Notes: generated by a model not told the origin, from the letters alone. 64,000 nucleotides of DNA from Thermoplasmatota archaeon (GCA_023379385.1 JAMCUS010000028.1:41207-105206); one strand, 5' to 3'. Positions 1 to 64,000 are shown, numbered from the stretch's first letter. Translations and numbers: made by a program.

Positions 1-465
1 GTAATAATCTTCCAGAACACCATAAACAAACATGGAGCCAGAACCTGTAGATACAAATTTATCCTCTATAGAACCACCCGCTGGATCTATGGAATATACA
101 TGCCCTCCGTTTTTATCTACACCACCCAACAGGACCCATGCGTAATAAGGATAATACCTGTTACTGACCAGAATATTGGACAATAAAGTGGATGCACTAT
201 CTATTGTTACCTGCTTATTCTGTTTAAGCTTGTAGAGAGCAACCTCAGCTTTTAAATATCTGACAAGAAGCTGTGCATCCCCTACCAGACCTGCTACGGT
301 CATTCCCATATTTTCATCAACTTTGAATAACTTTTGCGTAGTTTTGTGAGCTATGAAATTGCCCATTGTGGCACGATGCTCCGTGGCCATTATAACGCTA
401 TCTTTTGTAACAACACCTACCGTAGTTGTTCCCTTCTTTTGCTCTTCTATAATATTATCATTCAT
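1..465 (-). CDS. psmB: Proteasome beta subunit, 3' end truncated by window edge
   Basis: Reverse-strand reading [70 protein letters not shown]...[42 protein letters not shown]; propeptide followed by G-TTTVG catalytic Thr motif. Not in the ORF track because the stop is outside the window. Confidence 0.95.
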
Positions 466-684
466 ACAATATCAACTCCAAAAAATAAGTTATGCCAATA
501 TCAGTAATAACAATATCGTATTTAAAGATTGCATAAAGCTCTATGGTTACAATAAGTTAAATCTTCATTTAACTTTTTGTTATGAATATAAACCATCTAT
601 TCAGAAATATTTCAAGTTATTACGTCAAAAGCCATTACTGCGGGATAGCTTATTCTGTTGTGTTATTATTATGTAACCCATTTG

Positions 685-1314
685 TTAAAAAAATCCAAAC
701 CATAAAAGTATAATACCTATAAACTCTGCGATGTATAAAAATGCAGGGAATTTAGCTATATACAAACCACCTGCAATACTTACGATAATTGTCCCGATAA
801 TTATGCTCAACATTTTGTTATTCTTTTTCTGCCTATAGCTCTGTGCCGCAACAACGATAAGTATTAATGCCGCTGGAAAGGTAGCTAGAGATGAAGAGGC
901 AATTATACCTAAAGGCAACGGACCAAAAACCACATAGTTTGTGATAAGATTTCCAACAGGTTCAGTAATCACAAAATATAAAGTTACTGCACTTATAATG
1001 ATACAATATAACAGGTAAACCCTTTTTATATTATCTGATTTTACAAGAGATATGGATCCCAGTGCCAGCAATTCAACTATAACAACCACTACTAAAAGAT
1101 ATGTTTGGATAAGGAATTGATCTCGGATGTTAAATGCAAATAGAATTTCCAGAAATACACCGATAGCAAAAAACCACATTCCAGAACTCCAGTATAGATA
1201 TGATGTTAATTTATTTGCAACATATTTCTTTGTTAAATATCCTGCAAGAATACTACATAAGATGAATATTATAATGGTAGATAGTTCCACTGATGCCTTT
1301 ATTAAATCACTCAT
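685..1314 (-). CDS. Multi-pass membrane protein, function unknown
   Basis: 209-aa ORF with about six hydrophobic segments. Confidence 0.7.
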   Translation of the reverse strand: MSDLIKASVELSTIIIFILCSILAGYLTKKYVANKLTSYLYWSSGMWFFAIGVFLEILFAFNIRDQFLIQTYLLVVVVIVELLALGSISLVKSDNIKRVYLLYCIIISAVTLYFVITEPVGNLITNYVVFGPLPLGIIASSSLATFPAALILIVVAAQSYRQKKNNKMLSIIIGTIIVSIAGGLYIAKFPAFLYIAEFIGIILLWFGFF

Positions 1315-1569
1315 AGATTATAAAGATATAAAAATATCAGATATTTAAGCTCATAGATTCATTTTGCTCTATGAACTGTTCTATTTTTATATTACTTCCG
1401 GAGTCGTAAATATGTTATACAGCGATTTTCACCAAATAATTAATTGTCATATTTGATTCCTGATCGCTGCTATTATTTCAACTTCTCCATTTATAGAACG
1501 TACTCCCTCTAAGGGATTACCGCAATATAATATATTAAATCTTTGATATCGTATAATTTCACCGAAAAT

Positions 1570-2080
1570 TTATTTTGTGGTTCGTGATGTTAATTTTACT
1601 ATACTCTTTTCAGAGACTTTTCTACCTATATCGTACATTTTCTTATCTACTCTTGCAGATATCCGTAACCCTTTATTTGTAGTTGTTCCACGGATCAGGT
1701 TCACTATCGTTTCGTAATTTACCAGTGGTTTCCCTTTCCAGTTCATACTGATAAAAGAGAACATTCTATGTTCAATCTTGTTCCACTTGCTTGTACCAGG
1801 TGGATAATGACACACAGTTACGTTCAGACACATTTCATTTGAAAATTTTTGCAGATGATATCTCCACAGCCTACTACGACTTGCATTACTGCCTCCACAG
1901 TCCGCTGTGATCAACAGTTCCTGTGCACCAGGATAGTTTTCTCTGCCTATCTTCTTCCACCATTGTCTTATGCTCTCTACCGCAAATTCTGCAGTATCAT
2001 GGCTTATTCCAACATTGACAAAACCGCTGTTTGTTTCCAGTTCGTATATTCCATAGTGGACTGCTTTTCCTTCTGACTGA
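1570..2080 (-). pseudogene. ISAzo13-type (Rhodopirellula-type DDE) transposase, C-terminal remnant
   Basis: Continuous frame beyond the listed ORF: EGKAVHYGIYELETNSGFVNVGISHDTAEFAVESIRQWWKKIGRENYPGAQELLITADCGGSNASRSRLWRYHLQKF...VCHYPPGTSKWNKIEHRMFSFISMNWKGKPL; characteristic LLITADCGGSN and PPGTSKWNKIEHRMFS motifs; N-terminal half missing. Confidence 0.85.
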
Positions 2081-2113
2081 ATATTAAAATCTCCGGGCGG
2101 TCAGCCCTTCATT

Positions 2114-2141
2114 GCGGCTCTTAGTCAGTCATAAGAGCCGC
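2114..2141. repeat. Perfect 10-bp inverted repeat (gcggctctta/taagagccgc), 8-nt loop
   Basis: Read directly: gcggctctta gtcagtca taagagccgc, at the truncation side of the transposase remnant. Confidence 0.85.
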
Positions 2142-2575
2142 ATAGGAGGTGGATTATATGTATATACGAAAAAAGAATATTGACAATAGTTTTGCATATA
2201 TATGTAAAAATAAAAATGCCATTTCTATTTATTTATTAATAACCAGATGTTGATTTTAAATATTATAAAATATTAAATATTATTTAATATTCTGTAATTC
2301 TGTGCTATCCATTGAATCAGGAGGTCAATAAATATTTTATATAATGAAACGAATGCAAAATCATTGTAAAATATATATCAATTATCACACTAATTTGCCA
2401 TACCCATGTCAATAAAATGCTGATTTTATCAAATTTATATGTGTCAGTATTTCTAAATATTATTGTAATTTTGTTATATAAAAAAATTTATTACTACCTA
2501 ACACTATTATGTTATTGGGACACTAGATATTGTGTTTGGTGTTCTTGGGATGGTGGTGTTCTTCGCCACGGTCCC

Positions 2576-3307
2576 CTAAATTTCCTTTATACCGTAGCCG
2601 TCTACTTTACTTTTATCATAGGGTGATGTATCAAATTTGTTATAGATCATATTAAAAAAAGTATTAAAGTCAAATACTCCTGTTATTGGATTTGAATATT
2701 TCTTAAATACCGAATAAGCTACTAGATCTGAGAGCTGTATGCCTACATAATCTTTTGAATCCATAAATAAAGGTCTATTTAGTATACTTCTAGATGATTT
2801 TATACTTTTAGTATAGTAACCATTTTTAATTTCATTTTTGATTGAATCCCTAATTGTTATGTCGTGACTTATTTCTGTTTCGTCTATTATCAATATTGCC
2901 ATCCCATTTATTTTATCAATATATTTTGCTATTCTTTCTATAAGGTACTGCCAGGATGTAAATTCTCTAACATTAACATATTTTTTAGAATGGTTTTGTG
3001 GACTGAGTTTATTTCTACTTATAACACTGATTATTGTACAGTCCATAGTAGATATATAGCCATAAAGTTTATTCATGAATGACTTCCTAACATTCACATC
3101 GTAACGTCTATAATCACTTTTTCCATGAACTATATAATTTGCATGTATCTCTAACCAGGGATCTACTTTGGGAAATGCATCTAACTTCATTTTCATAATA
3201 ATATTTTCAATATCAAAAAACAATGAATCCTCCATTATCAATGCAGACAAAACAAAAGGTCCTACATCGGTTGCTTTACCACTTTCATCTATAAGTGCAA
3301 AATACAT
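2576..3307 (-). CDS. DUF3800 domain-containing protein
   Basis: N-terminal MYFALIDESGKATDVGPFVLSALIMED and C-terminal YVGIQLSDLVAYSVFKKY are typical of DUF3800 (RNase H-like) proteins. Confidence 0.8.
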   Translation of the reverse strand: MYFALIDESGKATDVGPFVLSALIMEDSLFFDIENIIMKMKLDAFPKVDPWLEIHANYIVHGKSDYRRYDVNVRKSFMNKLYGYISTMDCTIISVISRNKLSPQNHSKKYVNVREFTSWQYLIERIAKYIDKINGMAILIIDETEISHDITIRDSIKNEIKNGYYTKSIKSSRSILNRPLFMDSKDYVGIQLSDLVAYSVFKKYSNPITGVFDFNTFFNMIYNKFDTSPYDKSKVDGYGIKEI

Positions 3308-3344
3308 GTTTTGTTAATATGCCTTACCTATACTTATTTTTAAC

Positions 3345-3440
3345 CTTAGGCACTGTAATTTAATTATATGATTATTTATATTTAATTTTCATAAATAAGT
3401 TCTTGTGTAAATGCTTATGTTATTTATTTACAATGCCTTA
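3345..3440. repeat. Copy A of a 96-bp diverged direct repeat (copy B at 9911-10006)
   Basis: Ungapped alignment, 13 mismatches in 96 nt by eye. Confidence 0.85.
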
Positions 3441-3909
3441 ACTCCTATGTCAATTATATATGATTATATGGATAATAATTTTTTATATTATTTTACATTG
3501 AACTCACAAAGCACTGAAAAGTTTATATTTGTATTACCTACACGGGTATTATGAAATGATACTTTATGAACGTTGTCGTAAGAAGACAGGACAGTATCTA
3601 AAACTGTAAAATCTCTGACTTACGGCGAGTTCACAACAGTGGAGCACATAATGTATTGCAAATTGCATCCATCGAAATTGTACAGATCTGAGGCTCTCTC
3701 ATCGCTCATAGGTCCATACTGCAAATATGCCAAATATCCGTGGATTTTTCTGGGTTCAACCATTTTCAATAAAGAATCATCTAAAATTTTATTATCCTAA
3801 CGGTATATAATCGACATAGTATGTATAGAAAGATTGATAAATCTCTTTGTTTTATCTTTATAATCTAAATAATACAACATATGATTGATTTTAGTTGCTA
3901 TTGATAAAT

Positions 3910-4000
3910 GGGTCTGTAGCTCAGCTAGGTAGAGCAATCGGCTCTTAACACCTAAAAGAGAGATACCGAAAGGTCAGGGGTTCGAATCCCCTCAGGCCCG
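3910..4000 (+). tRNA. tRNA-Lys (anticodon CTT) with ~17-nt intron at canonical 37/38 position
   Basis: Acceptor GGGTCTG/CAGGCCC, D-arm GCTC...GAGC, ATCGG-CTCTTA [intron ACACCTAAAAGAGAGAT] A-CCGA, T-arm AGGGG-TTCGAAT-CCCCT; CCA not encoded. Confidence 0.9.
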
Positions 4001-4098
4001 CTAAAATTTATAAAATACTGTCTAAAAAGAAAGATTAAAGATATAGCGTTGTATCACGTGTTATGTATAAATGGGGGATCTAAATAAGGATAGTATAC

Positions 4099-5088
4099 GT
4101 GGGTAGTGGCAGGTATTCAATTCCACCTGAAGGATACGGGGCTGTTGAAAAGCACATATGGAATTTAGCCAGTGCTATTAAAAAGAAAGGACATGAAGTA
4201 CACATTATAAACAGCGTTATGGCTTCAAATAGCATTGGAGAATACAAATTTGCTTTGAAAAGCATAAAGGAGGTAAAGAAAATAGATTATGACGTTCTCC
4301 ATATCCATACGGCACCTGTTGGTCTGGTCTATTCTCTGTTTGGATACGATATGGTATACACATCACATTCCAGGCACTGGAACGGTGTTAAATCTCTGCG
4401 TGAACTGTATGGATTGATGGTGGAGAAGCACAATGTCAAGCATGCAAAAAAGGTTGTTGCTTTGACAGAGGTTATCAAAAAAAAGATGGGTATAAACAGA
4501 AATGTGGTGGTAATTCCCAATGGTGTTGATACCTCATTGTATAAAAATAGCAACATGAAAAAAAACAGGATTGTAATGATGGGTGAAGTTTCTCCCAGAA
4601 AGGAGTTTCATTTAGCCTTGCTGGCTCTTAAAGATCTTAACTATAACGTAACTATTATAGGACCTGTTACAGACAGAGATTATGCAGATCGTCTTAGATG
4701 CATAATGCCATCTGTAGTACTTACAGGAGAGATTGAGGAAATGAAAATGACCGGTGAACTCTCTTCATCTACAATATTCATACACCCAAGCAGAAGTGAG
4801 GGTTTGAGCATGGCTGTCATAGAGGCGATGGCTTCAGGAATGGCTGTTATAGCTTCATCTGTAAATTCTATTGTGGAAGATGGAAAATCTGGTTATCTGT
4901 TTGATTCATCTCTGGACGATGCAGGTATAACCTCATTTATAAGAGACAAAACAACGATGCTCATCAATAACAATGAGCTAGCTGCAAGGTTAGGACAGTA
5001 TGGAAGAGCCATTATAGAAAGGAGTTATTCATGGGAGGTTATTGCAGATAAAATGATTGAACTCTACACAAGTTTTCTTGCCATGTAA
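4099..5088 (+). CDS. Glycosyltransferase family 4 (GT-B)
   Basis: PPEGYGAVEKHIWNLASAIKKKGHEVHI N-terminus; VIPNGVDTSLY; HPSRSEGLSMAVIEAMASGMAVIAS motif. Confidence 0.9.
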   Translation: MGSGRYSIPPEGYGAVEKHIWNLASAIKKKGHEVHIINSVMASNSIGEYKFALKSIKEVKKIDYDVLHIHTAPVGLVYSLFGYDMVYTSHSRHWNGVKSLRELYGLMVEKHNVKHAKKVVALTEVIKKKMGINRNVVVIPNGVDTSLYKNSNMKKNRIVMMGEVSPRKEFHLALLALKDLNYNVTIIGPVTDRDYADRLRCIMPSVVLTGEIEEMKMTGELSSSTIFIHPSRSEGLSMAVIEAMASGMAVIASSVNSIVEDGKSGYLFDSSLDDAGITSFIRDKTTMLINNNELAARLGQYGRAIIERSYSWEVIADKMIELYTSFLAM

Positions 5089-6584
5089 GGCTCCTTTTTA
5101 AAATATCCAATTTTTCTGAAGTATTCACGCACTCCAACACCACTGAGTACATGGATCATGTCAATACGGTTATCAATAGTTATGCGTTCAGCTTCCTCAA
5201 TAAGCCATTTGCCAAGTCCTCTATGCTGTACCTCCCTGTCCATGTAAGGGGTTCTGTTCAGTAATACCTCTGCGCCCAGTACCTTCAATTCACGAATAAT
5301 TGATGTTTTTGCATTGCTGTTTAAACGCAATCTCAAATATCCAAAAATATGCTCTTCGTTGTTCTCTATGCTGAGAAAGTATTCGGTTCCAGAGGACGCA
5401 TTATAAATAAAACGTTTCATTTGAAGGGATCTATCACTGACCACGTTTCTTGCAACCTCCCTGCATCTTATGCATCTGCATTTCATACCTTTCTCTTCCA
5501 GTTTTTTAATGGCTATTTCGTGAAGGTTGCTCTGCTTTACACCGTCAACGATTAATCTGGCAGGAATATCTCTCTGTATTCTCTGTATTCTGACGTAAGG
5601 CGGTATAATCTCCATTATTCTGGCAATGAGTTCTGCACTTACCTCTGTATCATAGGGAGTGTATGCACCATGCCTCCATAAGTCATAGAGAACCGTATTC
5701 TTTATAACCAGTGTAGGATATATTTTAAGCATATCTGGTTTAAACCGTTCATCCGAAAAGATCTTCTTTGCACCTTCAAGATCCCTTTCCGGATTCATAC
5801 CCGGTAATCCAGGCATTAAATGGTACACGATTTTAAAACCATCTTCACGTGCTCCAGATGTAGCCATTGCTATATCATTTACCGTATGGGCACGATGTGT
5901 AGCTTTCAATACAGAGTCTTCAATGCACTGGACACCCAGTTCTACTCTTGTGGCACCATATGACAGTGCAAGATCCCTATGCTCTTTCATAAACCAGTCC
6001 GGTCTGGTTTCTACAGTAATGCCGATTACCCTTCTTTCTGCTGTCTCATTTATAGCTATTGCCTCTTCAAGAGTTACAGCATCATAGCCATTCACTGCGT
6101 CAAAAGCCCTTTTTATAAAATCCTGTTGATACGATCTATCCCTTGCTGTGAATGTACCACCCATAATAATGAGATCTATTTTATCTACAGGATGTCCGGT
6201 AGCAATAAGAGTCTCCAGCCTTGATTTCGTTTGAAGGAAAGGATCGTAGCTGTTCTGCCTAGCTCTGAGTGCTGCAGGTTCTTCACCCGTATAACTCTGG
6301 GCTGTATGGTTTTCAACGCCACCAGGACAATATATACATTTTCCATGAGGGCATGCATATGGAGAAGTCATGATAGCTACAGGTGTTACACCTGATTCTG
6401 TTCTGGATGGCTTTATCTGCAGTAAGTAGTTATATTGTTTTTTGTCTGCTTCATTGAGCATAGCATATACGACAGAACTTCTTATAACAGGGCATTTATA
6501 CTTTCTTGATAAGCTTATTTTTATATTCTGTAGTTCATCTTTATTTTTTATCTCTCCTTTTTTCAGTAATTCTATAATCTCCAT
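5064..6584 (-). CDS. elp3: Elp3-type tRNA uridine(34) 5-carboxymethylaminomethyl modification protein (radical SAM + GNAT)
   Basis: CPHGKCIYCPGG, RPDWFMKEH, VELGVQCIEDSVL, C-terminal GNAT RGLGKWLIEEAER. Confidence 0.95.
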   Translation of the reverse strand: MEIIELLKKGEIKNKDELQNIKISLSRKYKCPVIRSSVVYAMLNEADKKQYNYLLQIKPSRTESGVTPVAIMTSPYACPHGKCIYCPGGVENHTAQSYTGEEPAALRARQNSYDPFLQTKSRLETLIATGHPVDKIDLIIMGGTFTARDRSYQQDFIKRAFDAVNGYDAVTLEEAIAINETAERRVIGITVETRPDWFMKEHRDLALSYGATRVELGVQCIEDSVLKATHRAHTVNDIAMATSGAREDGFKIVYHLMPGLPGMNPERDLEGAKKIFSDERFKPDMLKIYPTLVIKNTVLYDLWRHGAYTPYDTEVSAELIARIMEIIPPYVRIQRIQRDIPARLIVDGVKQSNLHEIAIKKLEEKGMKCRCIRCREVARNVVSDRSLQMKRFIYNASSGTEYFLSIENNEEHIFGYLRLRLNSNAKTSIIRELKVLGAEVLLNRTPYMDREVQHRGLGKWLIEEAERITIDNRIDMIHVLSGVGVREYFRKIGYFKKEPYMARKLV

Positions 6585-6661
6585 AGCTATTTTAGTATCA
6601 TTAATATGAACGCACCTCCATGAATATATGCTGAATTAACCACCTGTTTAATCAGGCTCCA

Positions 6662-7801
6662 TCACATCTTAATCCATTGTGAACACTCACCTTTAATAAT
6701 ATGCTCCGATCTCTTCAGCATATCAATATTTTTAGAGCCAGTAAGATACATAGATACCTTCAGCTCTTTAATAAAACCATTTAAATATTGTCTGGCATAC
6801 TCATCTCCTTTAACGACTTCCTGCAGAATTGCTCTGGCGAATCCTGCAGCGTCGGCACCCATAGAAATTGCTTTTGCGGCATCTAAACCATTTCTAATAC
6901 CACCACTTCCTATGATCTCCTTCTCTGCCAATTTTCCATTGATTATGGAAATGGGAGCTGGAACTCCCCAGCTGCCAAAGAGGTTTCCCAGGCTGTATCT
7001 CTCTGAATCATTTTCATATGCTCTGTATTTCTCCACCTTGGCGAATGAAGTCCCACCTTTACCACTTGTATCTATACCCATGATCTTGGTTTTTCTAAGC
7101 AGAAGAGCCACCTGTCTGGATATGCCTGCACCAGTCTCCTTCACTATAGTAGGAAATTTTTTGGATATCTGTTCAATTCTATCAATACAGCCAGTGCTAT
7201 TAAGATCACCCTCCGGTTGAACCACCTCCTGCAGGTAGTTAAGATGTATAGCCACGACATCAGCATTTATGAGGTCTACAAGCATGGATATATCATCATC
7301 ACTCAACGCTTTCTTATCCTTTTGGTCTACAAGTTGCGGTGCGCCAATATTGGCTATTTTTATAGGAATATCATAATCTTTTATACAGGAATAGCTCTTT
7401 TTTAAATCGTTAGACAAGAGCGCACCACGTTCACTTCCTACGCCAAGTCCTATATTAAATTCCGATGAAAGGGTAGCCAGAGCTCTGTTTATCTTTTCCC
7501 CTCCGTCGTAACCACCTGTCATGCCCGTTATTACCAGGGGATAACGGAGCATCTTCCTCAATAATCTAATTTCTGTATCAATAATATCAAAATCTATTTC
7601 CGGTAAAGAGTTATGAACCAGTTCTACATCATCCCAGTAATTGTAGGGTGACGTGACGTCGTTGCCCAGAACAATATTTACATGCTCCTCTTTTCTTTTT
7701 GCATATTTTTCAGCATTTTTATCATTGATATTATAAGATAATTTATTGATTTTACCATTCTTTTTTGAATTTTTCATTGCCTTTAACACCTCTGAAACCA
7801 C
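6662..7801 (-). CDS. fni: Type 2 isopentenyl-diphosphate delta-isomerase
   Basis: RKEEHVNIVLG, PLVITGMTGG, GIDTSGKGGTSF, IGSGGIRNGLDAAKAISMGADAAGFAR; true start is probably downstream of the track start. Confidence 0.93.
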   Translation of the reverse strand: MVSEVLKAMKNSKKNGKINKLSYNINDKNAEKYAKRKEEHVNIVLGNDVTSPYNYWDDVELVHNSLPEIDFDIIDTEIRLLRKMLRYPLVITGMTGGYDGGEKINRALATLSSEFNIGLGVGSERGALLSNDLKKSYSCIKDYDIPIKIANIGAPQLVDQKDKKALSDDDISMLVDLINADVVAIHLNYLQEVVQPEGDLNSTGCIDRIEQISKKFPTIVKETGAGISRQVALLLRKTKIMGIDTSGKGGTSFAKVEKYRAYENDSERYSLGNLFGSWGVPAPISIINGKLAEKEIIGSGGIRNGLDAAKAISMGADAAGFARAILQEVVKGDEYARQYLNGFIKELKVSMYLTGSKNIDMLKRSEHIIKGECSQWIKM

Positions 7802-7836
7802 CTGTTCCTACGCTACATGACAAATGTCAACAGGTC

Positions 7837-8796
7837 TTAATCACGTTTTTTATTAGCGAGCTCTTCCATTGACCTAATCAAACTATATAGTAGTGAATTA
7901 TAAATAACTTTCAATTTGACAAAATTACCTTTCTTTATGATGTATCCGTTAATCTCCTCAATCTCTGTTCTTCTTCCCATTTCTATATCCCTCAACATGC
8001 TTGATCTGTTGGTACTGCTTTTTTTTATGGTATCAAATAACATGTTACGAACTTCATCAAGAGAAATGTTAATGTTCAGCGTATTGGCAATTCCGACGCC
8101 CTCTTTCAGTAATTCATCAATTACCAACGCAAGATTCTGGTTATTGTACAGATACCCATTTTCTACATTTAATATGGCTGTCAGAGGATTTATTATTGAA
8201 TTAACAATTCCCTTCTGCCATATAATAGATTCAATGTTATCGGTAAGAATGCAATTTATACGAGAGCTGGTGAAAAGATCATAGACAATACCGGATGAAT
8301 CTGTCTTTTGATAGGATCCTATCCACATGGATCCATTTCCTGCGTGCACTAAATCTCCGTGCTGATCAATGTAAAAGCCATGGTTTGTAATACCCATAAC
8401 AATATATTTTTCAGGACTACCTTTCCAGTTTGTTTTTAAAGTTTTATTAATGGTGTCGTAATTATTCAATCCGTTCTGAATGGATACAATGATCAGGTCA
8501 CTCCATTTTTCAGATATATTCTTTATTGCCATCTCTGTGTCATAGGCCTTTGTAGTTATAAAAACAATATCTGGTTTAAAATTTAAATCATCAATATCTG
8601 TTACTGCGTTACCCTGGAGTGTTCCGGTATCTACACCAGTTACATGCATTTTTTCAGAATTTATTTTATCAACCATTAATTTCCTGCCTACAAACCATGT
8701 CTCATGATCCCTAAGCATATATCCAATACCACAGCCAAGTGCTCCTGCACCAAAAAATAACAGCTTTTTCATCAGAATAGGTATTGGCAGAGACAT
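7837..8796 (-). CDS. Ketopantoate reductase (ApbA/PanE family)
   Basis: MKKLLFFGAGALGCGIGYML Rossmann motif, TTKAYDTEMAIKNI, IVSIQNGLNN, QKGIVNSIINPLTAI; likely start at 8772 (MKKLLFF). Confidence 0.88.
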   Translation of the reverse strand: MSLPIPILMKKLLFFGAGALGCGIGYMLRDHETWFVGRKLMVDKINSEKMHVTGVDTGTLQGNAVTDIDDLNFKPDIVFITTKAYDTEMAIKNISEKWSDLIIVSIQNGLNNYDTINKTLKTNWKGSPEKYIVMGITNHGFYIDQHGDLVHAGNGSMWIGSYQKTDSSGIVYDLFTSSRINCILTDNIESIIWQKGIVNSIINPLTAILNVENGYLYNNQNLALVIDELLKEGVGIANTLNINISLDEVRNMLFDTIKKSSTNRSSMLRDIEMGRRTEIEEINGYIIKKGNFVKLKVIYNSLLYSLIRSMEELANKKRD

Positions 8797-8817
8797 TGAT
8801 TAAGGTTTTTGTATTTA

Positions 8818-8836
8818 TTCAGGTACAATACCTGAA
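8818..8836. repeat. 8-bp palindrome with 3-nt spacer (ttcaggta-caa-tacctgaa)
   Basis: Read directly in the panE/TnpB-remnant intergenic region. Confidence 0.8.
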
Positions 8837-8862
8837 CATGTTATGATTTATGGATTGTAAAA

Positions 8863-9752
8863 AGGATTCCAAACTATCTAATTACAACAATATCTATTCT
8901 CAAGAGAGTTGATTTAGCCTTCAATAAATTCTTTGTTAATCTTAAATCAAACGGTAGAACTAAGACTGGATACCCGCGTTATAAATCATACGGGCAATAC
9001 AGATCTTTAACCTACACGCAATCGTGATTTAAAATAAATAATAATAAATTGATAAATTGTCTATCTCTAAAATAGTCCTGATCAAAATAATTCTGCATAG
9101 AGAATTAATCGGTAATATTAAAACATGCACTGTTAAAAGAGATAAAGCAGGCTCCTGATTCGTTTATTTTACATGCGAATTACCAGGTACAGATAAGAAA
9201 CCGTTAGAACAGATTAAAGAACAGGATATAATCGGTGTGGATGTAGGCATAAACAAATTAGCGGCCTTATCTAACGGCGTAGAGATAAAGAATCCAGAGA
9301 TATTAAGGAAATCCTAGGAATCCATTAAAATAACGCAGCGTGAACTGAGTAAGATGATGAAAGGCAGTAAGAACAGATTGAATGCAAAACAACGTATGGC
9401 TAAGAGGCAGAGGAAATCAGCAAATGAGAGAAAGGATAACCTGCACAAAGTAGCCAATGAAATAGTAAAAAATATGGTTCAGAATCATAATCTTGCGAAG
9501 AGCATAAATGATGCGTCCTGGAGTAAACTCGTAAACAGCTGTATTTACAGAGCCATTGATGTTGGTAAATACATAGAATTCGTGGATCCGAACGGTACAG
9601 GTCAGTTATGCTCACGTTGTGGAGCAGTCGTAAAGAAGAATCTGTCCGTAAGAATCCACAGTTGTAATAACTGTGGATTGGAAATGGATAGAGATCTTAA
9701 CGCTGCTCTGAACATAAGAGGGGGTACATACGGACTGTGTGGAACTCTGTAA
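8863..9752 (+). pseudogene. tnpB: Decayed TnpB (IS200/IS605 OrfB)
   Basis: Fragments: IPNYLITTISILKRVDLAFNKFFVNLKSNGRTKTGYPRYKSYGQYRSLTY*; IIGVDVGINKLAALSNGVEIKNPEILRKS*; then the 132-aa ORF with LCSRCGAVVKKNLSVRIHSCNNCGLEMDRDLNAALNIRG; multiple internal stops. Confidence 0.9.
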
Positions 9753-9845
9753 AAAGGTCTGCGGATGCTCTGACCCCTACTCAGACAGCCGAGCAAGTCG
9801 GAACGATGAAGCAGGAAGCTCCGATGCTTTAGCTAGGAGATAATG
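9753..9845 (+). ncRNA. Putative TnpB 3'-end/right-end RNA region (omegaRNA-like remnant)
   Basis: GC-rich, hairpin-forming sequence immediately 3' of tnpB (CCGAGCAAGTCGG; AAGCTCCGATGCTTTAGCTAGGAG), the usual position of the IS605 right end/omegaRNA. Confidence 0.45.
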
Positions 9846-9910
9846 TCACGTTAGTCGTGTTGATATCTACATTAGAAAGGTATCATTATCATATTGTCTA
9901 ACTTCAAATG

Positions 9911-10006
9911 CTTAGGCACCGTGATTTAATTAAATGATCGTTTATATCTAGTTTTGATAAATAAGTTTTTATGTAAATGCTTATGTTATTTATTCACAAT
10001 AACTTA
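9911..10006. repeat. Copy B of the 96-bp diverged direct repeat
   Basis: See copy A at 3345-3440. Confidence 0.85.
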
Positions 10007-10047
10007 GACATCGTGAAATGCAAATTGGCAAATGCATTTTGTATAAC

Positions 10048-10566
10048 TCAAAAATCCTCCGGTTTTAGTTGTTTTTTTAGATCTCTTACCTCATTCTCTA
10101 GAGAGGTAATCTTTTGTGTTATATTATTCAGGCAAACATCTATGTTATTATATATTCGCTCTTCCAACTCACTTAATTTTTTATCCACTACCTCTGGAGT
10201 TTGTTCAATATTTAACACGATTGATATGGTGTAATCCTTGGCATAGATGTTTTTATATTCATCTTTAGAAAACGTTACCCCATCTTTGGTATATTCTACC
10301 TTGAATTGATAGAAATCCCCTCCTAAAATTCCTGTATCTATTTTTTCAAACAGAGCTTCACCATTTGAGTTCGTTTTTACAGGACCGTATCTTTTTTTGC
10401 TTGAGTCCCATGCATTGTGATTTATAGCCATAACTTTGGCACCTTCTAAAGGGTTCTTTTTGGTACCTACAACTTTTATTTTAATGTTTGCAGCCATTTT
10501 TGACACACTCTCACTTAGTGAAAATATAATATTATATAATAATGTTTTCATATATGCAATGGTCAC
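10048..10566 (-). CDS. Small protein: carboxypeptidase-regulatory/Ig-like domain followed by a coiled coil; likely start MAANIKIKVVG (10498)
   Basis: KIKVVGTKKNPLEGAKVMAINHNAWDSSKKRYGPVKTNSNGEALFEKIDTG resembles a CarboxypepD_reg-like beta fold; heptad-like C-terminus. Confidence 0.65.
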   Translation of the reverse strand: MTIAYMKTLLYNIIFSLSESVSKMAANIKIKVVGTKKNPLEGAKVMAINHNAWDSSKKRYGPVKTNSNGEALFEKIDTGILGGDFYQFKVEYTKDGVTFSKDEYKNIYAKDYTISIVLNIEQTPEVVDKKLSELEERIYNNIDVCLNNITQKITSLENEVRDLKKQLKPEDF

Positions 10567-10962
10567 GGTTAACGGTTAGAGCAATCACTATAAATAATCA
10601 TATATCACCTCTGTGTTTACACATATAGTAGAAGAAAAACGAGTACAATCTATTATTCGTCTCTCAGAGGGAGGCGCTGTATTGATACGCATGTGCTGCC
10701 AACCTTAATTGAGGGCTCGGCAGGCTGTAGGGATGCTAATAGAACGGCTGAAGATAGGAATGGAGGCACTCATAACCAACAAAATAATAAAACTACAATA
10801 CAATAGGGGTTAAAAGTTATCACTACAAATTAAAAGTAAAAAGTGTGCTCATTTACACACAAAATCTTGCCGAACTCGGGTTCTATTACAGCCTGTTGAA
10901 CCCTGATTACATACAAATGTTGCAATATTAGTACCAAAATATTATTCTATTTAAGGATATAT

Positions 10963-11946
10963 CTATAATCCTGTTTGAGATCCATCTGTCTCTGTTTTAT
11001 AATTTTTAATATTACCAAACAGCTCCTTCAGTTCATTTTTGCCGTTGCTGAAGAATATAACTTCAATACCCATAAAAAATCGTTTAAAATGGTACTGTGG
11101 GTAATACCATATTACAGAGATTCTATCTATTCCTGTTTCTACACTGTATGGAAATATACCGGGGTCAAACATATTATGATCCATTATAACTTTTATTGAA
11201 TTATAGAATATTTTTTTATCATTTATGCTGTTCGCAGACAGATCTGTCTTTTTTATAACAGTCTCTGTTCTGTGCAGAAGGTCTATACTATAAAGTATGG
11301 ATGTATAATCATCTTTGTGTGACGCCCACTTCACTACATACCATCTGAATGGAGATGACGTTGGCTCTATTGCAATATTCATTTCCCCTGTTCTATGTTT
11401 TAAATATAATGATGAATAAATTAGAACCCTTGTCCCGTAGTTAATAACGAATATCGAATAAAGTATGTATAGCATCAGATTGAAATAGATTATGTTAATG
11501 CTATATGCCCTGAAAATAAAAAGTGTGACGGTAAAAAAGGTGGATAATAATAACATATACACATTTACAGCTCGATCTATCCCAATCCCTATTTCAATTT
11601 TGCTGAATGGTTCAAATGGAGCTATCTGGAAATCTGTTAAACCATCCATTAGCAGGTGTACCGAACCACCCAGCAGTAGTAGCATATAGTCAATTGTTAT
11701 GGTATTCATGCGATATACAGAACCTATTATTATTGATACAGGTATGAAAACAACACCTAGGAAAAGATAGGTATGAAATATACCGTGATGGCGAAGAACT
11801 TTTACCCGTTCTTTGATTGGAAAGAAGAAAATATCAAAATCAGGAAATGCACCACCTAGAATTGCAACTATAAACATGCTGTCAGAATGGATATTGACAG
11901 CATAGAGTATCAGATATACAGTTACCAGATGAGAGAGAAAATCCAT
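10963..11946 (-). CDS. Membrane-bound metal-dependent hydrolase, YdjM/DUF457 type
   Basis: MDFLSHLVTVYLI...GGAFPDFDIFF...LRHHGIFHTYLF...LLGGSVHLLMDGLTD conserved His/Asp motifs. Confidence 0.85.
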   Translation of the reverse strand: MDFLSHLVTVYLILYAVNIHSDSMFIVAILGGAFPDFDIFFFPIKERVKVLRHHGIFHTYLFLGVVFIPVSIIIGSVYRMNTITIDYMLLLLGGSVHLLMDGLTDFQIAPFEPFSKIEIGIGIDRAVNVYMLLLSTFFTVTLFIFRAYSINIIYFNLMLYILYSIFVINYGTRVLIYSSLYLKHRTGEMNIAIEPTSSPFRWYVVKWASHKDDYTSILYSIDLLHRTETVIKKTDLSANSINDKKIFYNSIKVIMDHNMFDPGIFPYSVETGIDRISVIWYYPQYHFKRFFMGIEVIFFSNGKNELKELFGNIKNYKTETDGSQTGL

Positions 11947-12018
11947 ATTTTTTTATTACCTATATGTTCTAAGATAAAATAGGTATATAAGAAGTTCTAT
12001 TCTCTATTATGTGATTCT

Positions 12019-12234
12019 ATGTACGAAGGAATAAAGATAACAGATATTCCAGGCGCTGGCAAAAAATTTGAATTTTCATTTGACGATGGTGGAATAACTG
12101 TAGTCATAACACATGACGAAAGCAGATTTGTAACAGTTAATGACGACGAAGGTCATGAAATAACAGTCAAGGTAAAGGACGAAGACTTAAGAAAAATTGC
12201 AGCTATATTCATAGCTGGTGATCTGCTCTTCTGA
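12019..12234 (+). CDS. Minimal KhtT/YhaT-like antiporter regulatory subunit (N-terminal domain only)
   Basis: ITDIPGAGKKFEFSFDDGGITVVITHDESRFVTVNDDEGHEITVKVKDEDLRKIAAIF resembles the KhtT N-domain (LPGIGxKFEI...DEARQIGAIL); overlaps the downstream antiporter gene. Confidence 0.7.
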   Translation: MYEGIKITDIPGAGKKFEFSFDDGGITVVITHDESRFVTVNDDEGHEITVKVKDEDLRKIAAIFIAGDLLF

Positions 12235-13921
12235 GATGGGGTTAATGGATACCTACTCAATATATGGTATAGTATTCTTTCTTGCATTTTTGGGTTCATA
12301 TATAGCAGAATACCTCGGGCAATCCACAATTCTGGGATATATAATCATAGGCATGATAATAGGCCCGTTTATAGATCTTAGACCTTATGGGATACCTTAT
12401 AACGGATTAATAACCACACCATCAACCCTGCAGATATTTGGAAACATGGGGTTGATATTCATATTCTTTTTTATAGGACTTAGTTTCACTGTAAATAAGC
12501 TGTCTCATAACCGTAATGCGGCTATAATAATTGCTTTGATGGATATGTTTATTAACATGATGGTGGGCATAGCAATAGGGTTTCTGTTTCACTGGCCAAT
12601 TCTGGATACGCTTTTTCTTGCCAGTATAATAAGTTTAAGTTCCGCAGTGATAACGGTCAAGGTACTTGAGGACCTTAAAAGAATAAATACCCCTGAAACT
12701 GGATTGATTCTGAGCATAATGATTGTTGAGGATTTCATGTCCGTTATATTGCTTATACTATTGAGTTCAACCTATGTGGGTATTGCCACCACAGAATACA
12801 TTGCCTTCATAGAGATCGTGGGAATATTTACACTGATAATGTTCTATATCATTCTTACCTTTGTATTTATACCGGCCATACGTGTGAGGATAATGAAAAG
12901 GGCAAGTGACGAAGTCGTTGTACTTCTGGTTGTCGGTATAATCATGCTCTCAAGCAGTTTAGCATCCTTTTTTGAAATATCACCTATTATAGGTGCTTTT
13001 TTCATAGGTATGACCTTATCAGAGACCAATTTATCAAAAACGGTAGAAAATAAAATAAAACCTATTGGCTATCTTTTTGTATCTATTTTTTTTATTTACG
13101 TTGGTACACTTATAAACCCCATATATATTTTTAAAATTCTACCGATCATAATGGTTTCATTTATCTCAATAATTATAATAGATGTATTCATTATCAGCGC
13201 CATAACCTACCTGCTGGGATTCTGTTCCAAAGTGGCCATGGCCACCGGTACATCACTCCTTCCTAGAAGTGAGGAATCAATAGTCTTTGCCTCCTTTGCC
13301 ACTACTATCAAAAACGGTGACAATAAACCATTGCTGACACACTCGGGTGACATGTATCCCTTGGCCGGTATAATAACCTTATTCACAACTCTGCTCACGC
13401 CTTTGCTTATAAAATATTCAGGTAAAATAAACACATTTATGGAAAGGATTTTGCCGGCCCACATGAAGGTATCTGGAAATGCAATATCAAGGGTATTGAG
13501 AGGCATGATCAATTCAAGTCCCTATATGAGGAAGGTAGAAAGGCACTACCTGCTCATCCCTTTCATCATCAATGTTCTGTACGTAATCATGTTTGGATTG
13601 TTTATTAAAATGTTAATTCCACTGTATGTTATAATAATACTGTTTCCGGTAATTGTTATAATAGACTATATGATTACAGGCAGCGTATTGGACGGGACAA
13701 TTTATCCATTCACATATTCAGGATTGAGTATTCAGAAACATGACCGGTACCTTAAATCACTTATAACAGGTGTAATAACCGCAATATCAATGATCATATT
13801 CATACCGATAACCTTCTTCATTGATAATATACCACTCTTTTTGTTGTTGAACCTCGCCATATTTGCAATAATAGAGATACACCTTTATCTGTACTATAGC
13901 CAAAGCCCAGCAAACATTTAA
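12218..13921 (+). CDS. CPA2-family cation:proton antiporter (KhtU/KefB-like)
   Basis: AFLGSYIAEYLGQSTILGYIIIGMIIGPF; SLSSAVITVKVLEDL; SPIIGAFFIGMTLSET; likely start at 12236. Confidence 0.88.
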   Translation: MICSSEMGLMDTYSIYGIVFFLAFLGSYIAEYLGQSTILGYIIIGMIIGPFIDLRPYGIPYNGLITTPSTLQIFGNMGLIFIFFFIGLSFTVNKLSHNRNAAIIIALMDMFINMMVGIAIGFLFHWPILDTLFLASIISLSSAVITVKVLEDLKRINTPETGLILSIMIVEDFMSVILLILLSSTYVGIATTEYIAFIEIVGIFTLIMFYIILTFVFIPAIRVRIMKRASDEVVVLLVVGIIMLSSSLASFFEISPIIGAFFIGMTLSETNLSKTVENKIKPIGYLFVSIFFIYVGTLINPIYIFKILPIIMVSFISIIIIDVFIISAITYLLGFCSKVAMATGTSLLPRSEESIVFASFATTIKNGDNKPLLTHSGDMYPLAGIITLFTTLLTPLLIKYSGKINTFMERILPAHMKVSGNAISRVLRGMINSSPYMRKVERHYLLIPFIINVLYVIMFGLFIKMLIPLYVIIILFPVIVIIDYMITGSVLDGTIYPFTYSGLSIQKHDRYLKSLITGVITAISMIIFIPITFFIDNIPLFLLLNLAIFAIIEIHLYLYYSQSPANI

Positions 13922-13966
13922 TCAGAAACATCAATTAAAAGGTTATGAATAAGATCCAGGAGCTGT

Positions 13967-14551
13967 TCAACTGGCAGTTGCTACAAAAGCTGCTGTGATC
14001 TGTACAGTATCTGTAGTCAGGCTGTTATAATTAACGAAGACAAGATAATATGTACCTGCTCCAACATTGGTATTTATACTACCACTGCTGACACTTCCAG
14101 AAGTATAAACATATGAACTGGCTGTACCACTGGGAAGTAAAGAGGCGTATTCAGACGGCGTCATTATGTAAAATGTGACTGGTGCTGACGTAGTGAATGA
14201 TCCTGTTATAGTAGCAGACTGAGATAAATTGAAACCAACAGGTTGTGCTGTACGGGGGTTTATATTAAATACCACACCATTCTGTACGATTGTTAAAGGG
14301 GCTGGTGTTGACAAACTAGCTAAAATCCCTACCACTATTATGATGACTACTACAACTACCACACCTATAATTATCCATTTTGTTTTGCTCTTCTTTGGTG
14401 CCGGTGGTTGCATAGGCTGTCCATACATAGGCTGTACAGGCTGCTGATATACAGGCTGACCGTATGGCTGCGGCTGCATTCCCTGTCCATATGGCTGCTG
14501 TGGTGGCATTTGCGGCGGTTGGGGGTTCTGCCCCTGATTTGGGTTGTACAT
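13967..14551 (-). CDS. Pro/Gln-rich N-terminus, single TM, extracellular beta domain
   Basis: MYNPNQGQNPQPPQMPPQQPYGQGMQPQ... then KWIIIGVVVVVVIIIVVGILASLS. Confidence 0.7.
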   Translation of the reverse strand: MYNPNQGQNPQPPQMPPQQPYGQGMQPQPYGQPVYQQPVQPMYGQPMQPPAPKKSKTKWIIIGVVVVVVIIIVVGILASLSTPAPLTIVQNGVVFNINPRTAQPVGFNLSQSATITGSFTTSAPVTFYIMTPSEYASLLPSGTASSYVYTSGSVSSGSINTNVGAGTYYLVFVNYNSLTTDTVQITAAFVATAS

Positions 14552-14750
14552 TTTTCAACATCCTCCCTACATTTACTTTAGCATCTTAAAATATTTCTCT
14601 CTAAGGTTATATCACATAACCTATTGATTTTATAAATATTGTAATAGGTATAAATATGTTACTGTATTATTTTTTTAAATCATTTATAGATTCCCTCATC
14701 CCCTTAACAATATATAAATTCTGTGGGGGTTACGCATATCATAAAAATTA

Positions 14751-15923
14751 TTGATTACAATTTATATCAATAACTTTTTTAATCTATCTAGATTATCCAT
14801 ATTTGTGGCAAAGATCGATGATGATATAAAGAGAATAGACGATGAACTTAAAAAGACAATATATAACAAAAAGACTCAACATCACATAGGAAAATTAAAA
14901 GCAAAATTAGCGTTCCTTAAAATGGAGGCTGAAAGAAGGAGATCATCTCATAGCTCTTCTGGACTAAGATATGCTGTTAAAAAAAGTGGAAATGGTACAG
15001 TTGCATTGTTAGGATTTCCGTCAGTCGGTAAAAGTACAATTCTCAATAAATTAACCAATGCATTTAGTGAAATTGGCGCATACGACTTCACAACAATAAC
15101 GATAGTGCCTGGAAGCATGAGTTATAAAGGCGCAAATATTCAAATACTGGATATGCCTGGAATAATAGAGGGTGCGTCCGACGGGAGGGGTAGGGGAAAA
15201 GCCGTTATATCTGTTGCCAGAACTTCAGATCTTATTCTTCTCATCGTAGACCCGGTGAAGTCAAGCATAAGTGCACTGATAAAAGAGGCAGAAAGTGCAA
15301 ATATAAAATTGAATGGATACAAGCCGAATATAGTTATAACACCTAAAACAAAAGGTGGTGGGTTAAAGATCGTTTCTACGGTTAAACTAACACATATTGA
15401 TGAACAACTTATCGGAGAGGTTGTAAGGGAGTGGGGAATTGTTAATGGAGAAGTAATTATAAGAGAGGATGTCACGGTAGATCAGCTTATAGATGTTTTA
15501 TCAGGAAACAGGGTATATATACCTGCCATAGTTGTAGTGAACAAAAGTGATCTGTTAACTGAAGAGAATAAAGGCAGAATTATGAAGGAGATAGAAAAAT
15601 ACAACATGAGTTACATATTGACCTCTGCTGAAACAGGCCATAACATGGAGTATCTCAAAGAATTGATGTATGAAAAACTTAATTTTATATCAATTTATCT
15701 AAAACCACCTGGTAAGGAAGCAGATATGATGAATCCATTAATTATTAAAAAAGGGACTACTGTGCGAATGTTATGTGAACTTATACATAAAGAGTTTGTA
15801 AAACAGTTCAGGTATGGACAGATATGGGGTAAAAGTGCCAAATTTCCGGGACAGATCGTTGGATTTGAACATGTTTTATACGACAAGGACGTAATAACCA
15901 TACATACAAAAAGAACAGAGTAA
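14751..15923 (+). CDS. DRG-family GTPase (OBG superfamily, TGS domain)
   Basis: GFPSVGKSTILNKLTNAFSEIGAYDFTTITIVPG, LDMPGIIEGASDGRGRGKAVISVAR, NKSDL, C-terminal TGS GKEADMMNPLIIKKGTTV. Confidence 0.95.
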   Translation: MITIYINNFFNLSRLSIFVAKIDDDIKRIDDELKKTIYNKKTQHHIGKLKAKLAFLKMEAERRRSSHSSSGLRYAVKKSGNGTVALLGFPSVGKSTILNKLTNAFSEIGAYDFTTITIVPGSMSYKGANIQILDMPGIIEGASDGRGRGKAVISVARTSDLILLIVDPVKSSISALIKEAESANIKLNGYKPNIVITPKTKGGGLKIVSTVKLTHIDEQLIGEVVREWGIVNGEVIIREDVTVDQLIDVLSGNRVYIPAIVVVNKSDLLTEENKGRIMKEIEKYNMSYILTSAETGHNMEYLKELMYEKLNFISIYLKPPGKEADMMNPLIIKKGTTVRMLCELIHKEFVKQFRYGQIWGKSAKFPGQIVGFEHVLYDKDVITIHTKRTE

Positions 15924-15928
15924 GTCAA

Positions 15929-17067
15929 CTACCACACCACGAAGGATTGTAGCTTGTTGCCGGTCTCCACCATACCCGTAGGCATGGTTTCATTGAACCG
16001 CAACGATTGGCTGGTTGACAACAGCCTGAAGTACTCAGATTTACCGAGTACCTCAATGTTTCTTGATGCATTGAGGTCTGCATGAAGCTCGAATCCACAC
16101 TTCAGGCAATGGAATATTGTTCCTATCAACGAATCCACATTTTGAGCATTTCTGTGTTGTGTATTTGGGATTCACATATACAACCTATTTGTTCATTTCC
16201 TGCTCCTTGTATTCAATAAACTGCTCTAACTGTTGTGGAGACCATAAACCAAGTTTATGGCTAAATCTTCTTCCATTGCCCCTCTTCCTCATTTCTGCCA
16301 TCCCAGGTCTTCAAATGCAACTACGTTAAACGGATGATTTACTATCTGCTTTGAAATCACATGGTTTGTATTCTGCACTAACCGTCTCTATCTTCCGCTC
16401 AATTCCCTCAATTTACGACGGGCGTACCGAGTGCCTGCATGCTGTAATTTCTTTTTATTGTACTGGTATCCCCCTTTTACACTTCTCAATGGTTTTGAAT
16501 TAAAAAACCTATTATTTGATAATACTGTTGCATTCTTTATTCCTCTATCTATTCCTACCACTTTTACATTTTCGTCTATCTTTTTTCAACCTCCTTATCT
16601 GGCAATTCTACCTGTATCATTATAAACATTTTCCCATGCATTTTATCAATGAATACCTGTCCATTGGCATATTCTCCTCTATATTTCTCAATTACTGGTG
16701 TGTGTGCAACGGGGAATACCAGCCCGCCACTGACAATTGTCAACGATACTGTGTGGGAATCGGGATAGAACTTAAACGTTCTCCTACCATATCTAATAGT
16801 GAGGGATCTCTTCTGTATTTCCCTTTCAAGTTTGGTCTGTTTTAATGATTCAGATGCAGTATCCCTGGCTGTTCGGACAAGTGCAGAAGGCAGAGTAGGT
16901 ATTGCCTTCCTAATATCTTTACATGTTGCTCTGTTAAGCTTATTCTTATTGATTGTATGTACAGGGAATCCATAATCTAGAAACATCTGGCACGCTTCTT
17001 TGAATTTCTCACCCGTTTCCAGAAGTACCTTATCGTAGGGAAGTTTTAATTTAATGGTTACAAACAT
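15929..17067 (-). pseudogene. tnpB: Decayed TnpB (IS605 OrfB-type), split into several frames
   Basis: N-part MFVTIKLKLPYDKVLLETGEKFKEACQMFLDYGFPVHTINKNKLNRATCKDIRKAIPTLPSALVRTARDTASESL...; C-part KCGFELHADLNASRNIEVLGKSEYFRLL; intermediate pieces in shifted frames. Confidence 0.88.
15970..15987. repeat. Hairpin CCATACC-CGTA-GGCATGG in the TnpB terminal region
   Basis: 7-bp stem with one G:T-type mismatch, between the decayed TnpB C-terminus and the DRG gene. Confidence 0.6.
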
Positions 17068-17211
17068 TATTTAATGAAAGGTTATTCTTGATAACAGCAC
17101 TTTTTGTTGAGGGAAGTTCGTGTATATCCATGCCAAAGCATTGGAGTTTTACTGCTTCCATCAAACTCCCAACAAAGATTATAAAATATCAAATTTTGAA
17201 AATGAAAAAAG

Positions 17212-17901
17212 TTAATGCACTTTGTAGCCACAATACGGACAGTTTGTTGTGCTGGTCGGTACCTGTTTATTGCATGCTGGACATGTGGTTACAACAGATT
17301 GCTGATATACCGGTTGGGGTGAGGATGGTTGAGGTATATTTGGTACGTTCTGCTGGCCGTAAGGTTGTGTGTACTGCTGCTGCGGATTGAACTGCACAGG
17401 AGGTTGTTGTTGATACGTTGGCTGTGCCTGCCATGAACCAGGAGCCATGGACGGATAGGGTGATGCCATTACATTTTGTGGGCCGTATATACCCATGCCT
17501 CCATAAGGTGCGTTTGACATTTCAGCTGCCTTATCTATATGTTTCTTTGCAAAATATAATAAAATGGCGGTTATAATTCCTGAGAAAAAGAACGAAATAA
17601 TCAGGAATCCAGTAGTGTTGATGGATCTGGCCTTTATAACATCCCCAGATTCTATCGCCTCTTTGAGACTTAATAACCGTATAAGTACATAAACATCTAA
17701 AACAGCAGATACACTATAAAGTATAATAAAAAGAAGATAAAAATTGCTTAAAGCCGGATTGGACTTTCTAAGTCCTATTGACCCAATTATCGAAAGGGCA
17801 TCCAATAAAAGGACAATTATTGACCAAATTAATGCAATTAATACCAACGTTTTGGATTTATTTAGCTCATCATTCGCAGGACTTCCTCCTCCATACATCA
17901 T
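17212..17901 (-). CDS. 4-TM protein with P/Q-rich linker and C-terminal zinc ribbon (paralogue 1)
   Basis: Hydrophobic N-terminal half, PQ-rich linker, CPACNKQVPTSTTNCPYCGYKVH. Confidence 0.75.
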   Translation of the reverse strand: MMYGGGSPANDELNKSKTLVLIALIWSIIVLLLDALSIIGSIGLRKSNPALSNFYLLFIILYSVSAVLDVYVLIRLLSLKEAIESGDVIKARSINTTGFLIISFFFSGIITAILLYFAKKHIDKAAEMSNAPYGGMGIYGPQNVMASPYPSMAPGSWQAQPTYQQQPPVQFNPQQQYTQPYGQQNVPNIPQPSSPQPVYQQSVVTTCPACNKQVPTSTTNCPYCGYKVH

Positions 17902-18007
17902 GCCACAACAACTCCTATTTTTTTACAAACCTGAAATGAACAAATCAAGTCAAAAAGTGGTAGCATAATAATAAATATATACTTTTTCATATAGAACGTT
18001 AAAAAAA

Positions 18008-18712
18008 TCATCGTATTTTGTAACCGCAATAGGGGCATACAACAACCATTGACGATACTGCTCTATGACAGGACTGACAAACAGTAACACCAGTTTGTTG
18101 CAATACGGGTTGTTGTGGTGGTGGTTGTATATACTGTATCTGGGGCTGGAGTGGTTGACTGTATTGCTGTTGTACTGCAGGATTTTGCGGGTACTGATAC
18201 TGTTGTTGATAATATTGTGAAGGGTATTGCTGTAATTGTGGTATAGCCTGCGGATATTGCTGTACGGGTTGGGCAGTGGTGGGTAAATTGTATATGCTCT
18301 GGCCTGGTTGTTGTGGTTGCATTTGATTATATACGGGAGGGTATGGAGTAGTATGTGTTATTCTGTCAATATGCTCTTTTGATATAAATAACAATATTCC
18401 AGGAATAACCCCATCAAAAATTATGGCAATTACAATAAGTTCCATATTCATAAGATTGTGAACCTTTAAGATATCACCGGCAGATAATGCAATTTTGATC
18501 TCATTTATTTTTAATACAACAAAAACACCTATAACATCAGATGCTAGTATATATGCATCAATTATTTTATATACAATGTATGGGGATAAAATAATTTCAA
18601 CAGATGCAATAATACCTGATAAAACGATAATAATTAATCCGAATATAAATGCAAGCAATACGAAAGTATTGATATCCTCCAACTCCTTCTTTACAGGGTC
18701 TGCATACATCAA
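18008..18712 (-). CDS. 4-TM protein with P/Q-rich linker and C-terminal zinc ribbon (paralogue 2)
   Basis: Same architecture as 17212-17901; CQSCHRAVSSMVVVCPYCGYKIR. Confidence 0.75.
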   Translation of the reverse strand: MMYADPVKKELEDINTFVLLAFIFGLIIIVLSGIIASVEIILSPYIVYKIIDAYILASDVIGVFVVLKINEIKIALSAGDILKVHNLMNMELIVIAIIFDGVIPGILLFISKEHIDRITHTTPYPPVYNQMQPQQPGQSIYNLPTTAQPVQQYPQAIPQLQQYPSQYYQQQYQYPQNPAVQQQYSQPLQPQIQYIQPPPQQPVLQQTGVTVCQSCHRAVSSMVVVCPYCGYKIR

Positions 18713-18860
18713 TACACCTCCTTAAATAGAATGAATCTATTCATGCAAGAAACATATATAATTTTTAGTATATAATGCTTTGTTGATTAAATGCCAGATT
18801 ATATTAATATAGTGTCATATAAATTATGAATATTTATCTGGTATAAACAGATAGGTTTAG

Positions 18861-19739
18861 ATGAAATTAAAAGGTGTTATACTGGATTTATTCAACACGG
18901 AGATATTGAAAAAATATTGTCTTAAAAATAACCAAACATTATATATAAGACAGGAACTCTTAATGACTGTGAACATTAAAAAATATGATTCAGAAATAAT
19001 GGTCAAAACGGAACGCAGAAAGAGAACTGTTGAAGACAGGGATGTATGGCATCATGTATTTGATCTTCCCACTGAAAAGATTATACAGAAGATCATAAAC
19101 AGGAGAGTCATAGACACGCTTGATTATGCTATATCTTCCGGAAAGGAGAGTGGTGTATACAGGGCTACCAGTAAAAGTGGATATTACGCCGTAAAAATTT
19201 ACAGAATAACAGATTCGTCGTTTAGAAATTTACCGTATTATATTTTTGCAGAAGAGAGATTTTTACAGGTAAAAAAAAAGTGGCATCAACTGGTATTCGC
19301 ATGGGCGTTGCGTGAATACAAAAACCTCACTATAATGCATGAGTCATCAGTGCCTGTACCGAGACCCGTTATGGTACTAAAAAATATACTTATAGAGGAG
19401 TTTTTGGGAGAGGATGGTGTAGCCTATCCCATCCTGCAAAAATATAATGGTATTATAGATGTTAAGCTGTGGAATGATATTATAAATTCCGTAAAAACAA
19501 TCTACTACAAAGCCAATATGGTACATGGAGATCTGAGTGAGTACAACATAATTATTGGTAAAAACAATATGCATTATATAATTGATGTTTCGCAGGCGGT
19601 AAAAAAAGAGCATCCTGCAGCCAAGGAACTTCTTCTAAGAGATTTAAAAACAATAGGAAAATTTTTTATTAAAAAAGGTGTTAAGGTGAATATTGAAGAG
19701 ACCGTTAAAATTTTTGAAAAAGATGGTGTGAACCCATGA
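18861..19739 (+). CDS. rio1: RIO1-type serine/threonine kinase
   Basis: ISSGKESGVYRATSKSGYYAVKIYR; MVHGDLSEYNIII; YIIDVSQAV. Confidence 0.95.
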   Translation: MKLKGVILDLFNTEILKKYCLKNNQTLYIRQELLMTVNIKKYDSEIMVKTERRKRTVEDRDVWHHVFDLPTEKIIQKIINRRVIDTLDYAISSGKESGVYRATSKSGYYAVKIYRITDSSFRNLPYYIFAEERFLQVKKKWHQLVFAWALREYKNLTIMHESSVPVPRPVMVLKNILIEEFLGEDGVAYPILQKYNGIIDVKLWNDIINSVKTIYYKANMVHGDLSEYNIIIGKNNMHYIIDVSQAVKKEHPAAKELLLRDLKTIGKFFIKKGVKVNIEETVKIFEKDGVNP

Positions 19740-20266
19740 ATATATTCTATCTCAGAGTGCCTACGGACAGGATAGGCGCACTTATAGGAATCAACGGAGA
19801 GGATAAAATGAAGATAGAAACTACTGGCAAGGTGAAATTGGATATAGATTCCAGTAGCGGAGATGTGGAGATCCTGTTTGATAACGACCCAGTACTTGGA
19901 TTAAAGGCGAGAGATGTCGTTCAGGCAATAGGCAGAGGATTTTCTCCAAAACATGCCATGAAATTATTCAATGAAAATATATACTTTATACTTATAGATA
20001 TCAATGATTTTGCCCGTAATAAAAAATCACATGTAAGGAGAATAAAGGCTAGAGTAATAGGTACCGAGGGTAAAACAAAGAAATTTATAGAAGAGGAAAC
20101 TGGCACAACACTTTCCGTTTATGGAACAACAATTGGTGTTATAGGAACTCTGGAGATGGTGGAAATCGTAAAGGAGGCCCTTACCCTGCTTCTAAGAGGT
20201 AGTGAGCATAGTACCATATACCGATATGTTACCAGAAAGGTGAGAGAGGCTGCACTTTATGGATGA
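19736..20266 (+). CDS. KH-domain rRNA-processing protein (Pno1/Dim2-like)
   Basis: IGALIGINGEDKMKIETTGKVKLDID; RVIGTEGKTKKFIEEETGTTLSVYGTTIGVIG; coupled with rio1. Confidence 0.92.
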   Translation: MNIFYLRVPTDRIGALIGINGEDKMKIETTGKVKLDIDSSSGDVEILFDNDPVLGLKARDVVQAIGRGFSPKHAMKLFNENIYFILIDINDFARNKKSHVRRIKARVIGTEGKTKKFIEEETGTTLSVYGTTIGVIGTLEMVEIVKEALTLLLRGSEHSTIYRYVTRKVREAALYG

Positions 20267-21392
20267 TAAAACAGAAAAATTCATTACAAATCTTTTTAAA
20301 CAATATTATGATGGTTTAGATCTGAGTAATGAGCATTATCTGGATATAAAGGAAAGGGAATTTGCATTTACCTATCTTAACAGAGATGGAATGGATAGAC
20401 CAAGATATTTTGATAACTGTGATGAACTGCATAGATACATAATGGATAAGCTACCAGCTGCCATATTTTATTCTACAGCACATTACAGAATAGATAAGGT
20501 ATACGAGCAAAAGGAATGGATGAAGGCGGATCTTATTTTTGATCTGGATGCAGATCATCTACCGGGTGCTGAATCGATGAGTTATGCTGAAATGTTAGAC
20601 CGCATAAAGATAGAGTTTTACGATCTTGTAAAAGGGATTCTTATTGATGATTTTAGAGTGGATGAAAAGAACATTTTAATCACCTTTTCGGGGAACAGGG
20701 GATATCACGCACACATACATTCCGATGCATTTCAGAATCTGGATGCCCGCTCAAGAAGATCAATAACTACCTATCTTGGACTTTCAAAGATAACCGTAGA
20801 GCAGTATAATAGAATTGGAAATAACGGAATGAAAAAAAGGATAGACTCCGTTTTAAAAAGATTGTATGAGGACATTGGTAACGGGAAAACAGTATATAAC
20901 CTGGAGCCGGAGATTATAAAAAAATTACAGGAAAAAATAAAATTGATTGAAAAGAAAAACAGAAGCAAAGCCAGAGGAAGCAATGGTTATGAATTATTAA
21001 AGGAGTTATTGAACTCTATGAAAATACCTGATGTGGACCAAATGGCTATACTCAATACATTAATAAAAAATAGCATGGACCTGAGTGTTATACATATAGA
21101 TGCGCCTGTTACAGGCGATATTAAACGGTTAATACGCATGCCTCTTTCACTGCATCCTAAAAGTGGATTTGTTGTTAAAAAAATGGACCTGAATTCTTTT
21201 GAAAAATTTACTCCAACAAAGGATGCCATCCATAAAGGATTTACGGGCTCATCCATATCTGCCAGGGTTCTGGAGAATACTACGTACACCCTTAATGATA
21301 AAGTTTTTGATCTTAAAAAGGGTGCGCTTATAGAACTTCCTGAATATGCAGCTCTCTTTTTTGCATGCCGTAACTATATATCAATAGCGTGA
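20259..21392 (+). CDS. priS: DNA primase small subunit
   Basis: DLIFDLDADH; ITFSGNRGYHAHI; RLIRMPLSLHPKSGF. Confidence 0.96.
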   Translation: MDDKTEKFITNLFKQYYDGLDLSNEHYLDIKEREFAFTYLNRDGMDRPRYFDNCDELHRYIMDKLPAAIFYSTAHYRIDKVYEQKEWMKADLIFDLDADHLPGAESMSYAEMLDRIKIEFYDLVKGILIDDFRVDEKNILITFSGNRGYHAHIHSDAFQNLDARSRRSITTYLGLSKITVEQYNRIGNNGMKKRIDSVLKRLYEDIGNGKTVYNLEPEIIKKLQEKIKLIEKKNRSKARGSNGYELLKELLNSMKIPDVDQMAILNTLIKNSMDLSVIHIDAPVTGDIKRLIRMPLSLHPKSGFVVKKMDLNSFEKFTPTKDAIHKGFTGSSISARVLENTTYTLNDKVFDLKKGALIELPEYAALFFACRNYISIA

Positions 21393-21398
21393 TGAAAA

Positions 21399-22037
21399 AT
21401 GAGGCCCTACATACATATAAACTGTGCAATGTCGCTTGATGGAAAAATATCATATCCATCTGGCAAATCACTTGCAATATCCGATGAAGAAGATATGGCG
21501 AGGGTACATGAACTGAGAAACAGTTACGACGGAATCATTGTTGGTGCTAATACTGTTATAAATGACGATCCCTCTCTCAAGGTCAAGGATAAATATGTAA
21601 AGAGAGTAAACCACCCTGCAAGAATAGTTCTGGATAATACAGGAAGGATTCCGCTGACCGCAAGGATATTTGACGGTACTGTGAGAACCATTCTGGTTAC
21701 CAGTGGAAAAAATAACCATACCTATAGCAGAATAGAGGTTATATATGCAGGCATTGATAAAATATACCTTGAAACAGCAATGAACGAACTTGTGAATAAA
21801 GGAATAAAAAAGTTATTAGTAGAAGGGGGAGGGGATGTTATATGGAGTTTTGTGAGTAGCGGTATGTTTGATGTAATAACTGTTTTTATGGCCAATATAA
21901 TCATAGGAGGAAAGAATACACCAACAATGGCTGGTGGTCCTGGAATTATCAGTGAATCAGATATAGTGAAATTGAATTTGAAGGAGGTATCAGTAAAGAA
22001 AAATGGCATTTTGCTTACCTATGAACCCAAACAGTAA
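21399..22037 (+). CDS. arfC: 2,5-diamino-6-(ribosylamino)-4(3H)-pyrimidinone 5'-phosphate reductase
   Basis: INCAMSLDGKISYPSG; YDGIIVGANTVINDDPSL; LVEGGGDVIWSFV. Confidence 0.9.
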   Translation: MRPYIHINCAMSLDGKISYPSGKSLAISDEEDMARVHELRNSYDGIIVGANTVINDDPSLKVKDKYVKRVNHPARIVLDNTGRIPLTARIFDGTVRTILVTSGKNNHTYSRIEVIYAGIDKIYLETAMNELVNKGIKKLLVEGGGDVIWSFVSSGMFDVITVFMANIIIGGKNTPTMAGGPGIISESDIVKLNLKEVSVKKNGILLTYEPKQ

Positions 22038-22107
22038 GTTTCATATTTCAGGTAAAAGAGAAATAGAAAGAGAAACTATTTTAATAAATCATGTATTTAT
22101 AGCATAG

Positions 22108-23133
22108 ATGAGTAAAGCGGATATCATAATAAGGTGTAAATCACCTCTTAGAATAAGTTTTGCTGGTGGGGGTACGGATGTATCACCATATCCTGAAGAG
22201 AGGGGAGGAGTTACACTCAATGCTACAATAAATAGATACGCATATGCCACACTGGATAAGACGGATAGCACAGGATATGTGATAAGATCACTTGATTATG
22301 ATACAACTACAAAATTAACAGATGAGGATGATTTTATATATAATGGAGAGCTGGATCTTATAAAGGCTGTTCTTAACGTAATGACTGAACATAAAGACGG
22401 TATCAAACTATTTCTGCACAGCGATGCACCTCCTGGCAGTGGACTTGGATCCTCTTCAACAATGGCAGTTGCACTTATAGGTGTATTCAAGGAATTTTAT
22501 AATTTACCATATACCAGTTATGAGATTGCAGAACTGGCATATAAAATAGAAAGAAATGAGTTAAATATTGCAGGTGGTAGACAGGATCAGTATGCCACTA
22601 CCTTCGGCGGATTCAATTTTATAGAATTTCAGAAAGATGGTGCGATAGTAAATCCATTAAAAATAAAAAAAGAGGTAATAAACGAATTGGAGTATAGACT
22701 GATACTATGTTATACAGGTAAAACCAGACGTTCTGGCAATATACTGAATGATCAGATAGAGGGCTATACCAAAAAAAATGAAAAGGTTGTTAAGGCGCTT
22801 GATGAAACCAAAAAACTTGCCTATGAATTCAAAAAAGCGATTCTTACAGGCAACGTAGATCTGTTCGGTGAACTTCTGAGCAGGGGCTGGGAACTCAAAA
22901 AGAAATTCACAACAAATATAACAGATCAATACATAGACAGATTATACGACGTTGCTGTTAATAATGGTGCTATGGGTGGTAAGTTATTGGGGGCGGGTGG
23001 AGGTGGCCATATGCTATTTTTCTGTGATCCAGAAAAGAAAAGAGATTTGATAAAAATGCTCGAAAAAGAGGGTGGTAGAATAATACCGTTTTCCTTTGAG
23101 GAGAACGGTATGCAGACATGGAGGATTGGGTAA
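22108..23133 (+). CDS. hddA: GHMP kinase, D-glycero-D-manno-heptose 7-phosphate kinase-like
   Basis: RCKSPLRISFAGGGTDVSPYPEERGGVTLNATINRYAYATL; DAPPGSGLGSSSTMAVALIGVF; MGGKLLGAGGGGHMLFF. Confidence 0.88.
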   Translation: MSKADIIIRCKSPLRISFAGGGTDVSPYPEERGGVTLNATINRYAYATLDKTDSTGYVIRSLDYDTTTKLTDEDDFIYNGELDLIKAVLNVMTEHKDGIKLFLHSDAPPGSGLGSSSTMAVALIGVFKEFYNLPYTSYEIAELAYKIERNELNIAGGRQDQYATTFGGFNFIEFQKDGAIVNPLKIKKEVINELEYRLILCYTGKTRRSGNILNDQIEGYTKKNEKVVKALDETKKLAYEFKKAILTGNVDLFGELLSRGWELKKKFTTNITDQYIDRLYDVAVNNGAMGGKLLGAGGGGHMLFFCDPEKKRDLIKMLEKEGGRIIPFSFEENGMQTWRIG

Positions 23134-23712
23134 ATGAATATAAGAGAGTATATAAACAATGAATTCAAAACAGTTATTGATGCGCTTACAGATACAATCA
23201 ATAATGAATATGATCTGGAGATGCTGGAAAAAATAGCAACTGTAATGGCCAAGCAGCTTAATAATGGTTATAAAATTATATGGTTTGGCAACGGAGGCAG
23301 TGCCGCAGATGCTCAACATCTGGCTGCAGAACTGGTTGGACGGTTTAGAACTGAAAGAAAGGCATTGCCATCTATTGCGATAACCGTGAATAGCTCAGTA
23401 ATTACAGCGTTATCAAACGATTATGATTTTTCAATGATTTTCAGCAGGCAGATAGAGGCTTTATGTAATGAGGAGGACGTATGTGTAGGGATCTCTACAA
23501 GCGGTAAATCGGAGAACGTTATAAACGGTTTGATAAAGGCAAAGGAGAAGAAGGCCATAACGATCGGATTCACCGGTGCGAACGGAAAGTCAATGGGTGA
23601 TTTTGTTGATCATCTTTTTGTTGCCAGAGCTGCGGAAACGTCACATATACAGGAAGAGCATATAGTGGCAGGCCACATAATATGTGGCATTGTGGAAAAG
23701 CTTATCATATGA
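23134..23712 (+). CDS. gmhA: Sedoheptulose-7-phosphate isomerase (SIS domain)
   Basis: IIWFGNGGSAADAQHLAAELVGRF; CVGISTSGKSENVINGL; HIQEEHIVAGHIICGIVE. Confidence 0.92.
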   Translation: MNIREYINNEFKTVIDALTDTINNEYDLEMLEKIATVMAKQLNNGYKIIWFGNGGSAADAQHLAAELVGRFRTERKALPSIAITVNSSVITALSNDYDFSMIFSRQIEALCNEEDVCVGISTSGKSENVINGLIKAKEKKAITIGFTGANGKSMGDFVDHLFVARAAETSHIQEEHIVAGHIICGIVEKLII

Positions 23713-24455
23713 ATATATTGCTGATGTCAGTAGCATCTACATTCATATTGCTGCTTACCTTTGCAGCATATATTAAGAAGATCGTTACCAGAGAGGGTGC
23801 AATGGCTACGGCACTTTTCGGATTGATTATCAATTTCACCGGAGGATTCATATACATTCTGATATTGATGCTTTTTATCACGGTTGCGTATATCGCTACC
23901 ATGTATCAATTCTCACTCAAGAAAGCGATAGGAATCCAGGAGGGAAGTGGTGGCGAAAGGGGATGGCAGAGTGTTACAAGTCACGTTCTGGTGCCTACCA
24001 TACTGATTGTAATGTACTACACCTTGCATGCCATATCAACACCATTATTTGAAATACTTATTTTATCTGCTTTTGCATTTGCAATATCAGATGCGGTTGC
24101 ATCTGAAATGGGTGTCATATCCAATAAAACATATTCCATAATAACGTGGAAAAAGGTTGATACAGGTGTTAATGGCGGTATATCCTTGTTTGGCGAGGTA
24201 TGGGCGTTACTTGGAAGTCTGTTCATAACCTTATCCGGTTCAATTATTATGAATATTTCAGGCATGACTTTATATACATGGTACTACCCTGTAATTCTTT
24301 CGTCTGTCTCTGGTTTCATTGGATGTAACATTGATAGCATCTTGGGAGACCTTGTTGAGAATCGTGGCTTTATTTCTAAATTTTCAAACAATTTTTTATC
24401 AATGATTGCTAGTATTTTTATAGCATATGGTGCATATATAATCATGATGCGATAA
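23709..24455 (+). CDS. DUF92 family membrane protein
   Basis: TREGAMATALFGLIINFTGG; SDAVASEMGVIS; TGVNGGISLFGEVWALLGS; ATGA overlap with gmhA. Confidence 0.88.
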   Translation: MNILLMSVASTFILLLTFAAYIKKIVTREGAMATALFGLIINFTGGFIYILILMLFITVAYIATMYQFSLKKAIGIQEGSGGERGWQSVTSHVLVPTILIVMYYTLHAISTPLFEILILSAFAFAISDAVASEMGVISNKTYSIITWKKVDTGVNGGISLFGEVWALLGSLFITLSGSIIMNISGMTLYTWYYPVILSSVSGFIGCNIDSILGDLVENRGFISKFSNNFLSMIASIFIAYGAYIIMMR

Positions 24456-24598
24456 TTCAAAACAGATATAGCAGAACGTACATAATTTGTTGATGTTGTG
24501 AATGCAAAACAGAATCAAAAAGTATATAGATGTTTAAATATGTATAAACAGTGATAGAACGTAAAATGGTATGCTCTGTTCAAGATGGCTGAGGTAAT

Positions 24599-25816
24599 AT
24601 GATGAATAGAAAGGCAATGGTGAAATGTCCTGTATGCAGGAAAAACTACACTGTTACAGGTGCAACCTCTTCAAAATGCCCCTATTGTCATACTTCATGG
24701 AAAATTCAGGAAAATAACAACCCTTCTGTAAAAACATATATTTTTTCTGTATCTGCTAAAAAAATAAAAAAACATAAATGGGCAGGGAGTATAATCATAG
24801 TAGCCATTGCCATTATTTTATCCATTCTTCTTTTAACGTATCCACTTATAACAATAATATCCAATGGAGTGGAGACTGGCTTTGTGACATCATCCAGATT
24901 TACAGTTTCAAGAGTAATCTCTATACAATCTCATACCAGTAACGTATCCGTGCATGTACCATTGCCTGTAAATATCTCAGGTGAACAGACCATTGATTCT
25001 ATCTACACCTCTGTGCCCTATGGTATAATTAGTAAGAATGGTACCAGCTGGTTGCTATGGAATAATAGATTATCCGGTGCATTGAGCAATATATCCATTA
25101 CATATACAATATCCGAAAATTCGGTATCATGGAATACGGAACCATCTCAATTCGGTACCCTTTCCCAGATCCCGTTCTATTATTTGAATAAATACAGTAA
25201 CAGGACAGATGAGTGGACAATAACAAGCAGGGACTCGCAGATAATCAATTTAGCAAGAATGTTGAGAGGGAATAGCACCTCTGTATATCAGATACTTGAT
25301 AATATATTTTCGTGGGAGATAACACATATACAGTATAGAATAGGGAATGAAACTTATCCACATAATGCAACCACTACACTGAATCTGGGATGGGGGAAAT
25401 GTGACGAAATGGCATTTCTTTTTGCAGCTCTTGCAAGGGACGCCGGAATTCCAACGTGGATCGCTTTTGGCCCTCTATACAATCCTTCAAGTGGCCAATG
25501 GGTAGATCATGCATGGGATATGAGCTATTTACCGCTAAAAAATGGAGGGTATACAATCGGGCAGATAGATCCGGCAAATAAACAGTTTCTTCTCAAAGAT
25601 TCATACAGATTTATAGAATACATAGACAATGGTAATGGAAGCAATATGCGCTATTATTATAATTTCATTTCATATACTTCAATAAACCCTGGCGTATCTA
25701 CAACATCAGAATATTTCGTTTCACAATCCTTCCAGATAACCTCTGTTGCCGGTGTAAAAAACTTTATTAGTACTGAAAAAATTACGTATGTAACAGATAT
25801 ATACAATAAGGTGTAA
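24599..25816 (+). CDS. Zinc-ribbon, TM-anchored transglutaminase-like protein
   Basis: CPVCRKNYTV...CPYCHTSW; TM; GWGKCDEMAFLFAALARDAGIPTW and DHAWDM transglutaminase-core Cys/His/Asp motifs. Confidence 0.85.
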   Translation: MMNRKAMVKCPVCRKNYTVTGATSSKCPYCHTSWKIQENNNPSVKTYIFSVSAKKIKKHKWAGSIIIVAIAIILSILLLTYPLITIISNGVETGFVTSSRFTVSRVISIQSHTSNVSVHVPLPVNISGEQTIDSIYTSVPYGIISKNGTSWLLWNNRLSGALSNISITYTISENSVSWNTEPSQFGTLSQIPFYYLNKYSNRTDEWTITSRDSQIINLARMLRGNSTSVYQILDNIFSWEITHIQYRIGNETYPHNATTTLNLGWGKCDEMAFLFAALARDAGIPTWIAFGPLYNPSSGQWVDHAWDMSYLPLKNGGYTIGQIDPANKQFLLKDSYRFIEYIDNGNGSNMRYYYNFISYTSINPGVSTTSEYFVSQSFQITSVAGVKNFISTEKITYVTDIYNKV

Positions 25817-25868
25817 ACGTCGTTTACAGTAGATAGAATATGCAATTATAAATTAAAGGTAACTGATT

Positions 25869-26477
25869 ATGGATTCAATAATAAAAAATATTAAAATAGT
25901 TAAGGAAAGCATCTCTGAAAAGAGCGAGCTATATGAGATAATAAAAAGGGAATCCTTTCACCTTATAAGAGAATCGGCAAGAACAATACAGGCTATGCAT
26001 AGAGACGAGAGGGTTGATATCAAAACGCTAAAAGAGACGTTCAGAAAGATAAAGGAACTGGTTGGGAATAGAAAGGAATTTTTATATGAATCAGTAACGG
26101 AAACGGGAATGCAGGAATATGTTGAGGCAGTACTCTTTTATCATTATAAATATGAAAAAGGTATGAAAATGCCCTCCGCAGAGGATTTGAAGGTTACTGG
26201 AGAATCGTATATTTTAGGGGTAATGGACTTTACAGGAGAGATGAAAAGAGATGCGGTGATATCCATAAAAAAAGGAGATATACAAAAAGCAGAACAGATC
26301 TTACAGTATATAGAATTGATCTACGATGAAACCATGGAATTTGATAACTATATGGTATCACCATCTATGAAAAGAAAGCAGGATGTACTCAGGAATATAA
26401 TAGAAAAGTTATCAGACCAAATATCATTCCTAGCCATGGAGAAGCTCATAATAAAAGAGATGAAAAGATCAGATTAA
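25869..26477 (+). CDS. Translin family protein
   Basis: RESARTIQAMHRDE; EAVLFYHY; YILGVMDFTGEMKRDAV; YDNYMVSPSMKRKQDVLRNIIEKL-type C-terminus. Confidence 0.85.
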   Translation: MDSIIKNIKIVKESISEKSELYEIIKRESFHLIRESARTIQAMHRDERVDIKTLKETFRKIKELVGNRKEFLYESVTETGMQEYVEAVLFYHYKYEKGMKMPSAEDLKVTGESYILGVMDFTGEMKRDAVISIKKGDIQKAEQILQYIELIYDETMEFDNYMVSPSMKRKQDVLRNIIEKLSDQISFLAMEKLIIKEMKRSD

Positions 26478-27313
26478 CTGCTCTTGATATTTGCATCAGA
26501 TCCTTCAACAACCACTTGTTCAATCCTGTCAAGATGCTTGTTCAAACTTTTCGTGAGTGTGTTAATAGATTCTCTGAGCTCCTCAATCTGACCATGGATA
26601 TCTCTATCTATGGACCCTGTTCTGGATTCAATAGAACCTATCCTCTCCTTTATGGAACCGAGACTTTCTTCCATGGCTAGCCTTACAGCCAGTTTTATAG
26701 ATTCGTTTTCTGTTTCATCATTTGCAGATATTTCGCCAATTCTTCTATGTGTTTCGTTGAGAAGTAGCCTCATCTGTGTTATAACCTTATAACTATCAGA
26801 TACCTCTGTAATCAATTTTTCGAGATTCTCATTATTTATTGCCTGATTTGATCCAGAAACTTCTACAGGTGTGGATTTTATGGTATCCTTTACAATGTTA
26901 ATAATATCAGAAACGACTCTATCCATTCTTATGTCAATTATTTTTTCAATGGTCTGTGATAATTTCATATCCATATGTGTTATTAAATCTTTAACATCAT
27001 CCATATTGGTCCTGTTCATCTCAATAAATTCATTAAAAGTTCTACCGAAGATCTCAAATTGCTCTGTGGTATGGTTATATGTGAACTCATTAATCTCATC
27101 AAGATGTTCCCCGTTTGTGGCAAGAAGCTTTGCCAACACATATAGCATATAATGCTCCTTTCCCTTAATGATAGAAAAACTACCTCTATCCAGTGAATCT
27201 CTTACATCCCTATTTGCAGAAAGCAAATTTAATTGCTTTTCAAGTTCAGATTCAATAGCTACAGCTCCCGGTCTAGTCATAAAATCACCTTCTTTACCAT
27301 ATAGGTATAGCAA
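26474..27313 (-). CDS. Coiled-coil protein of unknown function
   Basis: 279-aa ORF with acidic, heptad-rich C-terminal two thirds. Confidence 0.65.
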   Translation of the reverse strand: MLYLYGKEGDFMTRPGAVAIESELEKQLNLLSANRDVRDSLDRGSFSIIKGKEHYMLYVLAKLLATNGEHLDEINEFTYNHTTEQFEIFGRTFNEFIEMNRTNMDDVKDLITHMDMKLSQTIEKIIDIRMDRVVSDIINIVKDTIKSTPVEVSGSNQAINNENLEKLITEVSDSYKVITQMRLLLNETHRRIGEISANDETENESIKLAVRLAMEESLGSIKERIGSIESRTGSIDRDIHGQIEELRESINTLTKSLNKHLDRIEQVVVEGSDANIKSS

Positions 27314-27364
27314 CTGATCCCCTTATATACATTATCTATCTCTTTTAACTTTAAAAATTAGATA

Positions 27365-28027
27365 CTATTTAAGTTCTAATGCATACGCTATATGATCCTT
27401 TTCATAAGGAGATAAATCCACCTTATACTTGATGTGAAAGCGATTGTTCAGATGCTCCTCAACCCTTTCGATAATTGATTCGTTGCTCTCTACAGAACTT
27501 ATACTTTTAAGTTTTGCCATGAAGATTGCAATACCCCTCTTTTTGAGAAATAATATTGCATTTTTTATAAGTATGTCTACCTGATCCATTTGAGATATAT
27601 CCTGATATAAAAAATCAACTTCTGGAATAAATTTAACATATCTTTCAGGCATAGAGGCATCCGCAAGTAATGGATAGATGTTGAGTCTGTTATTGCACAT
27701 CCTGTATAACTTAAGAAATGGAGTGCTTGATAGCTCAATCGCATATATTTCACCATTTTTTACAATATCAGATATATGACTGACGGTGGTTCCACTTCCT
27801 GCACCAAGATATAAAATCGTTGAATTATCTTTGAATGGAAGTTCGTAGCCTGTCAAAAGAAGCGATGCCAATTTGCTTCTATATGGATCCCAGAACCTGT
27901 ACTCAACATTATTGATCTTTTTAAGTTCTTCTCCATATACAGACTGATTATTAACTAAATTTCTGGTATATAGATTTTTATTAAATTTTATAACATTTGC
28001 ATTCTTTTCATCCATATCTTCATCCAT
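27365..28027 (-). CDS. flpA: Fibrillarin-like rRNA/tRNA 2'-O-methyltransferase
   Basis: EYRFWDPYRSKLASLLLTG; TILYLGAGSGTTVSHISDIV; DFLYQDISQMDQVDI. Confidence 0.95.
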   Translation of the reverse strand: MDEDMDEKNANVIKFNKNLYTRNLVNNQSVYGEELKKINNVEYRFWDPYRSKLASLLLTGYELPFKDNSTILYLGAGSGTTVSHISDIVKNGEIYAIELSSTPFLKLYRMCNNRLNIYPLLADASMPERYVKFIPEVDFLYQDISQMDQVDILIKNAILFLKKRGIAIFMAKLKSISSVESNESIIERVEEHLNNRFHIKYKVDLSPYEKDHIAYALELK

Positions 28028-28444
28028 ATCTATAAGATTGCGTATCTATACAATATATTTTTGGTATTTGTTTTGCTTGAAGTCAGATTATAAACAACAC
28101 CTTAAAGAAAGACAGGTTGATAATAAACTAATAGAACCGTTTAAGAGTAAGGACAATCTATTGACCAGCTATGCAAAAATAATTCCAATAGTTGATAATA
28201 ATTGGAAAATAAATGATGCAATAACATATTTTAATAATATACACTGGCACATAGCTAAATGGATACAAATTTTATTAAAATTGTCAAAAACACACACCCG
28301 AAAAGTAATTTTTTTAACATTCTCCTGCAACCTGTTGAAATGGAAAATCAGTATTTTTGAAAAATTTTCAGAATGTCTACAGTAAAGTAGAACTATGTTA
28401 TTAGAAATTCTTACAAAGATGAAATTTTAAAGAAAGAATATATA

Positions 28445-29830
28445 ATGATGCAAAGCAATACACTTCCATTAAAGGAGCAGTGTGTTATTATGAGTGAAGA
28501 GGAGGATTCAAAAAAACTTGGTGAACTTTCACTTAAATATGCCTCATCTTTTAAAGGAAAGATTCACACATTGCCAAAAGTTCCAATAACCAAACTTTCT
28601 GATTTTGCAATATGGTATACGCCAGGTATAGCACGTGTATCGAAAGAAATTGAAAAAGATAAAGATACAGTATTTACACTGACAGGAAGGTGGAATACAA
28701 TAGCAATCCTTACAGATGGAAGCAGGGTTCTTGGATTGGGCAATATAGGACCGTTGGCCTCTACACCTGTTATGGAGGGAAAAGCACTTATTTTCAAATA
28801 TCTAGGTGGTGTAGATGCAATTCCATTGCCTGTAGTGGCGCATACAAAGGATGACCTTGTAAATATAGGAAAGGCAATAGAACCTGCATTTGGAGGAATA
28901 AATCTGGAAGATATAGAATCTCCAAAATGTTTTGAAGTGCTGAAAGACCTATCCAATAATCTGAACATACCGGTCTGGCATGACGATCAGTTGGGGACTG
29001 CAAGTGCATCACTGGCAGCATTTATAAATGCAACTAGACTTACTGGAAGAAAGATAAATGAAACGAAGGTAGTGTTATTTGGTGCAGGTGCAGCAAATCT
29101 AGCTACGGCTAAAATGTTTATCAAAGCAGGTGTGAATGCTAAATACATGATAATAATTGATTCTAAAGGGATACTGAATGCAGAAAGAGAGGATATGGAT
29201 CACATAATGCTTACCAATCCTGAAAAGTATAAATTGGCACTTGAAACAAATAAAGAGCATTGTACGGGAGACATAAATAACTGCATAGATGGTGCAGATG
29301 TGCTTATATCTGCGTCTAAACCCGTACCTGGCCTCATAAAGAAAAAAGATATACAAAAGATGAATAAAGAGGCAATTGTTTTTGCGCTGGCAAATCCACT
29401 TCCTGAAATATGGCCTAAAGATGCAAAAGAGGCGGGAGCAAAGATCGTTGGTACAGGTAGATCTGACTTCCCCAACCAGATAAATAATAGTCTGATATTT
29501 CCTGCTGTATTTAGAGGAGCTCTTGATGCAAGATCCAGAAAAATAAATATGGAGATGGCTATAGAGGCCGCATTCGCCCTTGCTGATTCTATAAAAGATA
29601 AAATAAATGTGGATTATATAATACCAAACATGACTGATCACGAAGTATTTCCCATGATAGCTGCAAGAGTTGCAATGAAATCGGTAGAAATGGGTATGGC
29701 AAGACGCACTGCAACCTATAATCAATTTTATGATGAGGCTAAAAGTATAATAGAGGATAGCAGAAAAGAGTTTAACTTACTTCTTTCAAATCATTTGATT
29801 AAAGGATTGAATGAAATAGGTGGTGTATGA
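28445..29830 (+). CDS. NAD(P)-dependent malic enzyme
   Basis: FAIWYTPGIARVSKEI; TDGSRVLGLGNIGPLASTPVMEGKALIFK; WHDDQLGTASASLAA; likely start at MSEEEDSKK. Confidence 0.95.
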   Translation: MMQSNTLPLKEQCVIMSEEEDSKKLGELSLKYASSFKGKIHTLPKVPITKLSDFAIWYTPGIARVSKEIEKDKDTVFTLTGRWNTIAILTDGSRVLGLGNIGPLASTPVMEGKALIFKYLGGVDAIPLPVVAHTKDDLVNIGKAIEPAFGGINLEDIESPKCFEVLKDLSNNLNIPVWHDDQLGTASASLAAFINATRLTGRKINETKVVLFGAGAANLATAKMFIKAGVNAKYMIIIDSKGILNAEREDMDHIMLTNPEKYKLALETNKEHCTGDINNCIDGADVLISASKPVPGLIKKKDIQKMNKEAIVFALANPLPEIWPKDAKEAGAKIVGTGRSDFPNQINNSLIFPAVFRGALDARSRKINMEMAIEAAFALADSIKDKINVDYIIPNMTDHEVFPMIAARVAMKSVEMGMARRTATYNQFYDEAKSIIEDSRKEFNLLLSNHLIKGLNEIGGV

Positions 29831-30299
29831 AATGACTATGGAAATAAAGAATGCGAATATAAAAGATTTTAAGGAACTGGCACGTTTACTCGTAAGGCTC
29901 AAGCGCTTAAACAGTGAGTTTGACCCGCTTTATGCTACAGGAAACGATACAGAGGATGAAGCTGAAGAGTATCTAAAAAAATCGTTCGATGATGAAAATA
30001 CATACATTCTTAAAGCAGTCATAAATGATAAAATAGTGGGTATGCTGAAGGCAGTAATTGAGAGGAGATCGTGCTACATACCCAAGCTTAAATGCGTTAT
30101 AAAGGAACTATATGTTCTACCAGAGCATAGACGTACAGGAGCAGGTATAAAGATGATTGACGAAATTGTAAAGATGATGAAAACAAAGGATGTGGGTATG
30201 GTGGTAGCAGAGTTTCCAACACATAATGAAATTGCCAGAAAATTCTATGAAGGTCTGGGATACAGAGCAATAAGTTCTCAATACGGTAAGTTAATATAA
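29820..30299 (+). CDS. GNAT-family acetyltransferase
   Basis: VIKELYVLPEHRRTGAGIKMIDEIV; AEFPTHNEIARKFYEGLGY. Confidence 0.9.
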   Translation: MVYEMTMEIKNANIKDFKELARLLVRLKRLNSEFDPLYATGNDTEDEAEEYLKKSFDDENTYILKAVINDKIVGMLKAVIERRSCYIPKLKCVIKELYVLPEHRRTGAGIKMIDEIVKMMKTKDVGMVVAEFPTHNEIARKFYEGLGYRAISSQYGKLI

Positions 30300-30393
30300 A
30301 TACAGTTACAGAACCGACATATTTCAAAATCATGACAGTCAAAGTGGTTACTATGTACTCTTCCAGAATAGATCATCCGGTTGTTCCATCTGA

Positions 30394-30930
30394 CTATATA
30401 GCATGGACAAAGGTTTCATAGGTAATGTATCCATTTACACTCATTTCTACCCTCTCTATAACCAGAATAACACCGGATATGACTGTGACATTGTTGTATT
30501 CTGAATCCATATTTTTTAATACTGAAGAATTAGCAGATACAAGACCGGAACCCAGTAGCGATAGATTCCACGGATGTATTTGGTTTGAGAGTGGATAATA
30601 TGCATTTTCACCCTGCCACGTAAGTATGACCGACTTATTCTGGATGGTTATTGTATAATGAGAGGATACCATTATAAATGGAAGGGTAAATTTCGTGATT
30701 GTTTTGGGTATTACAAGACCCCTTTGTGATGATGTATAAACAATATATTCAGTATAATTTGATTGCATGGTAGAAATGGAATTGATAGTTTGTCCAATAC
30801 TGGTAGCTGTCTGAACAAGCACGGAATTACTTTCGTTATTGTATATCAATACATATACACCCATAACGGATACTATTAACACAATCACGGTTATAGCTAT
30901 CCATACCTTTGATAATATCCAGTCAATCAT
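30394..30930 (-). CDS. Single-TM secreted protein of giant-surface-protein cluster
   Basis: N-terminal TM WIAITVIVLIVSVMGVYVLIY, extracellular domain with many N-x-S/T sites; co-directional with the cluster. Confidence 0.7.
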   Translation of the reverse strand: MIDWILSKVWIAITVIVLIVSVMGVYVLIYNNESNSVLVQTATSIGQTINSISTMQSNYTEYIVYTSSQRGLVIPKTITKFTLPFIMVSSHYTITIQNKSVILTWQGENAYYPLSNQIHPWNLSLLGSGLVSANSSVLKNMDSEYNNVTVISGVILVIERVEMSVNGYITYETFVHAI

Positions 30931-30942
30931 ATATACACCTCT

Positions 30943-31524
30943 CTAAACTGTTGTTGGCCACACGTATAGCCATATATAACCCTCACCACCATTAACATAT
31001 ACAAGATCAAAGGAAGCTGTTTTTGTATTTGGCAGTTGTGTATAGCTGGTTATATGTGTGGCAGAATCGGTAAAAAATAAAGATGCTTTAGGGCTGGTTG
31101 CCGACGGGTAGTATGCATACATGGCGTAATGATATGGGGGTACAAGACCTAAATTGAAATATCTGTGTATAATGCCGGATATATTTGCCAACCCAGATGG
31201 TGATATGCCCATCATACTGAGATTTAAGTACTCACCAATCATGTACTGTATGGTGAAGGTTCCGTTGATATATATCTGTGTACCACCATTAATATAATGT
31301 GTTGAATTTACAGTACTCTGAAGTACTGAACTCAGGAATCTGTTTGTATATTGCTGCTGATAGTAAAAATTCACGGATGGTGAGACTCTGAGAAAAAAAG
31401 AGGTAAAGGTTACAAGTATTACAGAGGCTATCAGCATCAGCATGAAGAATATAACAGAGTCTATAAGAGCAGTCTGCCCATGTTTCTTTATGAATCTATA
31501 CCTGGGATGATGTCTGCCATACAT
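30943..31524 (-). CDS. Pseudopilin-like protein of giant-surface-protein cluster
   Basis: KKHG-QTALIDSVIFFMLMLIASVILVTF prepilin-like N-terminus; overlaps upstream gene by 29 bp. Confidence 0.7.
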   Translation of the reverse strand: MYGRHHPRYRFIKKHGQTALIDSVIFFMLMLIASVILVTFTSFFLRVSPSVNFYYQQQYTNRFLSSVLQSTVNSTHYINGGTQIYINGTFTIQYMIGEYLNLSMMGISPSGLANISGIIHRYFNLGLVPPYHYAMYAYYPSATSPKASLFFTDSATHITSYTQLPNTKTASFDLVYVNGGEGYIWLYVWPTTV

Positions 31525-32011
31525 AAATTTCCATAACCCCTACGTCAATTACATTATTCTTTATCTGTATATCTACAGGTGTTGTAAGCGTTACAACTGT
31601 TATAAGATTATTGGTGTATGTCAATTTGTCTCCGAAAGTCCATGAAACATTTGTTACCTTATCCGTAATATTTATAAAAAAGTTGCCGGGTGGTTGAAGA
31701 TCCTTTGTAATTACCTCCGTACTATAGACATTATTTTCAAAGGATACTAACTTGGACATATTGAATTCTCCGGATATCAACGAGCCATTATAGGTTCCAT
31801 TCACTACTAGTAAATCGTATGTTCTAACGCTGCTTTCAAAATTATTGGCTGCATTGAGAAGATTGTTATACTTTTGGAAGGATATGTACACAGATAACGT
31901 ATGAATCATTGCAATCATGAAAATTGTGATGGATACAATAACAATAACTGCAGTCGGTAATTCTTCAAAAAAACCTGTAACGCCATGCTTTCTCTTTCTC
32001 CTTTTTATCAT
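31496..32011 (-). CDS. Pseudopilin-like protein of giant-surface-protein cluster
   Basis: RKRKHG-VTGFFEELPTAVIVIVSITIFMIAMI N-terminus. Confidence 0.7.
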   Translation of the reverse strand: MIKRRKRKHGVTGFFEELPTAVIVIVSITIFMIAMIHTLSVYISFQKYNNLLNAANNFESSVRTYDLLVVNGTYNGSLISGEFNMSKLVSFENNVYSTEVITKDLQPPGNFFINITDKVTNVSWTFGDKLTYTNNLITVVTLTTPVDIQIKNNVIDVGVMEIYVWQTSSQV

Positions 32012-32084
32012 AAAATCACTTTAACCAAAAATAGATAATAAATATGTATAAAAAAGGTTATGGATGTTAAAATTTTTGCTGTTT

Positions 32085-35000
32085 TCAGTACTGTGTCCAT
32101 GCATATGGACTGTTTGGAGTGTACTGCCATTTGACCAACCATGGGGGTACAGTTCCGTATAGGCCACCACTGTTATCACCTGAGTAGTAGTTTACAAATA
32201 GCGTATAGTGCATTGCGCTGGGCGGGTTGTATGGGTTTATATCCTTGTAGGTATCTATGGACATATTGCCGAATGCCACGTACTTGAAGTAGCTATTATA
32301 AAAGCCTGTAGAGTAGTTACCGCTCATGTTAATTTCGTATGATATGTATATCATCGGTGGCTGTACCGGTTTCTGCTGATAGCTGTACGGTATCTGGTAT
32401 GCATCTGCCGGTATCGTTACGTTGCCAGGCAGTGATGTGGCGTTTATCACCGTTACATACTTGCCATTGACCAGTGCCGTATAATTGAAGTGCGCACCTG
32501 TTGTATTGAATACACCTGTGTAGTTTATTAAGGTAATGTTCGCTTTGGTGTATGGATCGTAGTACATTACCGATATTTTATCCGACTGCTTGTAGCCATA
32601 TGTGGTATAAGGTATATAACTTGGTGTTACGTACGGTGTTATCATATCATCTACACTGAAGGTATAGTTGATATTTACATCCACACCAATACTTACTGTA
32701 CTTGTAGAGTTAAAGAAGTTGGATGAGCTGAACGGATATAGCGTAACTGTCTTTACATTGGGCACCGTCAGTATTGCACTTGCCGGTTCAGGTGAGTTCC
32801 ACGATACCACATACTGGCCAGGTGTAAGGTATATATAAAATGGCAGCTGCTGTACGTTCTGGGCAGTCATTGTCACCACGCCATTTGACGCATAGCCGTT
32901 GTACCCCTTACTGTAGTTATGGAGGTAATAGAATCCAGCACCTGTAGTAGATTTAACTGTCAATTGAACTGAAGTTAACTGTGGAGCGATGTATACAGGC
33001 AGCATACCCATGCCCTCTGTATAGTTACTGCTGTTTCCAAAGTTCTGCACATATGATAACCTTGCCTTTGCTCTGACCAGCATGGAGTTCCAGTGTGATA
33101 AGTCATTTCCAGCTACATTCAGTTCCTTGGCCCATGTTGTTAATCCATGATTCTTGGTTGCTATCACGTTGCCAGCACCATTTGGACCCGTATTGATTAT
33201 GAAGTTTACGGAGATGTTCTTTGCAATAGACATATTCATGTTGTTAAGGAAGTTTGCCACATCGTTTGTATTTTCCTTCAGGAATGGGTCAGATGGTATT
33301 GGTGTAAAGAAGGAGGCAGCAGACCCGCTAGCCGTCAGGTAATCCTTTGAATTCGCCAGTGATTTGGCAACATAGTTAGTACTGTTTGTAGAGTTGGCAA
33401 TTAGATATATATTGCCCGCATACTGATGCGTATAGGTCTTGGTACACGAACTTATCAATCCACTGCTGTGTACTGTTACGTAGTCCTGGAAGCCATATGA
33501 GACCTTACCGAAAAACTCAGAGGTTATTGCAGAGTTTCTGGATTCCAGATCCAGAGCGGATTCCCAGAAATTCATCACACTCCACTTGGTGGACTGTGCA
33601 TACACTGCGTAGGAGAACAGGGTATAGCTGTAATCCTGCTGCCACATCGAGGTGTGGTTATACTGGTATGCAACGGTAGGACTCAGGGTAAACGTTGCAA
33701 CGTTGGACATTGTGAACATTTCAGCTGCTGCCTGCGCAGAACTCTCAAACATCGCTGCCGGTGGCTGACCGTTTATACCTGCATCGATGTAGAGAGTCTT
33801 CTGCAGTACAGAACTGATCTCTTGCTGTAGATTGACTATTGCCGAACTGCCTATGGATGGCGATGGATCACTGCAGTCACCGAACAGCATATCAATAAAC
33901 TGCTGTGGATCAAGTATGATCCATATAACAAGCACTGCTACACCCACCCATAACAATACTGTGGACAGTGTGGCAAGTACCGATGCAATTGCCGATAAGG
34001 TAGCGCTGCTACCAAACAGAGCCGTAAACATTGTGGATGTCAGCAATGTACTTATAGCGCCGAAGGCACCACTCAACGCAAAGTACCACATAGCCGAGTT
34101 AAGGTTAAACCCTAAGAATAACTGATATAATGCCTCACCTACATTTCCATGATCAATAGCCAGTTGCTGCTGGAACATTTCTATGACCGTTGCCACAGAC
34201 GCTACCACATCCGCAATCTGTGCCACATCTGCAGCTACCTTCTCCATTACCTGTACGGCGTCAGAGAGTTCACCGCTCAATACCTTCAAATTGAGGAAGT
34301 TAGCTATCTCCTCAAGGAATTTAGCATCCTGTATCATCACATCCAGTGTGTTCTTTATCAGGGTAAGAACCTGTGTCGGGTTGGTCCAGTTGGTGAAACT
34401 CTTCCATGATTCTATCAAATTGAGCGTTGCTGTATAGGCAGACAACCCATCCTGAACTATATTTATAACCTGTATAACGTTTGACAGATAGGTCTGTATG
34501 AAGTTGTGAATATCGCTCCACCATGAGGTAGGCAGTATTGAGAATACACCGTTACCGCTATTTTTCATGAAGTACATGGCGATATTATTGACTAAATTCA
34601 CCACGTCCCTTGCCTTGAACATTAACTGATAGATCTCGGGCAAATTGCCGTAGTTCTTGAAAATACCTATGAAACTCTGTACCTGCGTAAACCAGTAAGT
34701 AGCACTCTTCATGACCATTGATGCAAAGCTACCTATAGACTCATTCGGATAGAAATATTCTCTTGCAAGATATAGACCACCAACTATAGCTGCGGCTCCA
34801 AGGAGAACAGCACCTGTTCCGTATTTCGCAGACAGCATCTTGTAAAGCGATATTCCCTGCTCAATATCTGTTTGATACTGCTTTATAAGACCTAAATAAG
34901 ACGTCCAGCTATCATTTCTTGCAAACAGATATTTAGCTACAACCAGCGCTGCAAATCCGATGTATTCGTTAATTCCTACCTGTCTGAAATCGCTTTCCAG

Positions 35001-38000
35001 AGTGGATAATGGCCCAAGTATATTGTTATTAAGATTGGACAGATACTGCGTCCAGCTCTCATTTGCATCAAACACGAATTTGGCTATTACTAAAGCACCC
35101 AGTCCTACCAGGCCATTGATTCCAAGATTCTCCAGTTCACCCTTTATAGCTGCCAGATTGGATAACACAGACGTAGCACTGTTCAGATACTGCGTCCATG
35201 TCTCATTGGCTCCGAATATAAACTTACCCAGTACAACTGCCGCCAGTCCCCAAGTATCAGGAACACCCAGACTGCTCAAGCTGTTCATCATACTGTTGAT
35301 ATCGTTTAATCCCTGGTTGGTTATCCATGAAAAGTATCCAGCCCATGAAGCATCAGGCATAAGTACGAATTTGCCCAGTAGCACTGCTGCAAATCCAACA
35401 ATTCTGTTGATACCCCAGTGCTCGAACTGTGCGTTCAACTTCATTATTCCAGGCATCCAGAAGGTTGTAACGTTCTGGGTAAAGTTGAACCACGAAATAT
35501 CAGATGCCAGTGTAAATTTGGCCAGTATCAGTATACCGAATCCCCATACATTGCTTATACCCAGTGTTTTGAAATCATTTTCCAGGGTCAGTACGTTCTT
35601 CAACATACCATTGAGACCAGTTAAATATTCAGACCATCCACTGTTAGGTGCCAGAACAAACTTGCCAATGATAACAGCTGCCGCAGCCACCCATATATTG
35701 GTAACGCCCAGCTGTCCCAGTTCCGTTTTTATTTGGCTTATAGTCCCGAGCAGACCATTTGCTTCATTCAGGTAAGTGAGCCATGATACATTCTGGGCAA
35801 ACATAAATTTATACAGGGCTACTGCTGCCAGTCCTACTATAGAGTTTACACCTATATTGTTCAAATCACCGATTATACCCTTTATTGGTGTGGCATATGC
35901 GGATAAGGTCGTTATGTACTGCGCCCAGCTCATATTCGCTGCAAAGGCAAACTTGCCTATCAGTACAGCTGCAAAAGCGGCGAGGTTACTCACGCCAAGT
36001 TCATTTAACGTTGACACAATATTCTCTGTCTGTGTATAATAGAACGCAACATTACCCGGTAGAACCTTCAACAGGAATGTCTGTACCGGTATGGATTGTC
36101 CACCTGCGTACAGATCCAGCGCAAAGGCATCCATACCTATCACACTATCAGGAATACCGATGTTATTCAGGACAGGTATTATCTGTGCTATGATGTTCTT
36201 CCACGTAGTTACGTTGTGAGCCATCGAATACCCTATACTGGTGATTGAATCATTTTCATAATTCATTATCCAGTTAATGGTAAATGCCATTGGTGATAGC
36301 GATGAACCGTACAGGTTCTCCATTTGAGTTGTGTGATTGTTGATCCAATCAGACATCTGCTGGAACATGTAAGTGTATTGTGGCAGTACGTTTAATGTAC
36401 CGCTGACGGAGGTTATTAATCCACCCGGTCCTGCAAATCCCTCCATGTATGCCAGTCCAATATCAACTGATTCTGTATTAGGATAGTATACAGGCACATT
36501 TTCAAATGTAAAGTTGAGATCGTTAAGAACTATTGGTACTCCTGACTGTCCCTCTTTATGTAATATTGTTATCATGCCCTGTGCTATCTGAGACCATGTC
36601 GCAACAGAGGCATATATTCCCTGAGTCATAGAATAGCTCTGGAAATCCAGCTCAAATGAGGTGGATAGTGCATTCTTATTGATGTATTGTTCAAATCCAG
36701 TTGCCCATGTAACATAGGAAGAGAGGGTATTGTTCATCTGTGTATAATTGGTATTGTTATTGAAGGAGAATCCCACCATTCCAGGTGGGAATGGATAACC
36801 TAACAGGGTAGCGTAGAACTGCGATAGCTTGGATAACCACATATCTCTGGGCACATTCTGCAGGTAACTCATATCCAGAGTCCATAATGTTTCCGTATTT
36901 ATTCCCTCCGTAGTATTGATGTATAAATTGGTGAAGCCATCTGCAGTAACATTTACATAACCCTTACCTTCCTCCATTGCACCATTTGGATATTTTATTG
37001 TCACCGCTATGAGATTGGATCCCTGACCAAGGTTATAGAGTGTTATTGGCTGTGACGCAGAAAAGATGCCTTCTTCCATATTGTTTACAGATACGCTAAG
37101 GTAGGTCTGATTGTTGAACAGATTCTGTGCTATCCCTGTACTGTTGTGTATAGTTATATGTACTGTTTCATACGGATCAAGTATCCCTGCAAACAGTGTA
37201 GTGAATATTGATGGATTGTGAATGCTTGGATACTGTGTAATCTGCGAATTCAACGCTCCTGATACAGCATTGGCTGATGATGCCCATACTCTTGTTAACC
37301 CCTTTATGTTGTAGTTAGAACCATACGACGCACCATTCAGCTGATTCAGTTCATTGACTTTTATATTGAATGAAAAGTTATAGAAGTTAATATCATACAC
37401 GTACGCACCTTCAGTGGGAGCAGCACCAGTACTACCGCTGCTACCTCCGCCACCTCTGCTGCCTCCTCCTGTTATCACTCCGTTGCCAAGCCCGCCACTG
37501 CTTGCATAATAACTTGCTGGATTTGTGTATGGCGCAGAATAGACATTCTTATCCACTCTTACATTGAAGTTGGATAGTAAAAATGACGTAGCAACATTGT
37601 AACTTCTTGTAGTGGTTTGCAGATTAACCTGCTGACCATTGAAAACAAACGGTACATTGAAATACTCCAGATTCAGGAAGTATTGATCATATGGCACAAG
37701 TTTCTGGAGAGACGGGTTTGTAGCACCGTTTACAGCTTTATATATTTCTACAGGATTTATGTGAGATCTGGCTGCAGTGCTTAAACTGTTTAAATAATTA
37801 TTCAGTGCACTATCACTTGATGTCCTGTACAACGCCGCCTCATCCAGATATACAGCAAACTCCAGTGCATTCATAACTTCACTTTCTGATGGAGCTACGC
37901 CAGGGTTTGCCATCATTTCACTCTGCAGTATGGCATGGGCTATTGCCATACCCATTCCCTGTTCAGTAAAATCAAAATTAACTCTGTTAGCAGAGGTCAT

Positions 38001-38609
38001 TAAAAATGCTATGGTTGTTGGTACCACCTGGTCTATTGATATCGTTGTATCCATTTTTTGACCGGTTGTGGGATTCAATATCGTTACTGGAACAGTACCT
38101 GTCACCCTTATATATGTAGGTGTCGTCATGGAGGTAGCCATACCCAACGAATTTACACCAGTATATTCAAATGGCACAGCACTGGTATTGAGTGAAACGC
38201 TACCTGGATAACCGCGTATTGTAACAACATACTGGCCCACAGTGGCACCCTGCCCTGCAACGCCATTTTGCCCCATACCGAAGTTGGTTGACAAAGATGA
38301 GAGAAAATTCTCATACGTTAATCTGTTTATGGTGAAGAGGGATGAACTATTGGCAAGATCCGATAATGACTGGATTGCTGCCTGAGTAGCAAGCGATGTT
38401 ATGAATGTAGATTCAGTATTCACCATACCTGTAAAACTCAGGGAAGAATTATTATTGTTAGCCTGCCACCAGTGATCCTGCATTGCACCAATGTAAACTA
38501 TGGCGAAGGCAGATAAAATCAGGATTATTACTGCTATCAGCGAAAAGGGTATTGCTCCTTTTCTAACCTTTTTTTTATTTCCTATATTTTCTATACCTTT
38601 TTTATCCAT
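32085..38609 (-). CDS. Giant (2174 aa) surface protein with eight tandem ~48-aa repeats
   Basis: VRKG-AIPFSLIAVIILILSAFAIVYIG N-terminal pilin-like anchor; abundant N-x-S/T; repeat array LxxLGIxxxxGxAAxxxxKFxFAxNxSWxxYL; hydrophobic central region. Confidence 0.9.
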   Translation of the reverse strand: MDKKGIENIGNKKKVRKGAIPFSLIAVIILILSAFAIVYIGAMQDHWWQANNNNSSLSFTGMVNTESTFITSLATQAAIQSLSDLANSSSLFTINRLTYENFLSSLSTNFGMGQNGVAGQGATVGQYVVTIRGYPGSVSLNTSAVPFEYTGVNSLGMATSMTTPTYIRVTGTVPVTILNPTTGQKMDTTISIDQVVPTTIAFLMTSANRVNFDFTEQGMGMAIAHAILQSEMMANPGVAPSESEVMNALEFAVYLDEAALYRTSSDSALNNYLNSLSTAARSHINPVEIYKAVNGATNPSLQKLVPYDQYFLNLEYFNVPFVFNGQQVNLQTTTRSYNVATSFLLSNFNVRVDKNVYSAPYTNPASYYASSGGLGNGVITGGGSRGGGGSSGSTGAAPTEGAYVYDINFYNFSFNIKVNELNQLNGASYGSNYNIKGLTRVWASSANAVSGALNSQITQYPSIHNPSIFTTLFAGILDPYETVHITIHNSTGIAQNLFNNQTYLSVSVNNMEEGIFSASQPITLYNLGQGSNLIAVTIKYPNGAMEEGKGYVNVTADGFTNLYINTTEGINTETLWTLDMSYLQNVPRDMWLSKLSQFYATLLGYPFPPGMVGFSFNNNTNYTQMNNTLSSYVTWATGFEQYINKNALSTSFELDFQSYSMTQGIYASVATWSQIAQGMITILHKEGQSGVPIVLNDLNFTFENVPVYYPNTESVDIGLAYMEGFAGPGGLITSVSGTLNVLPQYTYMFQQMSDWINNHTTQMENLYGSSLSPMAFTINWIMNYENDSITSIGYSMAHNVTTWKNIIAQIIPVLNNIGIPDSVIGMDAFALDLYAGGQSIPVQTFLLKVLPGNVAFYYTQTENIVSTLNELGVSNLAAFAAVLIGKFAFAANMSWAQYITTLSAYATPIKGIIGDLNNIGVNSIVGLAAVALYKFMFAQNVSWLTYLNEANGLLGTISQIKTELGQLGVTNIWVAAAAVIIGKFVLAPNSGWSEYLTGLNGMLKNVLTLENDFKTLGISNVWGFGILILAKFTLASDISWFNFTQNVTTFWMPGIMKLNAQFEHWGINRIVGFAAVLLGKFVLMPDASWAGYFSWITNQGLNDINSMMNSLSSLGVPDTWGLAAVVLGKFIFGANETWTQYLNSATSVLSNLAAIKGELENLGINGLVGLGALVIAKFVFDANESWTQYLSNLNNNILGPLSTLESDFRQVGINEYIGFAALVVAKYLFARNDSWTSYLGLIKQYQTDIEQGISLYKMLSAKYGTGAVLLGAAAIVGGLYLAREYFYPNESIGSFASMVMKSATYWFTQVQSFIGIFKNYGNLPEIYQLMFKARDVVNLVNNIAMYFMKNSGNGVFSILPTSWWSDIHNFIQTYLSNVIQVINIVQDGLSAYTATLNLIESWKSFTNWTNPTQVLTLIKNTLDVMIQDAKFLEEIANFLNLKVLSGELSDAVQVMEKVAADVAQIADVVASVATVIEMFQQQLAIDHGNVGEALYQLFLGFNLNSAMWYFALSGAFGAISTLLTSTMFTALFGSSATLSAIASVLATLSTVLLWVGVAVLVIWIILDPQQFIDMLFGDCSDPSPSIGSSAIVNLQQEISSVLQKTLYIDAGINGQPPAAMFESSAQAAAEMFTMSNVATFTLSPTVAYQYNHTSMWQQDYSYTLFSYAVYAQSTKWSVMNFWESALDLESRNSAITSEFFGKVSYGFQDYVTVHSSGLISSCTKTYTHQYAGNIYLIANSTNSTNYVAKSLANSKDYLTASGSAASFFTPIPSDPFLKENTNDVANFLNNMNMSIAKNISVNFIINTGPNGAGNVIATKNHGLTTWAKELNVAGNDLSHWNSMLVRAKARLSYVQNFGNSSNYTEGMGMLPVYIAPQLTSVQLTVKSTTGAGFYYLHNYSKGYNGYASNGVVTMTAQNVQQLPFYIYLTPGQYVVSWNSPEPASAILTVPNVKTVTLYPFSSSNFFNSTSTVSIGVDVNINYTFSVDDMITPYVTPSYIPYTTYGYKQSDKISVMYYDPYTKANITLINYTGVFNTTGAHFNYTALVNGKYVTVINATSLPGNVTIPADAYQIPYSYQQKPVQPPMIYISYEINMSGNYSTGFYNSYFKYVAFGNMSIDTYKDINPYNPPSAMHYTLFVNYYSGDNSGGLYGTVPPWLVKWQYTPNSPYAWTQY
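34845..36009 (-). repeat. Region encoding eight tandem ~48-aa protein repeats
   Basis: Manual alignment of units from LNELGVSNLAAF to the unit ending TDIEQGISL. Confidence 0.85.
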
Positions 38610-38632
38610 ATTTTCACCTTTTTTTTATCACC

Positions 38633-39154
38633 TTAACTATCCTCAATTATAAAATTAGATGTAATGGTGTTTGATACAACACCAGTATATGATACAGTAA
38701 TTGACAGTGTATAGGTAGACCCATGCCCTGGTATACTGTAGTATTTAACAGTAAAAAGGGCTGCAGGTGCACCACCTAATGATCCTGTACCACTACTCGT
38801 TGGCAATGTTGTTGATGTAGATGTCGTACCTGCCTGCGATGGCCCATATCCACTTATGGTTACAGTAGCACCTACAATGGGTTTACTGTTTGACCCTATC
38901 GCTACCACATACAGTGTAAATGAACCACTTGTACCTGTAAAAGTGTAGGTACTTTCTTGAGACAGACCCCCCGTGGGTGCTGGCGCATAGGTTGTAACCG
39001 TCGATAAATTGGGTTTCTGGAGAGGCAGCATAAAGCCAACCAGAATAGCTATGGCGATAGCTGCAATTATCACTAGTATTATTAAATATAGCGGCATGCC
39101 TTCCAATCCACCTTTCTTCCTGATGCTCAATCCTTTCCTCAACGTTTTATACAT
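38633..39154 (-). CDS. Pilin-like secreted protein with Ig-like domain, first gene of the surface cluster
   Basis: SIRKKG-GLEGMPLYLIILVIIAAIAIAILVGFM prepilin-like signal; beta-rich S/T domain. Confidence 0.7.
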   Translation of the reverse strand: MYKTLRKGLSIRKKGGLEGMPLYLIILVIIAAIAIAILVGFMLPLQKPNLSTVTTYAPAPTGGLSQESTYTFTGTSGSFTLYVVAIGSNSKPIVGATVTISGYGPSQAGTTSTSTTLPTSSGTGSLGGAPAALFTVKYYSIPGHGSTYTLSITVSYTGVVSNTITSNFIIEDS

Positions 39155-39563
39155 ACAGAGTATTCCTCCAATTTACTATAACAAACATATATAGTATTTC
39201 TAATTAGTATTATTTAAAGGTTATGTGGTAATCACCTTTACCTATCTGCATGCTTACTGCATGATGAAAATGTGGGTATGTGAATACAATTAATATTAAT
39301 AGAATAGATAGCAGTGTAGCAGTAGCAATAATCAATGCGTTAACATCAGTCAATATATGACCGATAACTTATTGATTTTAATAATAAATTTTTATTGATG
39401 CATTTAATATTTTATTTAATTTTACACGTAATTCATCTAAAAACAGAAATCATTGCAACTACTATGAAATCGTAAAAGGTGTAATGCATGGAGAAAGGAA
39501 TGGAGATGCAAAACTACAAAAAAGATTATAAATAACCTAAACATCACGTTAGTGAGGTTATTA

Positions 39564-39671
39564 ATGAAAAGGAACTCACGAGCATGGAAGAAGCGTGGAA
39601 AAATGAGATGGAAATGGAGAAAGAAACGGATGAGAAGGCGAAAAAGAGAACATAGGAATAAGCGTGCCTGA
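39564..39671 (+). CDS. rpl41e: Ribosomal protein eL41 (35 aa; below ORF-track cutoff)
   Basis: MKRNSRAWKKRGKMRWKWRKKRMRRRKREHRNKRA; contains KWRKKRMRR, a hallmark string of eL41. Confidence 0.88.
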   Translation: MKRNSRAWKKRGKMRWKWRKKRMRRRKREHRNKRA

Positions 39672-39688
39672 TCCCTCATTTATGATGT

Positions 39689-40885
39689 GTGGTACTGCTA
39701 ATGAGATTTAGCTTAACCTCTTACAGGTTTTATAACGCAAAATACATACTATTTGCTACCTTTTTGATAAGGTTAGGTTTTGGAGTGATGCTCTCTACAT
39801 TTCCGGAATATATACTGCACGCTCACGGCATAAAAATAGAAGAGTTCGGTCTGATATCAACGTTCAGCCCTCTGTTTGAGTTTTTAACGGTACTTTTTTT
39901 TGGAATATATATAGATAAATACGGGAAAAAAAGATCTTTAATGCTGGGGATGGTTATAGCTACAATAGCAATGTTCGGTATATCTTTGAGTAACAATCCA
40001 TACACACTCATACCTTTTGTATCTATGAATGGTATCGCTTCAGGTATTGTTGTTGCATCCTCTCTGGCAATAATTATAGAAATAACCACTGTAAAAAACA
40101 GAGGTTGGCTTACAGGAATCTTTGACTCCATGAATATTCTAGGATGGGCATTCGGCTATTTTGTTGGATTTATTTTTCTCACACTATCTACCAACTTTTC
40201 ATTGATATACATATTTGCGGGTATGTTATCCTTCTTAGGTTTTATTTCCGTATACTTCCTGAAATTTAAAGATAAGAATATGTACGGGGAAATCCCCATT
40301 TTTAAAATGTTAAAAAAACTTTTTATGAATTCAGAAATTGTATTAACCGTTATTCCATGGCTTATAATATACATATTTATAGGATCTTTTCTTATCTATC
40401 TGCCCATTGGAGTAACGGGTTTGAAAATACCTTACTGGGAAATAGGAATAACTATAGCTGTTGGAAGTATTGCCCTTATAAAAATTCAGACCTTTTTTGG
40501 GTCGTTATCTGATAGATTGGGAAGATTAACTGTAATTTTTATAGGTGGTATAGGGTTTACAGGATTGATTTTAACTTTGTTGTACATGAGGTTTTATGGC
40601 TTAAATACCCTGGCAATTATATTCATAGCCATATTTGGTTTTATGGCGTTAGCATTTGCACCCTCCTCACTGGCATCCCTGGGGGATCTTGCACCTGCTG
40701 AAATGGGAGGTACTACCATGGCGTTATACAGTTTTGTTATAAGTGGTGGTATGATTATAGGCATACCAGCTACCTCCTTTTTTTATACCGCATACGGGGA
40801 TAATGGATTGATTCTCTTTTTTTCCACCGCTGGAATAGTAATGATGCTTTTGCTTTTCCTTAAATACCTTATTTCAAAAAAGTAA
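39689..40885 (+). CDS. MFS transporter
   Basis: 12-TM pattern; FGIYIDKYGKKRSLMLG and GSLSDRLGRLTVIF MFS loop motifs. Confidence 0.88.
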   Translation: MVLLMRFSLTSYRFYNAKYILFATFLIRLGFGVMLSTFPEYILHAHGIKIEEFGLISTFSPLFEFLTVLFFGIYIDKYGKKRSLMLGMVIATIAMFGISLSNNPYTLIPFVSMNGIASGIVVASSLAIIIEITTVKNRGWLTGIFDSMNILGWAFGYFVGFIFLTLSTNFSLIYIFAGMLSFLGFISVYFLKFKDKNMYGEIPIFKMLKKLFMNSEIVLTVIPWLIIYIFIGSFLIYLPIGVTGLKIPYWEIGITIAVGSIALIKIQTFFGSLSDRLGRLTVIFIGGIGFTGLILTLLYMRFYGLNTLAIIFIAIFGFMALAFAPSSLASLGDLAPAEMGGTTMALYSFVISGGMIIGIPATSFFYTAYGDNGLILFFSTAGIVMMLLLFLKYLISKK

Positions 40886-40929
40886 ATGGTTGGTTAAATG
40901 GACAGAACTTATTAAGGATTTTGATCCTT

Positions 40930-40980
40930 TTGCCAAAGTTCAGCTGCAACTGAAGTTCCGATGCTTCGGCAGGAGGTGTT
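40930..40980 (+). mobile_element. Solo TnpB/IS605 right-end-like fragment
   Basis: ctgaagttccgatgcttcggcaggagg resembles the 3' end of the TnpB element near 9815-9840 (ggaagctccgatgctttagctaggag); no tnpB ORF attached. Confidence 0.45.
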
Positions 40981-40984
40981 GGGA

Positions 40985-41116
40985 TCACTTGGGATGAATT
41001 ACCCGCGTTGTGGATTGCCTTTCTTTATAAAAGATTTTGCTTCCGCAGTTAGGGCATTCCATTCTAAACCCAACATCCACTCTCAATTCCTCCTTGCATT
41101 TAACACATCTATACAT
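40985..41116 (-). CDS. rpoP: DNA-directed RNA polymerase subunit P (Rpo12/RpoP), 43 aa; absent from ORF track
   Basis: MYRCVKCKEELRVDVGFRMECPNCGSKIFYKERQSTTRVIHPK; CxxC...CPxCGSxIxYKER; immediately downstream of eL43. Confidence 0.95.
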   Translation of the reverse strand: MYRCVKCKEELRVDVGFRMECPNCGSKIFYKERQSTTRVIHPK

Positions 41117-41121
41117 ATGCC

Positions 41122-41427
41122 TTATGCCTCCCTGCTACCTGCTTCTTTGGTAATGCTACCACCTGTGTCACCTTCATGACCACCTGTAACTTCTCTGTGA
41201 ATGGCTTTTGGTGTAGAAAAGAAATAGGCATTGGATGCAAACGTATGCTTACATTTTTTACATTCCCATATTCCTGCTGATACCCTTTTAACCGATTCTG
41301 CAGCACAGTTGGGGCATAAATAGGTATCTGGTAATTTTTCTACGTCCAAAATCTGTTTTCTAATTCTTACTCCGTATCTGGGACCCATTCTTCCTACAGA
41401 TCCCACCTTCCTGGTTCGTCTGCTCAT
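41122..41427 (-). CDS. rpl37ae: Ribosomal protein eL43 (L37Ae)
   Basis: RTRKVGSVGRMGPRYGVRIRKQI; CPNCAAESVKRVSAGIWECKKCKHTFASNAY. Confidence 0.95.
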   Translation of the reverse strand: MSRRTRKVGSVGRMGPRYGVRIRKQILDVEKLPDTYLCPNCAAESVKRVSAGIWECKKCKHTFASNAYFFSTPKAIHREVTGGHEGDTGGSITKEAGSREA

Positions 41428-42224
41428 CTGAACACCTCTACTTTACCTTTAATAATTTCCCGTATACTTCTATTTATCTCTCTGTTATTTGCAATTATTT
41501 TATATATTTCATCTTCTTTAAAAACTCCACTAAAGCCTTTCTGCATTGCCCGTATATCACTATTTTCATCAATCGCTATTGTTAACCTTGCATCAGCAAT
41601 GGTTTCCTCTTCCAGTGAGGGATCAACCATTATTGAATTACCTATCTTTACGTATGTAGATTCGATTGGAAAATGTTCTACAGGAACGGATGGATTTGCA
41701 GATTCTTCAAGGTTGAACTTTTTGTATGGAAATTTAGCAGTTGATAGAGCTACTACGGATGCAATAAAGCAGGTATCAAACAGATTACCGTCGTAATCAA
41801 TAACATGAAGATCTATGTATATAATCCATACCTTTTCTCCTTTAACAATCGATAACTTCTCCATATTGATCATTTTTGATTCTCGAATGCCTCTATCAAC
41901 CACACGTGCAATCTCTACTGCTTCTGGCGATGGTGGACCCGATTCAAATACAGGTGATGCCATAGGTATAAGTTCTACGTTGGTAGTCATAACACCGGCA
42001 TTTGGTGTATCGGGAAATGGTTCACCTGTCTCAATCTTTATACCAGCGATAACACTTGTATTTCCAATGGATACATGTGCAGAACCATCAGCGCTTGTTA
42101 TTATACCAGGGTTTATCTCAATATTTCTGTATTCATTAAAATTCCTATTGTCAAGCCTCTTCTCATTTTTGATCATTTTTAATATTTTTTCTCTTATTAC
42201 AGTAGTAACTACTTCATCTGCCAT
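41424..42224 (-). CDS. rrp42: Exosome complex protein Rrp42
   Basis: [41 protein letters not shown]. Confidence 0.95.
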
Positions 42225-43008
42225 TGTTAATCACCTTATCCGTAACTGTATTATCCATATCAGCCTTATAATGTTCCTTAAGTGCTTCCACTTCCAGTTC
42301 ATAAACCCTTTTACATCCTTTCTTGGCCAGATCAATAGCCTTCTTAAACTCATCCTCATTTAGATGCCCATCCATCTGCATCAATACAATATCCTCCGTT
42401 TTAGGCACCATTGCAAATGGCAAATCCGCCTGACCAAAATTATCTTCCTCTTTTCTAAGGTCAAGAACAATCTGACCATCAATTTTTCCTACAGCACATG
42501 CAGCAATGAGGTCTTTCATTGGAATTCCTGCATCCGCGAGTGCAACAGATGCTGCTGTTAATCCTGCACATCTGGTGCCTGCATTGGCCTGCAAAACCTC
42601 AATATATACATCAATAGAGGCTCTGGGGAATTGTTCCACTATAACCGCACCCTCAATTGCCTCTGCAATAACCTTGGATATCTCAGTTGATCTTCTATCT
42701 ATACCGGGTCTTTTTCTTTCGTCAACTGAAAATGGTGCCATATTGTATTTACATTGAATAACAGCTTTGTACATATTTTGAATGTGTCTGGGTTTTGCCT
42801 CTCTCGGACCGTAAACAGCTGCTAAAATTTTATTTTCACCCCATTCTATATAGGCAGAACCAGTAGCTCTTTTCAATACCCCTACATCTATTTTTATATC
42901 TCTCAGCTGTTCTGTTGTTCTCCCATCAATTCTTAAGCCGTTTTCATTAATCAATTTAGGTATATTTACCGCTCCTTCACTACTCATCAACATCACCAGA
43001 AATTCCAT
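42214..43008 (-). CDS. rrp41: Exosome exonuclease Rrp41
   Basis: [63 protein letters not shown]; likely start at 42987 ([12 protein letters not shown]). Confidence 0.95.
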
Positions 43009-43693
43009 TTTTCCATTCCATAATCATATTTTTTATATTATCTGTTAGCCCAGATATCTGCGCATTTTTGTCTATTTTTTTTACAGCGTTAACAGCCATA
43101 GCTAAATTATCCTTCTCTCCGTTAAGCCATATAATGCCATTCATTCCTACAATTATCCTGCACCCTGTCAGGTCCTTGATCATTGAGATCATAGAGCCAT
43201 TCTTTCCTATAACTCTGGGAACTTTTGACGCAGGAATTGTCATTGTTATACCATCTTCAATCTTTCTTCCAAATTCTCTGCTTTTCATAGTAATTCGTAT
43301 GTGTTTTACCTCATCAATCTCTGATACATATGCTATGATGGCCTCACCTATATCGATGTAGTTCTGCAATTTATTGGATCCTACCCTCCATGGCACATCA
43401 CTGGCAAGCATCATTGCTGGATATATTGAATTTATGTTAACCATCCAATTAGATTGTGCAATATTTTCAACATATCCTATAACCATTTCACCAACTTTAG
43501 GATTATATTTTCCATTCAGTGGTATAACAGAGACAACATTATCTTTAACAGATTTTATTCCCAAATATTCGGAATATATCCTGTTATCAACGGAATATGC
43601 ACCGCTCCCGATCTTTAGCTTACCTTCAGCTATTAGCTCACCAGGTACAACAATTATACGTTGAGAAGTTTTATAGTTACCATCAGATTTCAT
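42980..43693 (-). CDS. rrp4: Exosome RNA-binding protein Rrp4 (S1 + KH)
   Basis: [34 protein letters not shown]1 domain; KH motif [30 protein letters not shown]. Confidence 0.95.
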
Positions 43694-43712
43694 AACACAC
43701 CAAAGCTCTACT

Positions 43713-44408
43713 CTATTTAACTATTTTTATTTCACATGCACCATGAACTTTGTTGTTAATGGCATCTATGAAACTGGTCTGTAAGCCACCTGGAATCTCG
43801 ACAACGGTACTCCATGAACCATCACTTAACCATTCATCTTTTAATATTTTTCCTGTATTTTTTATTTCATTAATAACCTTACCATAAAGATCTGCCCGTA
43901 CCTTGATAGATACCTTTACCTTTTCAAATTTAAGTGGTAACAGCACCCTTAATTCATGAATAACGGCATCAATCTGCTCTTCAGATTTTTTAAATGGATC
44001 AATTCGTATTTTTACTTCACCAAGTGCTTTTTCAATTCTTGCTGGTGGATGGGGTGCACCGGTTCTCGGGTCTATAGCATTGGTGGCTATATAATCGATA
44101 ATCTGTTTTTTCTTTTCCTCTACCAAGTCCCTTCGCTCTTCTGTAGTGAGTTGCACTTCACCATTTTTTATTATAAAATATACAACTTCCTCCAGATTAT
44201 CGGTTCCAAATACTTTAACAACATTCTCATCCGCTGCTTTATCCCCTTTCTTAGCATTTTTAAAAATAACGTCACTTGCAAGCAGGTCGTTTAGCGATAC
44301 CTTCTTACCATTCCGGACTTCCTGCACCATCTTTGGGTCTACAAGAATCTCAAAATGAAGGTCACCATGCGCGTATCTTGCTATTATAGCTTCATCAACC
44401 TTTACCAT
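43713..44408 (-). CDS. SBDS family ribosome maturation protein
   Basis: VDEAIIARYAHGDLHFEILVDPK; EERRDLVEEKKKQIIDYIATNAIDPRTGAPHPPARIEKAL. Confidence 0.95.
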   Translation of the reverse strand: MVKVDEAIIARYAHGDLHFEILVDPKMVQEVRNGKKVSLNDLLASDVIFKNAKKGDKAADENVVKVFGTDNLEEVVYFIIKNGEVQLTTEERRDLVEEKKKQIIDYIATNAIDPRTGAPHPPARIEKALGEVKIRIDPFKKSEEQIDAVIHELRVLLPLKFEKVKVSIKVRADLYGKVINEIKNTGKILKDEWLSDGSWSTVVEIPGGLQTSFIDAINNKVHGACEIKIVK

Positions 44409-44425
44409 GCAATCCTGCGCCTCAC

Positions 44426-45148
44426 TTATTTACCTTTCTTATTTATATACTTTTCTACTTCATCTTTAGATAACTCTCTGTAGGGATGATCCTTCTCAAT
44501 AATCGCTATTTCAACATTGAGAAGGGCCTGTGAATCATCGGATGCTTTTGTAATTCCCTCAAGCCCAAGCATAATTGCGTCATCAAGACTCATACCATCC
44601 CTGTATTTTTCTTCAAAGAATTCCATGACTGCTGCTCTGTTACCACCTATACTGGTCGCTCTGTATGCACTGTATGATCCACTCGGATCTGTTTCAAATA
44701 CATGGGGGCCTTCATCATCTACACCACCAACAATAAGTGAAGTGCCAAACGGTCTCACACCACCGTACTGTGTGTATTGCTGTTCATAATCGCATATCTT
44801 TTTAATAAGAACATCAATAGGGATTTTCTCATTATACGATATTTTATTCACCTGGGATGCAGTTCTGGCATAATCAACAAGGACTCTTGCATCCGCCATT
44901 AAACCTGCTGTAGCACATCCTACATGTGTATCTATTTCAGATAATTTTTCAATAAATCTGGCATCGGCAAGTTTACTGCTTGTTCTTTTTTCTGCTACCA
45001 GTATTACACCATCTTTGAAGATGATTCCAGCAGTAGAAGACCCCCTTCTTACAGCTTCTCTAGCGTATTCGACCTGAAATAATCTACCGTCTGGTGAAAA
45101 TACAGTTATTGCCCTATCATAAGCCATTTGACCTGGTTGCATATCCAT
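44426..45148 (-). CDS. psmA: Proteasome alpha subunit
   Basis: QMAYDRAITVFSPDGRLFQVEYAREAVRRGS; canonical PsmA. Confidence 0.97.
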   Translation of the reverse strand: MDMQPGQMAYDRAITVFSPDGRLFQVEYAREAVRRGSSTAGIIFKDGVILVAEKRTSSKLADARFIEKLSEIDTHVGCATAGLMADARVLVDYARTASQVNKISYNEKIPIDVLIKKICDYEQQYTQYGGVRPFGTSLIVGGVDDEGPHVFETDPSGSYSAYRATSIGGNRAAVMEFFEEKYRDGMSLDDAIMLGLEGITKASDDSQALLNVEIAIIEKDHPYRELSKDEVEKYINKKGK

Positions 45149-45293
45149 AAAATATCACACCTCTAACTATGCCTATAACGTTATTCTTAATATAAAGATT
45201 ATCCTCCTCTTTCAATGACGCAATCAAGGCTATTCTGCAATTTTTAAATCTTTGATCTTGGATAACATATTTTGTCTCTCTACTGGGAAACAC

Positions 45294-47021
45294 CTATGCC
45301 ATATATGATTGGTAGTTCACCGCATATATGGACGCACCATTACATGAATAAAGCAGTACAAAAGGTGACTGCATGAATTTTTTAGGGTTCTTTAATGGCA
45401 GTGCAGGTGCATTTGGATTTATATCCACTCCATTTATTATATATTGATCTATTACAACAAGCTCTACATGTCTCTTTACAAATGGGGCGCCGGTGTTATT
45501 CAGTGATTGGAGGATTGCTGTTGTATTTTCTGAAAAAAATAGAGCTTTGGTATCGCCCCAAGTGGCATAATTTCCTGTAAATCCCCAGATAACAGAACTC
45601 AATCTGTGATCCGTTGCAATTGTGTCACCATGTATATTATAATGCATCCATGATATGGCCCCGAAATCGCTGTAACTATATGATTCATTAAATCCATTCA
45701 TTATTTTTTGCGGTGGATAATCAATAACTGCATTGGATATTAATAATGCTGCAATGAAAAAAACAAATATTAATTTCAATTTTTTAGAGAAAGATATGTT
45801 GTAATAAATTATCCATACGGAAGCACCAAAAAAGATTCCTGCTGGGTAAAGAAGGTATTCTATGTGCCTGTACGGCATCAATACAGGACTGTCTGTTACA
45901 GCACCAATGAAGGCAGATCCCACTATGGCTGTTAACCACCCCAGCGTATAGTTGCCATATTTAAAAAAGTCCATTACTCTGGATCCTACAAGAGTCATTG
46001 AGAGGATTATGATCATGGGAATAAAAAATATAAATGATGCAACAGGTACCTCCATTGTTGTGCCTGGTATATCTACCAGAGTCAATAAATAGACCCCTGT
46101 AATTACCAGAACGAAAAGTGATAGGCTCCTTACCGTTATTTTTTTAATGGATAACGGGTGCAATCTCATTTTGAAGGGTAGATATTCCCTTCTGATCTTA
46201 ACGATGAGAGGTACTGCAAGAATGGATATTCCAGCAATAATAAATAACATATAAGAACCAATATGTATTGAAAATGCGGTTCCCACTATTTTTTTTTCAA
46301 ATTTATATGCATAGGTAAACCAGTAGGTTGTCATAAAGAGCAAATATATCTCCAGGAAGGCAACTTTCCCCCATGAAAATTTTTTATCTTTTTTAGCTAT
46401 CAATAATTCTGAAATGAATAGGGCACCCAGAGCAGATATAAAAAACATATATGTAGATAGATTATCCGTAGGAATCAGACAAATAGACACAATAAAAAGT
46501 ATTAACCAGTATCTTTCGTCATCATCCACTTTTATGAAAAGGTATAAAGAGGTAATAAAAAGAAAATCACCTACAGTACTTGGGATGGAATGGGAGGTTA
46601 CAAACACAATCGGCATAACCACCGTTATAAACAGAGCAGAGCTTATGGATGCTATGAATGAGGAGGTTATTCTATCAGCAATAAGGTATACAGTTACAGC
46701 TGCAAATGCATCTATAACCGGAATCAAAAAATTGATAGAATAAAACAGAGGTACACCTGAAATTAAGGTGAACGATGATACGATTACAAACATACCTGGA
46801 AAATAGGGATAACCAAATCCCCATCCACCGTAATTATTCAATAATAAATGGTGGTTTGATATCAGATAAGAGGATAGGTAGTAATATTCCCCGTAATCAG
46901 AACCCCACATGGGACTGTAAATAAGTGGTTCAAGTCTTAAAAACATTGAAAATAGAAATATACCCACAATAGATAGGTATACGCTATAGACCTCGTTTAA
47001 CTTAATTTTTAAATCTACCAT
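45294..47021 (-). CDS. Polytopic membrane protein, GT-C glycosyltransferase-like
   Basis: Many TM segments; N-terminal luminal loop with WGSDYGEYYY acidic motif reminiscent of GT-C enzymes. Confidence 0.55.
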   Translation of the reverse strand: MVDLKIKLNEVYSVYLSIVGIFLFSMFLRLEPLIYSPMWGSDYGEYYYLSSYLISNHHLLLNNYGGWGFGYPYFPGMFVIVSSFTLISGVPLFYSINFLIPVIDAFAAVTVYLIADRITSSFIASISSALFITVVMPIVFVTSHSIPSTVGDFLFITSLYLFIKVDDDERYWLILFIVSICLIPTDNLSTYMFFISALGALFISELLIAKKDKKFSWGKVAFLEIYLLFMTTYWFTYAYKFEKKIVGTAFSIHIGSYMLFIIAGISILAVPLIVKIRREYLPFKMRLHPLSIKKITVRSLSLFVLVITGVYLLTLVDIPGTTMEVPVASFIFFIPMIIILSMTLVGSRVMDFFKYGNYTLGWLTAIVGSAFIGAVTDSPVLMPYRHIEYLLYPAGIFFGASVWIIYYNISFSKKLKLIFVFFIAALLISNAVIDYPPQKIMNGFNESYSYSDFGAISWMHYNIHGDTIATDHRLSSVIWGFTGNYATWGDTKALFFSENTTAILQSLNNTGAPFVKRHVELVVIDQYIINGVDINPNAPALPLKNPKKFMQSPFVLLYSCNGASIYAVNYQSYMA

Positions 47022-47031
47022 TTGATGATTA

Positions 47032-47067
47032 TATGTTTATTATGCTTATTATGTTTATTATGTTTAT
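47032..47067. repeat. 4 x 9-bp tandem repeat (tatgtttat)
   Basis: tatgtttat tatgcttat tatgtttat tatgtttat, directly 5' of the 45294-47021 gene. Confidence 0.9.
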
Positions 47068-48056
47068 TTTTTAACATTGTATGCAAAGAACCCTCTGCCA
47101 GTTTTTCTGCCAAGCCATCCTGCTCTCACCATTTTTTTAAGAAGAGGTGCTGGCCCATACATGGGATTGTTGTATTCTCTGTACAGTATCTCCATGACAT
47201 CCAGTACAATATCTAGACCAATCATATCGGCAAGTTCAAGTGGGCCCATGGGCATGCCTGCACCAGTCTTCATTGCTGTATCGATCTCTTTTGATCCAGA
47301 AACATTTTCATCAAGCATGTATATTGCATTGTTGATCATGGGTATCAGCAATCTATTCACCAGGAATCCAGGTACCTCCTTTATTTTTACTGGTACCATA
47401 CTGGTGCGATGATTTTTCAATGAGGATATAAAGCCATAAACTGTTTTTTCCGTCTCTTCAGAGGTCTGCAAAGCAGGTACAACCTCTACCAATGGCAATA
47501 TGTAGGGTGGATTAAAAAAATGTGTTAATATAACCTTTTCTGGTCTGCTTACAGTAGATGCAAGTTCTGTTATGGATAAGGAGGAGGTATTGGAGGCAAT
47601 TATAGTCTCCTCTTTTACTATATTATCAATAGACTTGAAAATCTCTTTTTTAAGCTCTATCTTTTCAGGTATGGCTTCTATAACCAGATCCACATCAAAT
47701 ATCTCATTCAGGTCCACGGTTTGCTTGATTCTGGACAGTACAATATCCCTGTCATGTTCTGTAAAGGCAGGCCTATATCCCAGATTAAAGGCCTCTTTCT
47801 GTGTTTCGTTCAACTCAACATTAATTTTTTTCAGTTTATCCATCTCTTTTATAGATACAGAGTAATTAAATTTAACATGTGAATCCAGAGCATTTTTTAT
47901 ATTGTTCATTCCTTTCTCAATAAATTTTTCTTCAATATCCCTGAGAATAACATTATAGCCGTTGAAAGCCATAACCTCTGCAATAGCGCTTCCCATCGTA
48001 CCAGCACCCAATACAGCAATTTTTTCAATTTTCATGTAAACACCAACAAATAGCAT
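47064..48056 (-). CDS. 3-hydroxyacyl-CoA dehydrogenase
   Basis: IAVLGAGTMGSAIAEVMAFNGYNVILRD; HFFNPPYILPLVEVVP; EVPGFLVNRLLIPMINNAI; GPLELADMIGLD. Confidence 0.95.
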   Translation of the reverse strand: MLFVGVYMKIEKIAVLGAGTMGSAIAEVMAFNGYNVILRDIEEKFIEKGMNNIKNALDSHVKFNYSVSIKEMDKLKKINVELNETQKEAFNLGYRPAFTEHDRDIVLSRIKQTVDLNEIFDVDLVIEAIPEKIELKKEIFKSIDNIVKEETIIASNTSSLSITELASTVSRPEKVILTHFFNPPYILPLVEVVPALQTSEETEKTVYGFISSLKNHRTSMVPVKIKEVPGFLVNRLLIPMINNAIYMLDENVSGSKEIDTAMKTGAGMPMGPLELADMIGLDIVLDVMEILYREYNNPMYGPAPLLKKMVRAGWLGRKTGRGFFAYNVKK

Positions 48057-48442
48057 ATATCATGGATGAATAAAAGGGTTTCTGGATTTTTAAATGTGGA
48101 TATGAATATGCTACCAACGTATGGAAAGTACCTGATAACGAAGATACGTTATCAAATGAATTGATGGTATCATTGTTATTCTATTTTGCTTTAATATTTA
48201 CACATTTCAATGTGAGATCTTTTATTTGCATTTTTCATTCCAGAAACCATAATAATCTTTTATTACATTTTATAAATAATAAGCGATAATTTAACCAAAG
48301 GGCAATAACAGTTAATGGTGCAAATATAGATAATGTATAAGTAGTACCTAATCAGGTATATATTTATAAAGAAGAAAAGATAGGCACGTTTAGCTTAGCT
48401 GTATATGGTTAGGGAGATGGCCTTTGGTTGGAGGTAGTAACC

Positions 48443-51400
48443 ATGCGTTGTAATGGTGTATATGGCGAGGGACGTAGAAAGGGGGTTATTCCGTTTTCAC
48501 TTATTGCAGTTACCATGCTTGTTTTATCTTTATTTGCGACTATATACATTTTTAGTATGAACAGAGAATGGAATAAACCTGCAAATGCAAACGTCTCAAA
48601 CATTGATTCTGCTGCATCGTTTCTTAATTAGTATATAAGTTCACTGGCAGAAATGGACGCAATAAATGCAATTCAAACTGATCAAAAATCGCCGTGGTGG
48701 GCAGTTGCATTAACTGCCCATAATTATTTTTTAAATGATCTTAATAATATGGAAGGAACCTATTTTGAATCGGAGTATGTAGTGACATTTACCAATGTCT
48801 CATATACTGTTGGAACAATACCGTTTTATTATAAAAGTGTAAATATATTAGGTAATTCAACCCTTACATCCTCACCTGTATATGCAGAAACATCAGGTAG
48901 TGTATCATATATATTAAAAAATGTAATGACTGGAGAGACTATTGAAGAGACTACAGGAGTATCAATGGTCATACCCAAAACACTACCCTGGTTAATGTAT
49001 CAGGAAGGCAAAATTAGATATGATTTTGCTAACTATGGATTAATGGATAGGATTATAGAGTCATTACTGGAGCAATATTATTATAATTTGAATGGCCCGG
49101 TTATGCCTGATAAACAGATAATTGTTGATACTCTGAACTTTGCAATATATATAAACGATATAATCGTCTACAGAAGTGATCCTAATCCAGTACTCAACAC
49201 GATATTAAGCGGATATGGTGTTTCTTCGCTGAAGCATGTAAATATATATAAACTCTGGAAGATTTGGATGGTGCAGAGTAAATTCATTGTTAATTTTAAT
49301 ACACGATATAATCTCCCATCTAACTATGTACCTACATATTATTTAGATTTATCAAATTTTAATAAACCAATCTATTTCATGAATATACCGCCTTACTCCG
49401 TGGAGGATACCATGAAATCTTTCAGAGTATCAAATGGCGTGTCTATAAATATACAGAAAAATATCGTAATGGAAGCACATAATTTTTCAGATCTTTACTA
49501 TAGTTCAAATAGCCCTAATTATAGATACGGCGCAGAGGTATATGATATATATATTGAAAATGCAAGTGTGAGTTACTTTTCAAGTTCTACAAATTCTAAT
49601 TCTCCGTCTAGCTTCCAGTTCACAATTCCATTGAATTTATCTTTGAGATTATTTAATTATGTTAATAGCAAAATACCGTTGTTAGATTATCGCAACACCA
49701 TTCCAAAAAACAGTTCAGCTGGTTTTGGATTAGAAGATGTTTACCCCAATGGGCATGAGCCTGTAATCTTTCAGGATTACTTCGCTGATTTACTCTTTCA
49801 AACAGGAAATGTTACTCTTTATGTATTTAATAATACAGGCATATCTGCAAATAACCTTCCGTCAAACTGTTTGATAAGCATTATGTTGGATGGTGCACAA
49901 TTGGGTGATTATACGCCAGCCATGTTTGGTAACTATGGTAGTATAACATTTTATAACATACCAGCGGGAGAGCATTCATTCAACATTATTATTAAATATA
50001 CATACAATGTAGTAGAATATGGCAATGTAGAGATATCAATAGGAAATAGAGGTATAAATGTAGTAAATGGTAATTCTGTGTTAAGTGGTACAGATGTTCA
50101 GGGCAACAATTACATGTTAAAAAATAATATTGCACTTACTGTTAATGAAAACAATAATATTGAAATGCCAGTAATTGCCAATTCCACCTCTATAGATATA
50201 GAACCGTTTATTATATTCCAGCAATTAATATTGGTAAATGTACCACGTTCTAAGTGGTTATCAACTTTAATGGGTACATATGCTGCAATATCTGGCTATT
50301 ATGTTCCGTCATATATTTACAATGTTAACTATGGCAATCTAAATGAATTACAGCAGCTTGTTTTATGGTTAAATGGTTTTATTAGATATCTTCATTATTA
50401 TGACATACCTGGTGGTGGAAATGAAATGGCTACCCTGTCTATTTACTATGGTATAATGTCCTCTTTATACATATGGAGTAATCTAATAGATGGTTTGGTT
50501 AAAATAGAACAGTCTCCCACATGGAAAGATACTAATAATTTGCAAATAGAATTTTTTCAAAATGTTTCTATGATGCCTTCTTCTGATAATGGTGGAAGTG
50601 GCGTTGGAAATAGTGGTATTGTAACGATTATAAAATATACATTAAAATTTATAAATGGACCTACTGGCACCACTGCAACTGACGTCCCAGAGGTATCTTT
50701 TGAAGAAAGCTATGATGTAAATGCGAAAGAAATGTCATTAACATTACCGGATGGAGATTCTTTTAATTTTAATGCTGAATCCATAAGCACTCAGGAAACT
50801 TTAACAGATATTGTTCCTGGGGAAGAGGATGGAACATATACGCTGGTAACACATCAAACAACAGTTACAGAAACATCCGTAACAATATCTGTTACAGATA
50901 CTGAAGGAAATTCATATGTAATAAACTATGATTCGGTATCTTATGAATATGAAGAGGCATCTCAGGAATATTATGTTGTCGGGAATATAGACCCCCTAGA
51001 ATTGGCGTTTGTGGCGGTTGGTATAATATCTGCCGGTATAAGTATAATGGAGTTGGATTCTGAGATATATACAGATTTTACACATCCATCATTTATTGCT
51101 ATTAGTATGACGATAGAGAATATTGCTAACGTAGTTGGAGCCAGTATACAGCTTTTTAAGTTTCTTATTCCACGTATTAGTACCCTAACAAACCTTTTTG
51201 AAAGTAGTGCAGATTTGATAGACTCTATTTCATTTATCATTGCAGGTATAGGGGCCGTTGTAGCTGGAGTGATAATAATAGCTCAATTGATTCAATCAAT
51301 AATGAATAAATATAACATCCCATGGTATGATGCATTGGGAATGTTAGCCACAGGTACTGCAGGATTAAAGTACACTCTGGTTTTCTATTTAGCTATAACA

Positions 51401-53266
51401 GTTACCATATTGGGTGCTGTTATGATTGCTGCTACTGCCGTGGCATTGTTAGCAGGTGCTGCAGTTTCCGCTGCAGTACCTATAATTGGGTGGATTGTAG
51501 CAGGTATTTTGGTGGCTATATTCCTGATATTGAATTGGAATGCTGTAGTTAACTTCTTAGAAAATTTACCGTCAGAAATAGTTAATTGGATCGCGGGAGG
51601 TGATAAGGCAATAAGCATATCAGATTCGTCAATACAGACTATGGAAAGTTCTATAACATATACACTGAATCAAACACTAAAACTATCAGCATCTCTTAAT
51701 AGCCAGAATTTATCATTTAGCATATATAATGGGTATAATGGGATGGCGATGGGATTTTATGATTATGAAATATATATGTTTTCTACAGATAAGGGTATAT
51801 CATCTGAAATGAAAAATGTTAGTACATATGAATTTGATGAAGGTTCTGCATATCTCAACACCACTTATGTAAAGTATTCATTACAATGGTCAATAATTAA
51901 TGTATGGCATTCCATAGATGATCTTTTAAATTTAGTAACCACAAGTACTCCAATCTGGGGATGGAAAACAATTTATTTACCGCCATTCTTCATCTATACC
52001 ATTGTAGGTTATTCAACAGGTGAATCGCCGAATTATCTATTTGGAAAAGATAATATGGAGCCATTTACCAATACACATGTTGGAAATGGTTTATACATAT
52101 CCAGTGATTTTAGGCATAATTTCACTGGAAACATATTTGTAACTACTAACAGTTCTACCACCTATAATTATATAAATGGTGTGGTAACGGATCCATATGA
52201 TAGTGAATTCTTCTGGCCGTCATCGTACAGCAGTTACAGTCCACCATTCTCAAACATTAATGACCCGTTCTTTAACGGATATGTGCCGTATCTTATGGCT
52301 GCTACTGGTGATATAGCCAGATTATTGACTACAGTAAATATGACTAACAGTAAGGATCTGTATGTACATTATATAGTAAGTGGAGGGAGTAGTGACAAAA
52401 TTACAACTGTAGGCCTGAACGGATGGCTTACAGCAGTGAATTATACAGGACAGAATCTATCTTTGTGGAATATCAATAATGCTATAGCATCTGCTAAAAT
52501 AAATTATTTAACTGGATTTTATAACGCACTAAACTTTACTGAAAATTACTGGGGTATGGCCGAATTTAATGTAAATGTTAGTATACCATCTGCTACTTTC
52601 ACCATTACTACATCTAATGAAAATGTATTCAAATATTTTTATACAGGTATTAATGATAATTTTCATAACGGAAAAGGGAATAAGTTGATTATAAATTACG
52701 ACCCTTCTATGGGCAATAGAGGTATGCCTTTATTTGTGTATCTAACGCCTGGAAACTATATAATACAATGGACAGATAAATACAATACAAAAGAAAAAAA
52801 GTTGGTTGTATACCCATTCTCATATCCATCATTTTTTGGCAATCTTTCTTTATCTGAAGTCAATATAAATCATATCAATATAAACCCAATATATGGATAT
52901 TATCAGATAGATAATCAGTTTTCATATGAATTCAGTATTCATATAAAGGTAGTAAATAAAACAACTGGTAATATTGTTCAATCATATAATTATAACTCAT
53001 CTACCAATGTAGCCCTGGATACGTCAACAATCCCTATAAATTCCGAATATATAAATAACAATTACAACATAATAATAAATATTTCACTGAATCTCAGTAA
53101 CATAGGTATAAATGAATGGTATCATCAGAGCAATGCTACGTCCCTTGGCACTTTACAATTTCTCAGTGAATTTGGTTTATCACATACCCTAATTTTTATG
53201 ATTTTCAATAAAGCTGAAATTGATAAAAATGGTAATACCTTCTGGGGTGAAATAAAATATAAATAA
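48443..53266 (+). pseudogene. Second giant surface protein (paralogue of 32085-38609, without repeat array), interrupted by a single in-frame TAG at 48629-48631
   Basis: MRCNGVYGEGRRKGVIPFSLIAVTMLVLSLFATIYIF...SAASFLN-TAG-YISSLAEMDAINAI continues in the same frame to 53266; C-terminal half matches the first giant (MPLFVYLTPGNYIIQW vs LPFYIYLTPGQYVVSW). Confidence 0.85.
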
Positions 53267-53331
53267 ACGGACAAATATTTATTGATGTTGAATCTATACT
53301 CATATAAATGTGATGGCTATGGTGTATTTGA

Positions 53332-54342
53332 ATGAATGATTTTTACGGTAATGGCACGATAATGGATAAAAGATATTTTGTAATTACTAGACCGGAAAAT
53401 CAAATAAGGGATTTTATGGATAGAGACAAAAATAATTTTACAACGTTACCCAATAGATCTGAATTTTTTTATCATGCGTACTGGATAAGTGAGGGTATAC
53501 CTAACAAGATTGCTACCACGGGCATTCCTCATACTTTTACAAATATGAATCCTTATGAAAATGTTTCAGTGAGTGATGCTAGAACAGGAGAATTTTTTTC
53601 AACAAATGTAATGATGGAGGACCCATACAGATGCAGTAATCCATTAGTAAAGGGTATTGACGGAGGGCAGTTCGTTGGTAAAGTATATGATGTATATCCA
53701 AAAAAAATTAGCATGTTATCATCTAGGCCACAAATACAGGAAGTTTTTAACATGGAACCACTTTCCATAGACGAGCAGAACAAATTTCAAAAAATTATAG
53801 ATGATAGGATAGGAACTATGGCTCAACAGAACCTAAATATGTCGTCTGTACTACATAATTCAGCTATTAACACTAAAATAAACAGTGGCAGAACGACAGA
53901 TACATTATTTAAAATAATATACGGAAAATATAGTCGTGTTCGTAAAATTCTTAACACTACTGGTATGGAGATAGGATCCATTAAATTAACAAGTGTGATG
54001 CACAACAATAGAACGATCTATGACGCTGCGGGGCATCTTTTATACGTGGATAATAATCTACTTCATAAAATTTTTACTAATGGAAATATGCGGGTATTGT
54101 TAGAAGTAGCATCCATTATAAATAGCATAAATCAGGAGGTGGCTATACTGCGATTTTATTATTACAGAGTTAACCCACGGTTTGTGCAATGTAATATATC
54201 AATTGCAATGGATAATAGTGTAGATCAACGTTACATTATTGCATATGCAATCGACAGACATTACAACCATCAAGGAATTTACGATCATCCGAGAGCGAGT
54301 CCTCAGGATGCAGTGCTTGGATTGACCAATAGTGTTATTTAA
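53332..54342 (+). CDS. Protein of unknown function (336 aa) downstream of second giant
   Basis: Long ORF, no recognised motif, same strand as the giant paralogue. Confidence 0.7.
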   Translation: MNDFYGNGTIMDKRYFVITRPENQIRDFMDRDKNNFTTLPNRSEFFYHAYWISEGIPNKIATTGIPHTFTNMNPYENVSVSDARTGEFFSTNVMMEDPYRCSNPLVKGIDGGQFVGKVYDVYPKKISMLSSRPQIQEVFNMEPLSIDEQNKFQKIIDDRIGTMAQQNLNMSSVLHNSAINTKINSGRTTDTLFKIIYGKYSRVRKILNTTGMEIGSIKLTSVMHNNRTIYDAAGHLLYVDNNLLHKIFTNGNMRVLLEVASIINSINQEVAILRFYYYRVNPRFVQCNISIAMDNSVDQRYIIAYAIDRHYNHQGIYDHPRASPQDAVLGLTNSVI

Positions 54343-54500
54343 TTATGCAAACGGAAACATACATTCCGGATGGAAGATAATAGGCTACGTTACACAACAT
54401 GCAGAGAGTTATATACAAAGCTATTGTAGGCCCATTTGTGCCGTAAATAAACACCAGCAATACAATTATTGAGAGGTTGACTGTTAAATCCCATTTTCGA

Positions 54501-54607
54501 CAGGCTGTAATAAAACAGGATAATTCAATAAAATATTCAAAAATTCACGAACAAAAATGTTTTTTTAGGATGAAAATATGCCGTTTTTGGTGGTCCATTA
54601 CAGCCTG
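54501..54607. mobile_element. 107-bp MITE-like element with 11-bp perfect inverted termini (caggctgtaat/attacagcctg)
   Basis: Read directly; no coding potential; located in intergenic DNA. Confidence 0.6.
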
Positions 54608-54648
54608 CAGATTTGGGTGGGCTACTAACAGTGTTAAATAACACAAAT

Positions 54649-55704
54649 TCAGGTACGTAAAACCCCTTTTAACATTCTTTTTTCTCTGGTTTTCTCTATA
54701 AGCTTTGGTATAACCTCAAAAAGATCCCCTACAATACCGTAATTGGAATATTTGAATATAGGTGCGTTTGGGTCGGTATTTATAGCTATCACCACTTTTG
54801 ATCCTTTCATGCCTGCAATATGCTGGACAGCACCTGATATTCCACATGCTATGTACAGATCTGGAATCACAGCTTTACCTGTCTGACCAACCTGATGATC
54901 ACGTGTTATCCATCCCTCATCTACAGCTACTCTGGAGGCTGCTACAACACCCCCGAGTAGATCAGCGAGCTCATATAACAATTTAAACCCCTCTTTCCCA
55001 TTAACACCACGCCCACCTGCAACTATAACCTTTGCAGTCTGAAGGTCCACCTCACTTGCCGGAATGAATTTTATCAATTTAGTAGCAATATCCTCCTCTT
55101 TCAGAGTAAGAGATACGTTTATAGCTTCTATGGCCCCCTTCCTGCTGGTATCACGTTTAAGTGGTTTCATAACGCCAGGTCGGCCTGTTGCAATCTGTGG
55201 TCTGTGCTTATCACAGATAACCGTTGCGAGCTGTTTTCCTCCAAACGCTGGCCTCCTTGCCAAAAGCAGTCTATTATCAACATCAACATCCAGTTCAGTA
55301 CAGTCTGCTGTAGCCCCTGTTCTAACTCTTACAGCGATTCTACTGGCCAGATCCCTGCCCTCTTTTGTGGCACCTATAAGCAATATTTCTGGCTTTTTAT
55401 CATGAATAAGCTGTTCAAAGATATCGGTATAAGGTTCAGTTCTATAATCCTTTAAAACAGGATCATCTGCAAAATATACGATGTCAGCTCCATAAAAGAT
55501 TGTTTCCATAGCTATATTTTTAACGCTAGATCCGATAACGACAGCAACAAGCTTACATCCAAGTTTGTCCGCGATAGTCCTACCTGCACCCAGAAGTTCA
55601 AATCCAACTTTCGCAGGAATGCCGTATCTGTGTTCTATAAAGACCCAGACATCTCTATAATCGTTTATATTTATTGTGGGTGTAGCAGGTTTAAATTCAA
55701 TCAT
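54649..55704 (-). CDS. etfA: Electron transfer flavoprotein alpha subunit
   Basis: VAGGRGVNGKEGFKLLYELADLLGGVVAASRVAVDEGWITRDHQVGQTGKAVIPDLYIACGISGAVQHIAGM. Confidence 0.96.
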   Translation of the reverse strand: MIEFKPATPTININDYRDVWVFIEHRYGIPAKVGFELLGAGRTIADKLGCKLVAVVIGSSVKNIAMETIFYGADIVYFADDPVLKDYRTEPYTDIFEQLIHDKKPEILLIGATKEGRDLASRIAVRVRTGATADCTELDVDVDNRLLLARRPAFGGKQLATVICDKHRPQIATGRPGVMKPLKRDTSRKGAIEAINVSLTLKEEDIATKLIKFIPASEVDLQTAKVIVAGGRGVNGKEGFKLLYELADLLGGVVAASRVAVDEGWITRDHQVGQTGKAVIPDLYIACGISGAVQHIAGMKGSKVVIAINTDPNAPIFKYSNYGIVGDLFEVIPKLIEKTREKRMLKGVLRT

Positions 55705-56539
55705 TTAGATCTACCTTTTCTATAACAGCATATAAATTATCTACAATCTCTGAAATACTGCCGGAAAGAATGGTAACCTCTCTGTATTCACTTTCTTCAG
55801 TTTTAACTTCTCTTACTTTTGTGGGAGAACCAGAAAGACCCACCCATTCCTTCGGTAATTCAATGTCTTTCAAACCCCATTTAACTATAACAGCTTTTTT
55901 ACCTCTGATCCTGCCTTTCAATGTTGGAGCTCTGACAATATTCATATTAAGAGATGCCGTTACAACAGCTGGTAGAGGTATAGATAAATATTCAATACCA
56001 CCTTCTACAAGTCTTTCTGCAAGAATTTTCTTTTCATTCGGTTGATATTCCAGCGAATGTATAAAGGTGGCCTGGGGTATCTTCAAATGCTCTGCCACAC
56101 CTGGACCAACCTGAGCTGTACTGGAGTCAGTGGTCTCTTCCCCGCATATAACAAGATCAAATTTTATTTTGGATACTGTTTTTGCAACTGTTAGTGACGT
56201 TGGATATGTATCCGCACCAGCAAAGTACCTGTCTGTTATTAAAATTCCATTATCAGCCCCCATCGAAATGGCCTCTTTCAACTGGTCTTCTGCCCATGGA
56301 GGGCCCATTGTAATAACTGTGACAGTTCCACCATATTTCTCTTTGAGGGATATAGCAAGCTCAATTCCATTCCTGTCAGGCGGGTTGATAACTGATTTTG
56401 CCTGCGACCTGTTCAATGTTTTCTTTATAGGATCCACAATTATACTCTGTGAATCTGGAACTACCTTTATGGCAACTACAATTTCCATACTTAACCCTCT
56501 TTGTAAATAACGCCAAATGGCCCTCTTGGATTGTGCCAT
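55697..56539 (-). CDS. etfB: Electron transfer flavoprotein beta subunit
   Basis: VAIKVVPDS...NPPDRNGIELAISLKEKYGGTVTVITMGPPWAEDQLKEAISMGADNGILI; likely start MEIVVAIKVVPD. Confidence 0.95.
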   Translation of the reverse strand: MAQSKRAIWRYLQRGLSMEIVVAIKVVPDSQSIIVDPIKKTLNRSQAKSVINPPDRNGIELAISLKEKYGGTVTVITMGPPWAEDQLKEAISMGADNGILITDRYFAGADTYPTSLTVAKTVSKIKFDLVICGEETTDSSTAQVGPGVAEHLKIPQATFIHSLEYQPNEKKILAERLVEGGIEYLSIPLPAVVTASLNMNIVRAPTLKGRIRGKKAVIVKWGLKDIELPKEWVGLSGSPTKVREVKTEESEYREVTILSGSISEIVDNLYAVIEKVDLND

Positions 56540-56793
56540 GTTACAGCACCTTGATCACATGCTATAGCACAGGTTCCACACTCAATGCAGTCTTCATAGA
56601 TAAATACCAGTTTACCACCCATAATCTTGAAGCATTGTGCAGGACACGAATAGGTACAGAAATAATGTGGGCAATGCTCACAGATAGTTGTGTCAACAGT
56701 AATGTGTGCGTACTTTTCATTGTCCGTAATATATTTAACCACCCCCAATCTGTTTTTTATTTCAATTCTTTCAATCACAACCTCCACCCCCAT
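56491..56793 (-). CDS. fixX: FixX-like ferredoxin
   Basis: CEHCPHYFCTYSCPAQCFKI...EDCIECGTCAIACDQGAVTWHNPRGPFGVIYKEG. Confidence 0.92.
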   Translation of the reverse strand: MGVEVVIERIEIKNRLGVVKYITDNEKYAHITVDTTICEHCPHYFCTYSCPAQCFKIMGGKLVFIYEDCIECGTCAIACDQGAVTWHNPRGPFGVIYKEG

Positions 56794-58088
56794 GAAAGCA
56801 TGTCACGCATCAGTGTTAAATTGGATATACCTTGCTTTTTTCTGGCTTCTTTAACAATTGTTCTGATATGTTTTTTTGGATTTCCATGCTCACCTATAAA
56901 ATTATTCAGAATGTCCGTAATAAGATAGGGATATGTGTGGTGAAGCCTTTCATTCCATGAAAATCTATCTACGTGGGATAGCATCTCTATATCCTCTAAT
57001 AGATGATTTTCTTTCAATCTGTATATATATTCCTGAAAACTTTTATCAACCCAGTTATTCTTCTTAGCATTTATCAATGTTTCCGCGGCGACCATTCCGG
57101 ACCTTATGGCATAGTTCATGCCCTGAATAACAACACCATTTGAATAACATAGAGATGCTGCATCACCCACGACAAGGTATCCATTACCAGCTAACTTAGG
57201 AACCCCGGTTGGCCCTCCTTCTGGTATTAAATGTGCACTGTATTCTACAAGTGATCCCCCCTCTATTAAAGGTGCGATGAAAGGATGTGTTTTGTAGTCT
57301 TCTATAATATCGTATGAATACAGTTTCCCCTTTTTCAAAGAGGGGAGATTGATCACTACTCCAAGAGAAATGGATTCTTTATTGGTATACAGAAACCCGC
57401 CACCCATGACACCATTCTTCAAAAATCCAAGCAGATATTCAGATGCCACGCCGTATGGATAGGTGATATTAAACCTGTCATTTATGGTCTTTTCGTCAAG
57501 TTTATAAACCTCCTTTATTCCTAATGCCATATTTTCTATGGGATACTCCGTTTTCCCCTTTATATTTACACCACCAAATTTTTCATTCAGCACTATACGT
57601 GAGTTAGCCCCGTCTGCCACAATAACGCTATTGGCAGTAGTAACCTCTCCAGATTCTATAATTCCTGTAACTCTTCCGTTATTCCATGCAAGTTTTTCTA
57701 TGGGGGAGCCATTGATAACAAATACACCGGACTCCTCTGCCTTTTTCAATAGCCACGAATCAAACTTTACTCTGAGCACAGAGTAACCTACGTTCATATT
57801 CTCCCATTGTTTGGTTCTGTAATCCATGGTAAATTGATCTGTTTCAGTAAGCATACCTATACGTTTTGCTATGATCTTCCTTTCAATCGGCGCCTCTTTA
57901 TTCCAATCCAATATGATCTTCTCTAGATCATTACCCCATAATACACCACCTGAAACGCTTTTAGTACCTTTCTGTTCAGCTCTGTCTACCAGAAGAACGT
58001 TCATACCGGATTTAGCGAGAGGTATGGCTGCGGAAACGCCTGCCGGACCACCTCCAACAACGATTACATCAAAATCTGCTGAATACAA
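56775..58088 (-). CDS. fixC: FixC-like ETF:quinone oxidoreductase flavoprotein
   Basis: FDVIVVGGGPAGVSAAIPLAKSGMNVLLVDRAEQKGTKSVSGGVLWG; GNGYLVVGDAASLCYSNGVVIQGMNYAIRSG. Confidence 0.95.
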   Translation of the reverse strand: MYSADFDVIVVGGGPAGVSAAIPLAKSGMNVLLVDRAEQKGTKSVSGGVLWGNDLEKIILDWNKEAPIERKIIAKRIGMLTETDQFTMDYRTKQWENMNVGYSVLRVKFDSWLLKKAEESGVFVINGSPIEKLAWNNGRVTGIIESGEVTTANSVIVADGANSRIVLNEKFGGVNIKGKTEYPIENMALGIKEVYKLDEKTINDRFNITYPYGVASEYLLGFLKNGVMGGGFLYTNKESISLGVVINLPSLKKGKLYSYDIIEDYKTHPFIAPLIEGGSLVEYSAHLIPEGGPTGVPKLAGNGYLVVGDAASLCYSNGVVIQGMNYAIRSGMVAAETLINAKKNNWVDKSFQEYIYRLKENHLLEDIEMLSHVDRFSWNERLHHTYPYLITDILNNFIGEHGNPKKHIRTIVKEARKKQGISNLTLMRDMLSWGWRL

Positions 58089-58113
58089 CTGAATCCCTCA
58101 GGAAATAGCTCCA

Positions 58114-59103
58114 TTAAGGAGATAAAAAGGTTTCCGGACATTCAGATATCTCCTTTCTGATCTCTGTTATAGATCTTTGCAGGGCATCTGCTTCCTCTAC
58201 CGGTAGTTTAAGTTCTATAACCCCTTCTACACCATCTTTGCCCAGTTTCGCAGGAACACCTATGAAGACCCCCTTTGCACCATATTCACCGTTAAGGTGA
58301 ACAGAACATGGTAAAATTCTTTTTTTATCATATACAATAGACTCAACCATCTCAATTATTGAGAGGGATGGAGCATAGTACGCACTTCCACTTTTTATTA
58401 AATTGACAATCTCCCCACCACCACTTCTAGTTCTGGCAACAATTTTATCAATTGCATCCCTGGATAACAGTTCCGTTAATGGCCTACCTGCAACGTTTGT
58501 ATGGCTTATGATGGGGACCATCATATCTCCGTGTCCACCCAGCAGAAATGTATGAATATCCTTTTTTGATGTTTTTAGTTCTTCGGCTATAAATGTCTTA
58601 AACCTAGCTGAATCAAGAACCCCGGCCATACCCATTATATGAGACGGTTTGAATTGTGTAACCTTATATGCGATGTATGTAGTAACATCAAGAGGATTGC
58701 TCACCATTATAACGATGGAATTGGGTGCATGGGTTCGTATTGCTCTTGATACAGACTGGATTATTTCTGCATTTTTGGATAAAAGATCCATTCGTGTCAT
58801 TCCAGGTTTTCTTGCTAAACCAGCGGTAACGATAACAATATCACTATTCTTTATTTCGGATATATCGTTGCTACCATAGGCATGTATATCTATACCACTT
58901 ATAGGTGTGGATTCCAGAATATCAAGAGCCTTTCCTTGAGGCAAACCTTCTACAACATCTGTGATAACAGCCTCATTAGCGAGTTCTCTATCCACAATTC
59001 TCTGAAACGTAGTTGCACCGACATTACCAGCGCCAATAACGGCAATTTTTTTAACATTAGCCATAGAAATCCACCTTTTTCTTATATCTACCTTATTACA
59101 CAT
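58114..59103 (-). CDS. mdh: Malate dehydrogenase (LDH-like)
   Basis: KKIAVIGAGNVGATTFQRI; VIVTAGLARKPGMTRMDLLSKNAEI; MVSNPLDVTTYIA; LGGHGDMMVPI. Confidence 0.95.
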   Translation of the reverse strand: MCNKVDIRKRWISMANVKKIAVIGAGNVGATTFQRIVDRELANEAVITDVVEGLPQGKALDILESTPISGIDIHAYGSNDISEIKNSDIVIVTAGLARKPGMTRMDLLSKNAEIIQSVSRAIRTHAPNSIVIMVSNPLDVTTYIAYKVTQFKPSHIMGMAGVLDSARFKTFIAEELKTSKKDIHTFLLGGHGDMMVPIISHTNVAGRPLTELLSRDAIDKIVARTRSGGGEIVNLIKSGSAYYAPSLSIIEMVESIVYDKKRILPCSVHLNGEYGAKGVFIGVPAKLGKDGVEGVIELKLPVEEADALQRSITEIRKEISECPETFLSP

Positions 59104-59175
59104 TACAATTTATATCTTATGTCTACAAATGCAGGAATATGTTAGTCAAATAGGTTTTCAAAGCAAAAAAATATA

Positions 59176-60144
59176 ATGACATTATGCATTACCACACCCA
59201 TGTACAAAATTATTGTTACAGATAAGCTAAATGCTGATGCCATTGAGATGCTGAAGGGGTTTGGAGAAGTTACCTACGATACTGAAATAAAGTCGGATGA
59301 ATTAAAGGTGATCATAAAGGATTTTGACGCCATCATCGTGAGAAGTAGAACGAAGGTCACTGCAGATATTATAAATGCAGCAACTAATTTAAAGGTGATA
59401 GGAAGAGCCGGTGTTGGTGTGGATAACATAGATGTTAAAGCTGCTACATCACGAAGGATTCCCGTCGTTTTTTCACCTGGTGGAAGTACAAGAAGTGTAG
59501 TGGAAATTGCCGTAGGGTTGATGGTAGCTATGGCAAGAGATATAGTAAACCTTGATAACGAGACTAAGAAGGGAATATGGTTAAAGGGAAAGGTAGAAGG
59601 AACTGAACTTCACGGAAAGGTTATCGGTATATACGGATTCGGAAGAATTGGCAGGGAACTGGCAAAAATATGCATGGCAATGGGAATGAAGATACATGCA
59701 TATGACCCGTATGTAAAGGATTCGGATGACGCTATACTCTATAATGATTTCAATAAATTTCTTTCGGAGATAGACATTCTATCAGTTCACGCCGTTCTCA
59801 CGTCGCAGACAAACCATAGTATCGGTACAAAGGAGTTCAACATTATGAAGAAAGGAATATACATAATAAATCTGGCACGTGGAGAAATTATAGATGAAAA
59901 TAGTCTTATTAATGCAATAGAGAGTGGAATCGTCAAGGGAGCAGCACTGGACGTATATGAACACGAACCGCCTGTCAACACCAAACTGGTAAATTTTAAG
60001 AATGTTATTGCACTTCCACATATTGGCGCTGCAACAGCAGAAGCCCAGAAAAAATCAGGTACCATGATAGTCAAAGATGTTATAGCTGTACTATCCGGTA
60101 AAAAACCAGAAAGTTGTGTAAATAGTTCCATTCTGGATGGTTGA
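59176..60144 (+). CDS. serA: D-3-phosphoglycerate dehydrogenase
   Basis: KVIGRAGVGVDNIDVKAATSRRIPVVFSPGGSTRSVVEIAVGLM; GFGRIGRELAKICMAMGM; LPHIGAATAEAQ. Confidence 0.92.
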   Translation: MTLCITTPMYKIIVTDKLNADAIEMLKGFGEVTYDTEIKSDELKVIIKDFDAIIVRSRTKVTADIINAATNLKVIGRAGVGVDNIDVKAATSRRIPVVFSPGGSTRSVVEIAVGLMVAMARDIVNLDNETKKGIWLKGKVEGTELHGKVIGIYGFGRIGRELAKICMAMGMKIHAYDPYVKDSDDAILYNDFNKFLSEIDILSVHAVLTSQTNHSIGTKEFNIMKKGIYIINLARGEIIDENSLINAIESGIVKGAALDVYEHEPPVNTKLVNFKNVIALPHIGAATAEAQKKSGTMIVKDVIAVLSGKKPESCVNSSILDG

Positions 60145-61063
60145 AATACCCGTGAACTGGTCAATGAAATTCAGAAAAACCATAATATTTGGGGTCCTTT
60201 CTTCATTTATATGGAGCAGCTATTACCCCCTTCTTTACATAGAGGGCAATTCCAGCTCGTTTCTTACAGTAGGCATTCCCTTCCTTGTAGGAGGGTTGAT
60301 CTTTCTTTTTACGTCATGGAAACGGGGAACCATTAAGAAGGATATTAAACGATCTTCAATCCCCATTCTTGTTTTATTATCCATACTAGCATATGGCATG
60401 CAGGAATCCATCGTAATTTCTGTGGTTCATAATGGATCTATAAACACCTCTCTTTTTATCATGTTAGGAGATATAATTGTGGTACCACTTCTGGTGATAA
60501 TTCTAACTGTGGATAATACCGAAAGAAACCTCCTGCTCTTTATTTTGAGCATAATTCTTCTTTTTGTAGGTGGGGATATTGTCATTGCCAATGGTATATA
60601 TCTACCACCTGCCTCAATTGATCTCCTTTATGGAATAGCTGCCATGATTTTTATGTCTGTGTATTTCATTACCACTCAGCATACAATGGGTAATAACATT
60701 AACGAGACCACCCTTGGTATGACTTTCATAGGAGTGTTCATAATATCAATAGTATCAATACCGTATTATCCATCCTGGAATGTAATAACGGCTTTTCAGT
60801 TTTTCATTTTGGTTATAATAGGGATCACCTCCTTTAACATAGCATACTGGTGTTATTTTATATCCAGTTCTGTAAAAGGTATGGCTGTAACATCAATTCT
60901 TCAGGCACTTATACCCGCCTTTACTACAGTGTTTATGGTAACACTGGGAGAACCAGTTACCTTTTATACCATTTTGGGTATATGTATAACTAGTGCCGGT
61001 GCTGTAACAGCCTCTCTAAGCACTGTAAAAAAAATTAAACGAAATATATTCAAAAATAATTAA
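60137..61063 (+). CDS. EamA/DMT-type transporter
   Basis: Approximately 10 TM helices; C-terminal GMAVTSILQALIPAFTTVFMVTLGEPVTFYTILGICITSAGA. Confidence 0.8.
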   Translation: MVEIPVNWSMKFRKTIIFGVLSSFIWSSYYPLLYIEGNSSSFLTVGIPFLVGGLIFLFTSWKRGTIKKDIKRSSIPILVLLSILAYGMQESIVISVVHNGSINTSLFIMLGDIIVVPLLVIILTVDNTERNLLLFILSIILLFVGGDIVIANGIYLPPASIDLLYGIAAMIFMSVYFITTQHTMGNNINETTLGMTFIGVFIISIVSIPYYPSWNVITAFQFFILVIIGITSFNIAYWCYFISSSVKGMAVTSILQALIPAFTTVFMVTLGEPVTFYTILGICITSAGAVTASLSTVKKIKRNIFKNN

Positions 61064-61107
61064 ATAATATTTAGTATATATAGATTAATAGGGTATGTAG
61101 AAACATT

Positions 61108-61653
61108 ATGATTATGAATATTAAGATTGGTATCAGCGGAATACCTGGTTCAGGAAAAACTCAGGCACTTCTGGAAATTATAAAAATGATTGAAGCAGAG
61201 GGTGTAGTTGTTGGTGGAATGTTATCAATCCCCATTATAGAAGATGGAAAAAGATCTGGATTTTATGTGGAGAACTGGACGTCGAAAGAGAAAGCCGTTT
61301 TTGCGCACATAAATTTAACAGATTCAAAAATAAAATATGAGAGGTATGGTGTGGATCTATCGGCGCTGGAGAAGGTTGGGATACCAGCTATTGAATATGC
61401 CTTAGAAAGATCAGATTTGATTGTTATTGATGAAGTCGGAAAAATAGAATTGGAAAGTGAACCCTTTATAGAGGTTGTTAAGAGGGTTATTGAATCTGAT
61501 AAACCCACAATTCTTACCTTACATAAAAAATCAAGAAATCCACTACTGCAGGAAATAAGAAGAAAAGACGATATCAGAATTCTAGAGGTTACGCCTATAA
61601 ATATTAAAATACTGCCATTTAAGGTTATAAAATTGTTGAATGGAGAACATTGA
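61108..61653 (+). CDS. THEP1-type nucleoside-triphosphatase (P-loop NTPase)
   Basis: IGISGIPGSGKTQALLEIIKMIEAEGVVVGGMLSIPIIEDGKRSGFYVENW; LIVIDEVGKIELES. Confidence 0.93.
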   Translation: MIMNIKIGISGIPGSGKTQALLEIIKMIEAEGVVVGGMLSIPIIEDGKRSGFYVENWTSKEKAVFAHINLTDSKIKYERYGVDLSALEKVGIPAIEYALERSDLIVIDEVGKIELESEPFIEVVKRVIESDKPTILTLHKKSRNPLLQEIRRKDDIRILEVTPINIKILPFKVIKLLNGEH

Positions 61654-62761
61654 GTGCATACGTGATGTTATGATACTCATCAAAGAAGGCCTGGTAGAGC
61701 TCTATGTTTCGCCACATAATGTAAATAAGACTGGTCCAGGTAAAAAAACTGATGAACCTTTCTATAACAGTATCATGAAGTTTTCAAGAGACCTTACTGT
61801 TTCTGTTATAAAATCGTGGAAAAATTCCGTGAGAACACCACAAATTCTGGACGGCCTTGCTGGAACAGGCGTAAGAGGTATAAGAATTATGACAGAACTG
61901 GGTATGCCATACGAGGTTTATATTAACGATCATAATCCAGATGCGTATAAACTGATCAGAAAAAATCTTGAACATAATGGATTGCCAACTATAAACAGTT
62001 CAAATCTTGATCTGAATAAAATTTTGTTGAATTCTAACTATTCTTACGTGGATATAGACCCTTTTGGATCTCCTGTTAAATTTATGGATAACGCAATCAG
62101 ATCTGTTCACATTGGCGGTATAATTGCTATTACTGCAACGGATACTGCAGCTCTTGAGGGTGTGGCGAACAGAGCCCTTTTCAGGAGGTACTGGGCATAT
62201 AATAGCAATGGATACTGGAGCAAAGAGACTGGTATGCGTATACTCATAGCAAATAGCGTAATGAGAGCCTCCGTATATGATAAATCTTTATTACCACTGC
62301 TTTCCATAAGGAGAGACCACTATTTTCGAATATTTTTTAAGGTAGTAAAATACCACGAATGGAAAAACGAGGTTGGTTATATGTCTGTGGATGATGGAAA
62401 TATAACTATAAATTACGATAACGATAGGACAGGATATGGTCCAGTATGGCTTGGACAATTACACGATAGATCTTTTGCAGAATCAATTATAAAGGATTTT
62501 ACTAATAATAAGATAGATTATAAATTTTTAAACAGATTATATGAGGAATCAGGTATGCCACCTCTATTTTATGATATGGTATATGTATGCAGAAGATTAA
62601 AAATACCCCAGCCACCTATAGAAAAGGTGATAGATCATTTAAAGCATCATGGGTTCAGAGCGTCACGAACAATATTTTCTAAAACAGGAGTAAAGTCTGA
62701 TGCGGACAGTTCATCTTTTAAAAACATAGTAATGGAGGTATCAAATACTGGCGTAACGTAA
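61640..62761 (+). CDS. trm1: tRNA (guanine(26)-N2)-dimethyltransferase
   Basis: LDGLAGTGVRGIRIMTELGMPYEVYINDHNPDAYKLIRKNL; YVDIDPFGSPVKFMDNAI; TATDTAALEGV. Confidence 0.96.
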   Translation: MENIECIRDVMILIKEGLVELYVSPHNVNKTGPGKKTDEPFYNSIMKFSRDLTVSVIKSWKNSVRTPQILDGLAGTGVRGIRIMTELGMPYEVYINDHNPDAYKLIRKNLEHNGLPTINSSNLDLNKILLNSNYSYVDIDPFGSPVKFMDNAIRSVHIGGIIAITATDTAALEGVANRALFRRYWAYNSNGYWSKETGMRILIANSVMRASVYDKSLLPLLSIRRDHYFRIFFKVVKYHEWKNEVGYMSVDDGNITINYDNDRTGYGPVWLGQLHDRSFAESIIKDFTNNKIDYKFLNRLYEESGMPPLFYDMVYVCRRLKIPQPPIEKVIDHLKHHGFRASRTIFSKTGVKSDADSSSFKNIVMEVSNTGVT

Positions 62762-62762
62762 C

Positions 62763-63386
62763 TCATTTCCTTATCTGTACAATCATCACGTAACTCATAC
62801 CCATAAAAAAACTTTTGAAAAAAAGAGTTTTTAAATTTTTAAAATTTAGTATGTAACTTATCACATCCCTGCCAAAATATGTTTTTCCAATAACAATAGC
62901 TGTATATTTTATGAAAAAAAATATGAAACATGATATTTTACCAGATGGTTTTTTACCATCCATAATACCAATTTTACCTTCATTTTTAAGGATACGCATA
63001 CTCTCTTTCAATGATCCTTTGTAGTCAGGCAAGGTTGTTAATGTGAAAGCATATATAATAGAACTTATAGAATTGTCTTTGAAGGGCAGATTGTTAGCGT
63101 CACATACAATAAATTCTGCATGTGGAACGTTCCTTTTAGCTATTTTTATCATTTTCTTAGAAATGTCTATTCCGGCATAACATACATCCGGATACTTAGT
63201 CATCGCTTCCTTTATCATTATGCCAGGACCAGTTCCTATTTCAAGCACCCATTCATTATTATTAGGTACAATATATTCAATTAATTTTCTTCTCCATGCA
63301 TATTCACCTTTGCTGATGACAGGAACAGCATCCAGTAATCCATAAACGTTGCTGAGTTTGTCATATCTTTTTGATACATCTACCAT
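62763..63386 (-). CDS. Class I SAM-dependent methyltransferase (UbiE-like)
   Basis: EWVLEIGTGPGIMIKEAM; AGIDISKKMIKIAKRN; LPFKDNSISSIIYAFTLTTLPDYKGSLKESMRILKNEGKI. Confidence 0.88.
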   Translation of the reverse strand: MVDVSKRYDKLSNVYGLLDAVPVISKGEYAWRRKLIEYIVPNNNEWVLEIGTGPGIMIKEAMTKYPDVCYAGIDISKKMIKIAKRNVPHAEFIVCDANNLPFKDNSISSIIYAFTLTTLPDYKGSLKESMRILKNEGKIGIMDGKKPSGKISCFIFFFIKYTAIVIGKTYFGRDVISYILNFKNLKTLFFKSFFMGMSYVMIVQIRK

Positions 63387-63563
63387 AAAATTACCATTCT
63401 AACATTATAATTGCAGGTTTTATAGATTTTTATTGTACATATTCTTAAGTCAGGCTTTGATTTGAATCATAATTAAGTTCTCAGTACTCATAGGGATCAT
63501 CATGGTATTCAGTTGACCCTCTTATCATCATTGAACATATATTATCCATCTTTGCCATTTATG

Positions 63564-63636
63564 CCGAGAGAGGGAGTTGAACCCCCAAAATGCAGATCTG
63601 CAGTCTGCCACATTTGCCGCTCTGTCATCTCGGCAT
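63564..63636 (-). tRNA. tRNA-Cys (anticodon GCA)
   Basis: RC GCCGAGA-TG-ACA...TGT-..GCAGA-CTGCAGA-TCTGC-..GGGGG-TTCAACT-CCCTC-TCTCGGC-A; apparent discriminator A73. Confidence 0.9.
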
Positions 63637-63696
63637 GTATTTCATATTACATAAAATAGATTCAACATAATCAGGTTATGATATCTGTTAAACATG

Positions 63697-64000
63697 TTAA
63701 CAACCACCTTTAGAAGTTATCATCTGCTTGATGCTTAAACTTCGTGGGTATAACCATGCACCCTCTATCCCGTTCGCAAAAGCTTCAGGGATTGCCTTTT
63801 TTATTATATTGTATGCACCGTTAAGATCTGCATGAATTATCTTCCCTAATCCTGATTGAAACGCACCTCTTTTTACTCTTTTACCCATGTAATTATCGTG
63901 ATGTTCTATGCTTTCGTTATCGAGGAAACTGCATTTACTGGTATGGCTTTCATTCGCTATTTTGACTTCTATTCCCTGCTCTTCTGCCTTGTATTGTATT
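63697..64000 (-). CDS. tnpB: TnpB (IS605 OrfB-type), C-terminal part; gene continues past window
   Basis: IQYKAEEQGIEVKIANESHTSKCSFLDNESIEHHDNYMGKRVKRGAFQSGLGKIIHADLNGAYNIIKKAIPEAF; frame open to the window edge. Confidence 0.85.
   Translation of the reverse strand, partial: IQYKAEEQGIEVKIANESHTSKCSFLDNESIEHHDNYMGKRVKRGAFQSGLGKIIHADLNGAYNIIKKAIPEAFANGIEGAWLYPRSLSIKQMITSKGGC

Follow-up and report, generated by a model that had tools for sequence, protein, structure and literature searches.

A conserved cluster of pilin-like genes with a giant modular subunit as a probable part of an archaeal type IV filament system in Thermoplasmatota

Five adjacent minus-strand genes in a 64,000-nucleotide stretch of DNA from a Thermoplasmatota archaeon (the whole stretch is called the window below) are most likely an ancient set of pilus genes, not described so far, by which a giant protein is displayed at the cell surface. 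We put at about 0.75 the probability that these genes encode the pilins of a distinct type IV filament system of archaea, an extreme modular pilin among them; that they belong to a T4P-type system has strong support. Sequence comparison established directly that the gene families exist, that they cluster together in a conserved manner and that in relatives they are linked to one type of ATPase/TadC pair (C41-type, after the engine on contig C41 of the window genome).

The genes, all called as ORFs, and two further features of the window have the following positions.

38633-39154, minus strand: gene A, 173 aa, pilin-like, signal RKKG followed by GLEGMPLYLII
32085-38609, minus strand: gene B, 2174 aa, giant pilin-like protein, signal RKG followed by AIPFSLIAVIILIL
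31496-32011, minus strand: gene C, 171 aa, pilin-like, signal KHG followed by VTGFFEELPTAVIVIVSI
30943-31524, minus strand: gene D, 193 aa, pilin-like, signal KKHG followed by QTALIDSVIFFMLML
30394-30930, minus strand: gene E, 178 aa, leaderless N-terminal anchor MIDWILSKVWIAIT
34893-36017, minus strand: eight-repeat region of B, repeats of 48-49 aa at about residues 865-1239, recognized by their regular spacing
48443-53266, plus strand: third giant paralogue of about 1607 codons, interrupted by a single in-frame TAG at 48629-48631

The initial annotation had placed five minus-strand ORFs at 30394-39154, one pair of which overlapped by 29 bp, and the ORF listing agreed with this exactly. In transcription order the spacers are 23 bp (A-B) and 73 bp (B-C, where a promoter may lie), followed by the overlap between C and D and 12 bp between D and E. 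The four N-termini that had been quoted as resembling class III signals were also right: in an ad hoc scan (basic residues, K or R near G, A or S, then 18 hydrophobic, uncharged residues) of the 57 non-overlapping ORFs of at least 100 aa in the window, A, B, C and D were the only matches. E failed the scan and carries a plain N-terminal anchor, as had been proposed. Given that an in-frame TAG lies 12 nt upstream of its ATG and that an SD-like GAGGTG also precedes it, this ATG is the only possible start of E, and a leader is absent. No match above cut-off was obtained when the window proteins were searched against Pfam, NCBIfam and PDB sequences, and Pilin_N (PF07790), the mark of archaeal PilA-type pilins, was absent from all five in the Pfam scan. 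Elsewhere in the window, a tRNA called as 'Stop (tta)' at 3910-4001 (plus strand) appears by eye to be an ordinary intron-containing tRNA-Lys(CTT), and fragments resembling TnpB of IS200/IS605 elements are found at 9354-9752 (plus strand) and 16576-17067 (minus strand).

The families of A, C, D and E were built from the neighbours of giant proteins in related genomes, in which gene calls are our own ORFs. For each family a leave-one-out HMM, from which the window sequence was omitted, was searched against the 302 ORFs of the window genome, and in all cases the window protein was the single top match (A, 6 relatives, E = 2e-9, 32 bits; C, E = 8e-25; D, E = 3e-25; E, E = 1.5e-23); these tests are not fully independent, given that the window sequence was among the seeds when members were first recruited. 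At 78-83 bits there is little doubt, from the profiles, about the family membership of C, D and E, while the assignment of A is weaker and appears to be mostly carried by the signal region. The A family is present in the taxonomic families f3, f9 and f20 and lies beside ATPase/TadC genes at four loci (L177, L178, L180 and L183). The C family was found in 86/400 genomes of the class, with one copy in the window genome, and its profile gave a weak match (E = 9e-4) to a type IV pilin of solved structure (8pfb), at the N-terminal helix. Relatives of C match DUF7285 (E = 9.5e-4) and relatives of E match DUF7266, both below cut-off, and the D relative at L138 is DUF7284. The DUF7285 profile itself had no match in 60 class genomes.

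Homologues of all five families were found together repeatedly across the class Thermoplasmata and in many of its families, a far wider conservation of the five-gene neighbourhood than the initial annotation had supposed. In several relatives the genes are joined by an ATPase and a TadC platform, as at the following loci (x, another gene).

L177: A', A, ATPase, TadC, x, C, D, a 778-aa protein, B (2010 aa), E
L176: ATPase, TadC, x, C, D, B (2255 aa), E; A missing, short contig
L178: all five families with ATPase and TadC
L183 (order of the window genome): all five families with ATPase and TadC; B identified from its RSGRLPYSF N-terminus and its size instead of a profile hit
L181 (order of the window genome): three genes side by side, namely an ATPase with 62% identity, TadC and, right after it, E

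Members of the C, D, A and B families also lie beside C41-type ATPases at L166, L168 and L175, in the same order as the window genome, and at L172-L174 in other families. Among the 400 class genomes, 49 of the 106 places with a C gene (in 40 genomes) were within 6.5 kb of a C41-type ATPase. This ATPase was present in 101 of the 108 genomes with B and 78 of the 86 with C, compared to 167/400 overall (Fisher's test, p = 2e-40 and p = 1e-26, respectively, with shared ancestry ignored). As an argument drawn from gene positions, the physical linkage in many families is probably stronger than these p-values. In many methanogen relatives the giant stands alone, apart from C and D (L068, L070-L072, L076-L078).

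No ATPase, TadC or peptidase gene was found among the window ORFs, in agreement with the earlier suggestion of a structural module that is assembled by machinery from genes elsewhere, and such machinery is present in the window genome. The genome consists of 45 contigs, and on a contig other than that of the window lies the C41 engine, with one ATPase (T2SSE, E = 2.8e-19) and one fused TadC (T2SSF, E = 8e-4, below cut-off). A prepilin peptidase on C32 (L154:1456-2346) matches Arc_PepC_II (E = 1.1e-10) and Peptidase_A24 (E = 8.8e-6), and a separate pilin with Pilin_N adjoins it. Given that C41 is on another contig, its pairing with the cluster in the window genome is suggested by the arrangement in relatives.

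B is a very large protein with 44 N-glycosylation sequons, two cysteines only and few charges, a hydrophobic stretch near residues 1530-1567 and repeats spaced by 48, 49, 48, 49, 49, 48 and 49 residues. AlphaFold predicted the repeat region as all helical with low confidence (pLDDT 48, 2 sequences), and the N-domain reached a pLDDT of 39 with 3 sequences only; models of this quality are too poor to confirm a pilin fold, with its long N-terminal helix and beta-rich head. The window genome encodes three paralogues of this kind. One on contig C29 is 42% identical to B and the third copy, at 48443-53266 of the window, which had been overlooked, is more distant; neither has A, C, D or E partners. 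The third giant is open over about 1540 codons except for the TAG at codon 63, which may reflect a recent pseudogene, a sequencing error or a short product. Downstream of the second giant paralogue of the window genome (L017:11539-14934) lies the gene of a secreted protein that carries pro-kumamolisin activation and CarbopepD-like domains.

The giant module is not peculiar to this organism: giants of 900-2255 aa with the same type of N-terminus are present across the phylum. The profile of the B N-domain (A1) matched in 108/400 class genomes, mostly at the N-termini of 1300-2250-aa proteins; homologues at about 33% occur in two genomes of another family in the order, and the equivalent of B in other classes of the phylum is a clear DUF7286. 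No match to the giant was found in phage records, and none to DUF7286 in plasmids (tblastn). The giants of a sister family (f2; L018 and L019) have a C-terminal Amidase_6/NlpC-P60 domain (E = 7e-12 in L018), which is absent from the window B. This domain has a peptidoglycan-type hydrolase fold, and the lineage is not known to have walls of that type.

From these arrangements we infer a scheme in which A, B, C and D would lose their leaders to the prepilin peptidase on C32, after which the C41 ATPase and its fused TadC platform would pull them out of the membrane to build a filament. The small pilin-like subunits, namely A, C, D and E (the last without a leader), would probably make up an initiation or tip complex, and B, with an N-terminal pilin-type helix and a sequon-rich ectodomain of roughly 2,100 residues, would be shown outside as an adhesin or effector. 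An unlikely but more far-reaching version is a phylum-wide T4P-type machine whose organelle is built around a pilin of 100-240 kDa, with the giant as tip or sheath; the product would be a new surface organelle and not a thin adhesive pilus. In this version the ectodomain, with its helical repeats, its hydrophobic, membrane-like stretch and, in the sister genomes, a peptidase/amidase domain, would act on neighbouring cells or membranes.

Whether the engine is C41 or another one can be weighed from the same loci. The window genome also contains a complete engine of a different design, C24, with two ATPases, two TadC genes (a split platform) and a DUF7289-like pilin, similar to the CdiP system of Cuniculiplasma, and it was C24 that was first taken as the partner of the cluster. 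ATPase modules can share pilin sets (PMC4858521), and in f2 genomes a stand-alone 387-aa copy of the B N-domain adjoins, in divergent orientation, a two-ATPase operon of the C24 type (L020:9017-10180, L021:8850-10055). However, in many genomes it is C41-type ATPases to which the families of A, C, D and E are linked, and among the loci examined none had a C24-type ATPase next to C; the linkage favours C41, and we consider service by C24 quite improbable. The same linkage bears on the idea that B is an abundant membrane-anchored glycoprotein of the disordered exterior layer of Thermoplasmatales, a pseudo-S-layer or coat for which the small genes would supply anchors or stators. An S-layer is reported to be absent from the Thermoplasmatales studied, which have a layer of about 20 nm of unknown composition (PMC12448462), and the size of B, its sequons, its few charges and its three paralogues would all suit such a role. 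Linkage to and co-occurrence with one T4P ATPase/TadC are unexpected for a passive coat, though, and argue for pilus-type assembly over a self-assembling coat. In addition, the listed genomes of one genus of the order (g9) gave no B, C or C41-type ATPase in the searches, so B is not a general coat of the order, and we regard this explanation as unlikely.

A short pseudopilus that exports proteins, with the small pilins as a piston like that of type II secretion and B as a cap or scaffold, is likewise given a rather low probability. A set of several small pilins and a large one resembles HIJK, in which K is a bulky cap, the f2 giants end in a hydrolase-type domain and large secreted proteins are often near the loci, but no dedicated substrate family was identified and archaea have no outer membrane to cross. 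Chance grouping of unrelated membrane-anchored proteins, which the lack of any Pfam or NCBIfam family above cut-off might have suggested, has a negligible probability and is already refuted by the neighbourhood data, given that the co-clustering is kept across many families. The reading that we retain is a pilin set that would be assembled by a T4P-type motor, with C41 as the candidate engine.

If this reading is right, one type IV filament motor would connect several archaeal families that are so far uncharacterised (the giants and DUF7284-7286-like proteins) and give them a testable role, and in the wall-less Thermoplasmatales the cluster is a candidate for a role in adhesion or in the unexplained surface layer. 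C41-type ATPases were also seen in class genomes bearing McrA (L174, L068, L070-L072 and L076-L078; G228, G246, G290 and G344), at L174 beside C and D, whereas a 2016 census recorded no secretion ATPase in Methanomassiliicoccus (PMC4858521). A pilus type may thus have been overlooked there.

Among known proteins the nearest likeness is to the uncharacterised archaeal Pfam families DUF7284, DUF7285 and DUF7286, for which no mention of DUF7285-7289 was found in the literature searched. In other classes of the phylum the order A...E-like-C-D-B is repeated, and at L138-L148 the trio C-D-B is kept, with B as DUF7286 (E = 7e-55) and D as DUF7284 (E = 3.5e-8). The E-like proteins of these classes (L144, L147 and L148; weak matches, E = 4e-6 to 7e-4) have an apparent KRG leader that is absent from the Thermoplasmata E family. 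The window proteins fall below the Pfam gathering cut-off, and B, C and D are connected to these families through intermediates only; the window giant is about twice as long as DUF7286 and conserved mainly at its N-terminus. A haloarchaeal T4P locus (ATPase-TadC-DUF7287-7288-7261-7266-7289; L125 and L126) is similar in that small pilin-like genes follow ATPase and TadC and that relatives of E match its DUF7266, but its ATPase is nearer to C24 than to C41 and no giant was present in the stretches read. The CdiP pilus of Cuniculiplasma divulgatum, from the same order, provides a case in which pilin genes may lie far away from the operon for ATPase and platform (PMC12448462), although its two ATPases and split platform resemble C24 of the window genome and not C41. 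Large DUF2341/PilY-like proteins are encoded in the T4P loci of Clade 1 archaea and have been proposed as tip adhesins (PMC4858521), whereas the Pfam scan found no DUF2341 in the window proteins. The best functional analogy, as distinct from homology, is a minor-pilin tip complex with modular pilins, as in Streptococcus sanguinis, in which PilB and PilC carry a large module on a pilin moiety and small minor pilins (the HIJK tip complex) present it at the tip (PMC9934059). PilC, at about 53 kDa, is far smaller than B with its 2174 residues.
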